Below are positions 1-64,000 of a stretch of DNA of 64,000 nt, in pieces. Origin of the DNA: Amycolatopsis thermoflava N1165 (GTDB lineage: Bacteria > Actinomycetota > Actinomycetes > Mycobacteriales > Pseudonocardiaceae); contig NZ_KI421511.1 in assembly GCF_000473265.1 (NCBI RefSeq), positions 1,167,731 through 1,231,730 of the forward strand, in the 5' to 3' direction. The position numbers were made by a program, and so were the translations under genes. Positions within the stretch are counted from its first letter, which is position 1; each line of letters begins with the position of its first letter. The notes under the pieces are model-generated. The model had not been told where the DNA came from. It saw only the letters and a list, made by a program, of their open reading frames with translations, and did not search any database.

Positions 1-167
1 GCTTCTACGAGCACGTGGGCGGGTTCGGGCACCTGCTGCTCATGGGCCAGGCCGGTCACCTCGGGCACGAGGACACGGTCCGGGGGATCGCCAACTTCGC
101 CGAGGGTGTCGCGCCCTTGGTCGACCGCGTGACGGGCGGACTCGCCGTTCAGTCGAATGTAGGGTAA
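1..167 (+). CDS. LLM-class flavin-dependent oxidoreductase, C-terminal fragment
   Basis: The gene enters from the left edge; the frame begins at base 3 and 54 codons remain before a TAA. The tail (GGFGHLLMGQAGHLGHEDTV, then a NFAEGVAPLV helix) has the look of the C-terminus of bacterial luciferase-like FMN/F420 monooxygenases. Such enzymes oxygenate small organic substrates with reduced flavin. It lies 23 bp upstream of an MHS transporter on the same strand, so it probably belongs to the same catabolic operon; the flavin reductase at 12322 could be its partner. Catalytic residues are outside the window. Confidence 0.72.
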   Translation, partial: FYEHVGGFGHLLLMGQAGHLGHEDTVRGIANFAEGVAPLVDRVTGGLAVQSNVG

Positions 168-190
168 CTGCTGCCTATCGGAGGACAACG

Positions 191-1519
191 ATGTCCCAAC
201 CATCCCCACTGGATTCGGAAGACCGGGTTTCCCCGGGAACGGGAACGCCGCGGCGCGCTCCTGTCGCGCGCCGGTCGATCGTCGCCGCCGGCTCGGGAAA
301 CGCTCTCGAGTTCTACGATTTCGCGATTTTCGCGTCACTGACACCGGTCATCTCGAAGCTGTTCTTCCCCTCGGGTGAGCCGCTCGCCGCGATCCTGTCC
401 ACGTTGGCGTTGTTCGCGGTCGGCTTCGTCATGCGGCCGGTGGGCGCCGTCGTGTTCGGGCGGCTCGCGGACCGGCGCGGGCGCAAGGTGTCCCTGGCGA
501 TCGCGGTGCTGATCATGGGCGTGACCACCGTGCTCATCGGCGTCATGCCGACGTATCCGCAGGCGGGGATCGTCGCACCGGTGCTCCTGTGCGTCGCGCG
601 GCTGCTCCAGGGGTTGTCGGTGGGCGGGGAGTTCGGGACGTCGGCCAGCTTCCTCGTCGAGCACGCGCCCCCGCACCGGCGTGGGCTGTACGGGTCCTTC
701 GCCTTCTTCTCCTCGACGCTCGGCAGCGTGCTCGGCGCCGTCGTGGTCCTGATCATGACGGTGTCGCTGTCCCCGGGCGAGCTCGACAGCTGGGGCTGGC
801 GGATCCCGTTCCTGCTGGGGTTCCCGCTGCTGGTCATCGGCCTCTACCTGCGCTACCGCATCGCGGAGTCGCCGGAGTTCGAGGAGATCAAGGCGGGCAA
901 CGCCCAGGAACGCAGCCCACTGCGCACGTTGTTCACCCAGCACTGGCGGGCGTTCCTGATCGTGATCGGGATCTGCGTCGGCTTCAACATCGCCTCGTCC
1001 ACGGTCCAGGTGTTCGCGCTCACCTACATCCGCAGCGTCGTGGGACTGTCCGCGGTGCAGGCGCTGACCACGGTCATCATCGCCACCACCGTCGGGATCT
1101 TCCTGGTGGTCGCGTTCGGGCGCCTCTCGGACACCTACGGCAGGAAGCCGGTCCTGGTCTTCGCGTGCGTACTGGCGGTGGTCCTGCCCTACCCGAGTCT
1201 GCTCATCATCGGCCTGACGGGGTTCGGCCCGGCGCTGGTGGGACAGCTCGTCCTGTGGGTCCCGGTCGCCGCGTTCGGCGGCGCCATCCCGGCGCTGTTC
1301 GCGGAGCTGTTCCCGACGAAGGTCAGGGCGTCCGGGTTCGGGATCGCCTACGGCTTCGGTTCGGCGATCTTCGCCGGTACCGCGCCGTTCGTGGCGACCC
1401 TGCTGATCGAGCTTTCGGGGAACAAGACGTCGCCGGCCTGGTACATGGTCGCGGCGGGCGTCGTCACCTTGGTCGTCGTGATCGCGTCGGTGGATCGCCG
1501 GGCGCGCGGGAGGAGTTGA
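191..1519 (+). CDS. MFS transporter, metabolite:H+ symporter (MHS) type
   Basis: A 442-residue, about 12-TM proton symporter of the MHS branch (ShiA/KgtP/ProP relatives), predicted to import an organic acid or related metabolite. The first TM carries the MHS-like segment EFYDFAIFASL (residues 40-50); the loop 2-3 signature GRLADRRGRK is at 90-99 and RLLQGLSVGGEFG at 137-149. The start is an ATG with a GGAGG-type site (TCGGAGGACA) just upstream. It is followed 2 bp later by an SDR gene, so co-transcription is very likely. The substrate cannot be read from sequence; the surrounding CoA ligase and dehydrogenases suggest the compound degraded by this island. Confidence 0.9.
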   Translation: MSQPSPLDSEDRVSPGTGTPRRAPVARRSIVAAGSGNALEFYDFAIFASLTPVISKLFFPSGEPLAAILSTLALFAVGFVMRPVGAVVFGRLADRRGRKVSLAIAVLIMGVTTVLIGVMPTYPQAGIVAPVLLCVARLLQGLSVGGEFGTSASFLVEHAPPHRRGLYGSFAFFSSTLGSVLGAVVVLIMTVSLSPGELDSWGWRIPFLLGFPLLVIGLYLRYRIAESPEFEEIKAGNAQERSPLRTLFTQHWRAFLIVIGICVGFNIASSTVQVFALTYIRSVVGLSAVQALTTVIIATTVGIFLVVAFGRLSDTYGRKPVLVFACVLAVVLPYPSLLIIGLTGFGPALVGQLVLWVPVAAFGGAIPALFAELFPTKVRASGFGIAYGFGSAIFAGTAPFVATLLIELSGNKTSPAWYMVAAGVVTLVVVIASVDRRARGRS

Positions 1520-1521
1520 GC

Positions 1522-2334
1522 ATGGGGTCTGCCGCGGGGCGGCTGACGGGCAAGTCAGCGCTGGTGACGGGTGCGGGTTCGGGTATCGGAGCGGCGACGG
1601 CGGAGGTGTTCGCCCGGGAAGGCGCGAAGGTCCTCGTCGTGGACGTGGACAAGTCCAAGGCGTCGGTGACGGTGGACCGGATCCGGGAGGAGGGTGGTGT
1701 CGCCGAGCCGTTCGCCGCGGACGTCTCGGACGAGGACCAGGTCGCCGGTGCCGTCGAGTTCGCGGTGGAGCGCTTCGGCGGGGTGGACGTGCTCCAGAAC
1801 TACGCCTCCGAACGGAGTCTGGTGGCCGAGGACGTCTTCGTCGCCGAGGCCGACCTGTCGGTGTGGCTGGGGCAGCTGCGCGTGGACCTGCTGGGCTGCG
1901 TCCTGACCGCCAAACACGTCCTGCCGCACATGGTCCGCGCGGGAGGGGGCAGCATCACCAACGCTTCTTCCCTGGCCGCCTGGCTTTCCCTCGAAGGCCG
2001 CCCGGCCTACGCGACCGCGAAGGCCGGCGTGATCGGGCTGTCGAAGTCGCTGGCCGTCGAGTACGGCAAGCAGGGAATCCGGTGCAACGTCCTGGCGCCT
2101 GGCCACATCGTCTCGCCCGCGACCGAGAAGATGTTCTCCGCGGCGCAGACCGAGGTGCTGCTGGATCACGTCGCGACGCCGCGACTGGGCAGGCCGGACG
2201 ACGTCGCGATGGCCGCCCTGTTCCTGGCCTCACCGGAGTCGTCGTTCATCAACGGGCAGGTGCTCGTCGTGGACGGCGGCATGTCCGCCTACGCGCCCAT
2301 GGTCCCGTCGTTCCGGCGCCTGGCCGCACAGTGA
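1522..2334 (+). CDS. SDR family NAD(P)-dependent oxidoreductase
   Basis: A 270-residue short-chain dehydrogenase. The nucleotide-binding TGAGSGIGAA lies at 16-25 and the acidic D41 after beta-2 favours NAD. The catalytic Ser150, Tyr163 and Lys167 are in place (NASS and PAYATAKAG). The usual NNAG motif is replaced by QNYAS (92-96), and the catalytic Asn region reads VDLLG, so one member of the tetrad is altered. The start at 1522 is chosen because it is 2 bp after the transporter stop, with AGGAG in the transporter end as ribosome site. It probably oxidises a hydroxyl on the island's substrate. Confidence 0.9.
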   Translation: MGSAAGRLTGKSALVTGAGSGIGAATAEVFAREGAKVLVVDVDKSKASVTVDRIREEGGVAEPFAADVSDEDQVAGAVEFAVERFGGVDVLQNYASERSLVAEDVFVAEADLSVWLGQLRVDLLGCVLTAKHVLPHMVRAGGGSITNASSLAAWLSLEGRPAYATAKAGVIGLSKSLAVEYGKQGIRCNVLAPGHIVSPATEKMFSAAQTEVLLDHVATPRLGRPDDVAMAALFLASPESSFINGQVLVVDGGMSAYAPMVPSFRRLAAQ

Positions 2335-2344
2335 AGGAGTCGGC

Positions 2345-3307
2345 ATGCGTGTCCTGGTGACGGGCGGGCTGGGCGTCAACGGCGCCTGGGTGGTCCGGGA
2401 GCTGCTGGGCCGCGGCCACGAGGTGGCCGTGTTCGAAAGCCGGGACGACACGTCGCTGATCGAGGACGTGGCGGACCGGGTCGAGCTCGTCGTCGGCGAC
2501 ATCCGCGACGCGGAGGGCTTCACCGGCGCCGCCCTGCGGCTGCGGCCCGACTGCGTCATCCATCTCGCGGCTTTCGTCGACTGCGAACGGGATCCGCACA
2601 CCGCGATCGCGGTGAACGTCGGCGGCACTGCCACGGTGTGCGCCGCCGCGGTGGCGGCGGGTGCGCGCCGCGTCGTCTACACCAGCTCGAAGGCGGTGTA
2701 CGCGCCCGCGACGGGCAAGCGCGGGTTTCCCACCTACGAGTCCGTGCGCGAAGACGATGAGCTGCGGCCGACCGGCATGTACGGGATCACGAAGGCGGCC
2801 GCGGAGAACGTGGTGGCGTGGTACGGGCGCAACTCCGACGTGGAGTGCGTCAGCCTGCGGTTCGCCACGATCTTCGGTCCGGGCAGGCTGCAACGGCACG
2901 CCGGCCCGATCAACACCTACAGCTCGATGGTCGAGCTGCCGGCCTCGGGCCGCGGGTTCACGATCGAGCAGGGCGGGGACGAGCGGGACGGCCTCGTCTA
3001 CGTCCTCGACGTCGCCGACGCCATCGCGTGTGTCGCGCTGGCGCCCGGGCCGCTGCGCCACCAGGCCTACAACGTGGCCGGTGGGCCTGCGGTGTCGATG
3101 CACGACTTCGCGGACGCGATCCGCCGCGTCATCCCCGGCGCGGCGCTCGACGTGGGGCCCGGGCTGAATCCCATGCAGATGCCGGACAGCTACTACATGG
3201 CGCTGGACGGAACCCGGATGGAAGAGGAGTTTGGATGGCAACCCCGCTACGACCCGGACCGTGCGATCCGGCACTACTACGAGCTCGTTCGAACCCGGCT
3301 CGCGTGA
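2345..3307 (+). CDS. NAD-dependent epimerase/dehydratase family protein
   Basis: A 320-residue extended SDR. It has GGLGVNG at 7-13, Ser115 in VVYTSSKAVY, and the Tyr146/Lys150 pair in MYGITK. Extended SDRs act on nucleotide sugars, 3-beta-hydroxysteroids or related alcohols. The setting (transporter, SDR, MDR, CoA ligase) argues for catabolism rather than sugar-nucleotide synthesis, but this is inference. AAGGAG ends a few bases before the ATG. It follows the preceding SDR by 10 bp in the same operon. Confidence 0.85.
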   Translation: MRVLVTGGLGVNGAWVVRELLGRGHEVAVFESRDDTSLIEDVADRVELVVGDIRDAEGFTGAALRLRPDCVIHLAAFVDCERDPHTAIAVNVGGTATVCAAAVAAGARRVVYTSSKAVYAPATGKRGFPTYESVREDDELRPTGMYGITKAAAENVVAWYGRNSDVECVSLRFATIFGPGRLQRHAGPINTYSSMVELPASGRGFTIEQGGDERDGLVYVLDVADAIACVALAPGPLRHQAYNVAGGPAVSMHDFADAIRRVIPGAALDVGPGLNPMQMPDSYYMALDGTRMEEEFGWQPRYDPDRAIRHYYELVRTRLA

Positions 3308-3326
3308 GCGAACAGGCGGTGCGGGC

Positions 3327-4304
3327 ATGAGAGCAGCGGTCTACCGCCGTCCTGGTCGCGCCGCCGAGGTGCTCGAAGTCGTCGAGATCGAGGTGCCCGA
3401 GCCCGGTCCCGGCCAGGTCCGGGTCCGGATCGCCACCTCGGGTGTCAACCCCACCGACTGGAAGACCAGGGCGGGATTCGCGGGGCGGACCCCCGACTGG
3501 TTCCAGGTGCCGCACCACGACGGCGCCGGTGTCGTGGACGCGGTGGGCGACGGCGTCACCGGCCTCCAAGTGGGGGAGCGGGTGTGGCTGTACCTGGCGG
3601 CGTTCCACAACCGCTACGGGACGGCGGCCGAGTTCGCGGTCGTCCCCGCGGAGCGGGCGGTGCCGTTGCCCGACGGCGCATCCGACGACCTCGGGGCGTG
3701 CCTCGGGGTTCCGGCGCTGACCGCCGCGCACTGCCTGGGCGGGAATCCCGCGGCGCTGGCGGGGCGCACGGTCCTCGTCGCCGGGGGAGCGGGCGCGGTG
3801 GGGCATTTCGCCATCGAGCTGGCCAAGCACGCCGGCGCGCGGGTGGTGGCCACGGCGAGCTCCGACGAGAAGCGCGCACTGGCGGAAAAGGCCGGAGCCG
3901 ACTTCGTCGTCCGCTACACCGACGCGGACGCGGCCAGGCGCATCCGTGACTTCGCCGGGCCCGTCGACCGCATCGTCGAGGTCGCGCTCGGGGCGAACCT
4001 GAAGCTGGACATGGCCGTGCTCGGCGCCCCCGGCGCCATCGCCGTCTACGCCGCGGAGGGGGAGCTGTCCCTGCCCGTGGGCGAGTTCATGAAGGCGAAC
4101 ACGACGCTGGAGTTCGTGTTGCTCTACGGGGTGTCCCCGGAGCGGCTGGCCGCCGCGATCCGGTGGACTTCCGACGCGCTCGCGCACGGCGCGCTGTCCG
4201 CTCTGCCGGTGCTGCCGCACGGCCTGGACGAGGTGGTGCGGGCGCACGAGGTGGCCGAGCAGGCGCCGACGGGGAAAGTCGTCCTGCGCGTGGGCGAGCA
4301 CTGA
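3327..4304 (+). CDS. Zinc-independent MDR (quinone oxidoreductase-like)
   Basis: A 325-residue medium-chain dehydrogenase/reductase: N-terminal GroES-like domain, then a Rossmann domain with GGAGAVG at 153-159. The cysteine cluster of structural zinc and the catalytic Cys/His set of alcohol dehydrogenases are not seen, so it belongs with the NADPH:quinone oxidoreductase/enoyl reductase branch. It probably reduces an activated double bond or quinone. The start at ATG 3327 gives the family N-terminus MRAAVYRRPG; an upstream in-frame extension lies in the preceding gene and is not family-like. Same operon as its neighbours. Confidence 0.87.
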   Translation: MRAAVYRRPGRAAEVLEVVEIEVPEPGPGQVRVRIATSGVNPTDWKTRAGFAGRTPDWFQVPHHDGAGVVDAVGDGVTGLQVGERVWLYLAAFHNRYGTAAEFAVVPAERAVPLPDGASDDLGACLGVPALTAAHCLGGNPAALAGRTVLVAGGAGAVGHFAIELAKHAGARVVATASSDEKRALAEKAGADFVVRYTDADAARRIRDFAGPVDRIVEVALGANLKLDMAVLGAPGAIAVYAAEGELSLPVGEFMKANTTLEFVLLYGVSPERLAAAIRWTSDALAHGALSALPVLPHGLDEVVRAHEVAEQAPTGKVVLRVGEH

Positions 4305-4318
4305 AGGGGAGCACACGG

Positions 4319-5935
4319 ATGAACACCGGGATCACCCAGCTGACGCCGCTGTCGTTCCTGCGGCGGTCGGCGAACGTCCACGCCGGCAAGGTCGCCGTCG
4401 TGCACGGCGACGAGGCCTGGACCTACCGGGAGTTCGCTGCGCGCGTGGAGCAGCGGGCGCGGATGCTGCGCGCCGCCGGGGTGCGGCCGGGCGACCGCGT
4501 CGCCTACCTGATGCCCAACGTGCCGGAGATGCTGGCCGCCCACTTCGCCGTGCCGCTGGCCGGTGCGGTGCTGGTCGCGATCAACACCCGGCTGGCGCCC
4601 GAGGAGGTCCGCTACATCCTCGATCACTCCGGCGCGACCGTGCTCGTCGTCGACGCCGAGTACGCGGCCACGATCGCGCCGATCGCCGGGTCGCTGGACA
4701 CGGTGCGGACGATCGCCGTGGCGGCCGACCCGCTCGGCCCCGGGGCGACCGTCGAGGTCCCCGGCGCGGTCGCGTTCGCCGACCTCCTCGCCGGCGCCGC
4801 CGGCGATGGAGGAGAGCTGGTGTGGGCGGTCGACGACGAGCGAGCGGCGATCTCCATCAACTACACCTCGGGCACCACGGGACGGCCCAAGGGCGTGGTC
4901 TACACCCACCGCGGCGCGTACCTGAACTCGTTCGGCGAGATCTTCCACTCCGGACACGACGCGGACAGCGTCTACCTGTGGACGCTGCCGATGTTCCACT
5001 GCAACGGCTGGTGCACGACGTGGGCGCTGGTCGCGGCGGGCGGGACCCAGATCTGCCTGCGCGAGGTGCGCGGGGACCGGGTGTGGGAGCTCATCGACCG
5101 CCACCGGGTCACCCACCTCAACGGGGCGCCCACGGTCGTCACCACGATCATGCGGGCCGAGTCGGCCCACCAGCTCGACCACCGGCTCGTCGTCACCACG
5201 GCGGGAGCGCCGCCGAGCCCCACCACGATCCTGCAGATGGAGCGGATGGGCTTCCGGATCGTGCACGTGTACGGCTTGACCGAAACCTACGGCCCGTACG
5301 CGGTGAACGAGTACCAGCGGGCGTGGGACGACCTGGCGTCGGAGGACCGGGCGAAACTGCGAGCCCGGCAGGGTGTCGGGATGCTGCAAGCGGACGAGAT
5401 CCGCGTGGTGGACGAGCGCTTGCGCGACGTTCCCCGGGACGGGCGGACCATGGGTGAGATCGTCATGCGCGGCAACAACGTGATGCAGGGCTACTTCAAC
5501 GATCCCGAGGGCACGGAACGGGCGTTCGCCGGTGGCTGGTTCCACTCCGGGGACCTCGGGGTGATGCATCCGGACGGCTACGTGGAGCTGCGGGACCGGG
5601 CCAAGGACGTGATCATCTCCGGCGGCGAGAACATCTCGACCATCGAGGTCGAGCACGCCATCGCCGCGCACCCAGACGTCCTCGAGGTCGCCGTGATCGG
5701 CGTCCCGGATCAGCGGTGGGGCGAGCGGCCCAAGGCGTTCGTGGTGCCGCGGCCGGGGAGGAACCCTTCGGAGAGCGAGCTGATCGCGCACGTGCGGTCG
5801 CTCATCGCCCGCTACAAGGCGCCGCGCGAGGTCGAGATCGTCGCCGGACTGCCCAAGACCTCCACCGGGAAGGTGCAGAAGTACGAACTGCGCGAACAGG
5901 AATGGTCGGGGGAGGCCCTGCGCGTCCGCGGCTGA
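4319..5935 (+). CDS. Acyl-CoA synthetase (AMP-forming)
   Basis: A 538-residue ANL-superfamily ligase that adenylates a carboxylate and transfers it to CoA. P-loop YTSGTTGRPKG is at 182-192, a YGLTETYGP motif (A5) follows, then the adenosine-binding YVELRDRAKD hinge and the C-terminal catalytic Lys518 in TSTGKVQKYE. Full length for medium/long-chain or aromatic acyl-CoA ligases. ATG 4319 is preceded by GAAGGGGAG. It is the likely entry step to CoA-based degradation completed by the leftward genes for hydratase and CoA-transferase. Substrate unknown. Confidence 0.92.
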   Translation: MNTGITQLTPLSFLRRSANVHAGKVAVVHGDEAWTYREFAARVEQRARMLRAAGVRPGDRVAYLMPNVPEMLAAHFAVPLAGAVLVAINTRLAPEEVRYILDHSGATVLVVDAEYAATIAPIAGSLDTVRTIAVAADPLGPGATVEVPGAVAFADLLAGAAGDGGELVWAVDDERAAISINYTSGTTGRPKGVVYTHRGAYLNSFGEIFHSGHDADSVYLWTLPMFHCNGWCTTWALVAAGGTQICLREVRGDRVWELIDRHRVTHLNGAPTVVTTIMRAESAHQLDHRLVVTTAGAPPSPTTILQMERMGFRIVHVYGLTETYGPYAVNEYQRAWDDLASEDRAKLRARQGVGMLQADEIRVVDERLRDVPRDGRTMGEIVMRGNNVMQGYFNDPEGTERAFAGGWFHSGDLGVMHPDGYVELRDRAKDVIISGGENISTIEVEHAIAAHPDVLEVAVIGVPDQRWGERPKAFVVPRPGRNPSESELIAHVRSLIARYKAPREVEIVAGLPKTSTGKVQKYELREQEWSGEALRVRG

Positions 5936-5957
5936 CCGAAGTGACTGGAAGGAACTG

Positions 5958-6752
5958 ATGAAGGTAGGAAACCTCGACATCGTCCCGATCCTCGACGGCA
6001 CCGCCCGGTTGCCCATCGGGAACACCGTGACCCACCGGCGGGACGCGCGGTGGGACTGTGCGCACCAGCCGCTGGACGAGCACGGCCGGATCCACATGGA
6101 CATCGGGGCGTTCCTCGTGCGGCTGGGGGACCGGACGATCCTGGTCGACGCCGGAGCGGGTGACGACTTCGTGCACGAAGGGTTCGTGACGGGCTGGCTG
6201 CCGGCGAACCTGCGCCGCGCCGGGGTCGCGCTCGACGACGTCACCGACGTGATCTTCACGCACCTGCACCCGGATCACGTCGGCTGGGCCACGGTCCGCG
6301 GTGAAGTGACGTTCCCGCGCGCGACGTTCCGGGTGCACGAGGCGGACTGGGCGTACTTCATGACCGCACCCACGGCCGATCCCGTGCTGCAGGAAACCCT
6401 GGCCCCGATCGAGGGGCGGCTGGAGATGTTCGACGAGGAGACCGAGCTGGTGCCCGGTCTGCTCGCGCGGCCGGCGCCGGGGCACACCCCGGGCTCGACC
6501 GTCTTCGTCGTGAGCGACGCCGGCGAGCGCGCGCTCCTGCTCGGCGACGTGGTGCACACGGTCGGGGAGCTCACCGACCCGGAATGGGAAGGGATGTTCG
6601 ACGTGGACCGGGCCGCGGCCAACGCCATCCGCGAACGGATCGCCGACGAGCTGGCCGCTTCGGGCGACCCGTTCGCGCCCGCGCACTTCCCGGAGCTGTC
6701 CTTCGGCCGCCTGATCACGGCCGACGGACTGCGCCGGTTCTCCTGGGCGTAG
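5958..6752 (+). CDS. MBL-fold metallo-hydrolase
   Basis: A 264-residue metallo-beta-lactamase-fold hydrolase. The metal motif THLHPDH (His102, His104, Asp106, His107) is intact, followed by PGHTPGS and a late LLGDVVH segment with the bridging Asp, then AHFPE near the C-terminus. The layout resembles quorum-lactone and other lactone hydrolases, so hydrolysis of a lactone or ester is plausible. It is the last gene of the rightward run; a strong hairpin follows immediately. AAGGA precedes the ATG. Confidence 0.88.
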   Translation: MKVGNLDIVPILDGTARLPIGNTVTHRRDARWDCAHQPLDEHGRIHMDIGAFLVRLGDRTILVDAGAGDDFVHEGFVTGWLPANLRRAGVALDDVTDVIFTHLHPDHVGWATVRGEVTFPRATFRVHEADWAYFMTAPTADPVLQETLAPIEGRLEMFDEETELVPGLLARPAPGHTPGSTVFVVSDAGERALLLGDVVHTVGELTDPEWEGMFDVDRAAANAIRERIADELAASGDPFAPAHFPELSFGRLITADGLRRFSWA

Positions 6753-6754
6753 TA

Positions 6755-6792
6755 CTGGTGGTGCCGCCCACGGCCATGGGCGGCACCACCAG
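6755..6792. terminator. Bidirectional hairpin terminator between convergent genes
   Basis: A perfect 16-bp stem (6755-6770 with 6777-6792) closing a 6-nt loop (CGGCCA) sits in the 65-bp gap between the rightward MBL gene and the leftward SDR gene. No U-tract is needed in GC-rich actinobacteria, and the position suits termination from both sides. Confidence 0.8.
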
Positions 6793-6817
6793 CCGGCAGC
6801 TCAGCCGTGATCTCGGT

Positions 6818-7621
6818 CTAGTAGTGCACCGCGCCGCGGTTGCCGCCCGCCACGGACACCGCGTCTCCCGTCACGGCGGCGGCCCTGGGCGAGCACAGGA
6901 ACACGACCACGTCCGCGACCTCCTCCGCGGTGACGAGACGTCGGAGGCTCGTCGTCGCGGCCAGCTGGGCGCGGACCTGTTCCTCGGTGAGCCCGCCGGC
7001 CGCCGCCCGGTCGGCCACGAGCCGTGGGGTGCGTTCGGTCTCCACCAGGCCCGGGTGCACGACCGTGACCCCGACACCGTGCGGGCCGAGCTCGTCGGCG
7101 AGGTTCGCGGTGAGGGCGGCGACCGCCACGTTGCGGATCGTCCCGGAGACGGACCCGGTGCGGCGGGTGTTCAGACCGGAGATGTTCACGATCCGTCCCC
7201 ACCCCTGCCGGGCCATGTGCGGCGCGAGGGCGCGGGCGCACCGGAGGTACCCGAGGACCTTGGTGTCGAAGTCCGTCAGCACCTCGCCGTCGCTGAGATC
7301 GGCCAGCGGCGGGGGAGCGGAGGCGAAGGACGGCTGGGCGGCGGCGTTCACCAGCACGTCGACACCGTCCCACGCGGTCACGACCTGCTCGGCCATGGCC
7401 CGGACCGAGGAGTCGTCGGTGGTGTCCGCCGGGACGGCGAGGACCTCGGCTCCCGCCGCGCCGGAGCGGAGGCCGTCCGCGGCGGCGCCGAGCCGCTGCG
7501 CGTCCCTGGCGACGAGCGCCACCCGGGCACCTTCGGCGAGGAGCCCGCGCGCGATGGCCAGCCCGAGCCCGCGGGATCCTCCCGTGACGACCGCCCGGGC
7601 GCCCTTCAACTGCAGATCCAT
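6818..7621 (-). CDS. SDR family protein lacking the Tyr/Lys pair
   Basis: A 267-residue short-chain dehydrogenase fold. The cofactor motif GGSRGLG (14-20) and the NISG serine (148) are present. Where YxxxK is expected the sequence reads GTIRN (160-164), so catalytic Tyr and Lys are replaced by Gly and Asn. The following AVAALTANLADELGP helix aligns well, so this is not a frame error. It could be a non-classical SDR subfamily or a non-catalytic member. Last gene of the leftward operon, 11 bp after the hydratase gene. Confidence 0.85.
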   Translation of the reverse strand: MDLQLKGARAVVTGGSRGLGLAIARGLLAEGARVALVARDAQRLGAAADGLRSGAAGAEVLAVPADTTDDSSVRAMAEQVVTAWDGVDVLVNAAAQPSFASAPPPLADLSDGEVLTDFDTKVLGYLRCARALAPHMARQGWGRIVNISGLNTRRTGSVSGTIRNVAVAALTANLADELGPHGVGVTVVHPGLVETERTPRLVADRAAAGGLTEEQVRAQLAATTSLRRLVTAEEVADVVVFLCSPRAAAVTGDAVSVAGGNRGAVHY

Positions 7622-7632
7622 GGTGACCTTCC

Positions 7633-8286
7633 CTACCGGGACCGCGTGGCGGTCCTGATGGACATCGCCGTCGAGACGATGTCTTCGACATTCGCGCCGC
7701 GCAGCCAGGTCAGGATCTGCCCGACCGCGGCCGCCGGGTCCGGCGCGCACTTGTCGACCAGGCCGTAGGCGGCGGCCTGGTCGGCGTTCCAGCGTTCCCC
7801 GCCGTAGAGCAGCAGTCCCGCCGGGCCGGCGCCCACCGCCTGCACGAGGCGGCGCACGAAAACCGGCTCGTAGGTCAGGCCGTGACCGAGCGCGGGTATC
7901 CGGAAGTGCGCCGCGGGCGAACAGATCCGGACGTCGCAGGCGAGCGCGAGGCTGCAGCCCGCGCCGAAACACGGTCCGTCGATCTCCGCGATCTTCGGTG
8001 CTGCGAGCTCCGTCAGCGCCAGGACAGCGGTCTCGGCCAGCTGCCGGTAGGCAGCGACGTGGTCCGGATCGGACGAGCTCAACTCGGCAAGGTCCCCGCC
8101 CGCGGAGAAACTCCCTCCGGAGCCCCGCAGCACGACGGCGACGATTCCGGGTGTCTCTCCGATCGTCTTGACATGCCGGAGCAGTGCCTGCCACATGTCG
8201 CCGGACATCGCGTTCCGCTTCTCGGGCCTGCTGATCGTGAGCCGGGCGACCCGGTCCACGATGTCCAGACGCGTCGAACCGCTCAT
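7633..8286 (-). CDS. Enoyl-CoA hydratase/isomerase family protein
   Basis: A 217-residue crotonase-fold protein, shorter than the usual 255-265 because the C-terminal helices are abbreviated. It has the substrate-binding RPEKRNAM, the oxyanion-hole SFSAGGDLAEL and the GPCFGAGCSLALACDVRI segment. It would hydrate or isomerise an enoyl-CoA in the pathway begun by the CoA ligase at 4319. The start at 8286 lies 2 bp after the CoA-transferase stop, giving the family N-terminus; a longer frame upstream is within that gene. Confidence 0.87.
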   Translation of the reverse strand: MSGSTRLDIVDRVARLTISRPEKRNAMSGDMWQALLRHVKTIGETPGIVAVVLRGSGGSFSAGGDLAELSSSDPDHVAAYRQLAETAVLALTELAAPKIAEIDGPCFGAGCSLALACDVRICSPAAHFRIPALGHGLTYEPVFVRRLVQAVGAGPAGLLLYGGERWNADQAAAYGLVDKCAPDPAAAVGQILTWLRGANVEDIVSTAMSIRTATRSR

Positions 8287-8288
8287 CC

Positions 8289-9518
8289 TCAGCCGGCCTG
8301 CGCGTCCGGGGCAGGCGCCGCGGCGACCACGCCGTCTCGCACGAGGGCCCGGACCTCGTGGTCGCCGATGCCCAGCTCGGTCAGCAGGTCGACCGTGTCC
8401 TGCCCGATCCCGGGTGCTCTCCGCCGCGCGCGGGGTGCGCCGTCGGCGATGAGCGGCGTGTTCACCACGCGGCGGTGCCCGAACCGCTCGACGTCGCTGG
8501 GGAACATCTCGCGGGCCGCGTACTGGGCATCGTCCAGCATCTCGGGGACCGTGTGGACCGGTCCGCACGGGACGCCCGCTTCGCGGAGCCGCTCGATCCA
8601 GTGGTCCCTCGGCGCCGTCCGGAACCGGGCCTGGAGCAGCCCGGCGAGCTGCTCGCGGTGGACGAAGCGGTTGTACTCGCCGTGGAAGCGCTCGTCGCCG
8701 GAGAGATCGAGGTCGAGTACCGCGCAGAAGTCACGCCACGAGCGCTCGGTCACGCCGATCACGAGCATCGCGTCGTCGCCGCAGGTGAACGCCTCGTACG
8801 GGGCGGTGAGCCGGTGCGCGGTGCCCAGTGGGCCCGGTGGCTCGCCCGTCCCGGCGAAATCGGCGACCTCCCACAACGACCATCCGGCGATCGTGTCCGC
8901 GAGGGACACGTCGATGTGGGAGCCGCCGAGCCCCGCGCGGACGCGGTGCAGCGCCGCCAGCACGCCGATGGCGCCCCACATTCCGGTGCCGAGGTCGCCG
9001 ATGGGGTAGCCCGCTTTCGCCAGCTCCCCACTCGTGCTTCCGGTGACGCTGAGGAGACCGCCGTAGGCCTGGGCGACGAGGTCGATGCCTTTCGCGCTCC
9101 GCATCGGCCCGTACTGGCCGAAGCCGGAGATCGAGCAGTACACGAGGTCCGGGCAGTCGTCCTTCAGGTCCTCGTAGGACAGTCCCTGCCGCGCGAGCGC
9201 GCCGACCCGGAAGTTCTCCACCAGCACGTCCGACCGGCGCGCCAGAGCCCGGACCAGGTTCTGCCCGCGCTCGGTCTTGATGTCGACGGCGAAGCTGCGC
9301 TTGTCGCGGTGGATCAGGTCGAACGGCAGCGGGCGCTGTTCCGGCCCGACCAGACGCCGCCGGAGCGAGTCCCCGTCCACGGGCTCGACCTTGATGACCT
9401 CGGCGCCGAGGTCGGACAGGATGGTGGTGCAGTACGGGCCGGCCAGTGCGCCGGTGATGTCGAGGACCCGCACGCCGCTGAGGAAGTGCTGCCCCGTCGT
9501 CACGCTCGCCTCAGACAT
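8289..9518 (-). CDS. CaiB/BaiF (family III) CoA-transferase
   Basis: A 409-residue class III CoA-transferase. N-terminal VLDITGALAGPYCTTILSDLGAEVIK is typical, and the catalytic aspartate is Asp175 in PIGDLGTG. Family members move CoA between carboxylic acids (carnitine, formate, alpha-methylacyl or succinyl substrates). It overlaps the preceding hydrolase gene by 8 bp, so translation is probably coupled. With the ligase at 4319 there are two possible CoA-activation routes in this island. Confidence 0.92.
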   Translation of the reverse strand: MSEASVTTGQHFLSGVRVLDITGALAGPYCTTILSDLGAEVIKVEPVDGDSLRRRLVGPEQRPLPFDLIHRDKRSFAVDIKTERGQNLVRALARRSDVLVENFRVGALARQGLSYEDLKDDCPDLVYCSISGFGQYGPMRSAKGIDLVAQAYGGLLSVTGSTSGELAKAGYPIGDLGTGMWGAIGVLAALHRVRAGLGGSHIDVSLADTIAGWSLWEVADFAGTGEPPGPLGTAHRLTAPYEAFTCGDDAMLVIGVTERSWRDFCAVLDLDLSGDERFHGEYNRFVHREQLAGLLQARFRTAPRDHWIERLREAGVPCGPVHTVPEMLDDAQYAAREMFPSDVERFGHRRVVNTPLIADGAPRARRRAPGIGQDTVDLLTELGIGDHEVRALVRDGVVAAAPAPDAQAG

Positions 9519-10470
9519 GTGCCCGGTTCCCCTCGTCGTCTCGCGGTGCGGCTGGTTGTCCAGGCCGTTCCAGGACCGTGCGCAGCACCGCTACCTCCTC
9601 GGACAGCTCGCGCCGGCTCACCGCCGCTTCCCGTACCGCCCCGGAGCCGTGGTAGGTGCCGGGGAACAGGTGCAGTTCGACGGGCACCCCGGCCGCCAGC
9701 AGTGATCGCGCGAAGTCGATTCCTTCGTCGCGCAACGGATCGAACTCGGCGACGGAGACGTACGCCGGGGGCAGGTTCGTCAGGTCCGTGGCGCGGGCGG
9801 GCGCGGCGTAGGGCGACACCGCGCCGGCCGCTCGGCCGAGGTAGGCGGACCAGCTAAGCTCGGCGTCCCGGCGGGTGAGCGCGGGCGTGTCGGTGAACCG
9901 CCTGCTGCTCGCCGTCCGGAGCCGGTCGTCCAGCGCCGGTGATTTGAGGAACTGGAAGCGGACCGGTGGCCCGTTCCGGTCGCGGGCCAGCAGGGCGGCC
10001 GCGGCCGCGAGCGCGCCGCCCGCGCTCACCCCGTGCAGGACGATCTGGGAGGGATCGATCCCCAGCTCGCCGGTGTGTTCGCGCAGCCAGAGCAGTCCAC
10101 TGTAGACATCGTCCAACGGTGTCGGGAAGGGCCACTCCGGGGCCAGCCGGTAGGCCACGGCGACGACGACCGCACCGGTTTCCCGTGCGAGTTCGGCGTT
10201 CCGGAGGTGACTCATGTCCGGATCACCCAGGATGAATCCGCCGCCGTGGACGTGGTAGATCGCGCCACTGCTCGTGCGGCGGGACGGCCGGTACACGCGG
10301 AGCGCGATGACGTGCCCGTCCGCGGCGGTGCAGGAGCATTCGTGCACACTCACGCCCTCGACCGAGCCGGTCCCGGCGTACCGGCTCGACACGATCCGGC
10401 GGGCTTCCGCGACGTCGGTGCGGTCGACCGCGGGCAGGGCGGCGATCGACTGCACCAGCTCCTCGTCCAT
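9511..10470 (-). CDS. Alpha/beta hydrolase (hormone-sensitive-lipase-like esterase)
   Basis: A 319-residue esterase of the HSL/family IV type: oxyanion HGGGF, nucleophile elbow GVSAGG, acid AEFDPLRDEG and late histidine in TYHGSG. It would cleave a small carboxylic ester. Start choice is uncertain: the ATG at 10470 lacks a clear ribosome site, whereas a TTG at 10485 overlaps the stop of the CRP gene (TTGA) and has GAGGGA just upstream, adding five residues. Confidence 0.88.
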   Translation of the reverse strand: MDEELVQSIAALPAVDRTDVAEARRIVSSRYAGTGSVEGVSVHECSCTAADGHVIALRVYRPSRRTSSGAIYHVHGGGFILGDPDMSHLRNAELARETGAVVVAVAYRLAPEWPFPTPLDDVYSGLLWLREHTGELGIDPSQIVLHGVSAGGALAAAAALLARDRNGPPVRFQFLKSPALDDRLRTASSRRFTDTPALTRRDAELSWSAYLGRAAGAVSPYAAPARATDLTNLPPAYVSVAEFDPLRDEGIDFARSLLAAGVPVELHLFPGTYHGSGAVREAAVSRRELSEEVAVLRTVLERPGQPAAPRDDEGNRAHV

Positions 10471-10481
10471 CCGGTACTGGC

Positions 10482-11204
10482 TCAACTGTCCCTCACTTCG
10501 GGCAGGCGACGGCCCCGCAGGTCCGTCGACGCGAACGACCTCAGCAGCGCCGGGTCCTCGATCCAGATCTGCCGCCGGTAACGGCGGATCGCCCCGATGT
10601 CGTCCAGCTTCTTGAGCGCGCGGGCGACGACCTCGCGCACCGATCCGATGGTGTGCGCGAGATCGGTTTGGTCCGTCTGCACCAGCAGCCCGTTCACGGT
10701 GGGGGTGGCCATCTCGAGCAGGTGCCGGCTCAGCCGCTGCTGGACGGAATTGAACAGGTTGTCCTCGAGGTAGGCCACGGTTTCGTAGGTGGACTCCGCC
10801 AGGTACACGGCGACCTGGTAGGCGAGTTCGGCCCGGGTCCGCATGAGGCGGCGGAAGGTGCTCGGGTTCAGCACCGAGACCTCGCACATCGTCACCGCTT
10901 CCAGCGACGACGGCGCGCCGTCGGTGAGCATCGCGGGCAGGGCGGTGAAGTGCCCGGCCGTCGCGTACCGCGTGGTGACCTCCCGCCCGTCCCAGGACGT
11001 CACCTTCGCGCGAATCCGTCCCTTGTGGACGAGTGTCACCCGGTAGTCGGAGTTCCCGCGGCAGATGACGGTGCCCGCCGAGTAGGTCACCACGCGGCTG
11101 TCCGAGAGGAGGGCGTCGCGGATCTCCGGATCCTGTCCGGCCAGGAAGCTCTTCGACCACGCCTGGAGCGCCGCGGGCGGGATCGGTGCGCAGTCGCGGT
11201 TCAT
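10482..11204 (-). CDS. Crp/Fnr family transcriptional regulator
   Basis: A 240-residue regulator: N-terminal cyclic-nucleotide-binding beta-barrel (about 25-140), long dimer helix, and a C-terminal winged HTH (about 180-230) with DLAHTIGSVREVVARALKKL as recognition region. It probably senses a small ligand and controls the island. Its ATG overlaps the stop of the upstream hydrolase by 4 bp (ATGA). TGTGAC/GTCACA half-sites at 12216-12271 resemble CRP-type half-sites and are a candidate target. Confidence 0.9.
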   Translation of the reverse strand: MNRDCAPIPPAALQAWSKSFLAGQDPEIRDALLSDSRVVTYSAGTVICRGNSDYRVTLVHKGRIRAKVTSWDGREVTTRYATAGHFTALPAMLTDGAPSSLEAVTMCEVSVLNPSTFRRLMRTRAELAYQVAVYLAESTYETVAYLEDNLFNSVQQRLSRHLLEMATPTVNGLLVQTDQTDLAHTIGSVREVVARALKKLDDIGAIRRYRRQIWIEDPALLRSFASTDLRGRRLPEVRDS

Positions 11205-12124
11205 TCCACTCTCACCGGCTCCCCGGACTCGAGCTGGTCGAGTCCGAACTGCGAGGTGAGGCGCGACCGCGGGTCCCGTTGGGGCCACCGGCCCGAGTCG
11301 ACCGACCGGAAGAAGCCGCGGGCGATGTCGTTGAACTGCTGCGGGTTCTCCAGGTTGGGGACGTGCCCGCTGTTGGGCAGCACCAGCATGCCGCACGCGG
11401 GCGCGGTCCGCTTCAGCATCAAGCCGGTGGACAGGCACGCCTCGTCCTCGTCACCGTTGACGACCAGGAGGGGGACCGGGAAACGCCGGAACTCGCCGGC
11501 CAGGTCGTGCAGGGACGGCCGGCGGCCCTGGATCTCGAGGACGGTGAGCGCCAGCCCTTCCACGGAATGTTCGGCGAACTGTTCGACGAACTCGTGCCAC
11601 GCGGGCTCGTTGTGGTGCTTGAGCTGCACCCGGCTGGGGCCTTCGGCGAACTTGCGTCCGACGAACCCGGCTCCCCGCGACCGGAGCTGCTCCGCGACGA
11701 TCCTGGTCTCCGCGAGGTAGGCCGGCCGGGTGGCTGGGTCGGAGCCGGACCCGACGCTGACCGCCATGACCGAGCGCACCCGCCCGGGGTGGCGCAGCGC
11801 GAGCTGGACGGCGGTGTAGCCGCCCATGGACAGTCCCACCACGTGGGCGGCCTCGACCTCCAGCGCGTCGAGCACCGTCAGGGCGTCGTCGACGGCCCGT
11901 TGCCACGAGTAGGCCGACGGGCTTCCCGGGACGTCGGAGGGCGGGTAGCCGCGCGCCGCGTAGGTGATGCACCGGTGGCCGTCCTGGAGATCGGCCACCT
12001 GCCGCGACCAGCTCCGGTGGTCGCCCGCGTACTCGTGGAGGAAGAGCACCGGAACGCCGTTCCCGGTGTCGGTCACGTGCAGCCGGACACCGTCATCGGT
12101 GTCGACGGAACGGCCCGCGTTCAT
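11201..12124 (-). CDS. Alpha/beta fold hydrolase
   Basis: A 307-residue alpha/beta hydrolase resembling 3-oxoadipate enol-lactonase and C-C hydrolases: oxyanion VLFLHEYAGDHRSW, nucleophile GLSMGGYTA, acid in VVNGDEDEA, His in NSGHVPNLENP. First gene of the leftward operon. ATG 12124 gives MNAGRSVDTDDGV as N-terminus; in-frame sequence upstream runs into the divergent promoter region and is not family-like. Confidence 0.88.
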   Translation of the reverse strand: MNAGRSVDTDDGVRLHVTDTGNGVPVLFLHEYAGDHRSWSRQVADLQDGHRCITYAARGYPPSDVPGSPSAYSWQRAVDDALTVLDALEVEAAHVVGLSMGGYTAVQLALRHPGRVRSVMAVSVGSGSDPATRPAYLAETRIVAEQLRSRGAGFVGRKFAEGPSRVQLKHHNEPAWHEFVEQFAEHSVEGLALTVLEIQGRRPSLHDLAGEFRRFPVPLLVVNGDEDEACLSTGLMLKRTAPACGMLVLPNSGHVPNLENPQQFNDIARGFFRSVDSGRWPQRDPRSRLTSQFGLDQLESGEPVRVE

Positions 12125-12215
12125 GGCTTCTCCTGCGTCGTTGCATCCACCTTGATGCCCTCCTGCCGTGTCTCGGTCCGCGACCCGACCGATCCTTTCC
12201 AGGAAGGACGATCGT

Positions 12216-12271
12216 GTCTGTGACTTGCGTCCGTCAACCGCGGGTCCGGTGCCCGGACGTGGGTCACAGAC
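12216..12271. promoter_or_regulatory. Interrupted dyad in the divergent promoter region, candidate operator
   Basis: GTCTGTGAC (12216-12224) and GTCACAGAC (12263-12271) are perfect 9-bp inverted repeats. After three non-matching bases the symmetry resumes with CGTCCG/CGGACG, so each arm matches at 15 of 18 positions, about 47 bp centre to centre. It lies between the leftward catabolic operon and the rightward flavin-reductase gene. TGTGA/TCACA cores resemble CRP-type half-sites, fitting the CRP/FNR gene in the operon; the wide spacing is unusual for CRP. Confidence 0.5.
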
Positions 12272-12321
12272 AGGGCCGCGTCGTGCGGAGAGCATGCTGT
12301 GACCCGGCTCGAGGAGTTGAC

Positions 12322-12837
12322 GTGAGAACACTCTTCCTTCCCCCGTTGTCCGTGGACCAGGCCGAGCGCAGGCGCGCGCTGCGGAACGCGTTCGCCCGGT
12401 TCCCGAGCGGCGTCACCGCACTGTGCGCGCTCGGGCGAGAGGGGCCCGTGGGCATGGCCGCCAGCTCGTTCACCTCGGTGTCGCTGGAACCCGCCCTGGT
12501 GTCGGTCTGCGTCGGACGCGGCTCCACCACGTGGCCGCGGCTGGCCGCCGCCGGACGGGTCGGCATCAGCGTGCTCGGTGGCGAGCACGCCGAGCTCAGC
12601 GCCGCCCTCGCCGCCCGCGGCGTCGACCGTTTCGCCGACGCCACCTGGGAGGCGTCGCCCGAGGGTGCGGTGTTCCTCGCCGGCGCCCCGCTGTGGCTGG
12701 ACTGCCGGGTCCACCGGACCGTGCCCGCCGGGGATCACGACATCGTCCTGTTCGAGGTGCTGGGCGCGCGCACCGACGACAGGTTCGGCCCGCTGATCTT
12801 CCACCTGAGCGCGGTGCGCGCGCTGGAGACCCGATGA
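12322..12837 (+). CDS. Flavin reductase family protein
   Basis: A 171-residue flavin reductase/FMN-binding split-barrel protein: N-terminal LRNAFARFPSGVTALCAL, GMAASSFTSVSLEPALVSVCV as flavin-binding strand, and DHDIVLFEVLGARTDD near the end. Such proteins use NAD(P)H to supply reduced FMN to two-component monooxygenases, and the luciferase-like enzyme at the left edge is a possible client. GTG 12322 is chosen because GAGGAG lies 5 bp upstream; an earlier GTG at 12214 would add 36 non-conserved residues and cover the dyad. Confidence 0.87.
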   Translation: MRTLFLPPLSVDQAERRRALRNAFARFPSGVTALCALGREGPVGMAASSFTSVSLEPALVSVCVGRGSTTWPRLAAAGRVGISVLGGEHAELSAALAARGVDRFADATWEASPEGAVFLAGAPLWLDCRVHRTVPAGDHDIVLFEVLGARTDDRFGPLIFHLSAVRALETR

Positions 12838-13445
12838 GCACCGCCCTGCGCGCGCTGGCGCTCGGCCGCCCGATCGTCGTGGTCACCGCCGGCGGTCCCG
12901 GACCGCGTGCCGAGCTGGTGCTCGCTGCCGAGCGTGCCACCGCCCACGCGGTGGCCTTCCTCGTTCGCCACGGCGCGGGCTTCCTCCGCGTGGCGCTCAG
13001 CGACGACGACGCCGACCGGCTCGACCTGCCCGTGATGTACCCGCCCGGCAGCCGGGGCGCCCCGGAACGCGACTGCGTCGCCGTGGACGCCGCGCACGGG
13101 ACGACGACGGGTATCTCCGCGGCCGACCGGGCCCGCACGATCAGCCTGCTGGCCGCGCCCACGAGCACGCCCCGCGACTTCACCCGCCCGGGGCACGTCA
13201 TCCCCGTGCGGGCTGCCGCGGACCCGACCGGCGGCACGCTCCCCGCGGCCCTCGCGCTGGCCTCGCGAGCCGGACTGCGCCCTGTCGTCGCGAGCTGCGC
13301 GCTCGTCAGCTCCAGTGACCCCGTCCTGCTCGCCGGTCCGCGGGAAGCCCGCGAGTTCGCCGCCCGCACCGGCCTGGCCGTCGTCCACGCCGCCGGCCCG
13401 CTCCGCGGCGCGGACGTGCTGGCCACCGCGTCGCTGCGGACGTGA
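12834..13445 (+). CDS. RibB-like (3,4-dihydroxy-2-butanone 4-phosphate synthase fold) protein, active-site residues missing
   Basis: A 203-residue protein clearly related to RibB: RHGAGF (45-50), VDAAHGTTTGISAADRARTI (84-103) and FTRPGHVIPVRA (116-127). The residues RibB uses for metal and catalysis are absent. The ENEGD segment is replaced by GPRAEL, the HTEA motif by GTLPAA, and the CEL glutamate by CALVS. It overlaps the flavin-reductase gene by 4 bp (ATGA), so the two are co-translated. It is unlikely to make the riboflavin precursor; a repurposed or non-catalytic role linked to flavin chemistry is inferred. Confidence 0.78.
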   Translation: MSTALRALALGRPIVVVTAGGPGPRAELVLAAERATAHAVAFLVRHGAGFLRVALSDDDADRLDLPVMYPPGSRGAPERDCVAVDAAHGTTTGISAADRARTISLLAAPTSTPRDFTRPGHVIPVRAAADPTGGTLPAALALASRAGLRPVVASCALVSSSDPVLLAGPREAREFAARTGLAVVHAAGPLRGADVLATASLRT

Positions 13446-13481
13446 CCAGCGGCTTCGCCGCGTATCCGGGAGGCCGGCGAG

Positions 13482-15152
13482 TCATCCGCCGCTGAGCAGC
13501 GCCGGGCGGCGGGCCGCCGGTGCGGGGGCCGCCGGGTGGAGGAAGGCGCGTCTGGCCGCGGCGAAGCCGTGCCGGTCCTCGAAGATGTCGTGGCTCATCT
13601 CCGCGAGTTCCCGCACCCGGTAGGTCTCCAGTGGCCGGCGCTGCTCGTCGGCCTCCCGGTCGGCGCGCTTGCGCTGCAGGAGCGCATCCGACCCGGCGGC
13701 CAGTTCGGCGGCGCGCTCCAGCACCGCGCCGGGGAAGCGTTCCCGGTCGGCCGGCAGGACCTCGTCGACCATGCCGAGCGCGGCCGCCTCGCCCGCGCTG
13801 ACCGGCTCGCACCGGCTGGTCAGCAGCCGCGACTGCGCCTCGCCGACCCGGCGCGGCAGCACATACGTCCAGTACTCCGAGCCGTAGAGGCCCATCGTCT
13901 CGTAATGCGGGTTGAGCACGATCCCGTCCCGGGCGAGGACGACGTCGGCGCCGAGCGCCAGCATCACGCCACCCGCGCCGGCGCCCCCGGCGAGCGCGGA
14001 CACCACGACCTGCCCGGTGCAGGTGATGATCTCCCGGCACAGGTCGTTGATCGCGGTGATGTTGCGCCACGCCTCCGCCGCCGGGTTCGGGTGCGCCTCG
14101 ATCAGGCCGAGGTGGATGCCGTTGGCGAACACCTCGCCGCCGGCCAGCACCAGGACCCGGGTGTCCTGGGCGGCGGCGTACCGCACGGCCGCGGTGAGCC
14201 GTCGGCACTGCGCGGTGGACATCGCGCCGTTGTAGAAGTCGAACCGCAGCAGGCCCACGTCGTCCAGCCGCCGGTAGGCGATCTCCCGCGGGCCCGGCGG
14301 CTGCTCGGCCGCCAACGGTTCCAGCACCTCGGGCACCCCCGCGAGGACGCGCCCGAGAACCGTGGCGGCGGGCAGTTTCACCGGCGGGCCGGGAGACAGG
14401 CGCCGGGCGTGCCCCACCCACACCGCGCCGTCGCCGGTGCGGACGAGCACCGCCCCGTGGCGCCGCGCCGCGATCGTCCCCGGTTCGCCGGGCGTGGCCG
14501 TGCCGGGGTGGGCGTCGAACACCGCGACCGGCACGCCGGCCAGCGTGGTGTGCACGCCGGGGCGGCCGTCCGCGGCGCGGATGCGGCGCAGGACGTGCCC
14601 GGTCTCGTCGTCCCAGGAGAAACCGCGGTCCGGCTGGCGCACGGGCGGCCGCGACCGCCCGGCCTGGTCGTGGTCCTGCGGCGCGAACCCCGGGTCGCCG
14701 GCCTTGGTCACCACCTCGGCGATCAGGTCCACGGCGGCGTCGGCGACCTCGGCGTTGTAGAGGGTGCTCTTGCGTGGCGGCTCGGCGGGCATGGGGAAGG
14801 ACCGCGATCCCCAGACCGGGCCGGCGTCCAGGTCCCCGGTCGCCTGCAGGGCCGTGACGCCCCACTGGCGCTCCCCGTCCATGATCGCCCAGTCCAGCGA
14901 CGACGGGCCCCGGTCGCCGGGGGGACCGGGGTGGATGATGATCGTGCGGTAGGCGCGCCACACCGCGTCGGGCACCCGCCGGCGCAGGAACGGGCAGACG
15001 ATGAGGTCCGGCTCGGCGGCCGCGGCCGCGCCGGGGATGGTGTCCGGGTCGTGCACCACGTGCACGGTGACGTGGTGACCGCGGGCCCGGAGCGTGGTCC
15101 ACGCTCGCTGGCTCAGGCCGTTGAAGGCCGAGCACAGAAGGAGAATTCGCAC
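13482..15152 (-). CDS. hoxX: HoxX/HypX-like protein (formyltransferase-like plus enoyl-CoA hydratase domains)
   Basis: A 556-residue two-domain protein. The N-terminal formyltransferase-like domain (1 to about 260) carries HPGPPGDRGPSSLDWAI at 74-90; the C-terminal crotonase-like domain (from about 280) has DFYNGAMSTAQCRRL, FANGIHLGLIEA and the glycine-rich GGAGAGGVMLALGAD. This is the HypX architecture, which in oxygen-tolerant [NiFe]-hydrogenase systems makes the CO ligand from formyl-tetrahydrofolate. No hydrogenase or other hyp gene is in the window. GTG 15152 is chosen for the GGAGG four bases upstream and the N-terminus VRILLLCSAF. Confidence 0.85.
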   Translation of the reverse strand: MRILLLCSAFNGLSQRAWTTLRARGHHVTVHVVHDPDTIPGAAAAAEPDLIVCPFLRRRVPDAVWRAYRTIIIHPGPPGDRGPSSLDWAIMDGERQWGVTALQATGDLDAGPVWGSRSFPMPAEPPRKSTLYNAEVADAAVDLIAEVVTKAGDPGFAPQDHDQAGRSRPPVRQPDRGFSWDDETGHVLRRIRAADGRPGVHTTLAGVPVAVFDAHPGTATPGEPGTIAARRHGAVLVRTGDGAVWVGHARRLSPGPPVKLPAATVLGRVLAGVPEVLEPLAAEQPPGPREIAYRRLDDVGLLRFDFYNGAMSTAQCRRLTAAVRYAAAQDTRVLVLAGGEVFANGIHLGLIEAHPNPAAEAWRNITAINDLCREIITCTGQVVVSALAGGAGAGGVMLALGADVVLARDGIVLNPHYETMGLYGSEYWTYVLPRRVGEAQSRLLTSRCEPVSAGEAAALGMVDEVLPADRERFPGAVLERAAELAAGSDALLQRKRADREADEQRRPLETYRVRELAEMSHDIFEDRHGFAAARRAFLHPAAPAPAARRPALLSGG

Positions 15153-15725
15153 CGGGCCTCCGCTCGTCAATCGCCCGACGGTACCTGCCGGATCCGCGGC
15201 GCGGTACGGCCGACCGGGGAACACGCGTTCGGCTGACCGGCGCAATTCCTGTCGCCAAGATCGCCACCCCGCGTTACTGCATTAGGTGGTGATCTCCGGG
15301 CGGTCGGGACCTTCGGGCGCAGCTGTCGGCGAACTCGCTGGTCACCGTGTTCGGCCTGGGCGTGCTGATCGCCCTTGCCCGGCGCGATCTCCGGTGCGCA
15401 CGTCACCCCCGTCGTCACGCTGCCCAGATGTTCGCCCCGCGGTTGGCGGCACGCCGCCCGCGACCGGTTCGCCGCACACCCGTGGCTCGGCGAGATGTGG
15501 CCACCGCCGGGCTGATTCTGCTCATCCGCGCCGGGCGCGCGCACGTCGCCCAGCTCCCGGTAGCCCCGCTCAGGGTCGCCCGTGCTCGGTGCTCCCTCGG
15601 GGTCTTCGTCCGCTGGCGGATCGGGAAGGCCGCTCAGTGCGCGGCTTGTCCGGGCGGCGCGGATGATCGAGTCCGCCAGTTGCTGGTGTACGCGGTAGCC
15701 GAGCGCGACGCGGGCGGCTTGGGGT
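15153..15725. other. Low-confidence region with decayed coding character
   Basis: No intact gene with a convincing start is seen. On the minus strand one frame stays open from 15766 to 15167. Down to about 15300 its third positions are mostly G or C and its second positions are less so, as in coding DNA, but it has no ribosome site and no recognisable domain. It is one base out of frame with the small gene at 15726-15881 and could be the rest of a frameshifted gene. The right 130 bp hold the promoter of the HoxX gene. Confidence 0.35.
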
Positions 15726-15881
15726 TCAAACGGGCGGCAGAGGGTCCGTTGGCGGCGGTGGATCATGCCGGGGAAGTTGAGGGAGCGGCGGCCGTGGATG
15801 CTTGCGCAGCCAGAAGCGCCGGCGCAACCGCCACAGCGGGTCGCTCCGGTCCCAGTCGGGCTCCGTGTCGTCCTCCGCCAT
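15726..15881 (-). CDS. Small hypothetical protein, possibly frameshifted
   Basis: A 51-codon frame starting with ATG 15881 behind a strong GAGGAGG site. The product begins MAEDDTEPDWDRSDPLWRLR, with an acidic start, an Arg-rich middle and a Pro-rich end; no family recognised. It follows the lipoprotein gene on the same strand by 76 bp. A +1 shift near 15760 would extend it into the open frame that continues to 15167, so it may be the intact 5' part of a broken gene. Confidence 0.4.
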   Translation of the reverse strand: MAEDDTEPDWDRSDPLWRLRRRFWLRKHPRPPLPQLPRHDPPPPTDPLPPV

Positions 15882-15957
15882 GATCACTCCTCCTCGGCCT
15901 GCGCGCCGAAAGTGCGCGCGCGTGGTCTGGGCGAATGCCGCCCAGATGCCGGCTGGA

Positions 15958-16554
15958 CTATTTCGCCGGATACGACCATCGCCAGCCTTCGCCCTTCAGC
16001 AGTGGGTTGTTCTGGATCAGCGTGCCGTTCGCCTCCGGCACGATCAGTGCGACTGTGCCGGTGAGCTGCTGGTTCAACTGGTACGGCACCGGCAGTGGTT
16101 GGCTGTGGGGTTCGGAAGATTTGCACAGCGAGGGCGAGGCCTGGATCGCCGTGCCGTTCTTGCCGGGTTCGGCGAACGACGTGTACCTGAACGCGTCGGG
16201 GATCTGCTCTGCGGCGTATTTGTCCGGGCCGCTGTCGGCCCGCACATGCAGCACGAGAACATGCCCGGTATCGCTTGACCCGTTGCGCCCGCTGCATGGC
16301 GGGTCGATCTCGATCTTCTCGATCGTCCACGTCGCGGGTTTGCTGCCGTCGACTTCGGCGCTCAGCTCGGCTGTGTCGCCGAGCTCCAGCGGAACGTAGC
16401 CGCTCGCGCCGGTCTGGCTGCTCGTGCCGGTCTGGTTGCTGGTGGGTGCCGTCAGCGTCGGCTGCTCGGGGAGGCTGCCGGAACGCTGCGGGGTCGTCGT
16501 TGAGCAGCCGGTCAACAGGAGCGCGATCGCGGCGACAGGAAGGTAGCGGCGCAT
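15958..16554 (-). CDS. Putative lipoprotein
   Basis: A 198-residue secreted protein. MRRYLPVAAIALLLTGC is a type II signal peptide with lipobox LTGC (Cys17 as lipidation site), followed by a Ser/Thr/Gln-rich linker to about residue 50. The globular part (GDTAELSAEVDGSKPATWTI to HVLVLHVRADS) resembles small extracellular beta-sandwich (DUF4352-like) domains. AAGGGGGAACACC precedes the ATG. It would be anchored to the outer face of the membrane. Function unknown. Confidence 0.82.
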   Translation of the reverse strand: MRRYLPVAAIALLLTGCSTTTPQRSGSLPEQPTLTAPTSNQTGTSSQTGASGYVPLELGDTAELSAEVDGSKPATWTIEKIEIDPPCSGRNGSSDTGHVLVLHVRADSGPDKYAAEQIPDAFRYTSFAEPGKNGTAIQASPSLCKSSEPHSQPLPVPYQLNQQLTGTVALIVPEANGTLIQNNPLLKGEGWRWSYPAK

Positions 16555-16798
16555 GGTGTTCCCCCTTGGGTGTGGCGGTCGAGGCGTGCACCTGTTCTAT
16601 CGGATCTCTTCGCCGTTGTCTCCGAGATCAACCAACCCCATCGTGGTGTGTCCAGGGAATACCTTGGCGTGATTAGCGTATGACGTACTCCTACGGCTGT
16701 GATCCTCGACCGCTACTTCGGGGTCACCCGGGATCTGACGGAAGGGGGCTGACTCCGCGGGGACGACGGGGATCCGCCGCCCCCGGCCCGGATCCGTG
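16555..16798. other. Intergenic region, no gene seen
   Basis: Between the lipoprotein gene and the 3' end of the oxidoreductase gene. The left end must hold the lipoprotein promoter. A short in-frame peptide around 16699 (ILDRYFGV) is too short to assign. No terminator-quality hairpin with long arms was found. Confidence 0.4.
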
Positions 16799-17659
16799 CT
16801 AGCTCAACAGCTCGAACACGCTCGAGAAGCCCTGACCACCGTGACCTTCGGCGATCCGGCGCGTCATCAGCTCCTTGGTCTCCCGCATGCGGACGGCTTC
16901 CACACCGGCCGACTCGCGGTGGCCGATCAGGTCGTCCATCAACGCGACCTGGACGTCGAGCGGGCCCAGGTCCGGCGGGTACTCGCGGTTCTCGACGGCC
17001 TTGGCGATCGAGGTCAGCAGCGGCTGGTAGGCGGTCAGCGAAGCGGCGAAGCGCTCGGCGAACCCGGCCACGTCGGCGCCTTCCGCCTGCACGAGCTTGA
17101 GGGTGTGCAGGAAGCCGAGGAGCAGTTCGTACCCCATGGCGACGTGGGCCAGGAACTCCACGGCCGCCGCGCCGGGTTCCTCGCCGTGGTAGCTGACTGC
17201 CCCCAGCTCGCGCAGCGCCTCCTCGTGCTCGGCGAACGCGGTGCCGCTGAAGAGGAACCGGGCGTTCGGGGTGCCCACGTACGGCGGGTCGCCCATGATC
17301 TTGCCGTCGACGTAGCGGGCGCCGTGCTCGTGTGCCCACCGGTCGTTCGCCCGGGCCTGGCCCGGCGAGCCGCTCGTGACGTTGACCAGCACTTTGCCCT
17401 GGGCGGTGTCCGCAATGGACGACAGCACGCCGTCCACCGCGGCGCCGTCGAGCAGGCACACCACCACGAGCGGGCTCGCCGCGACGGCTTCCGCTGCTGT
17501 CGGGGCCGCGGTGGCTCCGGCCTCGACCAGAGGCGCCGCCTTGCTCGCGGTGCGGTTCCAGATCGTCGTGTGGTACCCGCGCTCCAGGAACACCCTGGCG
17601 ATCGCCGAGCCCATCTCGCCGAGGCCGAGCACGGTCACCGCATCGGTTTTCGTCGTCAT
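16799..17659 (-). CDS. NAD(P)-dependent oxidoreductase, imine reductase/beta-hydroxyacid dehydrogenase family
   Basis: A 286-residue protein with an N-terminal Rossmann domain (VTVLGLGEMGSAIARVFLERGY, NRTASK for NADP preference) and an all-helical C-terminal dimerisation domain (VEFLAHVAMGYELLLGFLHTLKL). The substrate loop reads NVTSGSPGQARAN. The layout matches imine reductases and reductive aminases better than 6-phosphogluconate or hydroxyisobutyrate dehydrogenases. ATG 17659 gives the compact N-terminus MTTKTDAV. It stands alone, with a decayed permease gene upstream. Confidence 0.85.
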   Translation of the reverse strand: MTTKTDAVTVLGLGEMGSAIARVFLERGYHTTIWNRTASKAAPLVEAGATAAPTAAEAVAASPLVVVCLLDGAAVDGVLSSIADTAQGKVLVNVTSGSPGQARANDRWAHEHGARYVDGKIMGDPPYVGTPNARFLFSGTAFAEHEEALRELGAVSYHGEEPGAAAVEFLAHVAMGYELLLGFLHTLKLVQAEGADVAGFAERFAASLTAYQPLLTSIAKAVENREYPPDLGPLDVQVALMDDLIGHRESAGVEAVRMRETKELMTRRIAEGHGGQGFSSVFELLS

Positions 17660-17772
17660 GCCGTGACGATGCAATCTCCAGTAAGGTCGAGGTCAAGGGA
17701 TCGTGGACCGCGGACGAGCGGAGGTGCGCCGCAAGCCGGTGATCGCCGAGGAGTTCGCGGCCACCTTGCACG

Positions 17773-18100
17773 ATGGCCGTGGTCATCGCGGTCGCCCCAC
17801 CGGCCTGTGAGCACGGGCTGGGGCACCCGGTCGCGACGGTGATCCTGGGCGGGATCTTCCAGATCGTGCCCGGCTCGCTCGGGGTGGCCCGGCTGATGCG
17901 GTTCGTGCCGGGCAGCGCGATGGTCGGCTTCGTCAACGCGCTGGCCATCCTCCTCTTCCTGGCGCAGGTGCCCGGGCTGATCGACCTGCGCGATGATCGG
18001 CCAGACGATGATCAACGTGCGGGCCGGGGGCGCGCACCCGGCCCGACATTCCTGGCCGGGGTGTTGCTGATGGTCCTGTGCCTTGCACGCCCGCCTGTAC
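17773..18100 (+). pseudogene. SulP-family sulfate permease remnant (frame-broken)
   Basis: Residues such as HPVATVILGGIFQIV and RFVPGSAMVGFVNALAILLF are characteristic of the membrane core of SulP anion transporters. After LIDLR (about 17990) the match jumps to another frame (MIGQTMINVRAG from 17993), then returns to the first frame at FLAGVLLMVL (about 18049). So there is an internal deletion plus at least two frame changes, and both ends of the 500-residue family are missing. A dead fragment directly upstream of the histidine kinase. Confidence 0.72.
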
Positions 18101-18146
18101 GGCGAACTCGCCGGCAGCCAGTGAACGACGTCATCCCGGGGGCCAC

Positions 18147-18158
18147 TACTCTCCTCCC
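18147..18158 (+). promoter_or_regulatory. Probable leaderless promoter -10 element
   Basis: TACTCT (18147-18152) fits the actinobacterial TANNNT -10 consensus and ends 6 bp before the GTG of the histidine kinase. That spacing, with no ribosome site, is the pattern of leaderless transcripts. Confidence 0.5.
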
Positions 18159-19289
18159 GTGATCGTCGTCCGACGCAGTGCGGATCGGTGGTGGCGCTTC
18201 GACGTCACGGTCCGCGACGCGCCGCTCGCGCTGGTGCTGCTCCTGCCGTCGCTGATCCCCGCGTTGCAGAACAACGGCACGCGGCTCGGCGACGTGCCGG
18301 ACCGTCCGATGGACGCGCTGGGCCTCGCCGTGGTCGCCGTCGAATGCCTACCGCTGATCGTCCGGAGGCGCCTCCCGGCCGCCTGCCTCGCGCTGGTGTC
18401 GACGGGCTTCGCGCTCGACCAGCTGCACGGCTACCACACGGTCGCGGGCACCGCGTTGCCGATCGCGCTGATCAGCGCCGGGGCGCACCTGGACCGGTGG
18501 CGGTGGACGACCGCGATCGTGGCGTCGGCGGCCTACGTCCCGCTGGCCATCGCCCTCTCCGGTCCCGAGCCGGCCGAAGGCGTCGCCGGGTTCGTGTCGT
18601 TCTACCTGGCCCTGGTTCTGCTCTGGGGAATCGGCAGCAGGTTGCGCCAATCCCGCGCCGCCGAGGCGGAACGCCGTCTGCACGCCGCCGAAACCGCCCG
18701 CATCGCCGAACGCACCCGCATCGCCCGGGAACTGCACGACGTCGTCACCCACCACGTGACGGCGATGGTCGTGCAGACCGAGGCGGCGCGTTACCTGACC
18801 GGTGATCGCCTCGACCAGGCGCTGTCCACCGTCACCGATTCCGGCCGCCGGGCCATCACCGACCTGCGGCAGCTGCTCGACGTGCTCGATCCCCAGCAGG
18901 ACACCGGGCAGCGGAGCGATGTGCGCGCGCTCGTGGAGCAGGCCCGGCAGGCCGGGCAGCCGGTGGAGTACACCGAGGAAGGCCGCCCGCCCACCGGCAC
19001 CGCGGGAGCGACGGCATACCGGGTCGTGCAAGAGGCGTTGACCAACGCGCTCAAGTACGCCCACGGCAGCCGCACCAGTGTCCTTGTGCGGCACGGGAAC
19101 CGGGAGATCACGGTCGAGGTCGCCACCGACAGCGCGGGCTCACCCACCGCGCCGGTCGGCGGCAGCGGACGGGGACTGGCCGGGCTCCGCGAACGGGTCG
19201 GCGGGCTCGGCGGCGAGTTCCGGACAGCGCGGCAGGAGGACGGCGGATTCGTGGTGCACGCCCGGATTCCCGCCGGCAGCGCGTCGTGA
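18159..19289 (+). CDS. Sensor histidine kinase, NarL/DesK-type
   Basis: A 376-residue membrane kinase. Four to six TM segments occupy residues 23-160, a short coiled region follows, and the HisKA_3 phosphoacceptor is His193 in IARELHDVVTHHV. The HATPase domain shows YRVVQEALTNALKYAH (N box) and SGRGLAGLRERV (G box). There is almost no extracellular sensor, so it probably senses a membrane or envelope state. The start GTG 18159 fits the TANNNT element 6 bp upstream. It overlaps the response-regulator gene by 4 bp. Confidence 0.9.
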   Translation: MIVVRRSADRWWRFDVTVRDAPLALVLLLPSLIPALQNNGTRLGDVPDRPMDALGLAVVAVECLPLIVRRRLPAACLALVSTGFALDQLHGYHTVAGTALPIALISAGAHLDRWRWTTAIVASAAYVPLAIALSGPEPAEGVAGFVSFYLALVLLWGIGSRLRQSRAAEAERRLHAAETARIAERTRIARELHDVVTHHVTAMVVQTEAARYLTGDRLDQALSTVTDSGRRAITDLRQLLDVLDPQQDTGQRSDVRALVEQARQAGQPVEYTEEGRPPTGTAGATAYRVVQEALTNALKYAHGSRTSVLVRHGNREITVEVATDSAGSPTAPVGGSGRGLAGLRERVGGLGGEFRTARQEDGGFVVHARIPAGSAS

Positions 19290-19936
19290 CCCGCGTCCTG
19301 GTGTGCGACGACCAGGCGCTGATCCGCGCCGGGTTCACCACGATCATCGACGCCCAGCCCGATCTCGAGGTCGCCGGCGAGTGCGGTGACGGCCGGACCG
19401 CGGTCGACCTCGCCGCGCGGCTGCGGCCGGACGTCGTGGTGATGGACGTGCGGATGCCGGTCCTCGACGGCATCGAGGCGACCCGCCTGCTGGCCGGCGC
19501 GGGGGTGGCCCAGCCGGTCAAGGTGCTCGTGGTGACCACGTTCAACCTCGACGAATACGTCTACGAGGCGCTGCGGGCCGGCGCCAGCGGGTTCCTCCTC
19601 AAGGACGCCCCGCCGGCACAGCTGCTGCACGGCATCCGCACCGTCGCCACCGGAGCCGCTTTGGTGGCCCCGGAGGTGACCCGCCGGCTCATCGGCCGGT
19701 TCGCCGCCCGGATCCGGCCGCCGCAGGACACCGACGGCGAAACCCCGCTGACCCCGCGCGAGCTGGAAGTCCTGCGCCTGATCGCCGACGGCCTGTCCAA
19801 CAGCGAGATCGCGGCGACCCTGGTGCTCAGCCCCGAAACCGTCAAGACCTACGTCTCCCGGATCCTCACCAAGCTCGACCTGCGCGACCGCGTCCAGGCC
19901 GTCGTCTACGCCTACCGCCACGGCCTGGCCCGCTGA
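19286..19936 (+). CDS. Response regulator, NarL/LuxR family
   Basis: A 216-residue regulator: receiver domain (1 to about 120) with acidic pocket Asp8/Asp9, phosphoacceptor Asp54 in VVMDVRMP and Lys105-type LLKDAPP; C-terminal LuxR HTH (about 150-210) with TPRELEVLRLIADGLSNSEI and SPETVKTYVSRILTKL. The GTG overlaps the kinase stop (GTGA), so the pair is co-translated. Targets are unknown; the lipoprotein hydrolase 110 bp downstream is a candidate. Confidence 0.93.
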   Translation: MTRVLVCDDQALIRAGFTTIIDAQPDLEVAGECGDGRTAVDLAARLRPDVVVMDVRMPVLDGIEATRLLAGAGVAQPVKVLVVTTFNLDEYVYEALRAGASGFLLKDAPPAQLLHGIRTVATGAALVAPEVTRRLIGRFAARIRPPQDTDGETPLTPRELEVLRLIADGLSNSEIAATLVLSPETVKTYVSRILTKLDLRDRVQAVVYAYRHGLAR

Positions 19937-20046
19937 GCTGTCCCCCGTGCGAGCTACCCGCGAATGTCCACCCCGCGGGGATCTTTCGGACCGCGCCGCT
20001 CCTCTAGCGTGCGTGGCGCTGATCGAGAATCCCACTGGAGAACTGA

Positions 20047-20931
20047 ATGTTCCGCAACATCAAGTCAACTGCTGTCGCCGCGCTGCTGTGCGCCGTGGCC
20101 GCGCCGGTGCTGGCCGCGTGCGACGAGGCCGCCGAGTCGTCGGAGGCCCCGGCGTCGGCGGCCGCCGGTCAGGAGCCGATCTCCGGCACGGCGAAGATCA
20201 CCGTCGACGGCCGTTCGGTGAACGTGTCCTGTTCCGGTACCGAGATGGAAGACCGGCCGGTCGTCGTGCTGCTGGCCGGTCTCGGCGATGGTCTGGACAA
20301 GCTGGCCGCGTTCCAGCAGACGCTGAGCACCAAGGGCCGGGTCTGTTCCTACGACCGGCTGGGCGAGGGCGCGAGCGACCAGCCGGCCGGTCCGCAGACG
20401 TTCGACAGCGCCGGCCGGATTCTGACCGGGGTGCTGGACCGCGTTGCCGGTGACCAACCGGTGGTGCTGGCCGGGCATTCCCTGGGCGGGCTGATCGCCG
20501 CCCGTTACGCGCCCGCCCACCGCGACCGGGTCGCGGGTCTTGTGCTGATGGACGCCACGCCGTCGACCATCATCGGCGACACCACGGCGGCGATCCCGGA
20601 GTCGGCCACCGGCCCGGCGGCCGAGCTGCGCGCGCAGAGCCTCGCGGTCTACGGCGGGGAGAACCCGGAGATGCTGGCCATGCAGGACGGGGAGGTGGGC
20701 TACGCGGGGGACATCCCGGTGGAGGTGATCCGGCACGGGCAGCCGTACCTGGCCGCCGTGCCCGAGTACGGCGCCGCGCTGGAGCAGGCGTGGGCCGCGG
20801 GGCAGGACAAGTGGCTGAAACTGTCGAGCGACAGCAACCCGGTCACGGCGGCGAACAGCGGCCACTACATCTACGTCGACCAGCCCGACGTCGCTGTGCA
20901 GGCCATCGAGCGCGTCGCCGCTGACGCCTAG
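20047..20931 (+). CDS. Alpha/beta hydrolase, secreted lipoprotein
   Basis: A 294-residue protein with a type II signal peptide (MFRNIKSTAVAALLCAVAAP, lipobox LAAC near residue 25) and an Ala/Ser/Glu linker. The alpha/beta hydrolase domain has oxyanion VVLLAGLGDGLDK, nucleophile GHSLGGLIAARYA and late His in NSGHYIYVDQPD. It would act as an esterase on the outer face of the membrane. Its 3' end overlaps the convergent gene by 4 bp. Confidence 0.87.
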   Translation: MFRNIKSTAVAALLCAVAAPVLAACDEAAESSEAPASAAAGQEPISGTAKITVDGRSVNVSCSGTEMEDRPVVVLLAGLGDGLDKLAAFQQTLSTKGRVCSYDRLGEGASDQPAGPQTFDSAGRILTGVLDRVAGDQPVVLAGHSLGGLIAARYAPAHRDRVAGLVLMDATPSTIIGDTTAAIPESATGPAAELRAQSLAVYGGENPEMLAMQDGEVGYAGDIPVEVIRHGQPYLAAVPEYGAALEQAWAAGQDKWLKLSSDSNPVTAANSGHYIYVDQPDVAVQAIERVAADA

Positions 20932-21698
20932 CTCGCCGTGGTGAGGAAGTCTTCGACGAGGGTGCTGGCGTGGGGGCGGCATTCCTCGAAGTAGGCGTGG
21001 CGTGCTGCGGGGAAGAGGTGCAGGCGGGCGCGGGGGATGCGCTGGGCGAGCAGGGTGGCGTTGACGGCCGGGGTGAGCCGGTCGTCCTCGCCGTGCAGGA
21101 CGAGTGTGGGGGCGGTGATCCGGGGCAGGGCGTCCCAGGCGTCGTGCTGGTCGCTGGCCCGCAGGTGGTGTTTGCGGGCGTGCGGGGGCATCGACGGGTC
21201 GCCGAGCGTGCGGTACGGGCCGGGGTGGGTCGCCCGCCACCCCGGCGTGTACATCAGGTCGGCCAGCGTCTCGCGGGCGTCCGGCCGCAGCAGGGCGCGG
21301 CGCACCTCCGCCGACCGCTCGACGGCATGGCGCCCTCCCGGTGAGGTGCAGCCCAGCACGAGCCGGCGCACCCGGTGCGGGTGCCGGATCGCCAGCCACT
21401 GCGCCACCCGGCCGCCCATCGAGGTGCCGTACACGTCGGCCTGTTCGATGCCGAGCCCGTCCAGCACCGCGACCACGTCGTCGGCGAACAGCGGGGTGGA
21501 GTAGGGCACGTCGGGCTTGCCGCTCGCGCCGGTGCCGCGGTAGTCCATCGTGATGGTGGTCCGGGCGAAGTCGCCGCGGGCGGAGTCCCACCAGGTGTGG
21601 TCGTTGGCCTGGCCGGCGAGCAGCACGAGGGGCGGCCCACTGCCCCGGCGCTGCACCGCGAGCGGAGTACCGTCCGGCGCGATCACCCGGTCGTCCAT
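20928..21698 (-). CDS. Alpha/beta fold hydrolase
   Basis: A 256-residue cytosolic alpha/beta hydrolase: MDYRGTGASGKPD loop, nucleophile YGTSMGGRVAQWLA, acid in LHGEDDRLTP, and His in AARHAYFEECRP. It resembles peroxidase/enol-lactonase-type hydrolases of unknown substrate. It is transcribed towards the lipoprotein hydrolase and shares 4 bp with it; no terminator hairpin separates the two. Confidence 0.87.
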   Translation of the reverse strand: MDDRVIAPDGTPLAVQRRGSGPPLVLLAGQANDHTWWDSARGDFARTTITMDYRGTGASGKPDVPYSTPLFADDVVAVLDGLGIEQADVYGTSMGGRVAQWLAIRHPHRVRRLVLGCTSPGGRHAVERSAEVRRALLRPDARETLADLMYTPGWRATHPGPYRTLGDPSMPPHARKHHLRASDQHDAWDALPRITAPTLVLHGEDDRLTPAVNATLLAQRIPRARLHLFPAARHAYFEECRPHASTLVEDFLTTAS

Positions 21699-21776
21699 CG
21701 CCCTCCGTTCGCGCCGAGCAGTGCCGCTGGTGGCCGCCTGGCCTCTGGAGAGGACTGTATCTCGCCGGACGTGTCG

Positions 21777-22250
21777 TCACTGGCAGAACGTGATGAAGTA
21801 GATCGGGTCCCAGCGTGCGGGGTCCCGGCGTCCCGGCGGGAAGATGGAGTTGGTGCGGAAGTACTGGTCCTGCAATTCCGCCGTGTCGGTGCTGTGGTTG
21901 TGCGTGTCCCAGCGCCCGAGGAAGTTGGACAACCGCACGGTGGTGCACACGTAGATCGACGGGCTCATTTTGAAGACCTTGTAGAAACGCCCGCCGGAGG
22001 AATTCTGGATCGTGCAGAAAGCGAAAGCGCAGGAGTCGCCGCTGTGCACGTATTCTTTGGCGCGCCGAAGGCCGTCCGCGGTGTGGACGAAAGCGATCTC
22101 GCTGATCGTGACGTCGTCATCGGGTGAGAACGGCACCGCCGAGGGTTCCGCGGCGATGGCGGGCGCGGCCCCGGCAGTGGGCGTGACCGCGGTGGACAGA
22201 ACCATGATCACCGAAACCGCGAACAACGCGGCCCGTCGAAGCAATCTCAT
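21777..22250 (-). CDS. Small secreted hypothetical protein
   Basis: A 157-residue protein with a Sec signal peptide (MRLLRRAALFAVSVIMVLST, cleavage after an Ala-rich stretch near residue 30). The mature part has four cysteines (HSGDSCAFAFCTIQ, VCTTVRLS, ITFCQ at the C-terminus), which could form two disulfides, and many aromatic residues. No family recognised. The start is supported by AAGGGGGAAAG just upstream. Confidence 0.75.
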   Translation of the reverse strand: MRLLRRAALFAVSVIMVLSTAVTPTAGAAPAIAAEPSAVPFSPDDDVTISEIAFVHTADGLRRAKEYVHSGDSCAFAFCTIQNSSGGRFYKVFKMSPSIYVCTTVRLSNFLGRWDTHNHSTDTAELQDQYFRTNSIFPPGRRDPARWDPIYFITFCQ

Positions 22251-22349
22251 CTTTCCCCCTTGTTCGGACGAGATCGTGCCGAGGTCGAAGACTATGGCCG
22301 GCGGATGATCGATGTGACGCGAACCACACTGCGCCACACGAATGGAGCA

Positions 22350-22465
22350 CAGGGGCAGCGCAGAGCCGAAGCACCTGGCTGCCCCGGCGCGGCGGAAGGC
22401 TGCGCGCTCTGCGGTCGGGGCACGAGCACCTGGACTCGGGCAGCTCACCCGATTGGAGGTGGTGC
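22350..22465 (+). promoter_or_regulatory. Possible c-di-AMP (ydaO-type) riboswitch or structured leader
   Basis: The 335-bp leader between 22251 and the transglycosylase start contains a GC-rich structured segment. Its 3' part, GGGCAGCTCACCCGATTGG (about 22438-22456), closely resembles the conserved 3' element of actinobacterial ydaO riboswitches, which often precede cell-wall hydrolase genes. A GAGCCGAAGC element (about 22362) could be the 5' conserved core. The middle matches less well, so this is a candidate only. The rest of the leader shows no gene. Confidence 0.4.
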
Positions 22466-22585
22466 GCGTGATGCCGCGGCGGGTGGTCCGGTCCTCTCAT
22501 CGAAAGCCGGAGCGGGACCGCCGCTGCCGGTGGATGCCGCGGGGCGCCGCGGCAAGCAGCGGACGTACGAGGGGCGAGCATCGGT

Positions 22586-23641
22586 ATGAAACACGTGACC
22601 CGCGCCGCCGGCCTGCTGGGCGCCGGGCTGGCCCTGGTGGGTGTGACCGCCCTGCCGGTGGACGGCTCCGGCGCCGGGACGGCCGTGCCGCAGGCGCTGT
22701 CCCTGGGCGAACCGCCCCGGATCGACGACCTTGGGCGGCCGTACGAGGTGGTCGCCCAGCCGCCGCGCCTGCCCGTGCCGCCGACTTTGCCGCCGCCGAC
22801 CTCGCTGCCGGCTCCCGGCCCGCGGGTCAGGGCGTCGCCGGTTTCGCTGGGCGTCGGGGTTCCGGCCGCCGCGCTGGCGGCTTACCACCGGGCCGCGGAC
22901 GCGGTCGCCGGGTGCGGCCTCAGCTGGACAGTGCTCGCCGCGATCGGACGGGTGGAATCCAACCACGGCCGCCACGGCGGCTCCCAGGTGTACGAGGACG
23001 GCTCGGTGGTGCCGCGGATCCGTGGTCTGGCACTGGACGGCGCGGGCGGCACCGCGTCCATTCCGGACACCGACCGCGGCGCACTCGACGGGGACCCCGT
23101 CCTGGATCGAGCGGTCGGGCCGATGCAGTTCATCCCGTCGACGTGGCGCGCCTACGCCGCCGACGGGAACGGCGACCGCAGAGCCGATCCGGACAACATC
23201 TTCGACGCGGCGCTCGCGGCGGGGCGGTACCTGTGCGCGGGCGGTGGGAACCTCGCCGATCCGGGGCAGTTGCGGGCGGCGGTGTTCCGGTACAACCACT
23301 CCGACGCCTACGTCGACCTCGTGCTCGCCCTCGCCGACGCCTATGCCCGCGGCGCGGTGGCGGCCATCGCGGTGCCGGCCGTCGCGCCCGCGCCGCCCCC
23401 GGTGACCACCCCGCCGCCTCCTCCGCAGGTGACCGAGGTTCCCGCGCCGAGCACGACGGCGCCGGCCACGAGCACGACGCCCAGCATGAGCACGACACCC
23501 AGCACGGGCACCAGCAGCCCGGCCACGTCCAGCTCCAGCACCACCAGCTCCACGCCGTCGCCGTCCTCGTCGCGACCGTCGTCGAGCTCGGCTCCCAGCA
23601 AGACCAGGTCCAGCACGGCAACGACCACCACCACCGGATGA
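22586..23641 (+). CDS. Secreted lytic transglycosylase-like protein
   Basis: A 351-residue secreted muralytic protein. An N-terminal signal peptide (to about residue 30) precedes a Pro-rich linker and an SLT-type domain (about 95-250): CGLSWTVLAAIGRVESNHGR holds the catalytic Glu, followed by GPMQFIPSTWRAY and FRYNHSDAYV. The last 100 residues are a low-complexity Pro/Thr/Ser tail that may span or bind the wall. It would cut peptidoglycan glycan strands. The long leader may be a c-di-AMP riboswitch. Confidence 0.88.
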   Translation: MKHVTRAAGLLGAGLALVGVTALPVDGSGAGTAVPQALSLGEPPRIDDLGRPYEVVAQPPRLPVPPTLPPPTSLPAPGPRVRASPVSLGVGVPAAALAAYHRAADAVAGCGLSWTVLAAIGRVESNHGRHGGSQVYEDGSVVPRIRGLALDGAGGTASIPDTDRGALDGDPVLDRAVGPMQFIPSTWRAYAADGNGDRRADPDNIFDAALAAGRYLCAGGGNLADPGQLRAAVFRYNHSDAYVDLVLALADAYARGAVAAIAVPAVAPAPPPVTTPPPPPQVTEVPAPSTTAPATSTTPSMSTTPSTGTSSPATSSSSTTSSTPSPSSSRPSSSSAPSKTRSSTATTTTTG

Positions 23642-23759
23642 GGGGTGTTTCCTCCTCGGGGTGGGGGAGATCACCGGAAAATCCCGCTCCTGCCGTGAAG
23701 TTCGGACGCCGCGGGAGGTCTTCCGGGTGACGAGACATCTTCCTGCGGAAGGAAACCCA

Positions 23760-24890
23760 GTGACCACAACGGACAGAGTCAGCGCGGAGACCGCGGCCCT
23801 CCCCGACGGCGGGGTGGCGGTGGTGCTCGGCACCCGGCCCGAAATCGTCAAGCTCGCCGGGATCATCCGGCGTCTCGGTCCGAAGGCGCGGATCGTCCAC
23901 ACCGGACAGCATTACGACGAGGCCATGTCCGACGTGTTCTTCACCGAGCTCGGGTTGCCGCTGCCGGACGTCCGGTTCGCGGTCGGCGGAGCCACCAGGG
24001 CGGGGCAGATCGCCGCGGCGCTGGAGGCGCTCGATCTCTTGTTCGCCGAGGTCACCCCGGCCGCCGTCGTCGTGCAGGGCGACACCAACGCGACCGTCGC
24101 CGGAGCGCTGGCCGGCAATGCCCGGTCGGTTCCCGTGGTCCACGTCGAAGCCGGGCTGCGCAGCTTCGACCGCACCATGCCCGAGGAACACAACCGGATC
24201 GTCACCGACCACGTGTCGGACCTGCTCTGCGCGGCCACCGACGACAACGTCGGCAACCTCGCCCGGGAGGGCATCACCGGCAGCTCGGTGATCCGCACCG
24301 GCAACACCGTCGTCGAAGCCGTCCTCTCGCAGCTGCCCCATCCCGCGCGGCGCGAGCAGCTCCTTGCCGACCGGGAGCTGGTCGCCGACCGGTACGTCCT
24401 CGCCACCGTCCACCGGCCGGAGAACACCGACGACCCCGCCGCGCTGGCCACCATCCTGGCCGAGCTGAACCGGATCCCGTGCCGCGTCGTGCTGCCCTTG
24501 CACCCCCGTACTCTGCGGGCGGTCGAACAGCACGGGCTGGCGCACCACCTCGACGGGCTCGCCGTCACCGGACCGCTCGGCCCGTCGGAGTTCCTTGGAC
24601 TGGCGGCCCACGCGGCGCTGCTGGTGTCCGACTCCGGTGGCCTGCAAGAGGAATGCACCGTTCTCAAGCGGCCCCTGATCGTCGTGCGCCGCTCCACCGA
24701 GCGGCCGGAGGCGATGCGTGATTTCGCGGTGCTCGTCTCGCCAGGACCGCTGATCAGCAAGACCGCGGCCAAGTGGCTCGACGATCTGCCCGGCCTGCAC
24801 GCCCAGCTCGCCCGCGCGTCGTCCCCGTTCGGCGACGGCCGCGCCTCCGAACGCATCGTCGCCGAGATCGCCCGCCGGTTCGCCTCCTAA
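23760..24890 (+). CDS. wecB: UDP-N-acetylglucosamine 2-epimerase (non-hydrolysing)
   Basis: A 376-residue WecB/MnaA-type enzyme converting UDP-GlcNAc to UDP-ManNAc for surface polysaccharide. Motifs: GTRPEIVKLAGIIR, HTGQHYDEAMSDVFF, VQGDTNATVAGAL, VEAGLRSFDRTMPEEHNR (catalytic acidic and His residues), TVHRPENTDDP and SDSGGLQEE. GTG 23760 is preceded by GGAAGGAAA; an upstream in-frame ATG lies in a weaker context. It probably supplies sugar for the glycosyltransferases downstream. Confidence 0.92.
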   Translation: MTTTDRVSAETAALPDGGVAVVLGTRPEIVKLAGIIRRLGPKARIVHTGQHYDEAMSDVFFTELGLPLPDVRFAVGGATRAGQIAAALEALDLLFAEVTPAAVVVQGDTNATVAGALAGNARSVPVVHVEAGLRSFDRTMPEEHNRIVTDHVSDLLCAATDDNVGNLAREGITGSSVIRTGNTVVEAVLSQLPHPARREQLLADRELVADRYVLATVHRPENTDDPAALATILAELNRIPCRVVLPLHPRTLRAVEQHGLAHHLDGLAVTGPLGPSEFLGLAAHAALLVSDSGGLQEECTVLKRPLIVVRRSTERPEAMRDFAVLVSPGPLISKTAAKWLDDLPGLHAQLARASSPFGDGRASERIVAEIARRFAS

Positions 24891-24944
24891 GCGGATCCCC
24901 TTCAATGGAGTAGGGCGGCGACATTCGCGACAGGTCGCCCGATA

Positions 24945-25928
24945 GTGAGCGGTCCTCCTGGTGCAGTCCGAAAAACTCGACAGGAGGCAGAATGCGAAGA
25001 AGATGGCGCCTTCCCCGGTATCTGGCCCTGGTGGACCGGGGATGTGAACGCGTTCTGGGCCGGCGGATCCGCGCAAGTGGGCCCGGTGTCGCAGCCGTAC
25101 CAGGACGGCCAGACCTACAACACGATCGCCGCGAAACTCCAGGCTCCCCGGCCCGACTGCGACGACGGCACGGCGACTGTCACCGTGCGGTCGACGGTGC
25201 ACCTCCTCGGCCCGAATGCCGGGTTCGGGCAGAACGGGTTCGCCGAACGGGGCACCGACTTCGACACCGCCCCGGGCACGAACACCACACCCGACATGCC
25301 CGTCGGCGGCACCCAGACCCTGGAGACCACCGTCGAGGTCCCGGCGGCGGACCTCGCCGCCGGGAACGTCAAGTACTGGATGATCCTGGAGACCTACCAC
25401 GGCGGCTCCAAGGCCTGGGACATCAGCGGCTTCTCCGCGACCTACACCTACAACACCTCGACGTGCGCGGACCTGGGCGTGACCAAGAGCACCGAGCCGT
25501 CCGTCGATGAGGTGCAGCAGGGTGAGCGGATCAGCTACGCCATCGTGGTGACGAACCACGGCCCCGGGGACTCCACCGGGCACACGATGACCGACCCGGT
25601 CCCGGCCGGTCTGGTCGACGTCGAGGTCCCGGACGACTGTTCCCTCGCCGGCGGTGTGGTCACCTGCAGCGGTGGGCCGCTCGCCGCGGGGGAGAGCCGG
25701 ACCTATCTCGTGACCGCGACCGCGGCGGACGTGCCGGCCGGCACTGACGCGGTGACGGTGACCAACACGGCCCGGGTCAGCGGGAACGAGACGGATCCGA
25801 ACACGGCCAACAACACCTCGGCCGCGATCGTGACGGTGAACGTCCCGATGATCGCCGGTGGCGTGGGCGCCGCGCTGGGCCTGGGCGGGACAGCGGTGTG
25901 GCTGCTCCGCCGGCGCGTGGCGGCCTGA
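24945..25928 (+). CDS. DUF11 surface protein with C-terminal sorting-like signal; 5' end probably frameshifted
   Basis: The frame encodes an N-terminal beta-rich domain, one DUF11 repeat (about 180-290: GVTKSTEPSVDEVQQGERIS, NHGPGDSTGHTMTDPVPAGL) and a C-terminus of VPMIAGGVGA, TM helix and LLRRRVAA. No signal peptide exists in this frame. The good ribosome site (CAGGAGGCAGA) serves ATG 24992 in another frame, giving MRRRWRLPRYLALVDRG, a basic signal-like start that runs off. The simplest reading is an indel or deletion joining the signal-peptide frame to the body. A GTG at 25044 is the alternative in-frame start. Confidence 0.65.
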   Translation: MSGPPGAVRKTRQEAECEEDGAFPGIWPWWTGDVNAFWAGGSAQVGPVSQPYQDGQTYNTIAAKLQAPRPDCDDGTATVTVRSTVHLLGPNAGFGQNGFAERGTDFDTAPGTNTTPDMPVGGTQTLETTVEVPAADLAAGNVKYWMILETYHGGSKAWDISGFSATYTYNTSTCADLGVTKSTEPSVDEVQQGERISYAIVVTNHGPGDSTGHTMTDPVPAGLVDVEVPDDCSLAGGVVTCSGGPLAAGESRTYLVTATAADVPAGTDAVTVTNTARVSGNETDPNTANNTSAAIVTVNVPMIAGGVGAALGLGGTAVWLLRRRVAA

Positions 25929-26041
25929 CCTCCCGCACCGCAGATCGACGGGCGGCCGCCCGTCCGCCATAAGTGGCGACATGTTCGCGCGCCTCGGCCG
26001 GTCTTCAGGGCGGAGTCGCGAGACGGAAAGGACGGATCGAG

Positions 26042-26254
26042 ATGTACGCAGGTGGAATCGGTCCCCACACCGGCGGCACGGCCGGCGGGATGGGGGCCCT
26101 GGCGGCCACCGGGTCGCCGGTGCTCGGGTTGCTCGTCGGGCTGGGGGTGGTGCTGCTGTTCGCCGGGATGACCCTCGTGCGGAAGAACGTGGTGGCCCGC
26201 AACCTCGCCGCGCTCGGTGGCACCGCGCCCCGGCCGTTCGGCGGAGCAGTCTGA
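26042..26254 (+). CDS. Small membrane protein with LAATG sortase-like signal
   Basis: A 70-residue protein. After 19 Gly-rich residues comes LAATG (20-24), a TM helix (27-45) and the basic RK (47-48), then a short tail rich in Ala/Gly/Pro. LAXTG followed by TM and basic residues is the recognition layout of class E sortases, and a class E sortase is encoded 4.7 kb downstream. There is no signal peptide and almost no passenger domain. ATG 26042 follows GGAAAGGACGGATCGAG; an upstream GTG/ATG extension is possible. Confidence 0.65.
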   Translation: MYAGGIGPHTGGTAGGMGALAATGSPVLGLLVGLGVVLLFAGMTLVRKNVVARNLAALGGTAPRPFGGAV

Positions 26255-26265
26255 CGGGCGCGGTT

Positions 26266-26303
26266 CCGCGTTCATCCCGGTGCGGGCACCGGGATGAACG
26301 CGG
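26266..26303 (+). terminator. Strong hairpin terminator after the LAATG gene
   Basis: A 17-bp perfect stem (26266-26282 with 26287-26303) with a 4-nt loop lies 11 bp after the LAATG-protein stop and about 100 bp before the exosortase gene. It would separate the two transcription units. Confidence 0.75.
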
Positions 26304-26403
26304 AGTGCGGGCACGGCTGCGAGAGCGAGAGGACTGTGGGACCAGCGATGTGCACAGCTGAAAGTGACCCGGCGAACCGGCCGGCGCCGACGAGGGAGGA
26401 CGC

Positions 26404-26988
26404 GTGACGAGCGAGAGCGCCGCCGTTCCCTGGTCCGGGATCCCGGCGAACCCGTCCGGGCGCACGCACCGGTCCTGGCTGGGGTGGCTGGCCGCGGCGC
26501 TGTGCTTCGGCGTCGCGGTGGCCCTGATCGCCTTCCAGGACAGCTACCGGATCTTCGAGACCTGGCTCGCCGGTGAACTGGTGACCGCCGTCTCCGGGCA
26601 GTACACCTTCGCCGTGCCCGGGCATCCGGTGCTGTACTTCCGGACGTCGGCCTCGCCCGGCGTCATGGGCATCAACGTCTCCCTGGCGTGCAGCAGCGCG
26701 CTGCTCGTGGCCCCGTTGTTCCTGACCTCCGGCGCGCTGTTCCTGTCCAGGGCCCGCTCCCGGATGCGGCTCGTCCTCGCGACGCTGCTCGGCTTCCTCA
26801 TCGTCGCGGTCGCCAACAACATCCGGCTGATGCTGATCGTGATGCTCGGCGGCCGCTTCGGCGAGACCGGGCTCGACTGGGCCCACGTGCTCATCGGGTC
26901 GCTGGTGATGCTGACCGCGGGCGGTGTCGCGATCCTGCTCTACATCAGGATCACGACCGGACGGCGGCGGGAGGCGGACGGCCGATGA
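26404..26988 (+). CDS. Exosortase/archaeosortase-family transpeptidase (actinobacterial type)
   Basis: A 194-residue polytopic membrane protein with four to five TM helices. The three residues that define exosortase active sites are placed in order: Cys96 in SLACSSALL, Arg141 in VANNIRLMLI and His161 in LDWAHVLIG. The family cleaves C-terminal tripartite signals (motif, TM, Arg cluster) and transfers the substrate to another anchor. First gene of an overlapping operon with GT2, septum-form, GT-C-like and sortase genes. Likely substrates are the DUF11 proteins at 24945 and 31849, both ending in TM-RRR. GTG start after GGGAGGACGC. Confidence 0.82.
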   Translation: MTSESAAVPWSGIPANPSGRTHRSWLGWLAAALCFGVAVALIAFQDSYRIFETWLAGELVTAVSGQYTFAVPGHPVLYFRTSASPGVMGINVSLACSSALLVAPLFLTSGALFLSRARSRMRLVLATLLGFLIVAVANNIRLMLIVMLGGRFGETGLDWAHVLIGSLVMLTAGGVAILLYIRITTGRRREADGR

Positions 26989-28355
26989 GCCTGCTCGAAG
27001 TCTCGATCAGCCTGTCGTTCTTCCTCGGACTGGTCTTCCTGGCTTACGTGTGCATCCTGGTGCGCGGGTTCGTCAAGGCGAAGCCGGAGCGGCCGGGCGA
27101 CCCCGGTGAGCTGGACTGGCACTTCGTCATCCCCTGCCGGGACGAGCAGGCCGTGATCGGCGGGACGCTCGGCTACCTGGAGAGCACTTTCCCCGAGGCG
27201 CACCTGTGGGTGATCGACGACGCCTCCGGTGACGGCACCGCGGCGATCGTCGCCGAGCGGGCGGCGCGCAACCCCCGCATCCACCTGCTGGCGCGGAAAC
27301 TGCCGGACGCCCGCAAGGGGAAGGGTGCCGCGCTGAACCACGGCTACCGGGAGATCAGCCGGCATGTCGGGGATTCGGACCTGCGGGCCCGCACGATCGT
27401 CGTCGTGGTGGACGCGGACGGCAGGCCGTCGGCCAACATGCTCGAGCTGTGCGCGGGCCCGGACGCGTTCGCCGACGAGTCGGTCGGCGCGGTGCAGGTC
27501 GAGGTCCGGATGGTCAACCGGGACGTCGAGCGGCCGCTGCCGGGCAAGGGCCCACTGGCGAACAAGTTCGCGGCGATGCTCGCCCGCATGCAGGACATCG
27601 AGTTCCGCGGCCCGATCTCGGCCATGCAGATCATCCGTCGCCGGACGGGCACCGTGAACATGGGTGGCAACGGCCAGATGAACCGGCTCACCGCGCTGGA
27701 CAGCATCGCGGGAGAGTCGGCGGAACCCTGGGGCAACGCGCTCCTGGAGGACTTCGAGCTGGGGCTGCGGCTGATGCTCGCCGGGTGGCGGACGGCCTAC
27801 AGCCGCGGGTCCTGGGTGGACCAGGAGGCGTTGTGGAGCCTGCCGCCGCTGGTCGTGCAACGCACCCGCTGGGCGCAGGGATCCATGCAGTGCCTCCGGT
27901 ACCTGCCCAGGGTGTGGGGATCGCCGTGCTTCTCGACCGCGGGGTTCCTGGAGATCCTCTACTTCATGCTGCGGCCGTGGGTCCAGGTCGTCGGCTCGAT
28001 CGTGTACGTCATCCCGCTGGCGGTCTTCGCCTTCAACGCCGCGGCCTACCGCGACTTCATGGCGGGCTTCCTCGCCAACGGCGGCCTGCTGCTCATGTTC
28101 GCCTACGCCGTCGTGGGTGTCGCGGAGTTCGCGATCTGGGGCTGGTTCTACCGGTCCCGCTGCGAACCCGGGGTCAGCCGCCGCTCCGCCGTCTACTACG
28201 GACTGTCGGTCGCGCTGTACTCGGTCCTGAACTACGTCATCGCCTGGCGCGCCTTCGGCCGGTTCGTCAGCGGGCGGGGCAGCTGGAAGAAGACCCGGCG
28301 CAACAGCGAGCTGGCCGGGACGCGGGCGCCCGCCGTCGGCGCCGTCACGAAATGA
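26985..28355 (+). CDS. Processive family 2 glycosyltransferase
   Basis: A 456-residue membrane glycosyltransferase: one N-terminal TM (6-28), a GT-A domain with VIDDASGDGT and VVVDADGRP (metal-binding D-x-D), acceptor LLEDFELGLRL and the processivity motif QRTRWAQGS (QxxRW), then three or four C-terminal TM helices. It resembles cellulose/hyaluronan/poly-GlcNAc-type synthases, so it probably polymerises or extends a surface glycan. The start overlaps the exosortase stop (ATGA), a coupling seen throughout this operon. Confidence 0.9.
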   Translation: MSLLEVSISLSFFLGLVFLAYVCILVRGFVKAKPERPGDPGELDWHFVIPCRDEQAVIGGTLGYLESTFPEAHLWVIDDASGDGTAAIVAERAARNPRIHLLARKLPDARKGKGAALNHGYREISRHVGDSDLRARTIVVVVDADGRPSANMLELCAGPDAFADESVGAVQVEVRMVNRDVERPLPGKGPLANKFAAMLARMQDIEFRGPISAMQIIRRRTGTVNMGGNGQMNRLTALDSIAGESAEPWGNALLEDFELGLRLMLAGWRTAYSRGSWVDQEALWSLPPLVVQRTRWAQGSMQCLRYLPRVWGSPCFSTAGFLEILYFMLRPWVQVVGSIVYVIPLAVFAFNAAAYRDFMAGFLANGGLLLMFAYAVVGVAEFAIWGWFYRSRCEPGVSRRSAVYYGLSVALYSVLNYVIAWRAFGRFVSGRGSWKKTRRNSELAGTRAPAVGAVTK

Positions 28356-29248
28356 GGTCGGGAACAGTGCGACGCGCAATCGCCCGGGGCGCCTGGGCAA
28401 GCTTGCTGGTGATCGTCACGCTGGGCGGGGTCGCGCTGGCCGCCGCGGGTTTCATCCAGAGCCCGCCCGGGCTCGGTGCGGGAGAGCTGCGCACCAAGTG
28501 GGACGTCGGGGCGTGCCACCGGCTCGACCAGCCGGTGGAGACCTCGTGGGCGTTCCTGACCGACACCAAACCGGTCGTCCCGTGCGACAGCGAGCACACC
28601 ACCGAGACCTACCAGGTGGTGGAGCTGCCCGCCGGCCTGGCGGCGGAGCCGGAGCGTCCCAGCCCGGTGCTGCTGCAGAAGGAAGGACCCCCGTTGTGCG
28701 GTGGCGACGTGCTGAACGCCTACGTGGGCGCGGACGAGCGCGACGCCGTCCGCGACCTCACGACCGTCGCCTTCTTCCCGACCGAGGAGGAGTGGCGCGG
28801 TGGCGAGCGGCGGATGCGGTGCGACGTGATGAACGTGCCCCGTGGGCAGCTGACGCCGGTGACGGTGTCGTTCCCGTTCAAGGACTCCCTGAAGACCCCG
28901 GACGGGTCGCGCTTCCGCACCTGCCGTCTCGACGGCAGCGAGGTGACGTGCGACCAGCCGCACAACCGCGAGCTGGTCAACCCGTGGCTGCTGTTCGGCC
29001 CGGACCAGGTGGAGAAGGGCCGTGACTTCATGGTCGGCGTGGCGCGCCGGCTGTGCGGCCCCGAAGCGGAGGCCTACCTGGGCGCGCCGCCCGCGTCGCG
29101 GCCGGACCTCACGGTCGTGGTCGAGGTGCCCGGCGACCCGTCGATCCGGCAGGACAGCCGGGTGGGCCGGTGCTGGCTGGCGCCGTCGGACCCGGCGGTG
29201 ACCCTGGACCGGAGCGTCCGGGCCTACCCGGCGGGGGCGAGCGCGTGA
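28352..29248 (+). CDS. Septum-formation family membrane-anchored protein
   Basis: A 298-residue protein with one N-terminal TM/signal anchor (about 12-32) and an extracytoplasmic part. Two tandem segments resemble the Septum_form domain: VGACHRLDQPVETSW with PCDSEHTTETYQVV, and later FRTCRLDGSEVTCDQPHNRE with RVGRCWLAP. Paired cysteines suggest disulfides. Role is unknown; in this operon it may assist export or anchoring of the glycan or surface protein. ATG overlaps the glycosyltransferase stop. Confidence 0.78.
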   Translation: MRSGTVRRAIARGAWASLLVIVTLGGVALAAAGFIQSPPGLGAGELRTKWDVGACHRLDQPVETSWAFLTDTKPVVPCDSEHTTETYQVVELPAGLAAEPERPSPVLLQKEGPPLCGGDVLNAYVGADERDAVRDLTTVAFFPTEEEWRGGERRMRCDVMNVPRGQLTPVTVSFPFKDSLKTPDGSRFRTCRLDGSEVTCDQPHNRELVNPWLLFGPDQVEKGRDFMVGVARRLCGPEAEAYLGAPPASRPDLTVVVEVPGDPSIRQDSRVGRCWLAPSDPAVTLDRSVRAYPAGASA

Positions 29249-30915
29249 CCGCCGTGCGGCGCACCTGGTCCTGGCTCGCCGAGCCGGGACGGCGCATCCC
29301 CGTGGTCTCCACCGCGCTGGGCGTGCTGTGGACCGTGATCATGCTGGCCCGCCTGTTCGTCGGCGGCGCGGTGGGGCTCGCGGACAACTTCGACGGCCAC
29401 CGCCTGATGTGCCAGCTCCAGGTCGCCGCCGTGCCCAACGGCCACGACACCTGGGCCTACCTGAACCCGGTGTACGACACCCACGTCTGGTACGGCGAAG
29501 CGTGCAGCGCGGGTGGCACCGGCGAGCCGTACCTGAGCAGCCAGTGGTACTTCCTGTGGCTGGCGAAACTGCTCACCCCGGTGTTCGGCTTCGACCACGC
29601 GCTCGACCTGCGCGTCCTCGGGGTGGTCGTGTCGGTGTTCTTCGGCCTGGCCATCGGGCTGATCTGCGCGGCGCTCCCGCTGCCGGTGTGGGTGCGGGTG
29701 CTGGTGGTGTCCCTGATCGGCCTGTTCACCGCCGACTCCACGATCGCCCCCTACTTCGTCTCGCCGCTGAGCGAGCCTGCCGCGATCATCGGGATGCTGC
29801 TGATCGTCGCCGCGCTGCTCCGCCTGTTGCGCCGGAACTTCGTGACCGTCGCCGACCTGCTGCTGGTCTCGGCCGCCGTGTTGTGGACGGTGATGGCGAA
29901 GACCCAGACGATCACCATGTTCGCCGGGGTGCTGCCCGCCATGCTGGTCCGGCCGGTGCGCTTCCCGTGGCTGGCGAAGCTGCGGAGGACGCGCCGCGAA
30001 CTCTGCCCGGAACCGCCGCGCGGGCTGCGGCGGCGGGCGCTGGTGGGTGCGCTGCGGCGGACGCCCGCGGTCGTGATCTGCGGGTTGCTCGTGTTCGGGT
30101 GTGTCCAGTTCGCGAGCTCGCAGTCGCGGTGGCTCACCGAGATCTACCACTTCCACCAGGTGTTCGGCACGATCCTGCCGCTGGGCTCGGACCCGCGGCA
30201 GGACCTGCGGGACCTCGGCGTGGACGAGAGCCTGGCCCGGTACGACGGCGAGTCGATCCTGGCGCTGTCCGGACCGGGCGAGGTGCCGCAGGGCTACCGC
30301 GAGTTCCTCGACGACATGAGCATGACCAGGATCGCGGGGTTCTACGCCACCCATCCGGCGCGGATCTTCGCGGTGCTCGACCGCGGGCTGGACGCGGTGA
30401 CCCAGGCCCGGCCCGGCTACCTCGGCAACTACACGCCGGACAGCGGAAAACCGGCCTACAGCCAGGAAAACCGGGTGTTCGCCGGGGGAGCGCTGTTCAC
30501 CCTGTTCCGCCCGGTCCGCTGGGTCGTCTTCCCCGTGCTGTGGCTGGGTTCGCTCGCGCTCGGCGCCTGGCTCGCCCTGCACCGGCGGCTCGGCGCCGCG
30601 GGCCGCAGCATCGGCTGGCTGCTCGTGGCGCTCTCGCTCAACACCGTGGCGCAGCTGGCGTCCGTGCTGCTGTCGGACGGGCTGAACGACATCGTCAAGC
30701 ACTCGATCTTCGTGGTCTACAGCACGTTCCTGTTGTTCCCCGCGCTGGTGGCGGCGCTCGGCGCGATCGACAAGATCGGCCGGCCCGACCAGTTCCTGCC
30801 CGGCCAGAAGCTGCCGAACACCGGCGTGCCGTGGCCCTGGCAGCGCAGGCGCGCGCGGCACGTCACGGGCGCCGTGCGGGGCGGCGAACGGGAAAGGGAA
30901 CTGGAACCGGTGTGA
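29245..30915 (+). CDS. Polytopic membrane protein, GT-C glycosyltransferase-like
   Basis: A 556-residue protein with about ten TM helices. The first external loop is long and contains ADNFDGHRLMCQLQV and YDTHVWYGEACSAGG, placing acidic residues after TM1 as GT-C lipid-phosphate-sugar transferases do. A second long external loop (about 285-400) precedes the last helices. No specific family was recognised; membrane sugar transfer is an inference from topology and neighbours. GTG 29245 overlaps the preceding stop by 4 bp (GTGA). Confidence 0.75.
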   Translation: MTAVRRTWSWLAEPGRRIPVVSTALGVLWTVIMLARLFVGGAVGLADNFDGHRLMCQLQVAAVPNGHDTWAYLNPVYDTHVWYGEACSAGGTGEPYLSSQWYFLWLAKLLTPVFGFDHALDLRVLGVVVSVFFGLAIGLICAALPLPVWVRVLVVSLIGLFTADSTIAPYFVSPLSEPAAIIGMLLIVAALLRLLRRNFVTVADLLLVSAAVLWTVMAKTQTITMFAGVLPAMLVRPVRFPWLAKLRRTRRELCPEPPRGLRRRALVGALRRTPAVVICGLLVFGCVQFASSQSRWLTEIYHFHQVFGTILPLGSDPRQDLRDLGVDESLARYDGESILALSGPGEVPQGYREFLDDMSMTRIAGFYATHPARIFAVLDRGLDAVTQARPGYLGNYTPDSGKPAYSQENRVFAGGALFTLFRPVRWVVFPVLWLGSLALGAWLALHRRLGAAGRSIGWLLVALSLNTVAQLASVLLSDGLNDIVKHSIFVVYSTFLLFPALVAALGAIDKIGRPDQFLPGQKLPNTGVPWPWQRRRARHVTGAVRGGERERELEPV

Positions 30916-30928
30916 GCGGGGGTTCCGC

Positions 30929-31645
30929 ATGGGAGGTTCGGTGAGCACAGCCGCGGCAGGGCGGGCGAGGCCTCGGATCGGGTGGAAACCGCGGGTCTAC
31001 GGCGCCCTCGGGAGCACCTGCCTCACGCTCGGCTTCGTCGCCCTGCTGTTCGTGGTCTACCAGCTGTACGTCGTGCCGGCCCGCACCGGTGCGGAACAAC
31101 GCACGCTGGAGCAGGAACTGATCCAGCAGTGGGAGCAGCCGGACCCGTCCGGTCTGCCCGCGCCGGTGGTCGGCAACCCGTGGGACGCGGCGGTGCCACC
31201 GGCGCAGGGGCGGCCCCTGGTGCGGCTGTCCATCCCGCGGCTCGGCGCGCGCTGGGTGGTCGTGGAGGGTGTGACTCTGGCCGATCTGCGACGCGGTCCC
31301 GGCCACTATCCCGGCACCGCTTTTCCCGGGCAGCCGGGCAATTTCGCCGTGGCCGGGCACCGCGCGCCGGGTGTGTTCTGGGATCTGGACCGGCTCGCCG
31401 CGGGCGATTCGATCCAGGTGCAGGCCGGTGCGACCGAGTACACCTACACGGTCACCGGCACCGAGATCGTCCGGCCCGGTGACGTCGGCGTGATCGCGCC
31501 GGTGCCCGGCGATCCGGGCGCGCAGCCAGTGGAACCGGTTCTCACGCTGACGACGTGCAACCCGAAGTGGGCGAGCTACCAGCGGCTGATCGTCCACGCG
31601 AGCCTGTCCGGCGTCCGGACCGTGCCGGTCGAGCCGGCGGGCTGA
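30929..31645 (+). CDS. srtE: Class E sortase
   Basis: A 238-residue sortase anchored by an N-terminal TM (about 24-50). The catalytic triad is His144 (FAVAGHRAPG), Cys210 (VLTLTTCNP) and Arg219 (YQRLIVHA). TLTTC and the compact catalytic domain fit actinobacterial class E, which prefers LAXTG signals. The 70-residue LAATG protein at 26042 is a candidate substrate. Start is ambiguous: ATG 30929, or GTG 30941 with GGGAGG just upstream. Last gene of the exosortase operon. Confidence 0.9.
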   Translation: MGGSVSTAAAGRARPRIGWKPRVYGALGSTCLTLGFVALLFVVYQLYVVPARTGAEQRTLEQELIQQWEQPDPSGLPAPVVGNPWDAAVPPAQGRPLVRLSIPRLGARWVVVEGVTLADLRRGPGHYPGTAFPGQPGNFAVAGHRAPGVFWDLDRLAAGDSIQVQAGATEYTYTVTGTEIVRPGDVGVIAPVPGDPGAQPVEPVLTLTTCNPKWASYQRLIVHASLSGVRTVPVEPAG

Positions 31646-31848
31646 GCCGGATGTCCACACGCGACGGGGCCGGCCTCCTCCGATCGGACGAGGCGCCGCG
31701 CGAAGTTCCGCAGGTGCACGGCACCACGGTGGGCCGACCGGACGCCGACCGCGTCATGTCGGCGTGAGTTTTCCCCGTCTTGTCTTCGCGGGCGGTTCCG
31801 CTCGCACCGTCTCAATCGGAACGGAGCTTTTGTCATGGAGGAGGAGAC

Positions 31849-33498
31849 GTGACGCGACCACGACAATGGTGGAAGTCGTCCATGGTCCGCCGGGCCGGCG
31901 CGGTGGCCGGGGTGGCGGCGGTCGTCGCGGCGGCCGGCGCGTCGTTCGCGATGGCGACCACGCCCGGGTCACCGGGCACCCCACAGGCGCCGACGACGAT
32001 CTACGCCGAGAACTTCCAGAACCGCCCGGCCGCGACCCCGATCGTCCGGCTGAACCAGTACACCGGGGCCGGCGGCCAGCGCTACGGCGCCGATCCGCAG
32101 TGGCTGTCGATGTGCAACGGTTGGATCGCCTCGTCGGCCCAGCCGGTGGCGCCCGCCGCCCAGGTCAACGATTGTTCGAACCAGGGAACCTGGAACGCGG
32201 TGCAGCAGATGGCCTACGCCCTGGGCTCCTACACGGGCGTCGCGCCGAACAGCAACTACGCGGTGTCGGCGATGACCGCGGGTAACCCGGGGGCTCCGCA
32301 CGTCGAGTTCAAGACCGCCTCGAACATCCCGTTCAGCGGCAGCAACCGGTTCGTCACGTTCAGCGTGGACGTGGCGGTGATCAACTGCTTCGCCAACCAC
32401 CCGCTGCTGCAGTTCTCGTTGCTCGACGAGGCGGGGAGGGCGAGGCCGGTCGGCTCCCAGATCGACGGCTGCGGCGCTTCGCGGACGATCAACGTGCCGC
32501 AGATCGGGTCGGCGCCGGCCAAATCCGCCACTGTCGGCACCTACACCTCCAACGGCGCGGTGCTGGTCAACGGCAGCTCGATCGGCGTGCAGATGGTCAA
32601 CAACCAGCCCAGCGGCACCGGTAACGACCACGCCTTCGACAACATCAAGATCCTCGATGTGACGCCGCAGCTGGACAAGTCGTTCAGCCCGGTGGAGGTG
32701 AACACCGGCGGGACCTCGACGCTGACGTTCACCATCACCAACACCAGCGAGCTGGCGGCGAAGAACGGCTGGTCGTTCACCGACGCGCTGCCCGCCGGGC
32801 TGACGGTGGCCGGCGCCGGGACGACGAACTGCCCGAGCGGTGCGGTGACCGCGGCGGCCGGCGCCACCTCGGTCAGCGTGACCGGCAACCTGACCGCGGG
32901 GATGGCGTCGTGCACTGTCAGCGTGCCGGTGACCTCCGGCACCGCCGGCAGCTACACCAACGGTCCCGGCAACATGTCGCTGGTCGGGCTCAACCCGCCC
33001 GCGGACACGACGGTCACGTTCGTGGAGCCGGACCCGAGCGCCGACCTGGCGCTGAGCAAGACCGCACCGCAGGACGAGGTGCGGCCCGGTGACCGCATCA
33101 CCTACACGATCACGGTGATGAACCTCGGCCCTGCGGAGTCCTCGGGATACACCGTGACCGACCCGATCCCGGCCGGCCTGGTGGACGTGCAGGTGCCCGC
33201 GGGCTGCTCGGTCGGCTCGGACAGCGTGATCATCTGCACGGGTGGTCCGCTGGCCGCGGGTGACTCGGTGAGCTACGAGATCTCCGGCACGGTGGACGCG
33301 GTCAATCCGGACGGGGTGGCGAAGTACCTGACCAACGCCGCCCAGGTCACCGGGAACGACCCGGACGGCGACCCGAGCAACAACACCGGTTCCAAGACGG
33401 TGCGGGTCGTGCCGCTGGTGAGCCTCGCCATCGGCGGTGTCGGCGCCCTGGCCGGCGCCGCCGCGTGGGTCCTGCGCCGGCGGTCGATCGTCAACTGA
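31849..33498 (+). CDS. Secreted DUF11-repeat surface protein with C-terminal sorting-like signal
   Basis: A 549-residue surface protein. Signal peptide at about 1-45 (SSMVRRAGAVAGVAAVVAAA, cleavage near FAMA-TT), a 220-residue beta-rich N-terminal domain (IYAENFQNRPAATP onward), then two DUF11 repeats (about 270-380 and 390-510). It ends VPLVSLAIGGVGA, TM, WVLRRRSIVN. This tail closely matches that of the DUF11 protein at 24945 and fits an exosortase target. GTG 31849 follows GGAGGAGGAG. It stands 200 bp after the sortase gene. Confidence 0.87.
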   Translation: MTRPRQWWKSSMVRRAGAVAGVAAVVAAAGASFAMATTPGSPGTPQAPTTIYAENFQNRPAATPIVRLNQYTGAGGQRYGADPQWLSMCNGWIASSAQPVAPAAQVNDCSNQGTWNAVQQMAYALGSYTGVAPNSNYAVSAMTAGNPGAPHVEFKTASNIPFSGSNRFVTFSVDVAVINCFANHPLLQFSLLDEAGRARPVGSQIDGCGASRTINVPQIGSAPAKSATVGTYTSNGAVLVNGSSIGVQMVNNQPSGTGNDHAFDNIKILDVTPQLDKSFSPVEVNTGGTSTLTFTITNTSELAAKNGWSFTDALPAGLTVAGAGTTNCPSGAVTAAAGATSVSVTGNLTAGMASCTVSVPVTSGTAGSYTNGPGNMSLVGLNPPADTTVTFVEPDPSADLALSKTAPQDEVRPGDRITYTITVMNLGPAESSGYTVTDPIPAGLVDVQVPAGCSVGSDSVIICTGGPLAAGDSVSYEISGTVDAVNPDGVAKYLTNAAQVTGNDPDGDPSNNTGSKTVRVVPLVSLAIGGVGALAGAAAWVLRRRSIVN

Positions 33499-33506
33499 CG
33501 GGGAGG

Positions 33507-33539
33507 AGGCGGCTCGTCGCGCGCCGCGGCGAGCCGCCT
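33507..33539. terminator. Hairpin terminator between DUF11 and LysR genes
   Basis: AGGCGGCTCG (33507-33516) pairs perfectly with CGAGCCGCCT (33530-33539); the loop is itself GC-rich. It lies between convergent genes and can serve both. Confidence 0.7.
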
Positions 33540-33575
33540 ACCCGGAAGCGTTGCCGGGCGAACCGTCCGATGTGG

Positions 33576-34538
33576 TCAGCCGGCCAGGTCCGGGTTGATC
33601 GAGCGGGCCTGCCGCCGGGCGAGGATGTCGTCGAGGCGGGAGCCGACTTCGGCGCAGTTCGCGCGCACGATGTCCAGGAACGCGGCGAGCACCGGTGAGT
33701 CGTCGGCCGCGCGGAAGGACAGGTGCAGGTCCGGCAGGCGGAAGCGCGGGGCGACGTCGCAGAACCAGACGTCCTTGCGGGTGACCAGCCGCATCCGGGC
33801 CGGGCCGAGGCCCACGCCGACGCCGCAGGCCGCGAGGCCGATGATCGTGTGGACGTCCCGCGACCGGGTGGCCGCGTCCAGCGCCGACGTGTCCGCGCCG
33901 AACAGGCTGCGCAGATGGGCGGCCACCGCGGGTTCCTGTTCCGGCGCCGACATGATCAGCTGCTCGGCAGCCAGCTGTTCGAGCCGGATCTCGCCGCGGC
34001 CCGCGAAGGGGTGGGCGACCCCGACCACGGCGACCAGGTGGTCGGCGCCGATCGGCACGGTCACCAGCCCTTCGACCCCGGCGCCCCGGGGTGCGCCACG
34101 GCCGACCGCGACGTCGAGGTCGCCCGCGACGAGGGCCGCGGTCCCGTCCGGGCTGTTCATCTCATGCAGGTCGAGCCGGACGTCCGGCCGCGCGGTGCGA
34201 AAGCGTCCCAGCACGCCGGGCAGCGGCTCGAGCAACGCCGAGCCGATGAAACCCATCCGCAGCTGACCCGTTTCGCCGCGAGCCGCGCGGCCGGCCTCGA
34301 CCGCGGCGGCGGTCATCTCGCTCAGCGCGCGCCGTGCCCTGGCGAGGAACGCGGTGCCGGCGGCGGTCGGGAACACGCCGCGGGGCGTGCGGTCGAACAG
34401 CCGCTCACCGATCTCGCGTTCGACAGCCGCGATCTGCGTGGACAGCGGCGGCTGCGCGATCCCGAGGGACGCGGCCGCCCGGCCGAAGTGCTGGTGCTCG
34501 GCCAGCGCCAGGGCGTACCGGAGGTGACGCACTTCCAT
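33576..34538 (-). CDS. LysR family transcriptional regulator
   Basis: A 320-residue LTTR: N-terminal winged HTH (MEVRHLRYALALAEHQHFGR, LGIAQPPLSTQIAAVEREIG), linker helix, and a periplasmic-binding-like effector domain from about residue 90 (LRMGFIGSALLEPLPGVL). Divergent from an alpha/beta hydrolase-transporter pair it probably regulates. A perfect 9-bp inverted repeat spans its start codon and the divergent promoter. Confidence 0.92.
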   Translation of the reverse strand: MEVRHLRYALALAEHQHFGRAAASLGIAQPPLSTQIAAVEREIGERLFDRTPRGVFPTAAGTAFLARARRALSEMTAAAVEAGRAARGETGQLRMGFIGSALLEPLPGVLGRFRTARPDVRLDLHEMNSPDGTAALVAGDLDVAVGRGAPRGAGVEGLVTVPIGADHLVAVVGVAHPFAGRGEIRLEQLAAEQLIMSAPEQEPAVAAHLRSLFGADTSALDAATRSRDVHTIIGLAACGVGVGLGPARMRLVTRKDVWFCDVAPRFRLPDLHLSFRAADDSPVLAAFLDIVRANCAEVGSRLDDILARRQARSINPDLAG

Positions 34539-34579
34539 ACGCACAAGATATCGCGCCGGGGTGATCCAGATATGGAAGT
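34531..34579. promoter_or_regulatory. Inverted repeat in LysR/hydrolase divergent region
   Basis: ACTTCCATA (34531-34539) and TATGGAAGT (34571-34579) are perfect inverted repeats 31 bp apart. The left arm covers the LysR start codon. LTTRs often bind paired sites across divergent promoters, so this is a candidate autoregulatory and activation site. Confidence 0.5.
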
Positions 34580-34641
34580 GGATGACCGTCACACGACGCG
34601 ATGAAGTGGACCTCGTTCCCCACAGCCGTCGAAAGGACGTC

Positions 34642-35484
34642 ATGAACGAGACCACCGCCTGCGTGTTCGTCCACGGTGCCTGGCACTCCTCGCTGCACTG
34701 GGCCGCGACCCAACGCGCACTGGCCGCCTCCGGTGTGCCCAGCGTGGCCGTGGACCTGCCCGGGCACGGCGTGACCGCGCCGACCCCGACCGGGTACCTG
34801 CAGCCGGGGCAGCCGGGCCTGGCCACCGAACCGTCCGCGCTCACCGGGCTCACCACCGGCGTGCTCGTCGACGCGCTGGTCGCCGACCTCGCCGAGGTGC
34901 GCCGCCGGTACGCGCGGGTGGTCCTCGTCGCGCACAGCGCGGGCGGCGGCCCGGCGTCGGCCGCGATCGAGCGGCGGCCGGAGCTGGCCGACCACGTGGT
35001 GTACCTGTCGGCGTTCGTGCCGGCGGGCCGGCCACGCTTCATGGACTACGTCACCGCGCCGGAGAACGCCGGCGCCGTCCAGGTGCCGCGGGCCGGCGAC
35101 CCCGAGGTGATCGGCGCGTTCCGCATCAACCCGCTCTCGACTGATCCGTCCGAAGTGGAGGTGATCCGGCAGGCGTTCCTCAACGACTGGCCCGCGGACC
35201 GCCCCGGCTGGCGCCTCACGCTGCACCCCGACGAACCCCTGGTGTCGCTGGCCGGGGAGTTCCCCGTCACCGCCGCACGGTGGGGCCGCGTGCCGCGCAG
35301 CTACATCCGGCTGACCGGCGACCTCGCGTTGCCGCCGGTCACGCAGGACCTGATGATCGCCGAAGCGGACCGGGTGACACCGGACAACCCGTTCACGGTG
35401 CATTCCCTGCCCGGCGGGCATTCGCCGTTCCTGACCCGGCCCGGCGAGCTCGCCGAACTCCTCGGCCGGATCGCGAAGGCATGA
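34642..35484 (+). CDS. Alpha/beta hydrolase (esterase/HNL-like)
   Basis: A 280-residue hydrolase of the compact esterase/hydroxynitrile-lyase-like branch: oxyanion VHGAWHSSLHW, nucleophile AHSAGGGPASAAI, His in LPGGHSPFLTRPGEL. ATG 34642 follows GAAAGGACGTC; upstream in-frame sequence covers the operator. Its stop overlaps the transporter start (ATGA). Probably an esterase whose product or substrate is moved by the transporter, under LysR control. Confidence 0.88.
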   Translation: MNETTACVFVHGAWHSSLHWAATQRALAASGVPSVAVDLPGHGVTAPTPTGYLQPGQPGLATEPSALTGLTTGVLVDALVADLAEVRRRYARVVLVAHSAGGGPASAAIERRPELADHVVYLSAFVPAGRPRFMDYVTAPENAGAVQVPRAGDPEVIGAFRINPLSTDPSEVEVIRQAFLNDWPADRPGWRLTLHPDEPLVSLAGEFPVTAARWGRVPRSYIRLTGDLALPPVTQDLMIAEADRVTPDNPFTVHSLPGGHSPFLTRPGELAELLGRIAKA

Positions 35485-36839
35485 GGCCCGCCGCTCAGGC
35501 CGTGCTGCTGTCGGGGACGTTCGTCCAGCTGATGAGCGTCACCGTCATGCAGCTGGCCGTGCCGCGCATCCGCCACGACCTCGCCGCCGGCTCGGGCGCG
35601 GGCCAGCTCGCCCTGGCCGGCTACACGCTCACCTATGCCTGCGCGCTGATCACCGCGGCGCGGCTCGGCGACCGGTTCGGCTACCGGCGGCTGTTCGTCG
35701 CCGGCACGGCCGTGTTCACGCTGGCGTCGCTGGCCGCGGCCGCCGCGCCGGACGTGGAGTGGCTGGTGGCCGCCAGGCTGGTGCAGGGGGCGGGCAGCGG
35801 CCTGGTGGCGCCGCAGATCCTGTCGCTGATCCAGACCGCGGTGCCCGCGGGCCGGCGGGCGGCGGTGCTGGGCCGGTACGGGGCGACGATGGCGATCGCC
35901 TCGCTCGCCGGGCCGCTGTGCTGCGGCGTCCTGCTGCACTTCGACCCGTTCAGGGCCGGCTGGCGGGTCGCGCTGGCGTTGCCGGTTCCGGTCGGGATCG
36001 CCGCGCTGACCTTGTTCCGGGTGCTGCCCGCAGCGCGCGGGCCGGTGGTCGCGAGCCGGGTGGACCCGGTCGGCGCCGCGTTGTCCCTGGCGGGGCTGGT
36101 GCTGCTGGTGCTGCCGCTGACCCTCGGCCAGGACGCGGCCTGGCCGGTGTGGACGTGGGTCAGCCTGGTGGTGGCGCTGGGGTTGCTCGCCGCCTTCGCC
36201 GCGTCACAACGGCGGGTGCGGCACCCGTTGGTGCACCCGGCAGCCCTGGCGGCGAGGACGACCCGCTGGGGCATCGGCGCGGTGCTGCTGTTCAACGCCG
36301 GGATCCCGTCGTTCAGCCTGCTGCTCTCCCTGTACCTGCAGGGCGAGCTGCACCGCGACCCGCTGGTCACCGCGTTGACGGTCGCACCGTACGCGGTCGG
36401 CGCGCTGCTGGGCAGCGGGGTCGCCGAAGCCGCGGCACGCCGGTTCGGCGCCGTGGCACTGGCCGCCGCGTCCGCCGGGCTCGCCGTGGTGTCGCTGCTC
36501 GTCATCCCGGCGCTGCCGGCGCCGGCGCCGGTCCTGTGGGCGGTGTTGGGCGCGGGAGGCTTCGCGTTCGGTGTCTTCACCGCCTCGGCGTTTTCCCTGG
36601 TGCTGCAACGGGTCCCGGCGGACGCGGCGAGTTCGGTGTCCGGGTTGCTGCCCACCGCGCAGCAGCTCGGCGGCACGGTGGGGGTGGCGGTGGCCGGGGT
36701 CGTGTACACCGCCGGGGCGATGGGCTCGGCGATGGTCTACGAGGCCGTCGTGTTCCTGCTCGCGGCCCTGGCCACCGCTCGGCTGGGCGCGCGGCGCCCG
36801 GCTGCCACTGAGCGGCAACCACCGCTTGGTGTGGGCTGA
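35481..36839 (+). CDS. MFS transporter, DHA2-like drug/metabolite exporter
   Basis: A 452-residue membrane protein with 13-14 predicted TM helices, as in the EmrB/QacA (DHA2) branch. Motif A-like RLGDRFGYRRLF follows TM2, with RLVQGAGSGLVAPQ and GRYGATMAIASLAGPLCCG (motif C-like) further on. Proton-driven efflux is the usual role. ATG overlaps the hydrolase stop, so the two are co-translated. Confidence 0.88.
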   Translation: MRPAAQAVLLSGTFVQLMSVTVMQLAVPRIRHDLAAGSGAGQLALAGYTLTYACALITAARLGDRFGYRRLFVAGTAVFTLASLAAAAAPDVEWLVAARLVQGAGSGLVAPQILSLIQTAVPAGRRAAVLGRYGATMAIASLAGPLCCGVLLHFDPFRAGWRVALALPVPVGIAALTLFRVLPAARGPVVASRVDPVGAALSLAGLVLLVLPLTLGQDAAWPVWTWVSLVVALGLLAAFAASQRRVRHPLVHPAALAARTTRWGIGAVLLFNAGIPSFSLLLSLYLQGELHRDPLVTALTVAPYAVGALLGSGVAEAAARRFGAVALAAASAGLAVVSLLVIPALPAPAPVLWAVLGAGGFAFGVFTASAFSLVLQRVPADAASSVSGLLPTAQQLGGTVGVAVAGVVYTAGAMGSAMVYEAVVFLLAALATARLGARRPAATERQPPLGVG

Positions 36840-36890
36840 GCGGCGCGTGCACTGTGGATCGAGGAAAGTCCGTTGAAGCAAGGGGAAATC

Positions 36891-37760
36891 ATGCCGTGGG
36901 ACATCCGCGAGTCGGTGCGCCTCGACGACGTCGAGCTGGCCTACCGCGTCGTCGGCGACGGGCCCGAGGCCGCCGTGCTGGTGCACGGCTGGCCGCAGAC
37001 GCACGCCTGCTGGCGGCACGTGGTGGAGCCGCTCAGCCGCGGGCGCACCCTCATCGTCCCGGACCTGCGTGGGTACGGTGACTCGGGCCTGGCGCGGTCG
37101 GGGGACTACGACAAGCGCGCCACCGCCGCCGACCTCAGCGCCCTCGTCCACCACCTCGGGTTCTCCTCGGCGGTGGTGATCGGCCACGATCGCGGCGCCC
37201 GCGTGGCGCACCGCTGGGCCCTGGACCACCCCTCGGACATCGACGCCCTGGTGCTGCTGGACATCCTGCCGACCAGGGTCGTCATGGACACGTTCGACCG
37301 CGACTCGGCGAGCGCGATGTGGCACTGGTTCTTCCACCGGAACCCGGAGCTGGCGGCGACGCTGGTCGCCGGCAACGTCGAGGCGTACCTGCGGCACTTC
37401 TTCGCCCGGGTGCTCGACTCCGGCGCGGTCGACGCGGAGACGTTCCAGCACTACGTCGCCGCGTTCAGCGATCCGGGGCACCTGCGGGCGTCCTTCGAGG
37501 ACTACCGCACCGGCTTCGCCACCGATCTGGACCGCGACCAGGCCGATCACGAGCGGGGGTTGCGGGTGCGGGCGCCGCTGCTCCTGTTGTGGGGCGCCGA
37601 GGGCGGGCTCGGCGGGACCGACGTGGTGCGCGTCTGGCAGGAGCACCACGCCGATCCCGCCGCCGTGCGCGGCCACGCCGTGCCGGGCGGCCACTACGTC
37701 CCCGAGGAAGCGCCGGGGGACGTGGTGGCCGCCGTGGAGGCGTTCCTCGCCCGGCGGTGA
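36891..37760 (+). CDS. Alpha/beta hydrolase, haloacetate dehalogenase/epoxide hydrolase-like
   Basis: A 289-residue hydrolase. Oxyanion VHGWPQTHACW; nucleophile elbow GHDRGARVAHRWALDHP with Asp as nucleophile, as in haloacetate dehalogenases and epoxide hydrolases; late GGHYVPEEAP histidine. An Asp rather than Ser nucleophile argues against a simple esterase. ATG 36891 is preceded by AAGGGGAAATC; a TTG at 36873 is a weaker alternative. It is 51 bp after the transporter gene. Confidence 0.88.
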   Translation: MPWDIRESVRLDDVELAYRVVGDGPEAAVLVHGWPQTHACWRHVVEPLSRGRTLIVPDLRGYGDSGLARSGDYDKRATAADLSALVHHLGFSSAVVIGHDRGARVAHRWALDHPSDIDALVLLDILPTRVVMDTFDRDSASAMWHWFFHRNPELAATLVAGNVEAYLRHFFARVLDSGAVDAETFQHYVAAFSDPGHLRASFEDYRTGFATDLDRDQADHERGLRVRAPLLLLWGAEGGLGGTDVVRVWQEHHADPAAVRGHAVPGGHYVPEEAPGDVVAAVEAFLARR

Positions 37761-37761
37761 G

Positions 37762-38514
37762 TCACACCGCGGTCAGCCCGCCGTCGACCAGGACCTCCAC
37801 GCCGGTCACGTAGGACGCCTCGTCGCTGGCGAGGAAGAGGACGACGTCGGCGACCTCCCGCACCTCGCCGGCCCGCTTCATCGGCACCCCGTCGAGTTGC
37901 CTGGCCCGCCACACCGGGTCGGCGGAGCCGCGGGAGGTCCGCATCGGCGGGAGCATCCCCGGAGCGACCGCGTTGGCCCGGATCCCGTCGTCGGCGTAGT
38001 GCACGGCGGCGGTCCGGGTCATCGACTTGACGGCGGCCTTGGACGCCCCGTAGCCGAGGTGCACGCCGAGCTGGCCGATCGAGGCCGAGATCGAGGACAG
38101 GTTGACGATCGAGCCGCCGCCGGAGCGGGCCATCGCGGCGGCGCCGTGCTTGATGCCGAGGAACACACCCTTGGCGTTGACCAGCATGAGCTGGTCGAAG
38201 AACGCGGTGCTGGTGAGGTCGGGGTCGAAGGTGCCGCTGATGCCGGCGTTGTTGACCAGCACGTCGAGCCGCCCGAACTCCGCGACGATCTCGTCGATCC
38301 CGGTGGTCCACGAATCCTCGTCGGTGACGTCGAGGTGGAGGTAGCGCGCCCGCCCGCCGTCGGCCTCGATCTCCTTGACCACGGCCGCGCCGTCGTCGTC
38401 GTTGATGTCGGCGACCACCACGGTCGCGCCCTCGCGGGCGAACGTCGTGGCGGTGGCGCGGCCCATGCCGCTGGAGGCGCCGGTGATCAGCGCGGTCTTG
38501 TCGCGCAGTCGCAT
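37762..38514 (-). CDS. SDR family oxidoreductase
   Basis: A 250-residue classical SDR with every element present: TGASSGMGRA, NNAGISG, Ser in NLSSISAS, and GYGASKAAVKS carrying Tyr/Lys; Asp after beta-2 (VVADIN) favours NAD. It resembles cyclopentanol/cyclohexanol-type dehydrogenases. It ends the leftward hydroxyquinol operon, 25 bp after the AAHS transporter gene, and converges on the dehalogenase-like gene with only 1 bp between stops. Confidence 0.92.
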   Translation of the reverse strand: MRLRDKTALITGASSGMGRATATTFAREGATVVVADINDDDGAAVVKEIEADGGRARYLHLDVTDEDSWTTGIDEIVAEFGRLDVLVNNAGISGTFDPDLTSTAFFDQLMLVNAKGVFLGIKHGAAAMARSGGGSIVNLSSISASIGQLGVHLGYGASKAAVKSMTRTAAVHYADDGIRANAVAPGMLPPMRTSRGSADPVWRARQLDGVPMKRAGEVREVADVVLFLASDEASYVTGVEVLVDGGLTAV

Positions 38515-38539
38515 GATCGGGGTCCTTTCGTGAGGCTGC

Positions 38540-39892
38540 TCAGCTGCGGGCGGAGACGCGTCCGGCGACGGGTTCGCCTGCCGGTGTGCGCGCTCGCCTG
38601 CCCTTGACGATGACGGCCAGGATGCACACGGCGCCGGGGATGAGCAGCGAGAGGAACACCTGGTGGTAGTTGAGGCCGGCGGCGACGAGCACCGTTCCGA
38701 TGGCCGCGCCGCCGATGGCGCCGAACCGGGCGACGCCGGTCGCCCAGCTGGTTCCGGTGGCGCGGATGCTCGTGGGGTAGAAGGCGGCGCCGATGATCGG
38801 GAAGGCGGTGCCGCAGGTATTGGTGAACATGCCCATCACGAACATCAGTGTCCCGAGCACCAGCACGTTCGGCGGCGCGACGGCCACGAGCACGAACATC
38901 ACCGAGGCGCAGCCCATGGCGGCGACGACCGTGCGGTGCATGCCGAAGCGGTCCATCGCCGACCCGATCCCGAGGTTGCCCAGGGTTCCGCCGGCCTGCA
39001 GCAGCAGCCCCATCGTGGCGGCGGCGGTCAGGGAGAAGCCGATGTCGGTCATCAGGATGGGCATCCAGCTGTTGGTCAGGTAGACGATGAAGAACGCCGC
39101 GCTGAAGCCGATCCAGATGGCGGCGGTCCCCAGCCGGAACCGGCGGGCGACCAGCCCGGCGACCCGGACCTTCGCGTCGACGGCCGGCTCGTTGAGGGCG
39201 AACCGGGTGCCGGGCGGGAAGTTCTCGGGCACGATCCGGTTCACCAGGCCCAGCAGTTCGGCCTCCCGCCCGGCCTGACGGGCGAGGTACTTCGGCGACT
39301 CAGGCAGCGCGAAGTAGACGACGACGGCGTAGGCGAGGGGCAGGACACCGGCGGCGACCAGAGCCCAGTGCCAGCTCGCGACCTCCACGACGAGGCTGGT
39401 GAGGAACCCGGCGATCGCGCCACCGAGGGTGTGTCCGCAGTAGGTGAGCGCCATCATCGTGCCGCGGCGCCGCACGGGAGCGTACTCGGACACCAGCGTC
39501 GTCGCGTTGGGCAGCGCGGCGCCGAGGCCGAAACCGGTGAGCAGGCGCAGGATCGAGAACCACACCACGTTCGGGGCCAGCGCGGTCGCCGCGCACATCA
39601 CCCCGAAGAAGACCATCGAGGCGAGGATGATCTTGCGCCGGCCGATGCGGTCCGCGATCGGCCCGGCGACCAGGGACCCGAGCGCCATGCCGAGCAGCCC
39701 GCTGGTGATCACCGGCCCGAGCTGGGCCTTGGACAGGCCCCAGTCGGCGAGCAGGGGCGGGCCGATGTAGGCGACGACGGCGAGGTCCAGGCCGTCGAGC
39801 ACCACCACGCCCAGGCAGAGCAGCAGGACTTTGCGTTGCAGGGGCCCGACCTTGTTGCGGTCGATGACGTGTTGCAGGTCGAGAGTGGTCAC
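38540..39892 (-). CDS. MFS transporter, aromatic acid:H+ symporter (AAHS) type
   Basis: A 450-residue 12-TM symporter. LDGLDLAVVAYIGPPL in TM1 holds the acidic residues typical of PcaK/BenK relatives; loop 2-3 motif GPIADRIGRRKI follows, with PESPKYLARQ before the central loop. It probably imports the aromatic acid degraded by the operon. GTG 39892 is preceded by CGGAGGACAC and overlaps the maleylacetate reductase stop (GTGA). Confidence 0.9.
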   Translation of the reverse strand: MTTLDLQHVIDRNKVGPLQRKVLLLCLGVVVLDGLDLAVVAYIGPPLLADWGLSKAQLGPVITSGLLGMALGSLVAGPIADRIGRRKIILASMVFFGVMCAATALAPNVVWFSILRLLTGFGLGAALPNATTLVSEYAPVRRRGTMMALTYCGHTLGGAIAGFLTSLVVEVASWHWALVAAGVLPLAYAVVVYFALPESPKYLARQAGREAELLGLVNRIVPENFPPGTRFALNEPAVDAKVRVAGLVARRFRLGTAAIWIGFSAAFFIVYLTNSWMPILMTDIGFSLTAAATMGLLLQAGGTLGNLGIGSAMDRFGMHRTVVAAMGCASVMFVLVAVAPPNVLVLGTLMFVMGMFTNTCGTAFPIIGAAFYPTSIRATGTSWATGVARFGAIGGAAIGTVLVAAGLNYHQVFLSLLIPGAVCILAVIVKGRRARTPAGEPVAGRVSARS

Positions 39893-40959
39893 GTGTCCTC
39901 CGTTGGACAGGAGCCGGTGAGGGCATTGCCGAGCAGGATCCGCAGGTCGTGTTCCGTCACCGGCCGGGGATTGGCGTAGGGCGCGGACAACGCCTGGGCC
40001 ACCACGGTGTCCACACCGTCCGCCGGCATCCCGAGCGACTTGAGGGACATGTCGGCGCCGAGGTCGTCGGCGAGGCGGAACAGGTGCGCGGCCGGATCGC
40101 CGGCCCCGAACGCGTTCTGCAACGCGGCCCGTGCCCGGGGTGCGGCCGGGAGGTTGAACGCGAGAACGTGCGGGAGTACCGCGGTGTGGGTTTCGGCGTG
40201 CGGGAGGTCGAACGTGCCGCCGAGGATGTGGCACAGCTTGTGGTGCAACGACATCGTGGTCGCGCCCAGCACGCTGCCGGCGAGCCACGCTCCGTAGAGG
40301 GCCTCGGATCGGGCGTCGAGGTCGTGCGGATCGGCGGCGACCCGGGGGAGTGCGGCGGCGAGGGCGCGTGCCGACTCGGCCGCCATCAACGCGGTGATCG
40401 GTGAGCCGTCGGGCGCGTAGAGCGCTTCGGCGGCGTGGGCGAGGGCGTTGACGCCGCTGGTGACCGACAGGGCCGTCGGCAGGGTGAGGGTCAGCCGCGG
40501 GTCGTAGACCACAGTGGACGGCAGGACACGGGGATCGCGGCCGGTGGTCTTGCGGCCGCCGTCGGTCAGGCCCCAGATCGGCGTCATCTCCGAGCCGGCG
40601 TAGGTCGTGGGCACCGCGACGACGGGCAGCCCGGTGTCTTTCGCGATCGCCTTGGCCAGGCCGATGGAGGAACCACCACCGATGGCGAGGCATCCGTCGG
40701 CGCCGATCTCCCGGCTGCGTGCGACCGCCGTCGTCGCGACCGCGACCGGCACGTGCGGGGTGGCGTGCGGGTGCAGCGCCGCGATCCGGTCGCCGAGCGG
40801 TGCGGTGAGCTCGGCGGCCAGTTCCGCCTGTTCCGGGGTGCACAGCACGATCAGCCTGCGCAGGCCCAGCCGCTCGACCTCGCCGGCCAGCCGGCTCGCC
40901 GCGCCCACCGCGAAGACGACCCGGCCGGGACGGCTCTCGTGCACGAAGTCGTGGGTCAT
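39889..40959 (-). CDS. Maleylacetate reductase
   Basis: A 356-residue iron-type alcohol dehydrogenase of the maleylacetate reductase branch, which reduces maleylacetate to 3-oxoadipate with NAD(P)H. It has GGGSSIGLAKAIA (cofactor), PTTYAGSEMTPIWG, NALAHAAEALY and HHKLCHILGGTFDLPHAETH with the metal-area histidines. It directly follows the intradiol dioxygenase gene (ATGA overlap), the standard order for hydroxyquinol or chlorocatechol breakdown. Confidence 0.93.
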   Translation of the reverse strand: MTHDFVHESRPGRVVFAVGAASRLAGEVERLGLRRLIVLCTPEQAELAAELTAPLGDRIAALHPHATPHVPVAVATTAVARSREIGADGCLAIGGGSSIGLAKAIAKDTGLPVVAVPTTYAGSEMTPIWGLTDGGRKTTGRDPRVLPSTVVYDPRLTLTLPTALSVTSGVNALAHAAEALYAPDGSPITALMAAESARALAAALPRVAADPHDLDARSEALYGAWLAGSVLGATTMSLHHKLCHILGGTFDLPHAETHTAVLPHVLAFNLPAAPRARAALQNAFGAGDPAAHLFRLADDLGADMSLKSLGMPADGVDTVVAQALSAPYANPRPVTEHDLRILLGNALTGSCPTEDT

Positions 40960-41840
40960 CGCCGCACCTCGTTTGAGACGACGCGATCCAGGACGATGTC
41001 GAACTCGATGAGCCGGAACGGGTTCGCGACCCCGTAGCGCCGGGCGCGATCCGGGTCGTCGACGTCGGTGACCGGCCGGATCAGCGACTCCTTGACCCCG
41101 AACACCGTGTCGGAGTCCAGGTACGGGCTGCCTTCCACGAAGACGTGGGTGGTGAGCGGGGCGTGGCCGGCGGCGTCGGCGATGACGTGGATGTGCGCGG
41201 GCCGGTTCGGGTGCCGCTTGGTGGCGGCGAGCAGCCGCCCGACCGGTCCGTCGTCCGGGATCGGGTAGTAGCGGGGCACCACCGTGCGCAGCCAGAACCG
41301 GCCGTGCTCGTCGGTGACGAACAGCCCGCGCAGGTTCCGCTCGGGCTGCACGCCGGGTTGCTGCACGTCGTAGTACCCGGCGCCGTTGGCCTGCCACACG
41401 TCGACCCGCGCGCCCGGCAGCGGGGTGCCGTCGGAGGAGCGGACCTGCCCGGCGAACACGCACGGCTCACCGTTGCCGTCGAGCGAGATGTTCGCGCCGA
41501 GCTCGCGCGGCGGGGAGTCGACCATGTGGAACGGGCCGAGGACCGTGGTGTCGGTGGCGGCGGCGGATTTCCGGTTGTTGATCGCGTCGACGAGCATCGA
41601 CACCCCGAGCACGTCGGAGAGCAGGACGAACTCCTGCCGGGTGCCGTCGCACATGTGGCCGGTCGCGGTGAGGAAATCGATCGCCTGCTGCCACTCGGCG
41701 TCGGTGAGCTCGACGTCCTTGACGAACGCGTGCACGTGCTCGACGAGGCTCGTCAGGACCTGCTTCAGCCGCGGATCAGGGGTGCCGGCGAAACTCTCGG
41801 CGACGACCTGCGCGGAGGTGTCTTCGGAAAACCCGGTCAT
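40956..41840 (-). CDS. Hydroxyquinol 1,2-dioxygenase (intradiol)
   Basis: A 294-residue intradiol dioxygenase. An N-terminal helical dimerisation region precedes the catalytic core; Fe(III) ligands are visible as Tyr in AGYYDVQ (about 156), Tyr in VVPRYYPIP (about 191), and His216/His218 in RPAHIHVIA. Similarity and the adjoining maleylacetate reductase favour hydroxyquinol (benzene-1,2,4-triol) over catechol as substrate: product 3-hydroxy-cis,cis-muconate, which becomes maleylacetate. No muconate cycloisomerase is present, supporting this. Confidence 0.9.
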   Translation of the reverse strand: MTGFSEDTSAQVVAESFAGTPDPRLKQVLTSLVEHVHAFVKDVELTDAEWQQAIDFLTATGHMCDGTRQEFVLLSDVLGVSMLVDAINNRKSAAATDTTVLGPFHMVDSPPRELGANISLDGNGEPCVFAGQVRSSDGTPLPGARVDVWQANGAGYYDVQQPGVQPERNLRGLFVTDEHGRFWLRTVVPRYYPIPDDGPVGRLLAATKRHPNRPAHIHVIADAAGHAPLTTHVFVEGSPYLDSDTVFGVKESLIRPVTDVDDPDRARRYGVANPFRLIEFDIVLDRVVSNEVRR

Positions 41841-42667
41841 CGGCCCTCCTCGAGATTGGTCGTCCACTCCGGCGCGGCCAGTCCGGCGCGGTCGAGGACC
41901 TCGGCGCCCGCGGCGAAGGCGAGCCGGGCCGACTCCCCGGCGGGGCGGGCGTCGAGGTCGTCGGAGAAGACCTCCACCGACACCGGCGCGGTGACGCCGC
42001 GGTCGCGCAGGGCGCCGAGCACGGCGAGCGTGTCCCCGGCGCCGCGGCCGGGGAGCAGCCGCCGGTGGCGGGCCTCCTCGGTCATGTCGGGGTCCGGTTC
42101 GGGCCGGACGTCGCACAGCTGCACCGTGGTGATCTTGGTGGCGGGAATGCCGTCGAGGTCGCCGGGCGTGGCGCCGGAGCGGAACCAGTGCCACAGGTCG
42201 AGGGTGATCCCGCCGTTGCGCCGGTCCGCCGCGGCGACCACCTCCCACACCTGGGCGAGCGTGCGGACGTGGCTGTAGGGCAGGAACTCGAAGCCGACCA
42301 GCACACCGTGCTCGGCGGCGCGGTCGCACAGCGCCCCGAACGGCTCCACCAGGTCCGCGATCGGGTGCGCCTGGAACATCGGCACATTGAGGTGCCGCAC
42401 CCCGATCCGGTCGGCGAGCCGGAACATGGCCTCCTCCGCCGGATCCGCGCCCAGGGACCAGTCCCAGTTGTGCTCCACTTCGAGCACCCGCAGTCCGTGC
42501 TGGTCCAGCAGGTCGCGGATCTGCCCGTCGGACAGGTCCGTGCCGAGGTAGTCGCTCACCCGCAGCCCGATGCCGGTGAACCCGGCCTCGGCCGCGGCGG
42601 CCACGCGGGTGGGCAGGTCCGCCGTGCGCAGCGTGCTGGCGCTGCAGTTGAGGTGTTTCATGCTCAT
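41837..42667 (-). CDS. TIM-barrel sugar phosphate isomerase/epimerase-like protein
   Basis: A 276-residue xylose-isomerase-like TIM barrel (AP endonuclease 2 family). It shows SASTLRTADLPTRVAAAAEAGF, VGFEFLPYSHVRTL (metal-binding Glu), TLDLWHWFRSG and SVEVFSDDL. Relatives isomerise, epimerise or dehydrate sugar-like and shikimate-pathway compounds (for example 3-dehydroshikimate dehydratase). In this operon it may form or rearrange a ring precursor of hydroxyquinol. ATG 42667 overlaps the preceding stop. Confidence 0.85.
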   Translation of the reverse strand: MSMKHLNCSASTLRTADLPTRVAAAAEAGFTGIGLRVSDYLGTDLSDGQIRDLLDQHGLRVLEVEHNWDWSLGADPAEEAMFRLADRIGVRHLNVPMFQAHPIADLVEPFGALCDRAAEHGVLVGFEFLPYSHVRTLAQVWEVVAAADRRNGGITLDLWHWFRSGATPGDLDGIPATKITTVQLCDVRPEPDPDMTEEARHRRLLPGRGAGDTLAVLGALRDRGVTAPVSVEVFSDDLDARPAGESARLAFAAGAEVLDRAGLAAPEWTTNLEEGR

Positions 42668-43287
42668 CCTTTGCCGACTTCGCCCGCGGTGGCCGAGCCC
42701 GCGAGCCATTTGGCGCCCTCGTCGTACAGGCGGAGCACCGCTTCGCCGGTGAGTCCGGGCAGCCCGGTCTTGACTGTGAACCCGGCCTTGGTCTGCAGGT
42801 ACGCCAGGTGGCGGTACCCGGACGGGAACCGGTTCAACAGTGCGGTGTCGAGTTCCAGCCGCGCGGCCGGGTCGACGGGGTCGAGCCGGTCCTTCTCGTA
42901 GATCGGCTGCCTGCGCACGATCTTCCATTCGCCCTCGTGGCGGCAGCAGAAGTCGTAGAACCGGCCGGTGCACACGACGTCGGCCTCGACCCCGTCGACG
43001 CTCGCGCGCTGGCTGATGGTCATCTTCGTCTGGACGACGGCCCGGTCGCCGTGCACGTCGGCGCTGTGGCCGCCGAGGAAGTGCAGGATGTTCACGCCAC
43101 GCTCGAATCCCTCGCGGCTGACCGCGATGAACTCCGCGGCCGGGCCCTGGAACCAGGTGGCGGTCATCCACCCCTGGGTCGGGTGCCAGACCGTCGCGAA
43201 GCGGTCCCAGTCCCCGGCGTCGCGCCAGACGACCCAGTTGTCGACGAGTTCACGCAGTTCCAGCCTGTCTTCGAGGCTTGTCGGCAC
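42664..43287 (-). CDS. SnoaL/NTF2-like protein
   Basis: A 207-residue alpha+beta-barrel protein: LEDRLELRELVDNWVVWRDAGDWDRF, TATWFQGPAAEFI, GRFYDFCCRHEGEWKIVRRQ. The fold serves in aromatic dioxygenase beta subunits, dehydratases and cyclases; no alpha subunit is present here. GTG 43287 is preferred because AAGGAGG lies 9 bp upstream. ATG 43308, overlapping the SDR stop, would add seven residues and is also possible. Confidence 0.82.
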   Translation of the reverse strand: MPTSLEDRLELRELVDNWVVWRDAGDWDRFATVWHPTQGWMTATWFQGPAAEFIAVSREGFERGVNILHFLGGHSADVHGDRAVVQTKMTISQRASVDGVEADVVCTGRFYDFCCRHEGEWKIVRRQPIYEKDRLDPVDPAARLELDTALLNRFPSGYRHLAYLQTKAGFTVKTGLPGLTGEAVLRLYDEGAKWLAGSATAGEVGKG

Positions 43288-43304
43288 GTTTTCCAACCTC
43301 CTTG

Positions 43305-44051
43305 TCATCGGATCGCCGGCGCCAGCTGAGTGCCGGCGGCGACGTGTATCACTTCGCCCGTGATGTTGCGGGCGCGGTCGGACACCAGGAAGGCCACGGT
43401 GTTCGCGACGTCGGCGGGCTCCACGAGCCTGCCCAGCGGCGAGGCGGCGGCGAACCGGCCGGTGTAGTCGTCGAGGAACTCCGGATCGGCCTTCTGGGCG
43501 TTGAACGCGGTGTGCACGAAACTCGGCGCGACGACGTTGACCGTGACCCCGAGCGGGCCCAGTTCGCGGCAGGCCACCCGGGTCAGCCCGACGAGTCCCG
43601 CCTTCGACGCGGAGTACGCCGGCGTCCAGCCGCCGCCGAGCCACACGCGTGAGCCGATCGACACCACGCGGCCGCCGCCCTGCCGCCGCCACAGCGGCAC
43701 GCAGTGCTTCATCAGCAGCACCGGCCCGGTCAGGTTGACCTGCAACGTCGCCTGCCAGGTTGCGAGGTCCAGGTCCGCGACGGTGTGCGGCGGCTCGATG
43801 CCGGCGTTGTTCACCAGCGCGTCGACCCGGCCCCAGGTGGCCTCCACCTGCTCGACGGCGGCCTGGACCGATGCCTCGTCGGTGACGTCGGCCTCGACCC
43901 CCAGGACCTCGCCGGTGAACTGATCCGCGGCCTCCTTCGCGCCGCGGCGGTCCAGCAGCGCGACCCGGAAGCCGTCAGCGAGCAGGGCCGTGGCGATGGC
44001 CGTGCCCATGCCGCCCGCGCCACCGGTCACGATCGCGACTGGGGCGGTCAT
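43305..44051 (-). CDS. SDR family oxidoreductase
   Basis: A 248-residue classical SDR: TGGAGGMGTAI, NNAGIEPPH, Ser in VSIGSRVWLGG and the AYSASKAGLVG Tyr/Lys pair; the residue after beta-2 (LLDRRG) is Asp, favouring NAD. It could dehydrogenate a cyclic diol or ketol on the way to hydroxyquinol. ATGA overlaps on both sides show tight translational coupling. Confidence 0.91.
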   Translation of the reverse strand: MTAPVAIVTGGAGGMGTAIATALLADGFRVALLDRRGAKEAADQFTGEVLGVEADVTDEASVQAAVEQVEATWGRVDALVNNAGIEPPHTVADLDLATWQATLQVNLTGPVLLMKHCVPLWRRQGGGRVVSIGSRVWLGGGWTPAYSASKAGLVGLTRVACRELGPLGVTVNVVAPSFVHTAFNAQKADPEFLDDYTGRFAAASPLGRLVEPADVANTVAFLVSDRARNITGEVIHVAAGTQLAPAIR

Positions 44052-44758
44052 GACGCGTGCTCCGTCGCGACCTTGACGATCGTGTCGGCCACGGCGCCGG
44101 GCATCGACAGCATGGGGGAGTGGCTCGATTCGAGTTCGCTCACCGAGCCCACCCTCGCGGCCATCTTGCGCTGGACCTCCGGCGTGCAGGCCCGGTCGAG
44201 CGTGCAGACGACGAAGTGGGCGGGGACCGTGCGCCAGGCCGCGCGGGAGACGACCGCGGTGCGGGCGTCGGCGTGCTCCGGGGTGAGACGTGCGGCCGCG
44301 CTCGCCGCGTCCGAGGGCGTGCAGTCGTGGTAGAAGGCGTGCCGCGCGGTGTCCGGGTCGATGACCAGGTAGTCGCCGACCTGGCGGATGTCGTCCTTGC
44401 CCGCCTGGGAGCCCGCTTCGGCGTCGTTGACGGAGGCGACCGACTCCCCGGGTTCCAGGCAGAACGCGCTCAGGTAGACCAGGGCGCGCACGCCTGGGGC
44501 GTCGCCGACCTCGGTGAGCAGGGCGCCGGAGTAGGAGTGGCCGACGAGCACGATGTCGCCGGGGATGCCGGCGAGCACGCGGACGAGGTGGTCGCAGTGC
44601 CCGCGGAACGTCGGATCCCCCGGGGCCCGGTCCTTGCCGGGCAGCGTGACCCGGACGCAGGGGTAGCCGTCGGCTTCGAGCAGGGACGCGACGCGTTCCC
44701 AGGCCCAGCCGCCGTGCCACATCCCGTGCACGAGGACGATGGTGGGATGGTCGGTCAT
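44048..44758 (-). CDS. Alpha/beta hydrolase (esterase/HNL-like)
   Basis: A 236-residue hydrolase closely resembling the one at 34642: VHGMWHGGWAWERVA (oxyanion), GHSYSGALLTEV (nucleophile), ESSHSPMLSMPG (His). Family members include salicylate-type and plant methylesterases, so release of a phenolic or methyl ester before ring cleavage is plausible. It overlaps both neighbours by 4 bp. Confidence 0.88.
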   Translation of the reverse strand: MTDHPTIVLVHGMWHGGWAWERVASLLEADGYPCVRVTLPGKDRAPGDPTFRGHCDHLVRVLAGIPGDIVLVGHSYSGALLTEVGDAPGVRALVYLSAFCLEPGESVASVNDAEAGSQAGKDDIRQVGDYLVIDPDTARHAFYHDCTPSDAASAAARLTPEHADARTAVVSRAAWRTVPAHFVVCTLDRACTPEVQRKMAARVGSVSELESSHSPMLSMPGAVADTIVKVATEHAS

Positions 44759-46008
44759 GACGCGGTCCTTTCGATGAGTGGCTCGTCTGCTGTGGACACG
44801 GTGGTGTCCCGGGTGCGGAGGGAGAAGGTGAGCACGATCCCGGCGACGTAGATGCCGGCGATCACCCAGAGCGTCCCGGAGACACCGATCGGCGCCACCA
44901 GCCCGGCGACGACGGGTCCCATGAACTGGCTGACCCCCGCGCCGAGGTTCAGGATCGCGACGGCGCCGCCGACGCGGTGCGGGGCCAGCGCGGGCAGGAT
45001 CGCCGAGAGGGGAACGAATCCGGAGAGCGCGGCGCCGTAGACGATCGCGATCACGAGGATCGCCCAGAAGTTCGGTCCCAGCAGCGCCGGCACGTAGTAG
45101 AAGGCGGGCACGCTGAGGGCGCAGAGGAAACCGCCGAACCACGCCACCGTCCGGACGCGGCCGATCTTGTCGGCGACGTAGCCGAAGAGCACGTTGGCGA
45201 GGATGTTGGTCAGCAGCATGGTGCCCCACACCGTCTGCCATTCCGGAGTGGACAGTCCGACGTCGCGGACCATGAACGTGCCCAGGAAGACGACGAAGGC
45301 GTAGAACCCGAGGGTGTTGATCATCCGGACGATCCCGCCGATGCCGACCTTGGGCCGTTCGACGACGACGGTGACGGCGCCGAGGACGGTGCGCAGGCTG
45401 GCCTTGACGCCGGCGGGCTGCTGCGGGCGGGCCTTGACCGGGAACGCGAGCAGGATCCCGCCCGCGCCGATGAACGCGAGCGAGGTGACCAGGGTGGCGA
45501 ACTCGCCGATCAGCGGGATGACCGCGCCCGCGTAGTAGGAGCTGATCACCCCGAGGCCGAGTACGAAGAAGAACCAGTACCAGCCCACGGCCTTGCCCAT
45601 CACCGACTCCGGCGTGTCCATGGCCACCCACACGAGGAAGCCGTAGGAGAACAGCGGATAGCCAAGGCCGCGGACGCCGAAGCTGATCAGCATGAGCGTG
45701 AAGTCGCCCTGGGCCAGCGCGAACAGGAAGGCGATCTCGAAGACCACCCAGATCGCGAATCCGGCGAACATCACCCGCCGGGGGCCGAAGGCCTCGGCGA
45801 GCGCGCCCGACAGCCACGCGGCGACGGCGACGACGAACCCGTAGACGCTCCACAGCAGCGACGTCTGGCCCGGGCCGAAGCCGTGCTCGGCGAGGTAGGG
45901 GGAGAGGAATCCGGATTCGATCCCGTCGCCGATCATGAACAACGTGAGCGCCACGAAGCCCCAGCGCAGGTGCGGGACGATGCCCTGGCGCGTCCAGAAC
46001 CCGCTCAC
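44755..46008 (-). CDS. MFS transporter
   Basis: A 417-residue 12-TM symporter. LTLFMIGDGIESGFLSPYLAEHGFG in TM1, LSGALAEAFGPRRVM after TM2, and VADKIGRVRTVAW between TM8 and TM9 are MFS hallmarks. Second transporter of the hydroxyquinol operon and its first large gene. Its GTG at 46008 has no ribosome site of its own but overlaps the stop of an 18-codon frame that does, so it depends on coupling or on a frame repair (see the entry at 46005). Confidence 0.85.
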   Translation of the reverse strand: MSGFWTRQGIVPHLRWGFVALTLFMIGDGIESGFLSPYLAEHGFGPGQTSLLWSVYGFVVAVAAWLSGALAEAFGPRRVMFAGFAIWVVFEIAFLFALAQGDFTLMLISFGVRGLGYPLFSYGFLVWVAMDTPESVMGKAVGWYWFFFVLGLGVISSYYAGAVIPLIGEFATLVTSLAFIGAGGILLAFPVKARPQQPAGVKASLRTVLGAVTVVVERPKVGIGGIVRMINTLGFYAFVVFLGTFMVRDVGLSTPEWQTVWGTMLLTNILANVLFGYVADKIGRVRTVAWFGGFLCALSVPAFYYVPALLGPNFWAILVIAIVYGAALSGFVPLSAILPALAPHRVGGAVAILNLGAGVSQFMGPVVAGLVAPIGVSGTLWVIAGIYVAGIVLTFSLRTRDTTVSTADEPLIERTAS

Positions 46009-46061
46009 CGGTTCGTCCACCCAGTGACACGGCGGGCACACGCCCGGTCGGTGTTCGTCAT
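46005..46061 (-). CDS. 18-aa leader peptide or frameshifted transporter N-terminus
   Basis: ATG 46061 behind a strong GAGGAGG encodes MTNTDRACARRVTGWTNR and stops at a TGA that overlaps the transporter GTG (CGGTGAGC). If one base were added there, the peptide would run smoothly into VSGFWTRQG of the transporter, as a normal cytosolic N-terminus. So either this is a translationally coupled leader or the transporter carries a one-base deletion. Confidence 0.55.
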   Translation of the reverse strand: MTNTDRACARRVTGWTNR

Positions 46062-46141
46062 GCTCAGAACCTCCTCGTTCTGCTCCGGTGTGGCGGGAAC
46101 GTAGGGATCCTGCGGCCCAGGCGCCGCCCGACGCCAGACGT

Positions 46142-46162
46142 GATTGCCGTCCAGTGGCAATC
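46142..46162. promoter_or_regulatory. Palindromic operator candidate for the IclR regulator
   Basis: GATTGCC (46142-46148) and GGCAATC (46156-46162) form perfect 7-bp arms around a 7-bp centre, between the divergent transporter/leader and IclR genes and 17 bp before the IclR start. Size and position match IclR-type operators. Confidence 0.6.
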
Positions 46163-46179
46163 GCCCGTACATTGACGGC

Positions 46180-46929
46180 ATGGCGGGCCGAACGAACACG
46201 CCCGGTCAGTCGGTGTCCCGGCGGCTGCTGACCGTGCTCGACTGCTTCGACGTGGCGCATCCGGCGCTCACACTCACCGAGGTGGCCACGCGCAGCGGTC
46301 TGCCCGTGTCGACCGCGCGCCGGCTGATCACCGAGCTCCGGGAGTGGGGCGGGCTGGAACGGCTCGAGGACGGCCGGTACCGCATCGGGATGCGACTGTG
46401 GACGATCGGGACGCTCGCCCCGCAGCAGCGCGGGCTGCGGGAAGCCGCCCTGCCCTACATGCACGACCTCTTCCAGGCGACCCAGGAGAACCTCCAGCTC
46501 ACCGTCCTGGAGGGCACGCAGGCGCTGTGCATCGAGAAGATCTCCAGCACCAAGGCCGTTCCGACGCGAACCGAAGTCGGCGGCCGCCTGCCGCTGCACG
46601 CGACCGGCGTCGGCAAGGTCTTCCTGGCGTTCTCCGGAAAGGACCTGCTCCGGTCGGTCGTCGAGGCGGGTCTGGCGCGGATGACCCCGCACACGATCAC
46701 CCAGCCCGGCCGGCTCGCGGCCGCGCTGGAGGAGGTCCGCAAGACCGGGGTCGCCTACTCCTACGAGGAGATGACGCTGGGCGCGGTGTCGGTCGCCGCC
46801 CCGATCCTCGGCCTGGACGGCCGGGTGCGCGCCGCGCTCGGCATCGTGGCGCATTCCAGGGCCGCCGTCGACCGGCTCGCGCCCGCCGTGCGCACCGCGG
46901 CGCTCGGCATCGCCCGCTGGGCCGGGTGA
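46180..46929 (+). CDS. IclR family transcriptional regulator
   Basis: A 249-residue regulator: N-terminal winged HTH (RLLTVLDCFDVAHPALTLTE, GLPVSTARRLITEL) and C-terminal GAF-like ligand domain (ENLQLTVLEGTQALCIEKIS, GGRLPLHATGVGKVFLAF, GAVSVAAPILGLDG). IclR proteins commonly control hydroxyquinol, protocatechuate and gentisate operons. It faces away from the nine-gene operon, with the palindrome between them. ATG 46180 gives the compact N-terminus MAGRTNTPGQSV. Confidence 0.92.
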   Translation: MAGRTNTPGQSVSRRLLTVLDCFDVAHPALTLTEVATRSGLPVSTARRLITELREWGGLERLEDGRYRIGMRLWTIGTLAPQQRGLREAALPYMHDLFQATQENLQLTVLEGTQALCIEKISSTKAVPTRTEVGGRLPLHATGVGKVFLAFSGKDLLRSVVEAGLARMTPHTITQPGRLAAALEEVRKTGVAYSYEEMTLGAVSVAAPILGLDGRVRAALGIVAHSRAAVDRLAPAVRTAALGIARWAG

Positions 46930-47048
46930 GCCCTGGCGGGGCGGCGTTGGCGGCCTGTCCTCAAGGCCGGATGAGCAGTGTGGCCAGGCCGGTCCTGGCC
47001 TTGACCAACCCTCCCGCTGCTCACCCGGCGGTCATCACCCCGCGGACG

Positions 47049-47212
47049 TCAGAGCGCGCCCTCCTCCCGGCGCCGGGACAACCACTCGTAGACCGTGGAA
47101 CGGGCCACCCCGAGCTGCTCAGCCGATCCGCGCCGCCGGCCACCCCGCCTGATAACGCTGCACGATCAACTGCCGGTCATACACCGTGGTGCCCTGCGTC
47201 AGCGTGACCCAT
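47049..47212 (-). pseudogene. Transposase/recombinase-type HTH remnant, frameshifted
   Basis: One frame reads TVYDRQLIVQRYQAGWPAARI and then hits a stop; the next frame continues EQLGVARSTVYEWLSRRREE to a TGA at 47049. Joined, they make a complete helix-turn-helix of the kind at the N-terminus of IS481-like transposases. The catalytic part is missing. The rest of the 46930-47318 interval holds no other gene that I can see. Confidence 0.6.
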
Positions 47213-47318
47213 CGAGGACCTCCAGGGCTGGTGTGGATGCGTCGCAACACCCACTCCGCCCGGAGGTCCTCCCTACAATCAACCCCAACACGCCGTCCAC
47301 AACCTCACGTCACAACAT

Positions 47319-48278
47319 CTAGAGGTCGATGACGACCTTCCCGTGCACGTGCCGCGCCGCTTGGAGCTCGACCGCGGCGCGGATCTGCTCGACCGGGTAG
47401 CGCGCCGCGATCGGCACCCGGAGCCGGCCCGTCGCGACCAGGCCGGCGATCTCCTCGAGGGCGCCTTGGGGTGCGCCGGCGCCGTTCGCCGGCGTGATCC
47501 CGTCGACCTGGGCGGCGATGGTGGTGATGCGTGCGTCGGGCACGCCGAGTTTCCGTGCCGCCTGCGCCGTGTCCGTCCCGTGCAGGTCCATGGCCGCGGT
47601 GACGCCGGCTGGAGCCAGCGCGCGGACCCGGTCGACCAGGCCGTCGCCGTAGGTGACCGGCTCGGCCCCCAGGGCTCGCAGGGCCTCGGCCGAGGATGCC
47701 GACCCCGTCCCGATCACCCGTGCGCCCGCGCGGCGCGCGAGCTGGACGGCGAACACACCGACCCCGCCTCCCGCGCCGCCGATGAGCACCGTGTCGCCCG
47801 GGCCGGGATCGACCACGGCGAGGGCCGCGGCCGCCGTGCGTCCCGCGATGGCAAGGGTGGCGGCGGTCCGGTCATCGATGCCGTCGGGGGTGTGGTGGGC
47901 CTCGCCGCCCACCGCGATGGTCCCCGCCTCGTCCACGACGACGTAGTCGGCGACCGCGCGGGACAGGGCGCCGCCGAACACCCGGTCACCGACCGCGAAC
48001 TCGCGCACCCCGTCACCGACCTGGTCCACGACGCCGGCGTAGTCGGTGCCGAACCCGCAGGGCAGGCTCAACCCGAATCGCGCCGCGGTCTCCGCGTCCG
48101 AGGTCATGAACCAGTCCATCGGGTTCAGGCCGGCCGCGGCGACCCGCACGCGGATCTGTCCCGGACCGGCCTGCGGCACGGGCACCTCGCGGACGGTCAA
48201 GGCCTCCGGCCCGCCGAACGACTCGAACTGAACCGCCCGGCTCGTGATCGCCGGCGTGTTGACGTTCGGTTCTGCCAT
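47319..48278 (-). CDS. NADP-dependent quinone oxidoreductase-like MDR
   Basis: A 319-residue MDR without zinc ligands: QFESFGGPEALTVREVPVPQ start, AAAGLNPMDWFM, GTDYAGVVDQVGDGV, and cofactor IGGAGGGVGVFAVQLARRAG. It resembles quinone oxidoreductases of the stress-linked type. Divergent TetR gene and a 20-bp near-palindrome between them suggest repression by that TetR. Translation starts at ATG 48278 after GGAGACAGGTGAAC. Confidence 0.9.
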   Translation of the reverse strand: MAEPNVNTPAITSRAVQFESFGGPEALTVREVPVPQAGPGQIRVRVAAAGLNPMDWFMTSDAETAARFGLSLPCGFGTDYAGVVDQVGDGVREFAVGDRVFGGALSRAVADYVVVDEAGTIAVGGEAHHTPDGIDDRTAATLAIAGRTAAAALAVVDPGPGDTVLIGGAGGGVGVFAVQLARRAGARVIGTGSASSAEALRALGAEPVTYGDGLVDRVRALAPAGVTAAMDLHGTDTAQAARKLGVPDARITTIAAQVDGITPANGAGAPQGALEEIAGLVATGRLRVPIAARYPVEQIRAAVELQAARHVHGKVVIDL

Positions 48279-48306
48279 GTTCACCTGTCTCCAGTCGCGG
48301 CTCAGT

Positions 48307-48326
48307 AAGCGGACTATGCTCCGTTT
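48307..48326. promoter_or_regulatory. TetR-type operator candidate
   Basis: AAGCGGA (48307-48313) and TCCGTTT (48320-48326) are inverted repeats with a 6-bp centre and one mismatch, in the 84-bp gap between the divergent MDR and TetR genes. The spacing and half-sites are usual for TetR operators. Confidence 0.55.
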
Positions 48327-48362
48327 CAACACCAGGCTAACACAAGTGGAGCGTGATCCGTT

Positions 48363-48944
48363 TTGGCCGCCGAGGAGACCCGCAGACCGCGAGCGGACGC
48401 GGCCCGCAACCGCCAGCAGCTGCTGGCCGTGGCGACCCGCTTGTTCGCCTCGGCGGAGACCGAGCCGTCGATGCGCGCGATCGCCAGCGAAGCCGGGGTG
48501 GGCATCGCCACGCTCTACCGGCACTTCCCGACCCGGGAGTCGCTGGTCGACGCGGTCTACCGGGACCAGGTCGCGCGGCTCACCTCCGGCGCTCGTGAGC
48601 TCCTCGCCGAACTCGACCCGCCCGCGGCCCTGCGACGGTGGATGGACCTGTTCGGGGAGTGGGTCGCGACCAAGAACGGGATGCTGGACACGTTGCTCGC
48701 GATGATCGAATCGGGGGAGATCGGGCATGCCCACACCCGGACCGAGCTGCTCGCGGCCATCGACGAGATCCTCGACGCCGGTCGCACGAGCGGCCAACTC
48801 CGTGGCGACGTCCCCGCCGAAGACATCGCAGCCGCTCTCATCGGCATCTTCACCGTGGCGGGTTCACCCGAGCACAAGGCGATGGCAGCGCGCTTGCTGA
48901 ACCTCCTGATGGACGGACTCCGGCCTTCTTCGCGGCGGCGTTGA
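48363..48944 (+). CDS. TetR/AcrR family transcriptional regulator
   Basis: A 193-residue repressor: N-terminal HTH (RNRQQLLAVATRLF, MRAIASEAGVGIATLYRHFP) and a helical ligand domain with WMDLFGEWVATKNGML. A stop lies just upstream in frame, so translation must begin at TTG 48363, close to the GTGGAGCGTGAT site. Divergent from the MDR gene it probably represses. Its 3' end overlaps the convergent frame at 48864. Confidence 0.88.
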   Translation: MAAEETRRPRADAARNRQQLLAVATRLFASAETEPSMRAIASEAGVGIATLYRHFPTRESLVDAVYRDQVARLTSGARELLAELDPPAALRRWMDLFGEWVATKNGMLDTLLAMIESGEIGHAHTRTELLAAIDEILDAGRTSGQLRGDVPAEDIAAALIGIFTVAGSPEHKAMAARLLNLLMDGLRPSSRRR

Positions 48945-49256
48945 TCCGCATGCGGATCCCTGTCCCCGGAACCCGAACGTCCAGTGCGCACGCGGTCCCG
49001 GCCCGACCACCAGTTCGGAATTGCCGATCCGCCCCACGTGCCGGTGGTGCACCGCCGTGCTGAGCGAAAACTCGACACTGCGCAGACCGATTTCGCCCAG
49101 TGGCAGGACATCCAACCGGATCGTCGTGCCACCGCGGGTGGCGACCGTGCCCTGCGGGGTGGTCCGGACCGCGAAACCGCCGGCCCGCAGCAACGGCACC
49201 GTGTCGGCGTGATCGCCCGCGGTGATCCCGATCCGGATCCCGGTGACGTCGCGCAT
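48864..49256 (-). CDS. DUF5829-like protein, apparently truncated
   Basis: A 130-codon frame. Its middle (TIRLDVLPLGEIGLRSVEFS, HHRHVGRIGNSELVVGPG, RAHWTF) resembles the C-terminal part of DUF5829/glyoxalase-like proteins. The N-terminal half of that family is missing, and the last 30 residues (after GFRGQGS) look non-conserved and run 81 bp into the TetR gene on the other strand. Likely a remnant or frameshifted gene. No good ribosome site at ATG 49256. Confidence 0.45.
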   Translation of the reverse strand: MRDVTGIRIGITAGDHADTVPLLRAGGFAVRTTPQGTVATRGGTTIRLDVLPLGEIGLRSVEFSLSTAVHHRHVGRIGNSELVVGPGPRAHWTFGFRGQGSACGSTPPRRRPESVHQEVQQARCHRLVLG

Positions 49257-49366
49257 CAGGTGATTCCGGCGAATCCCACAGCCATCGCACAAAGCATGCC
49301 GAGAATTCACCGACGTCTCCCCATGTCGACGACAGTAGAACCGTTCTGCCGGAATTGTCCCAGCCG

Positions 49367-50509
49367 TCACCCGTTTTGCGCAGTACCGGTCCGATCCCCG
49401 AACAGGGCGGCCAGGCTCTGCGGGATCGTGCCGCCGAAAACGCTTTCCAGGAGGGCGCTCTCGTCGGGCGGGTTGGCGGCCCGCGTGAACATCGTCTGTT
49501 CGTACTCGGCCAGTGCGGTCTCGACGTCCTCGTGCGCGGCCAGGGCTTGGGCGAGTTCGGCGCCGTCCAGCATGGCCAGGTTCGCGCCTTCGCCGTTGGG
49601 CGCGGCGAGGTGCGCCGCGTCGCCGACGAGCGTCGCTCCCGGCACGCGCTCCCAGCGGTGGCCGGCGGGCAGGGCGTGGTGCGGGCGCAGGACCGGCGCG
49701 GTGTCGCTGTCGGTGATCAGTGCCGTCAGCTCCGGAGCCCAGCCGTCGAACTCCCGCGCGATCCGCGCGGTGGCCGCGGCCGGGTCGGCGAAGTCCACGG
49801 CGGCGAACCAGTCCAGCGGCCGGGTGAGCTCGATGTAGCCGTGCAGGGTGTCGCCACGCTCGCGGTGGGCGAAGATCGCCGCGTCCGGGGTGGGGCCGTT
49901 CGCGATCATCGAGCCGCCGCCGACCGCCTTCGCCGTGGCGGGGTGCCGCGTGTCGGCGTCGAACAGGTACGTCTCGACGTACGCCGTGCCGGTGTACTCG
50001 GGCGTGGCGCCGGTCAGCAGTGGCCGGACCCGGGACCACGCGCCGTCGGCGCCGATCAGCAGGTCCGTGACGACGGTGCGGCCGTCGGTGAAGGTCACCT
50101 CGTGCCGGCCGTCGCCGAGGGTGCGGGCGCCGCTCGCCTTGTGTCCCCAGTGGACGGTGCCGGCGGGGAGCGCGTCGAGCAGCATCCGGCGCAGCTCGCC
50201 CCGCTGCACCTCGGGACGGCCGCCAGTGCCGTCGTCGGACTTCTCGAACAGCACGGTGCCGGCCTGGTCGAGGATCCGCATCGCCTGGCGGCCCTCCAGC
50301 ACGAGACCGCGGAACTCCGCCATCAGGCCGGCGGCCTCGACGGCGAGTTGCCCGTTGTAGTCGTGGATGTCGAGCATCCCGCCCTGCGTGCGCGCCATCG
50401 GCGACGGCTCCGCCTCGTAGACGGCGGCGGGGATGCCGTGGACGTGCAGCACGCGGGCGAGGGTGAGCCCGCCGAGACCGGCGCCGATGATCGTGACTGG
50501 GGTGCGCAT
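49367..50509 (-). CDS. FAD-dependent monooxygenase, TetX-like
   Basis: A 380-residue class A flavin monooxygenase: FAD dinucleotide fold VTIIGAGLGGLTLARVL (5-21) with Glu32 in VYEAEPSP, GGMLDIHDYNGQLAVEAAGL typical of the TetX/aromatic hydroxylase branch, LLIGADGAWSRVRPL (DG motif) and VGDAAHLAAPNGEGANLAM (GD motif). Relatives hydroxylate tetracyclines, rifamycin-like or other polycyclic phenols; here the substrate is unknown. A LysR regulator lies just upstream on the same strand. Confidence 0.9.
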   Translation of the reverse strand: MRTPVTIIGAGLGGLTLARVLHVHGIPAAVYEAEPSPMARTQGGMLDIHDYNGQLAVEAAGLMAEFRGLVLEGRQAMRILDQAGTVLFEKSDDGTGGRPEVQRGELRRMLLDALPAGTVHWGHKASGARTLGDGRHEVTFTDGRTVVTDLLIGADGAWSRVRPLLTGATPEYTGTAYVETYLFDADTRHPATAKAVGGGSMIANGPTPDAAIFAHRERGDTLHGYIELTRPLDWFAAVDFADPAAATARIAREFDGWAPELTALITDSDTAPVLRPHHALPAGHRWERVPGATLVGDAAHLAAPNGEGANLAMLDGAELAQALAAHEDVETALAEYEQTMFTRAANPPDESALLESVFGGTIPQSLAALFGDRTGTAQNG

Positions 50510-50600
50510 CGGAAACTTCCTTCAAAGTCGGGAACGTCTTCGTCCCTGACATTGGAGGGGTTCGCTGGCAGCGGGAGCACAGCGCGCTGACACCGGCCTG

Positions 50601-51518
50601 TCAGGCGCTGACTTCCGGTGCGGCGGGCGGGTCGTCGACGTGCACCGCTTCCGGGACGTCCGCGTGCCATTCCGCGAACTCCTCGACCCACCGGCAGATC
50701 GCCTGGGCGGCGTAGTGGGTCGGGTCCCAGCCTGCGTGCAGGCCGAGCCGGATCTGGCGCCCGTCCAGCATGATGCGCACCGCGTGCAGGCCGAACGCCG
50801 GGGCATTGGTCATCACCGCGGCGCCGCGGCCGCTCGCCGCGAGGCCCTGCGCCATGAACGCCGAGCTCATCTCGATCGCCTCCGGCACGTCCACGCCCGC
50901 GGTCGCGACCGCCTCGTCGAACGCCAGCCGCGCCACGTTCGTCCGGTCCATCAGCACCAGCGGGTGCCGCGCCAGTTCGCGGATCTCCACGTCGGAGCGG
51001 CCGGCCAGCGGGTGGTCACCCGCGACGTGGACGGTGATCCCCACGTCGACGAGCCGCCGGGACGCCCAGTCGGCGGGGGGCGCCACGGTGGAGACCCCCA
51101 GGTCCGCGCCCAGCACCCGGGTGCGCTCGAACACCGCGACCGGCTCGCATTCGAGCGCGTCGATCACCGGATGGCTCGCCCCGTGTTCGGCGATGAACGG
51201 CGCCAGCGACCGGACGATCGTCGTGAACGGCGCGACCACCCGCCACCGCGCGCCGCGGATCTGGTCCAGCCCGACGGCGTCGCGGGCCATCTGCTCGCGC
51301 AGCACCAGGTCCCGCGCCGCGTCGAGGAACCGCCTGCCGGCGTGCGTCAGGCTCAGCGCGCCGTGGCCCCGCTGGAACAGGGTGACGCCGAGCTCCTGTT
51401 CCAGCGCGCGGAGCTGCCGGGACACCGACGGTTGCGTGACGTGCAGGCGCCGTGACCCCTCGGTGATCGAACCCGCCTCCGCGACCGCGAGGAAGTACTT
51501 CACCACCCGCATCTCCAC
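50601..51518 (-). CDS. LysR family transcriptional regulator
   Basis: A 305-residue LTTR: HTH in RVVKYFLAVAEAGSITEGSR and LHVTQPSVSRQLRALEQELG, effector domain from about 90. GTG 51518 is chosen for the GGGAGG 8 bp upstream; an ATG two codons later is possible. It is divergent from the MHS transporter-amidohydrolase pair, its likely target, and followed by the TetX-like gene 91 bp downstream. Confidence 0.91.
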   Translation of the reverse strand: MEMRVVKYFLAVAEAGSITEGSRRLHVTQPSVSRQLRALEQELGVTLFQRGHGALSLTHAGRRFLDAARDLVLREQMARDAVGLDQIRGARWRVVAPFTTIVRSLAPFIAEHGASHPVIDALECEPVAVFERTRVLGADLGVSTVAPPADWASRRLVDVGITVHVAGDHPLAGRSDVEIRELARHPLVLMDRTNVARLAFDEAVATAGVDVPEAIEMSSAFMAQGLAASGRGAAVMTNAPAFGLHAVRIMLDGRQIRLGLHAGWDPTHYAAQAICRWVEEFAEWHADVPEAVHVDDPPAAPEVSA

Positions 51519-51626
51519 GCCGCATGCCTCCCGAGCATCAAGTCCTTGCGAAATCAGTATTCGACAGCATGGCATGTGGCCACTGAGAATTCCTGGCACA
51601 TTCACCCGCATCACACCGGAGGCGAC

Positions 51627-52934
51627 ATGTCCGACGACGAGACGGCCGCACGTCAGGGCAGACGTGCCCGCATCGCGGCCTTCGTGGGCACCGCGGTCGA
51701 GTGGTACGACTTCTACATCTTCGGCACCGCCGCGGCGATCGCCTTCGGGCCGGTGTTCTTCCCGACGTTCGACACGTCCACGGCGCTGCTGGCATCGTTC
51801 GCGACGTTCTGGGCGGGTTTCCTCGCGCGACCGATCGGCGGCATCGTGTTCGGGCACCTCGGCGACCGGCTGGGCCGGAAGAACACGCTGGTCGCGACTC
51901 TGTTGATCATGGGCGTGGCCACGTTCGCGATCGGCGTGCTGCCGGGATATGCGACCATCGGGGTCGCCGCGCCGATCCTGCTGGTGCTGCTGCGCGCGCT
52001 CCAGGGTTTCGCCGTCGGCGGGGAGTGGGGCGGCGCCGTCCTGCTGGCCACCGAGAGCGGGGCGAGCGGCCGCGCGCTGCGGGGCGGGATGTTCGTGCAG
52101 CAGGGCTCGCCCGCGGGCAATATCCTCGCGACCCTCGTCATGGCGCTGGTCGCGGCCCTGCCCGGGGACGCGTTCGCGACGTGGGGCTGGCGGATCCCGT
52201 TCCTGCTGTCGGCCCTGCTCGTCGTCATCGGGCTGGTGACCCGCCTGAAACTGGAGGAGTCGCGGGAGTTCACCCAGCGCGTCGAGCAGGCCCCGCCGGT
52301 GAAGCTGCCGATCGCCGAGCTGCTCGCCCACCACTGGCGACGGGTCGTCGCCGCCGTGTTCGCCAGCGCGCTCGGCATCGGCATGGCCTACTTCCTCAGC
52401 ACGTTCATGCTCGCCTACGCGACCTCGCAGCTCGGGGTCAGCCGCCAGGTCATGCTGAACCTGCTGCTGGCCAACGCGGTCGTGCAGTTCCTGTGGCAGC
52501 CGGTGGCCACCCGGCTCGCGGAGCGGGTCGGCGCGGCCCGGTTCATGGTCGGCACGCTGGCGGCCACCGCGGCGCTGGCCGTGCCGATGTTCCTGCTCGC
52601 CGGCACCGGGAAACCCGCGCTCATCCTGCTCGGCATCGGGCTGAGCACGATCGCCGGGACGGGCTACTACGCGGTGCTCGCCGGGTTCCTCGCCCAGGCG
52701 TTCCCGGTGGGCGTGCGCTACACCGGCATCTCGTTCGCCTACCAGCTCTGCTCGACGGTCATCGGTGGCACGACGCCGCTGCTCGCGCAGCTCTTCCTCG
52801 GGCTCGGCGGCGGCCACTGGGCCGGGGTGGCGGTGTTCTACCTCGTCCTCATCGGAGTCACCGCGGCCGGCGTGACCGTGCTGTCCGCACTCGTCCGCAG
52901 GTCCGCCACGCCAACCGTCACCGCTTCGGTCTGA
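51627..52934 (+). CDS. MFS transporter, metabolite:H+ symporter (MHS) type
   Basis: A 435-residue 12-TM MHS symporter: FVGTAVEWYDFYIFGTAAAI in TM1, GHLGDRLGRKNTL after TM2, RALQGFAVGGEWGGAVLLA in TM4, and WGWRIPFLLSALLV. Related to the transporter at 191 but clearly distinct. It is followed 14 bp later by an amidohydrolase, so it probably imports that enzyme's amide, ester or cyclic substrate. ATG 51627 follows GGAGGCGAC. Confidence 0.92.
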   Translation: MSDDETAARQGRRARIAAFVGTAVEWYDFYIFGTAAAIAFGPVFFPTFDTSTALLASFATFWAGFLARPIGGIVFGHLGDRLGRKNTLVATLLIMGVATFAIGVLPGYATIGVAAPILLVLLRALQGFAVGGEWGGAVLLATESGASGRALRGGMFVQQGSPAGNILATLVMALVAALPGDAFATWGWRIPFLLSALLVVIGLVTRLKLEESREFTQRVEQAPPVKLPIAELLAHHWRRVVAAVFASALGIGMAYFLSTFMLAYATSQLGVSRQVMLNLLLANAVVQFLWQPVATRLAERVGAARFMVGTLAATAALAVPMFLLAGTGKPALILLGIGLSTIAGTGYYAVLAGFLAQAFPVGVRYTGISFAYQLCSTVIGGTTPLLAQLFLGLGGGHWAGVAVFYLVLIGVTAAGVTVLSALVRRSATPTVTASV

Positions 52935-52948
52935 TTGGGACATACCTC

Positions 52949-54598
52949 ATGCGCATCGACACGATCATCACCAACGCCCGCATCACCACCCTCGACCCGG
53001 CGCGTCCGCGCGCGCGCTCGGTCGGCGTGCTGCACGGCCGGATCGCCGGCTTCGACGAGGAGCTCGACGGCGTCACCGCGGACGCGCGCCACGACCTCGG
53101 CGGCGCCCCGGTCGTGCCCGGGTTCAACGACGCCCACCTGCACTTCTCCATGCTGGGCAAGGAGATGACGCAGCTCGACCTGTCCGCCGAGGCCGCGCCG
53201 ACGCTGGACGCGCTCTACCGCCGCGTCGAGGAGTGGGCCGCCGGGAAACCCGACGGCGCGTGGGTGATCGGCAACGGCTACGACCAGAACAAGATCGGCG
53301 AGCACCCCACGCGGCAGGTGCTCGACCGCATCGCCGGCGGCAGGCCGGTCTACCTGGTGCACAACTCCAACCACATGGCGGTGGCGAACACCGAGGCGTT
53401 CCGGCGGGCCGGGCATCCCGATCCGGACGTGGTGACGGCGCCGCCCGGCGGCAGCGCCGTGTTCCGCGACGGCGTGCACACCGGTCTGCTGCAGGAGCAG
53501 GCCATGACGCTGGTCAGCCACGTGCTCAAGCCGGTGCCGCAGGAGGAGCTGGTGGCGGCGCTGGAAGCCGCGTCGGCGTGGGCGCTGCGCCACGGGCTGA
53601 CCAGCGTGACCGAGCCGGGGATCGGCGGACGGCTGATCGGCCACGGTCCCGCGGACGCCCGGGCGTTCCAGACGGCCTACGAGCGGGGGAACCTCCGCAC
53701 CCGCGTCACGGCGATGCCGTTCATCGACGCGGTGCACGACCTCGGGCGGGTCGACGACGGCCTGGACGGCTGGGGACTGGACCTCGGGCTGCGCAGCGGG
53801 ATCGGCGACGAGTGGTTCCGGCTGGGGCCGGTGAAGATCGTGTCCGACGGGTCGCTGATCGGCCGGACCGCGGCGATGTGCTGCGACTACCGCGACAGCC
53901 CCGGCAACCGCGGGTTCCTGCTCGCCGAGGCCGAGGCGTTGCGGGAGAACATCCTGCGCGGCCACGAGAACGGGTGGCAGATCGCCACGCACGCCATCGG
54001 CGACCACGCGCTGGACGTCGTGCTCGGCGCCTACGAGGAGGCCCAGAAACGCCTGCCGCGGCCCGATGCCCGGCACCGCGTCGAACACGTCGGGGTCGCC
54101 TCCGACGAGCAGGTCGCGCGGATCGTGTCGGCGGGCGTGATCCCGGTGCCGCAGGGGCGGTTCATCTCCGCGCTCGGCGACGGTTTCCTCGCCGCGCTGG
54201 GCGCGGATCGCGTGGAGCGCGCGTACCGGATGCGTAGTTTCGTCGAGGCCGGTGTCGAGCTGCCCGGGTCGACCGACGCGCCGGTGGTGCCGGGGGAGCC
54301 GCTGATCAGCATCCACGACATGGTCAACCGCCGCTCGGCGTCCGGGGCGCCGATCGCCCCGGGCGAAGCGCTCACCCCGGCGCAGGCCCTGCGGGCGTAC
54401 ACGATCGGCTCCGCGCACGCCGTGCACGAGGAGACGCGGAAGGGCGCGTTGCGGCGGGGCAACCTGGCCGACCTCACCGTGCTGTCCGACGACCTGCTCC
54501 AGGTTGCGCCCGACCGGATCCGGGAGCTCCAAGTCCGGGCGACGATGGTGGGCGGCGTCTTCGGCTACGACGCGGAGGGTGCGCTGGCCCCGTCCTGA
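52949..54598 (+). CDS. Amidohydrolase family protein (YtcJ-like)
   Basis: A 549-residue metal-dependent hydrolase of the amidohydrolase 3 / YtcJ group. Metal-binding PGFNDAHLHF (HxH) near residue 54, GNGYDQNKIGEHPTR, VKIVSDGSLIGRTA (Lys region), IATHAIGDHALD and HRVEHVGVA (His ligands), and PGSTDAPVVPGEPL (Asp). N-terminal and C-terminal strands form the second beta domain. It should cut an amide or similar bond in the cytosol. Co-transcribed with the MHS transporter. Confidence 0.92.
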   Translation: MRIDTIITNARITTLDPARPRARSVGVLHGRIAGFDEELDGVTADARHDLGGAPVVPGFNDAHLHFSMLGKEMTQLDLSAEAAPTLDALYRRVEEWAAGKPDGAWVIGNGYDQNKIGEHPTRQVLDRIAGGRPVYLVHNSNHMAVANTEAFRRAGHPDPDVVTAPPGGSAVFRDGVHTGLLQEQAMTLVSHVLKPVPQEELVAALEAASAWALRHGLTSVTEPGIGGRLIGHGPADARAFQTAYERGNLRTRVTAMPFIDAVHDLGRVDDGLDGWGLDLGLRSGIGDEWFRLGPVKIVSDGSLIGRTAAMCCDYRDSPGNRGFLLAEAEALRENILRGHENGWQIATHAIGDHALDVVLGAYEEAQKRLPRPDARHRVEHVGVASDEQVARIVSAGVIPVPQGRFISALGDGFLAALGADRVERAYRMRSFVEAGVELPGSTDAPVVPGEPLISIHDMVNRRSASGAPIAPGEALTPAQALRAYTIGSAHAVHEETRKGALRRGNLADLTVLSDDLLQVAPDRIRELQVRATMVGGVFGYDAEGALAPS

Positions 54599-54775
54599 CG
54601 AGCGCACTCGCCTGGCGCCGTCATCCCGGCCGGACCCGGTTGCGGCGGCCGCGGGTTCCGAGGCTCGACCCGGCCCTGATCTCACCGGTCGAATTCCGGC
54701 AGCGGCCCCGCGACGCGGGCGGATTTTTGACGGGATCCATACGCCGCGCGGCCGTTCGGCCCATCACCTGCTGCC

Positions 54776-54787
54776 TACCCTGCCTTC
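54776..54787 (+). promoter_or_regulatory. Probable leaderless promoter -10 element
   Basis: TACCCT (54776-54781) fits TANNNT and ends 6 bp before the GTG of the permease gene, which has no ribosome site. The 189-bp gap upstream holds no gene. Confidence 0.45.
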
Positions 54788-56809
54788 GTGCCTTCCGCAA
54801 CGTCCGTGCTCAAGCGCCTGGTGGTCGGGCGCCCGTTCCGCAGCGACCGGCTGTCGCACGAGTTGCTGCCGAAGCGGATCGCACTGCCGATCTTCGCCAG
54901 CGACCCGCTGTCCTCGGTCACCTACGCCACCCAGGAAATCCTGCTGATCCTCTCGCTCGGCGGGGTGGCGTTCCTGCACCTGACCCCGTGGATCGCGCTG
55001 GCGGTGGTGGTCCTGCTGGTCGTGGTCGTGCTGTCCTACCGCCAGGTGGTGCGGGCCTACCCGACCGGCGGCGGCTCCTACGAAGTCGCGTCGCAGAACC
55101 TGGGGCGCAACGCCGGCCTGGTGGTCGCGGGCGCCTTGCTGGTGGACTACGTGCTCACCGTGGCGGTGTCGGTCGCCGCCGGGGTGGACAACATCATTTC
55201 GGCGCTGCCGGAGCTCAACCCTCACCGCGTGCTGATCAACCTCGTGTTCGTGCTGCTGCTGACCGCGGTGAACCTGCGCGGGGTACGCGAGTCGGGGCGC
55301 ACCTTCGCGGTGCCCACCTACGCGTTCGTCGCCGGTGTGCTCATCATGATCGTGGCCGGTCTGGCCGAGACCCTGGCCGGGCATCGACCGGTGGCCGAGA
55401 GCGCGCACTACGACATCCACGCCGAGCAGGCCGGGCTGACCGGGCTCGCGCTGGCGTTCCTCGTGCTGAGGGCGTTCTCCTCCGGCTGCACCGCGCTCAC
55501 CGGCGCCGAGGCGATCTCCAACGGCGTCCCGGCCTTCCGCAAGCCGAAGGGCCTCAACGCCGCGCGCACGATGACGGCGATGGGCGCGTTGTCGATCGCG
55601 ATGTTCAGCGGCATCACGCTGCTGGCCCTGATCGCGCAGGTCAGGATCGCCGAGAACCCGTGCGACCTGGCGGGCTTCCCGGGCAGCTGCGAGAACGCGG
55701 CACAGCGGACGGTGATCGCGCAGATCGCCGCCGCGGTCTTCGGCGGCGACCACAGCGCGGGGTTCTTCTACATCCAGGCCACCGCGGCGCTCATCCTGAT
55801 CCTGGCTGCCAACACCGCCTTCAACGGCTTCCCGCTCCTCGGCGCGATCCTGGCGCGGGACCGGTACCTGCCCCGGCAGCTGCACACCCGCGGGGACCGG
55901 CTCACCTTCTCCAACGGGATCGTCCTGCTCGCGATGGTGGCCGCGGCGCTGATCTACGCCTTCGACGGTTCCACGACCCGGCTGATCCAGCTCTACATCA
56001 TCGGTGTGTTCACCTCGTTCACGTTGTGCCAGGCCGGGATGGTCCGGCACTGGAATCAGGAACTGCGCACCGCCACCGATCCGGGGTCGCGCCGGCGTGT
56101 CCGGCGTGGCCGGGCCATCAACGCATTCGGCGCGTGCTTCACCGGCGTCGTGCTGGTCGTCGTGCTGATCACGAAGTTCTCCGGCGGCGCCTACCTGGTG
56201 GTCATCGCGATCCCCCTGCTGTTCCTGCTGATGCGCGCGATCCGGCGGCACTACCAGCAGGTGCGGGAGGAACTCGCCCCCGACGAGACCGGGACGCTGT
56301 TGCCCAGCCGCGTGCACGCCGTCGTCCTGGTCTCGACACTGCACAAACCCACCCAGCGCGCTCTGGCCTTCGCGAAGGCCGCCCGCCCCGACACGCTGAC
56401 CGCGATCACCATCAACGTCGACGACGCCGAAACCCGCGAGCTGCAGCGCGTCTGGGAAAGCCACGACCTCGCGATCCCGCTGCTGGTGCTGGAATCCCCG
56501 TACCGGGAGATCGCCAGGCCGGTGGTCAACTACATCAAGAAGCTGCGCCGCGACAGCCCCCGAGACGTCATCTGCGTCTACATCCCCGAGTACGTCGTCG
56601 GCCACTGGTGGGAGAACCTGCTGCACAACCAGAGCGCCCTGCGCCTGAAGAGCAGGCTGCTGTTCGAACCCGCTGTGATGGTCGTCAGCGTGCCCTGGCA
56701 GCTGCACTCCAGCACCGCGCGGAACCTCGAACGCCTCGACCGCCTGCCTGGCGACGTCCGGCGCGGCATCCCCACACACGGGCCGCGCCGAACCGGGCAA
56801 CCCCGGTGA
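54788..56809 (+). CDS. APC-superfamily permease
   Basis: A 673-residue protein with 12 TM helices in residues 40-480: LPIFASDPLSSVTYATQEIL, YPTGGGSYEVASQNLGRNAG, SGCTALTGAEAISNGVPAF. A soluble C-terminal domain (about 490-660; VHAVVLVSTLHKPTQRALAF, YIPEYVVGHWWENLLHNQSA) is usual for this large actinobacterial group. Amino-acid or cation transport is likely; the exact substrate is unknown. GTG 54788 fits a leaderless transcript. Confidence 0.9.
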   Translation: MPSATSVLKRLVVGRPFRSDRLSHELLPKRIALPIFASDPLSSVTYATQEILLILSLGGVAFLHLTPWIALAVVVLLVVVVLSYRQVVRAYPTGGGSYEVASQNLGRNAGLVVAGALLVDYVLTVAVSVAAGVDNIISALPELNPHRVLINLVFVLLLTAVNLRGVRESGRTFAVPTYAFVAGVLIMIVAGLAETLAGHRPVAESAHYDIHAEQAGLTGLALAFLVLRAFSSGCTALTGAEAISNGVPAFRKPKGLNAARTMTAMGALSIAMFSGITLLALIAQVRIAENPCDLAGFPGSCENAAQRTVIAQIAAAVFGGDHSAGFFYIQATAALILILAANTAFNGFPLLGAILARDRYLPRQLHTRGDRLTFSNGIVLLAMVAAALIYAFDGSTTRLIQLYIIGVFTSFTLCQAGMVRHWNQELRTATDPGSRRRVRRGRAINAFGACFTGVVLVVVLITKFSGGAYLVVIAIPLLFLLMRAIRRHYQQVREELAPDETGTLLPSRVHAVVLVSTLHKPTQRALAFAKAARPDTLTAITINVDDAETRELQRVWESHDLAIPLLVLESPYREIARPVVNYIKKLRRDSPRDVICVYIPEYVVGHWWENLLHNQSALRLKSRLLFEPAVMVVSVPWQLHSSTARNLERLDRLPGDVRRGIPTHGPRRTGQPR

Positions 56810-56988
56810 CGCCGGACGCCCCAACCGGCCTCCGTCGATCGGGTATGTCCGGCCGGTGATGTTGCGGCTGCGCGTGCTCGTGGTCCACTTCGACCCCGGG
56901 GTCGCGCTCCGGCGGCGCGGGCGGCGCGAAATCCCCTCGCACGGCTGCCAGTTTTGCTGCCACCTCGGGAAGTGGTCGCGGATGTAGG

Positions 56989-57180
56989 CAGCTCCTGCGC
57001 AGCGCCGGCTGGGACCACGACTACGACCTGCCCGGCAAGCGGGTCGCCCAGATCGGCACCGGGGCCGGCGGTGCCCAGCTCGTCCCAGAGCGCGCGCCGG
57101 GCGCGGGCCACCTCACAGTGTTCCAGCGAAGATCCGGCGCTGTGCCGGAAGCTCTCGCGGCCGTGGCGTTCGTGCGCTGA
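56989..57180 (+). pseudogene. Flavin-containing/Baeyer-Villiger monooxygenase remnant
   Basis: Sixty-three codons read SAGWDHDYDLPGKRVAQIGTG, then QLVPERAPGAGHLTVFQR, matching the second (NADP) dinucleotide-binding region of FMO/BVMO enzymes (HSA-WDH-DL-GKRV, GTG motif, LTVFQR). The remaining 400 or more residues are absent and the frame ends in an unrelated tail. The neighbouring 56810-56988 and 57181-57288 hold no gene I can recognise. Confidence 0.65.
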
Positions 57181-57288
57181 GCGTCGGCGCGGGCGCGCTG
57201 GCCGCGCCGCGGTTGCTAGCTGCGGGCCACTGTCCGCCCGCCGGGTCGGCATTGAACGGCGCGCCTGTGCCGTGACTGCTGGGGCGCC

Positions 57289-58194
57289 TCAGCGCGACCC
57301 GGCGATCCGGGCAGGCAGCCGGGCCGCCAGGTGGTCGATCAGCTCGCTGACCCGCCGCGGCACGTGGACGTCGTCGGCGAGGAGGGCGTAGATGTCGGCG
57401 GGCGGGGTGGGGACTCCGGGCAGCACGCGGACGAGCGCGCCACTGTCCAAATGCGACCTGACCTGCCACTCCGAGCGCATGATCACCCCGTGTCCCCGCA
57501 GGGCCCAGTCGGTGACGACGTCCCCGTCGTCGCTGGACAGGCGGCCGCGCACGCGCACCTGCCTCGGCCGGCCCGCGGTGCCGAACCGCCACAGGTCGAA
57601 GTCCCCTTCGTTCTCGCGCAGCACGATGCAGTCGTGGTCGGCCAGGTCCTCGACCCGTTCCGGCATGCCCTTGCGGTCCAGGTAGGACGGTGCGGCGCAG
57701 GGCACGCGCCGGTTGCGGGCCAGCCGCCGCATCCGCAGCGTCGAATCCGGCGGGGCGCCGACGTGCACGGCCATGTCGAACTCGCGCCGGTGCGGGCGCA
57801 GCGGCAGCGGCGTGGTGTGCAGCCGGATGTTCAGCTGGGGATGCCGCGCGGTGAACTCGCCGAGCAGGGGCGCGACGTGGGCGCGTCCGAGGCCGAGGGT
57901 GGCCTGGACCACGACCGAGCCGCGCAGGTCGGCCGACCGGTGCGTGATCAGGTCGTCGAGCTCGCGGACCTGGTCGAGGATCGTCTCCAGGCGGGCGGCG
58001 TAGAGCTCGCCCTCGGAGGTCAGCACCAGCCGCCGCGTGCCGCGGTGCACCAGGCGCGCGTCGAGCCGTTGTTCCAGCGCCCGCAGGCGTTTGCTGACCG
58101 CGGGCAGCGAGGACCCGAGTTCGCGGGCGGCGGCGGTCAGCGTCTCGCTCGCGGCGACCACGTGGAAGAAGCGGAGATCGTCGATCGAGCTCAC
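57289..58194 (-). CDS. LysR family transcriptional regulator
   Basis: A 301-residue LTTR of the CrgA-like branch: FFHVVAASETLTAAARELGS, LPAVSKRLRALEQRLDARLV, then VVQATLGLGRAHVAPLLGEF. It is divergent from the tartrate dehydrogenase gene with 105 bp between, containing an N11-spaced dyad, and probably controls it. GTG 58194 follows AAAGGGGCGCGT. Confidence 0.92.
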   Translation of the reverse strand: MSSIDDLRFFHVVAASETLTAAARELGSSLPAVSKRLRALEQRLDARLVHRGTRRLVLTSEGELYAARLETILDQVRELDDLITHRSADLRGSVVVQATLGLGRAHVAPLLGEFTARHPQLNIRLHTTPLPLRPHRREFDMAVHVGAPPDSTLRMRRLARNRRVPCAAPSYLDRKGMPERVEDLADHDCIVLRENEGDFDLWRFGTAGRPRQVRVRGRLSSDDGDVVTDWALRGHGVIMRSEWQVRSHLDSGALVRVLPGVPTPPADIYALLADDVHVPRRVSELIDHLAARLPARIAGSR

Positions 58195-58201
58195 ACGCGC
58201 C

Positions 58202-58224
58202 CCTTTCTTTCCCTGAGCGAAAGG
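58202..58224. promoter_or_regulatory. LysR-type operator candidate
   Basis: CCTTTC (58202-58207) and GAAAGG (58219-58224) are perfect 6-bp inverted repeats separated by exactly 11 bp, the T-N11-A geometry of LTTR boxes. It lies in the divergent region between the LysR gene and tartrate dehydrogenase. Confidence 0.6.
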
Positions 58225-58299
58225 ATAGGTTGCCCGGAGAGCTCTTGTCGTGGTGTGCCGCGCCGATCAAGGTGAAGGGCCCGACCACAAGGAGCTGCC

Positions 58300-59388
58300 G
58301 TGTCCCACCGTTACCGCATCGCCGTCGTCCCGGGGGATGGCATCGGACGTGAGGTCGTGCCCGAGGGGTTGCGGTGCCTGCGTGCCGCCGCCCGCGGCCA
58401 CGGCTTCGATCTCGACGTCACCGAGTTCGACTTCGCCAGCGCCGACTACTGGGTGCGCCACGGCGAAATGCTGCCGCCGGACTGGCGGGAAGTGCTCGGC
58501 GGCTTCGACGCGATCTTCTTCGGCGCGGTCGGCAGGCCCGACGTCGTGCCCGACCACGTGTCGTTGTGGGGGAGTCTCCTGCGGTTCCGGCGCGGGTTCG
58601 ACCAGTACGTCAACCTCCGGCCGGTCCGGCTGCTGCGCGGGGTGCGCAGCCCGCTGCGGGACCACGGTCCGGGCGACATCGATTTCGTCGTCGTCCGCGA
58701 GAACACCGAGGGCGAGTACTCCAGCATCGGAGGCCGGATCTTCGAGGGCACCGACCGCGAAACCGTGGTGCAGGAGACCGTGATGACCCGGACCGGGGTG
58801 GACCGGGTGCTGCGGTACGCGTTCGAGCTGGCCGCCGCGCGCCCGCGCAAGCACCTGACGTGGGCGACCAAGAGCAACGGCATCTCCATCACGATGCCCT
58901 ACTGGGACGAGCGCGCGGCCGCGATGGCCGGGCGGTACCCGGACGTCGCCGCGGACTCCGACCACATCGACATCCTCACCGCCAAGTTCGTCCTGCGGCC
59001 CCAGGACTACGACGTCGTGGTGGCCAGCAACCTGTTCGGCGACATCCTGTCCGACCTCGGCCCGGCGTGCGCCGGCACGATCGGCATCGCGCCCAGCGCC
59101 AACATCAACCCCGACCGCACCTGGCCCAGCCTGTTCGAGCCGGTGCACGGCTCGGCCCCGGACATCGCCGGGCGCGGGATCGCCAACCCGGTCGGGCAGA
59201 TCTGGAGCGGCGCGATGATGCTCGACCACCTGGGGGAGCCGGACGCGGCCGCGCAGGTCGTCGCCGCGATCGAAACCGTGCTCGACGAGCAGCCGGAGGT
59301 GCACACCCCCGATCTCGGCGGCTCCGGGACGACCGAGAAACTGGGCGCGGCGATCGCCGACGAGATCGCGCGGGCGGTGGCGTCATGA
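58300..59388 (+). CDS. Tartrate dehydrogenase / D-malate dehydrogenase family
   Basis: A 362-residue beta-decarboxylating dehydrogenase of the isopropylmalate/isocitrate family: VVPGDGIGREVVPEGL, RPVRLLRGVRSPL, VVRENTEGEYSSIGGR (tartrate/D-malate branch), WATKSNGISI with catalytic Lys, VVASNLFGDILSDLGPA with metal Asp, and FEPVHGSAPDIAG for NAD. It acts on tartrate, D-malate or related hydroxy acids. GTG 58300 follows AAGGAGCTGCC. Flanked by its LysR and a GntR regulator. Confidence 0.9.
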   Translation: MSHRYRIAVVPGDGIGREVVPEGLRCLRAAARGHGFDLDVTEFDFASADYWVRHGEMLPPDWREVLGGFDAIFFGAVGRPDVVPDHVSLWGSLLRFRRGFDQYVNLRPVRLLRGVRSPLRDHGPGDIDFVVVRENTEGEYSSIGGRIFEGTDRETVVQETVMTRTGVDRVLRYAFELAAARPRKHLTWATKSNGISITMPYWDERAAAMAGRYPDVAADSDHIDILTAKFVLRPQDYDVVVASNLFGDILSDLGPACAGTIGIAPSANINPDRTWPSLFEPVHGSAPDIAGRGIANPVGQIWSGAMMLDHLGEPDAAAQVVAAIETVLDEQPEVHTPDLGGSGTTEKLGAAIADEIARAVAS

Positions 59389-59433
59389 CCCGCCCCGTCG
59401 ACCCGGCGGGTCTCTGACCAGTGGTCCCGGCCG

Positions 59434-60171
59434 TCAGTGCTGCGCCGCGGGCACCGCCGCCGGGGCGCCGGCGAGCAGGTCGCCGAGTCCGCCGCGGGCG
59501 TCCTCGATCACCAGCGCCTCCGCGGCGGCCGAGTCGCGGGCCCGCAGCGCCCGCACGAGCGCGCGGTGGCTGGAGTAGCGGTCCAGGCCGAACGTCTCGT
59601 CCTGGTTGATGCGGTCGATCAGCTTGGTGCGCCGCTCCGCCCAGGAGAACACCCGGGTCTGGTCGAGCAGGCGCACGAGCACCGGGTTGCCCGCGCAGGA
59701 TTCGACGACCTCGTTGAACCGCTGCATGGTGTCCAGCAGCCGGCCCAGCTGGCGGGAGATGTCCTCACCGGCCTGGTGCCGCTGCTGGATGACGATCAGC
59801 AGGTCGTCGGCGTCGTCGAGGATGGCGTCGAGCCGGTCCAGTTGCTCCTCGGTCGCGTGCCGCGCGGCGAAGCGGGCCACCATCCCGCGTAGCGCGACCT
59901 CGACCTCGGCGAGGTCCTGCACCGCGGCGTTGGCGACCTCGGCGACCTTGACGGTGCGTGGTCCGGTCCGTTCCAGCAGGCCGTCCTGTTCGAGCCGCCG
60001 GATCGCCTCGCGCACCGGGGTCGGGCTTACCGACAGGCGCTCGGCCAGCCCGCGCTCGGTCACCTTCTGCCCCGGGCGCAGCTCGCCGGTCGTGACCGCG
60101 GCGCGGATCGCGCGGTACGCGCGGTCGGACAGCGTGTCGCTCGTCAGGCCCGTCAACCTCTCACCTGCCAT
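59434..60171 (-). CDS. GntR family transcriptional regulator (FCD type)
   Basis: A 245-residue FadR-subfamily regulator: winged HTH (LSDRAYRAIRAAVTTGELRP, LAERLSVSPTPVREAIRRLE) and a helical FCD ligand domain with RFNEVVESCAGNPVLVRLL and a late YSSHRALVRALRARD carrying metal-binding His. Such regulators respond to organic acids. It is divergent from the MFS transporter-dehydrogenase-AtuA operon, with a perfect palindrome between. Confidence 0.92.
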   Translation of the reverse strand: MAGERLTGLTSDTLSDRAYRAIRAAVTTGELRPGQKVTERGLAERLSVSPTPVREAIRRLEQDGLLERTGPRTVKVAEVANAAVQDLAEVEVALRGMVARFAARHATEEQLDRLDAILDDADDLLIVIQQRHQAGEDISRQLGRLLDTMQRFNEVVESCAGNPVLVRLLDQTRVFSWAERRTKLIDRINQDETFGLDRYSSHRALVRALRARDSAAAEALVIEDARGGLGDLLAGAPAAVPAAQH

Positions 60172-60221
60172 GCGATCACCCTATCTGCCATCGCAGCGAT
60201 CATTTGCAACTATTGACCATC

Positions 60222-60233
60222 TTGCTATAGCAA
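60222..60233. promoter_or_regulatory. Palindromic operator candidate for GntR
   Basis: TTGCTATAGCAA is a perfect 12-bp palindrome in the 113-bp gap between the divergent GntR and transporter genes, in a locally AT-rich stretch (60200-60240) suited to overlapping promoters. Confidence 0.6.
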
Positions 60234-60284
60234 AGTAGCGTCGGGCTCGCCACAAGGCCGTGGCGACAGGGAAGGGTGGTGGCG

Positions 60285-61556
60285 ATGACGCTGGCTACGC
60301 GGCGTGCGGGAACCGGTCGGCGGATCACGTTCTTCGTGGCCCTGGCGGTGTTCGCGCAGGAGTCGACGTGGAACCTCTACGAGTCGCAGGTCCCGCCGCT
60401 GCTCGGCGCGCACCTCGGCAGCGCCGCGCTGGTCGGCCTGCTGATGGGCATGGACAACCTGCTCGGCATCTTCGTCCAGCCCTGGATGGGCAACCGGTCG
60501 GACAACACCCGGACCTCCTGGGGCAGGCGCATCCCCTACCTCGTCGCCGGGATGCCGGTCGCGGCCCTGCTGTTCGTCGCCATCCCGTTCACCGCGGGCT
60601 CCCTGCCGCTGCTGATCCTGGCGATGTTCAGCTACGCGCTGGTGGCGAACTCGTTCAAGCCCATCGCCGAGTCCCTGCTCCCGGACTTCATCAGCCCCGC
60701 GCGCCGCAGCCGCGCCAACGCGGTGGTCAAGATCGCCTCGAGCATCACGGTGATCGTCTCGGCGCTGATCAGCCTCTTCCTGGTCGACGACCACCCGAAC
60801 CTGTCGTTCGCGATCCCGGCGGTGCTGATGGTGGTCTCGGTGGCCGTGCTGGCGGCGAAGGTGCGGGACAGCCGGTCCCCGGCCTACCGCGCGGCAGTGG
60901 AAGAGGACCGCGCGGGAGACGAACCGGCGGTGGCCAAGGTGCGGGTGCGCGACATCGTGCCCGACATCGTGACGGACCGCGACCGCAGCCGGCTGCTGCT
61001 CATCGTGTCGATCTTCCTGTTCGGCGGCGCGTGGGCGGCGTCGCGCTCGCTCGTCACCTCCTACGGGATGGCGGCGCTGGACCTGTCCCGCGGCGACGCG
61101 GGCGGGCTGACCCTGCCCAGCGGGGTGGCCTTCATCCTGGCCGCCTTCCCGGTGGCGATGCTCGCCGAGCGCTTCGGCCGGCTGCGCGTGATGATCGCCG
61201 GGATGACGGTGTTCGCGGCCGCCATGGTGCTCGGCACCGTCGTCCAGACAGCGATCGGCGCCGTCGTGGCCCTGTGCGTGGCTTCCGCGGGTGCGTCGGC
61301 GTTCCTCGTCAACGCGGTGGTCGTCCTGTGGAACCTCGCCCCCTCCGACCGGGTCGTCGGGACTTACACCGGTCTTTACACCGTCGGCTGGGCCGGTGGC
61401 GGGTTCCTCGGCCCGGCGCTGGTCGGTGGCATGGTCGACCTCACCGGCTGGCCGTTGATGCTGCTCGACGTCGCGGTCGTCGCCCTTGTCGCCGTGCTGG
61501 CGGTCGCCCGGGTCTGGGCGTTGCAGCGGCGTTCCGCCACCGACCGCGCCGTCTGA
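60285..61556 (+). CDS. MFS transporter, SLC45/GPH-like
   Basis: A 423-residue 12-TM transporter. SQVPPLLGAHLGSAALVGLL and LGIFVQPWMGNRSDNTRTSWGRRIPYL (loop 2-3, SLC45/glycoside-type) identify the branch; LLPDFISPARRSRANAVVKI follows. First gene of the hydroxy-acid operon, so import of that acid or a glycoside is likely. ATG 60285 is chosen with GGAAGGG 8 bp upstream; GTG 60276 would add three residues. Confidence 0.88.
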   Translation: MTLATRRAGTGRRITFFVALAVFAQESTWNLYESQVPPLLGAHLGSAALVGLLMGMDNLLGIFVQPWMGNRSDNTRTSWGRRIPYLVAGMPVAALLFVAIPFTAGSLPLLILAMFSYALVANSFKPIAESLLPDFISPARRSRANAVVKIASSITVIVSALISLFLVDDHPNLSFAIPAVLMVVSVAVLAAKVRDSRSPAYRAAVEEDRAGDEPAVAKVRVRDIVPDIVTDRDRSRLLLIVSIFLFGGAWAASRSLVTSYGMAALDLSRGDAGGLTLPSGVAFILAAFPVAMLAERFGRLRVMIAGMTVFAAAMVLGTVVQTAIGAVVALCVASAGASAFLVNAVVVLWNLAPSDRVVGTYTGLYTVGWAGGGFLGPALVGGMVDLTGWPLMLLDVAVVALVAVLAVARVWALQRRSATDRAV

Positions 61557-61579
61557 CCACTCTGGAGAAAGAGGAGATC

Positions 61580-62551
61580 GTGCTCCGCGTCCTGATCACC
61601 ACGGACTACCTCCGTCCCGGCGACGAGGTCGACCAGTTCCTGTGCGGCGCCGGGCTGGAGACCGAACACCTGCCGATGACCGGCAGGCGGGACCCCGACC
61701 GGCTCGCGGAGGCGCTCGCCGGGGTCGACGCCGCGCTGGTGGCCAACGAGCCGATGACGGCCGGCGTCCTCGCGCGGGCGCCCCGGCTGCGGGTCGTGGT
61801 GCGCACCGGCGTGGGGTACGACTCGATCGACGTGGCCGCCGCGGCCCGGCTCGGCATCAGCGTCAGCAACCTGCCCGGGATCAACGCGAACGCCGTGGCC
61901 GAGTACACGATGGGACTGCTGCTCGCGGGGGCGCGGCGTCTCGTGCAGTCCGCCTGCGGCGTGGCCCGGGGCGCCTGGCCGCGTGAAGACGGCCACGAGC
62001 TGCGCGGCGCGACCCTCGGTCTCATCGGGTACGGGGCGTCCGCGCGCGCCGTGGTTCCGCTGGCCCGCGCCTTCGGCATGACCGTCGTGTGCACCACCGG
62101 CGTGCCCGCACACCTGCGGACCGACCCCGCGGTGCGGTTCGTGGACCTGCCCGAGCTCCTCGCCGTCGCCGACTACGTCTCGGTGCACACCTCACTCACC
62201 GAACGAACCCGCGGCCTGCTGGGAGAAAAGGCTTTCCGGCGGATGAAACCCACGGCACTGCTCGTGAACACCGCCCGCGGGCCGATCGTCGACGAGGACG
62301 CGCTCGCCAAGGCCGTGCGTGCCGGGGACATCGCGGGCGCCGCGCTCGACGTCGCGACCGAGGAGCCGCTGCCGCCGGACAGCCCATTGCGCGACGTCGA
62401 CGGCATCGTCGTCTACTCCCACCTGGCCGGGCAGACCGCGCAGGCGCGGGCCGCCGCGGGACGCCAGGGGGCCGAGGAACTCGTGGCAGCGCTGCAGGGC
62501 CGGCCGCGGTTCGCGGTGAACGCCGCCCTGACCACCGAAGGAAAGAAATGA
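61580..62551 (+). CDS. D-isomer 2-hydroxyacid dehydrogenase family protein
   Basis: A 323-residue NAD-dependent D-2-hydroxyacid dehydrogenase: VVVRTGVGYDSIDVAAAARL, cofactor LIGYGASARAV, NTARGPIVDEDALAKAV (catalytic Arg), ATEEPLPPDSPL (Glu) and SHLAGQT (His). The GxGxxG motif is GYGASA, the last Gly replaced by Ala, which is tolerated in some members. GTG 61580 follows GAAAGAGGAG. It links the transporter and AtuA genes in one operon. Confidence 0.9.
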   Translation: MLRVLITTDYLRPGDEVDQFLCGAGLETEHLPMTGRRDPDRLAEALAGVDAALVANEPMTAGVLARAPRLRVVVRTGVGYDSIDVAAAARLGISVSNLPGINANAVAEYTMGLLLAGARRLVQSACGVARGAWPREDGHELRGATLGLIGYGASARAVVPLARAFGMTVVCTTGVPAHLRTDPAVRFVDLPELLAVADYVSVHTSLTERTRGLLGEKAFRRMKPTALLVNTARGPIVDEDALAKAVRAGDIAGAALDVATEEPLPPDSPLRDVDGIVVYSHLAGQTAQARAAAGRQGAEELVAALQGRPRFAVNAALTTEGKK

Positions 62552-63939
62552 GGAACATGGGCACCGAACCGGTGAAGTCCGTCCGCGTCCTGACACCGAG
62601 CGGCATGCTCGGCGCGGGCTGGGACCACGCCACGATCGAGCGCGGCATCGCGCTCGGCGCCGACGTGATCAGCATCGACGGCGGGTCCACGGATTCCGGC
62701 CCGCACTACCTGGGGTCGGCGACGGCCAAGACGACGGCCAAGGCGGTGGCCCGCGATCTGCGCAGCCTGTTCACCGCCGCCGCGGAGGCGGGCATTCCCG
62801 TGATCGTGGGCTCGTGCGGCACCAGCGGCACCGACCGCGGGGTGGACTGGGTGGCCGGGATCGCCGCCGAGGTGATGGCGGAGGAAGGGCTCGACCTGAC
62901 GGTCGCGAAGATCTACAGCGAGCAGAACGCGGCCGATCTGAAGGAACACCTCAACGCCGGGCGGGTCCACCCGCTGCCGCCGCTGGGGGAGCTGCGGGCC
63001 GAAACCCTGGAAAGCTGCACCCACATCGTCGGTGCGATGGGACACGAGCCGATCGTCGCGGCGCTGCGGGCGGGCGCCCAGGTCGTGCTCGCCGGCCGCG
63101 CCACCGACACGGCCGTGGCGGCCGCCTACCCGCTCATGATGGGCATGCCGGCCGGACCCACCTGGCACGCCGCCAAGATCGTCGAGTGCGGCGGGCAGTG
63201 CACCACCAACCCGCGTGCGGGCGGGGTCCTGGCCACCATCGACGCCGACGGCTTCACGATCGAGCCGCTGGATCCCACGGTTTCGTGCACGCCGATCACG
63301 GTGGCCGCCCACATGCTGTACGAGACGGTGAACCCGTTCGAGATGCGCGAACCCGACGGCACCCTCGACGTCCGGGACGCGCGCTACACCGCGCTCGACG
63401 ACCGGATTGTCCGGGTCGAGGGGTCGAAGTTCCACGTCGCCGGGCAGTACACGATCAAGCTGGAGGGCGCCCGGGTCACCGGCTACGAAACCATGTCGTT
63501 CGCGGCGATCCGGGATCCGCTGATCCTGGCCGACGTCGACGCCTGGGCCGAGCTGATGCGCACGATGATCCGGCAGCGGGTCGGCCAGACGCTCGGGCTT
63601 GCGGACGGCGAGTACGCCTTCGACCTGCGCCTCTACGGGCACAACGCGGTGCTGGACGACCTCGAACCGGAGAGCGGGCCGCCGCGCGAGGTGGGCGTGA
63701 TGCTGCTGGTCAACGCGCCCGACCAGGCGACCGCCACGGCGGTGGCGAAGGTCGCCAACCCGTTGATGCTGCACCTGCCCGCGCCCGGGATGGACTACCT
63801 GCCCAGCTTCGCGTTCGCGTCCTCGCCCGCCGAGGTCGAGCGCGGCGCGGCGTACGAGTTCGTGCTCAACCACGTCGTGGACTGCGACGACCCGCTGAGC
63901 CTGTTCCGCATCGAACTGGGGGAGAACACCCGTGCCTGA
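62548..63939 (+). CDS. Acyclic terpene utilization AtuA-like (DUF1446) protein
   Basis: A 463-residue protein of the DUF1446/AtuA family. It has VRVLTPSGMLGAGWDHATIE, ISIDGGSTDSGPHYLG, IVGSCGTSGTDRGVDWVAGI, CTHIVGAMGHEPIVAAL and KIVECGGQCTTNPRAGG. The family occurs in citronellol/geraniol and other carboxylate catabolic loci, usually next to DUF4387, but its reaction is not established. The ATG overlaps the dehydrogenase stop. Confidence 0.86.
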   Translation: MRNMGTEPVKSVRVLTPSGMLGAGWDHATIERGIALGADVISIDGGSTDSGPHYLGSATAKTTAKAVARDLRSLFTAAAEAGIPVIVGSCGTSGTDRGVDWVAGIAAEVMAEEGLDLTVAKIYSEQNAADLKEHLNAGRVHPLPPLGELRAETLESCTHIVGAMGHEPIVAALRAGAQVVLAGRATDTAVAAAYPLMMGMPAGPTWHAAKIVECGGQCTTNPRAGGVLATIDADGFTIEPLDPTVSCTPITVAAHMLYETVNPFEMREPDGTLDVRDARYTALDDRIVRVEGSKFHVAGQYTIKLEGARVTGYETMSFAAIRDPLILADVDAWAELMRTMIRQRVGQTLGLADGEYAFDLRLYGHNAVLDDLEPESGPPREVGVMLLVNAPDQATATAVAKVANPLMLHLPAPGMDYLPSFAFASSPAEVERGAAYEFVLNHVVDCDDPLSLFRIELGENTRA

Positions 63940-64000
63940 CACCACTCTCGCCGACCTCGCCCACGAAGTGCGGTCCAAGAACGCCGGCCCGTTCTGGGTC
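63932..64000 (+). CDS. DUF4387 family protein, N-terminal fragment
   Basis: Twenty-three codons are visible before the window ends: VPDTTLADLAHEVRSKNAGP then FWV. RSKNAGPFW is the hallmark of DUF4387, the small partner of AtuA/DUF1446 proteins. GTG 63932 overlaps the AtuA stop by 8 bp and follows GGGGGAG. Runs off the right edge. Confidence 0.75.
   Translation, partial: MPDTTLADLAHEVRSKNAGPFWV

Follow-up and report, generated by a model that had tools for sequence, protein, structure and literature searches.

Exosortases have been described from Gram-negative bacteria and archaea (PMC11980579). In the PEP-CTERM/EpsH system (exosortase A class), the enzyme has at least eight predicted transmembrane segments and a Cys-Arg-His order, the substrates carry a tripartite tag, and glycan genes lie nearby (PMC1569441). 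Class E sortases use LAXTG signals (PMC5148588). Actinobacterial exosortases appear here mainly as NCBIfam models, where models already exist for XrtP, the glycosyltransferase associated with it and the CoaP tail (NF012139, NF053846, NF040603, NF053845). Our literature search returned no paper dealing with XrtP, XrtS or XrtR, nor one on an exosortase of actinobacteria; its results were crowded by other meanings of CoaP and of the abbreviations. To our knowledge, no acceptor to which bacterial exosortases join their substrates has been established.

The locus considered here belongs to the soil actinobacterium Amycolatopsis thermoflava N1165 and lies in a stretch of 64,000 nucleotides that we call the window. 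Sequence comparison makes it quite probable that it encodes a system of the exosortase type for anchoring proteins, related to the XrtP/CoaP system of actinobacteria but diverged from it. The two have homologous exosortases and tails that start with VP or IP and contain RRR, the GT2 protein of the window passes the XrtP-associated model, and a small LAxTG protein and wecB are nearby in most loci. On the other hand, the window exosortase scores only 68.8 bits with the XrtP model (NF012139, cut-off 200), DUF11 proteins replace CoaP, the tail is without ASGAG, and the operon additionally contains Septum_form, WsfD and sortase genes. The best-scoring subfamily model is XrtS (NF033767, 74.7 bits), followed by XrtP and then XrtR (NF012138, 58.9 bits), yet the enzyme is well under the XrtS and XrtR cut-offs (145 and 150, respectively) as well.

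With the PEP-CTERM/EpsH system the window shares the tripartite tag, the triad order and the neighbouring glycan genes, but its exosortase has 194 residues and a predicted model with four long helices, as opposed to the larger number of membrane segments predicted in EpsH. The class E sortase/LAXTG systems are similar in as much as the operon contains such a sortase and a small LAATG protein; the DUF11 tails, however, are not LAXTG signals, and the LAATG protein is only 70 aa long and has no evident signal peptide.

Gene content of the locus

The features of the locus are listed in Table 1. The GT2, GT-C-like and wecB genes named in the initial annotation are all present and over the cut-offs of their models, the GT-C-like gene being of the WsfD type. 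Two further genes of the cluster, those of the class E sortase and of the 70-aa LAATG protein, had been overlooked. Among 85 related loci, a wecB relative is found in 77, on either strand, while the Septum_form and WsfD genes are present together in the same 20. A second class E sortase is encoded elsewhere in the genome of the window.

Table 1. Features of the exosortase locus (positions in the window).
Feature	Position	Strand	Remarks
wecB, UDP-GlcNAc 2-epimerase	23661..24890	+	TIGR00236 286.3 bits, cut-off 210.15; start codon uncertain
DUF11 protein 'a', likely substrate	24945..25928	+	DUF11 78.1 bits
Tail VP...RRR of DUF11 'a'	25842..25916	+	
70-aa protein	26042..26254	+	Met-Tyr, Gly-rich stretch, LAATG, hydrophobic stretch, RK
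LAATG motif codons	26099..26113	+	
Exosortase-superfamily protein	26404..26988	+	194 aa; TIGR04178 and PF09721 scores in text
Predicted triad codons, exosortase gene	C96 26689-26691, R141 26824-26826, H161 26884-26886	+	
GT2, XrtP-associated family	26985..28355	+	NF053846 586.3 bits, cut-off 520
Septum_form domain protein	28352..29248	+	PF13845 58.5 bits, cut-off 25
WsfD-type glycan biosynthesis transferase	29245..30915	+	NF051875 334 bits, cut-off 80
Class E sortase	30929..31645	+	NF033747 199.5 bits, cut-off 160
DUF7933/DUF11 protein 'b', likely substrate	31849..33498	+	signal peptide-like N-terminus
Tail VP...RRR of DUF11 'b'	33409..33483	+	

The translation agrees with the Cys96-Arg141-His161 order given in the initial annotation. 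This order is kept in 76 of 78 aligned homologues from related loci, and only the Arg is left in the other two. The protein exceeds the cut-off of TIGR04178 exo_archaeo (38.8 bits, cut-off 23) and barely that of Pfam Exosortase_EpsH (PF09721, 26.0 bits, cut-off 25.7); on the six-frame translation of the genome, the latter model gave 22.8 bits at this gene, i.e. under the cut-off. A fold search against the PDB returned no match at E<=0.001, and in a second fold comparison of the predicted model the partners were unrelated helical proteins (best Z 7.0).

The C-terminal tail of the DUF11 proteins

The two DUF11 proteins end in VPMIAGGVGAALGLGGTAVWLLRRRVAA (protein 'a', stop at 25928) and VPLVSLAIGGVGALAGAAAWVLRRRSIVN (protein 'b', stop at 33498). 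An alignment of 15 tails shows VP and RRR as the constant parts, so the VP and RRR elements of the signal proposed earlier stand and the core of the tag can be written as VP[MLV], a hydrophobic stretch and RRR. GGVGA, also proposed as part of the signal, is ruled out, since it is not conserved: the A. tucumanensis orthologue has GGVDA at this place, and other tails differ too. The two proteins had been taken to share little else at their N-termini, and a dedicated signal had been deduced from this. A homologous DUF11 domain immediately precedes the tail in both, however, so that these two proteins by themselves say little for a separate signal; it is the relatives that support one. In loci of Streptomyces and Kitasatospora, a tail of this sort stands behind choice_anch_P, an unrelated domain.

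The tags are distinct from PEP-CTERM, as had been claimed: they start with VP[MLV], the PEP motif is absent, and no PEP-CTERM model matched the two window proteins at E<=1. The CoaP and CoaP_CTERM models did not reach this level in the two proteins either, none of the NCBIfam tail models passed its own cut-off on 9 DUF11-type proteins scanned, and no CoaP homologue was found in the window stretch searched. Even so, the tag is not a wholly separate class, as its profile resembles the CoaP tail profile (probability 92.5, E 4.9e-7), in a single comparison whose score may be raised by the helix and RRR composition common to both. A LAETG sortase signal (NF041528) was ruled out for DUF11 'a', with 18.4 bits under a cut-off of 30 and the motif absent.

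DUF11 'a' has a disrupted N-terminus and lacks a signal peptide in frame. An AGGAGG resembling a ribosome-binding site and an ATG at 24992 are present in a different frame, and the copy in A. tucumanensis likewise looks disrupted at its N-terminus. The mature part is under purifying selection (dN/dS about 0.20). One further tail in the genome of the window is frame-shifted.

Association of the tail with the exosortase

The initial annotation had stated that tails equally frequent in genomes without the exosortase would speak against its proposal; at genus level the pairing withstands this test. We compared 19 Amycolatopsis genomes, seven of which have one exosortase each, four of the window type and three of the XrtP type; the other 12 have none. 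VP-tailed proteins are present in all four window-type genomes, scattered over the genome in each, and none were seen in the 15 others, although this amounts to about one evolutionary event because the four genomes are close relatives. The tail profile A3 (E<=1e-3) had matches in three of the four and in none of the 15; five of its ten matches lie outside the profile membership, and when read, all five proved to be DUF11 proteins carrying a VP tail. In the fourth genome (900 contigs), reading brought out four proteins of this kind of tail. Two matches of the tail profile, L161 (ABC permease-like) and L164 (no VP tail), were dropped on reading. Among the 22 DUF11 proteins of the four genomes, 20 reach VP (18 tails intact, 2 disrupted) and two lack the tail, whereas none of the five in exosortase-less genomes reach VP; three DUF11 proteins in XrtP-type genomes end in LATTG sortase tails. 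Since the tag was seen in the genus only alongside the exosortase, the two probably form one anchoring system.

The same tendency holds for the 85 related loci, in which a tail match accompanies 71 of the 76 intact exosortases and is absent from the seven loci without exosortase and the two with a degenerate one (Fisher p 5e-9, ignoring shared descent). In two Streptomyces loci (L051 and L058) the pairing of an exosortase and a VP-tailed DUF11 protein recurs independently, and in L041 and L068 the exosortase is intact, yet no tail protein was found nearby. At first sight the genomes of L072, L086 and L109 seemed to have lost the exosortase, but each has one beside a CoaP tail elsewhere (L217 was read).

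At the class level, tail matches (E<=1e-3) were found in 11 of 393 genomes, nine of them without an exosortase match, and six of eight genomes with an exosortase gave no tail match. This search, in which only 8 or 20 candidates per genome were scored, was too noisy at E values of 1e-4 to 1e-3 to speak clearly for or against the pairing; even with 20 candidates it overlooked the third tail in the genome of the window.

Proposed mechanism and alternative explanations

We propose that surface proteins with a C-terminal DUF11-superfamily domain would be exported by the Sec route and held by the VP[MLV]...RRR tag. The exosortase would recognise the tag, cut near VP with Cys96 and hand the protein, on the outer side of the membrane, to an acceptor, which may be the glycan or glycolipid suggested in the initial annotation. 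As judged from sequence association, each genome has about four to six substrates at scattered sites that may be served by the one enzyme. The families of GT2 and WsfD, with WecB upstream, suggest that the same operon makes a glycan. The class E sortase likely acts on the tiny LAATG protein.

The tails could also be ordinary stop-transfer anchors inherited with duplicated DUF11 proteins, the exosortase acting on something else. The homologous domains adjoining both window tails fit this explanation. We consider it unlikely, as a similar tail stands behind the unrelated choice_anch_P domain, the tail tracks the exosortase over 19 genomes and 85 loci, and the DUF11 proteins of exosortase-less genomes are without it. 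It is less likely still that the class E sortase acts on the DUF11 proteins and that the exosortase works without cutting them, e.g. as a partner of the glycan synthase. The sortase gene is in the same operon, and L071 and L074 retain an exosortase homologue without Cys and His (56% mutual identity) beside a sortase and GT2, meaning that the protein can be kept without that chemistry. Yet neither LAxTG nor LPxTG occurs in the tails, the former being the signal used by class E sortases (PMC5148588), and the sortase gene is found in only 6 of the 85 loci, while tail matches go with the intact exosortase.

Relatives of the LAATG protein occur in 81 of the 85 loci, and all 81 have a Tyr directly after the start codon, the start codons having been chosen by us. 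The gene has a dN/dS of 0.06. The protein is under the cut-off of NF058583 LAXTG_small_WW (20.9 bits, cut-off 65), which one of seven relatives scanned passes (Lentzea, 95.4 bits). We speculate, as a long shot, that both anchors belong to a single machine. The class E sortase would fix a LAxTG acceptor peptide to peptidoglycan; then either VP-tailed proteins would be attached by the exosortase to the exposed N-terminus of this peptide, or a glycan would be built on the constant Tyr by the GT2/WsfD pathway. Of these two forms the glycan primer is the more likely, because the peptide and GT2 are also present in L060 and L099, whose genomes yielded no exosortase.

Significance

The locus is a Gram-positive operon in which one exosortase and a sortase are encoded together, each genome having four to six proteins with the tag, and some relatives of this exosortase have lost the active site. 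As the genomes are those of Amycolatopsis, genetics and mass spectrometry could be used to look for the acceptor, and the 70-aa Met-Tyr...LAxTG protein provides a concrete lead on the anchor. If the single-machine reading were true, exosortase cargo or a polysaccharide would be tied to the wall by a relay of two steps.

Exosortase and its gene cluster

The 194-aa exosortase passes the superfamily model TIGR04178 and none of the named subfamily models listed: it scores 74.7 bits with XrtS (cut-off 145), 68.8 with XrtP, the actinobacterial type that has a CoaP partner (cut-off 200), and 58.9 with XrtR (cut-off 150). E52, P104 and R141 are invariant in a 30-row alignment, C96 and H161 are nearly so, and the C-R-H residues are kept in 76 of 78 exosortase homologues from related loci. 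AlphaFold predicts the structure with confidence (pLDDT 89.0, pTM 0.79); a search of solved structures with this model gave no informative match. In a tree of 54 sequences, from which 22 near-duplicates and five further rows were left out, the four Amycolatopsis proteins of the window type form one group (support 100/99). A Streptomyces pathocidini protein joins this group first (L041, 98/88), followed by five Streptomyces/Kitasatospora proteins (100/97); the XrtP proteins of Pseudonocardiaceae sit on a branch away from it.

Four-base overlaps join the exosortase, GT2, Septum_form and WsfD genes, and the sortase gene follows 13 bases further on, so these five genes very likely constitute one operon, as judged from gene spacing. 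The gene list of the initial annotation was incomplete, as the class E sortase and the LAATG gene, both at the locus, were not named there. A second class E sortase is present elsewhere in this 8.69 Mb genome. The N-terminal region of DUF11 protein 'a' looks frame-disrupted, and the A. tucumanensis copy looks disrupted in a different way; the remainder of the protein is under purifying selection.

Coordinates of the features discussed (L-numbers denote loci)
Feature	Position	Strand
wecB, DUF11 'a', 70-aa LAATG protein, exosortase, GT2, Septum_form, WsfD-type transferase, class E sortase, DUF11 'b' (in order)	window 23661-33498	+
DUF11 'a', frame-disrupted N-terminal region	window 24945-25080	
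70-aa LAATG protein	window 26042-26254	
DUF11 protein with disrupted VP tail (window's genome, C1:1114841, outside the window)	L166:4372-6003	
Degenerate exosortase homologue, Qaidamihabitans	L071:9420-9983	
Degenerate exosortase homologue, A. anabasis	L074:2058-2624	
Three consecutive tailed proteins beside exosortase, G256	L244:8594-11098	

Tail and exosortase in Amycolatopsis

The tail profile A3 was built from 15 C-termini (two from the window, three from A. tucumanensis and A. sacchari, two Streptomyces DUF11 and eight CoaP-type). The exosortase profile matches 7 of 19 Amycolatopsis genomes, four of them window-type and three XrtP-type. At E<=1e-3, A3 gives ten matches, in the window's own genome (G000, 3), A. 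tucumanensis (G002, 3) and A. sacchari (G008, 4); the other 16 genomes have none. Half of these ten matches are sequences that went into the profile; the five non-members (G000:C1:4169035, G002:C77 and G008:C17, C55 and C38, C denoting the contig) all read as DUF11 proteins with VP tails, i.e. VP followed by M, L or V, a hydrophobic stretch and RRR. Relaxing the threshold to E<=1 brings matches in all 19 genomes. Six weaker matches were read and four contain VP (G008:C52, G002:C44, G016:C665 and G000:C1:1114841, the last with a frame-shifted tail); the other two, L161 and L164, do not and were rejected. The fourth window-type genome, A. rhizosphaerae (G016, about 900 contigs), has a best A3 match of only E 0.046 and, by reading, four VP-tailed proteins.

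The DUF11 domain (PF01345 at E<=1e-6) served as a control within Amycolatopsis. The four window-type genomes encode 22 DUF11 proteins (5, 5, 9 and 3), of which 20 have VP at the expected place and 18 an intact tail; one tail is frame-shifted (G000:C1:1114493, judged against G002), one is broken past its hydrophobic part (G008:C28), and two proteins lack such a tail (G008:C58 and C62). Among the 12 genomes without an exosortase, five encode a single DUF11 protein, in no case with a VP tail at the C-terminus, and the remaining seven have no DUF11 protein at this threshold. Each of the three XrtP genomes has one large DUF11-repeat protein ending in LATTG-helix-RRR, a sortase-type signal. On these counts, read from sequence, DUF11 surface proteins of the genus bear the VP tail only where a window-type exosortase was found. 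Since the four window-type genomes are close relatives, this association counts nearer to one evolutionary event than four. The domains ahead of the last DUF11 differ (DUF6923, SpaA_3, DUF7933). The DUF11-repeat proteins of the XrtP-type genomes (L200, L201 and L202) have the same domain with another anchor, LATTG rather than the VP tail. The VP tails of two DUF11 proteins, L166 and L197, are disrupted, in one case by a frame shift when compared with the A. tucumanensis orthologue; this suggests a quick turnover of substrates.

Related loci and class-wide search

The GT2 partner was scanned against GTDB genomes; the best 80 of 289 relatives, the window and seven further loci make 88, or 85 once three duplicates were dropped. 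With a tail-HMM match at E<=0.05 near a C-terminus as the test, 71 of the 76 loci with an intact exosortase in this set are positive, against none of seven without an exosortase in the stretch and neither of two with a degenerate one. Since the 71 consist mostly of profile members or their close kin, the test is a contrast rather than a discovery. One non-member, L064, has a reading frame that ends VPVADPSIAAG...LRRRK. Among the five negative loci, L037 and L096 carry what looks by eye like a divergent VP/IP tail, L039 is a contig of 5.6 kb, and no tail was seen in L041 and L068. In three of the seven exosortase-less cases (L072, L086 and L109) an intact exosortase lies elsewhere in the genome, beside CoaP. 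The CoaP_CTERM cut-off is passed in 9 of 24 genomes searched, all nine with an exosortase; it is not passed in four genomes without any exosortase match (L060, L065, L099 and L118), in that of L071, or in ten more with an intact exosortase, among which L042, L047, L051, L058 and L110 have VPM/VPL-type tails instead.

The initial annotation proposed a test of whether tail and exosortase co-occur across actinobacteria. Among 393 genomes the exosortase profile matches 8 (E<=1e-8), A3 matches 11 (E<=1e-3), and both match in two, the window's own and G256, another actinobacterium. The test was a partial failure that neither supports nor refutes the pairing; it scored only 8 and 20 candidates per genome in its two runs, and the best A3 match is 8.5e-9 inside the window's genome versus 1.1e-4 outside. 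In G256 about 4 kb separate the A3 match from the exosortase, and tails of the type IP[AI]VAPAVA... occur there on three consecutive proteins.

Small LAATG protein and degenerate homologues

Relatives of the LAATG protein are found in 81 of the 85 loci (best 80 of 289 relatives plus eight, less three duplicates), and a class E sortase in 6. All 81 have Tyr after the start codon (ATG 51, GTG 28, TTG 1, ATC 1), a result favoured by the choice of the nearest start-Tyr ahead of the motif as start. After it comes a mostly short Gly-rich stretch and next the motif, as LAxTG, LPFTG or a similar form; for five rows the pattern matched an internal VPGxG and not the motif, and L058 has LAAAG at the site. 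The dN/dS against A. tucumanensis is 0.06. NCBIfam has a family for such small proteins, NF058583; when the window's protein and seven relatives were scanned, one of the eight passed its cut-off. This Met-Tyr, Gly-rich, LAxTG-helix-RK protein is conserved beside GT2, mostly without an in-locus sortase.

L071 and L074 keep an exosortase homologue without Cys and His (mutual identity 56%) next to GT2, LAxTG protein, wecB, sortase, Septum_form and WsfD genes, with no tail match in either locus. A second A. anabasis homologue, L238, has lost Cys and Arg; a third, L240, has C, R and H, and a choice_anch_P protein near it ends VPVAAPEAVG...YYRRRH. Two of the three degenerate homologues are beside a class E sortase. 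It is possible that all three are pseudo-enzymes with a non-proteolytic role.

Novelty and proposed mechanism

This kind of system is already known, as NCBIfam names XrtP, its glycosyltransferase and CoaP. As far as literature searches show, the new elements are a group of exosortases that has no name yet, DUF11 proteins whose tail passes no NCBIfam tail model at cut-off (in a scan of 11 proteins with VP/IP tails, not counting one Kitasatospora CoaP), a sortase within an exosortase operon, exosortase homologues that lack the catalytic Cys and His, and the Met-Tyr LAxTG protein as near-constant partner of GT2.

The triad, the tail, their association and the presence of several tail proteins per enzyme are established at the level of sequence. 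We propose that the tailed proteins would be exported via the Sec route and that the exosortase would cleave them near VP. By analogy with archaeosortase A, the substrates of which are described as lipid-anchored (PMC7157517, PMC11980579), and with PEP-CTERM/EpsH, put forward earlier as a sortase-like system (PMC1569441), the cleaved protein may then be handed to an acceptor; candidates for it are the LAATG peptide and the product of the glycan genes.
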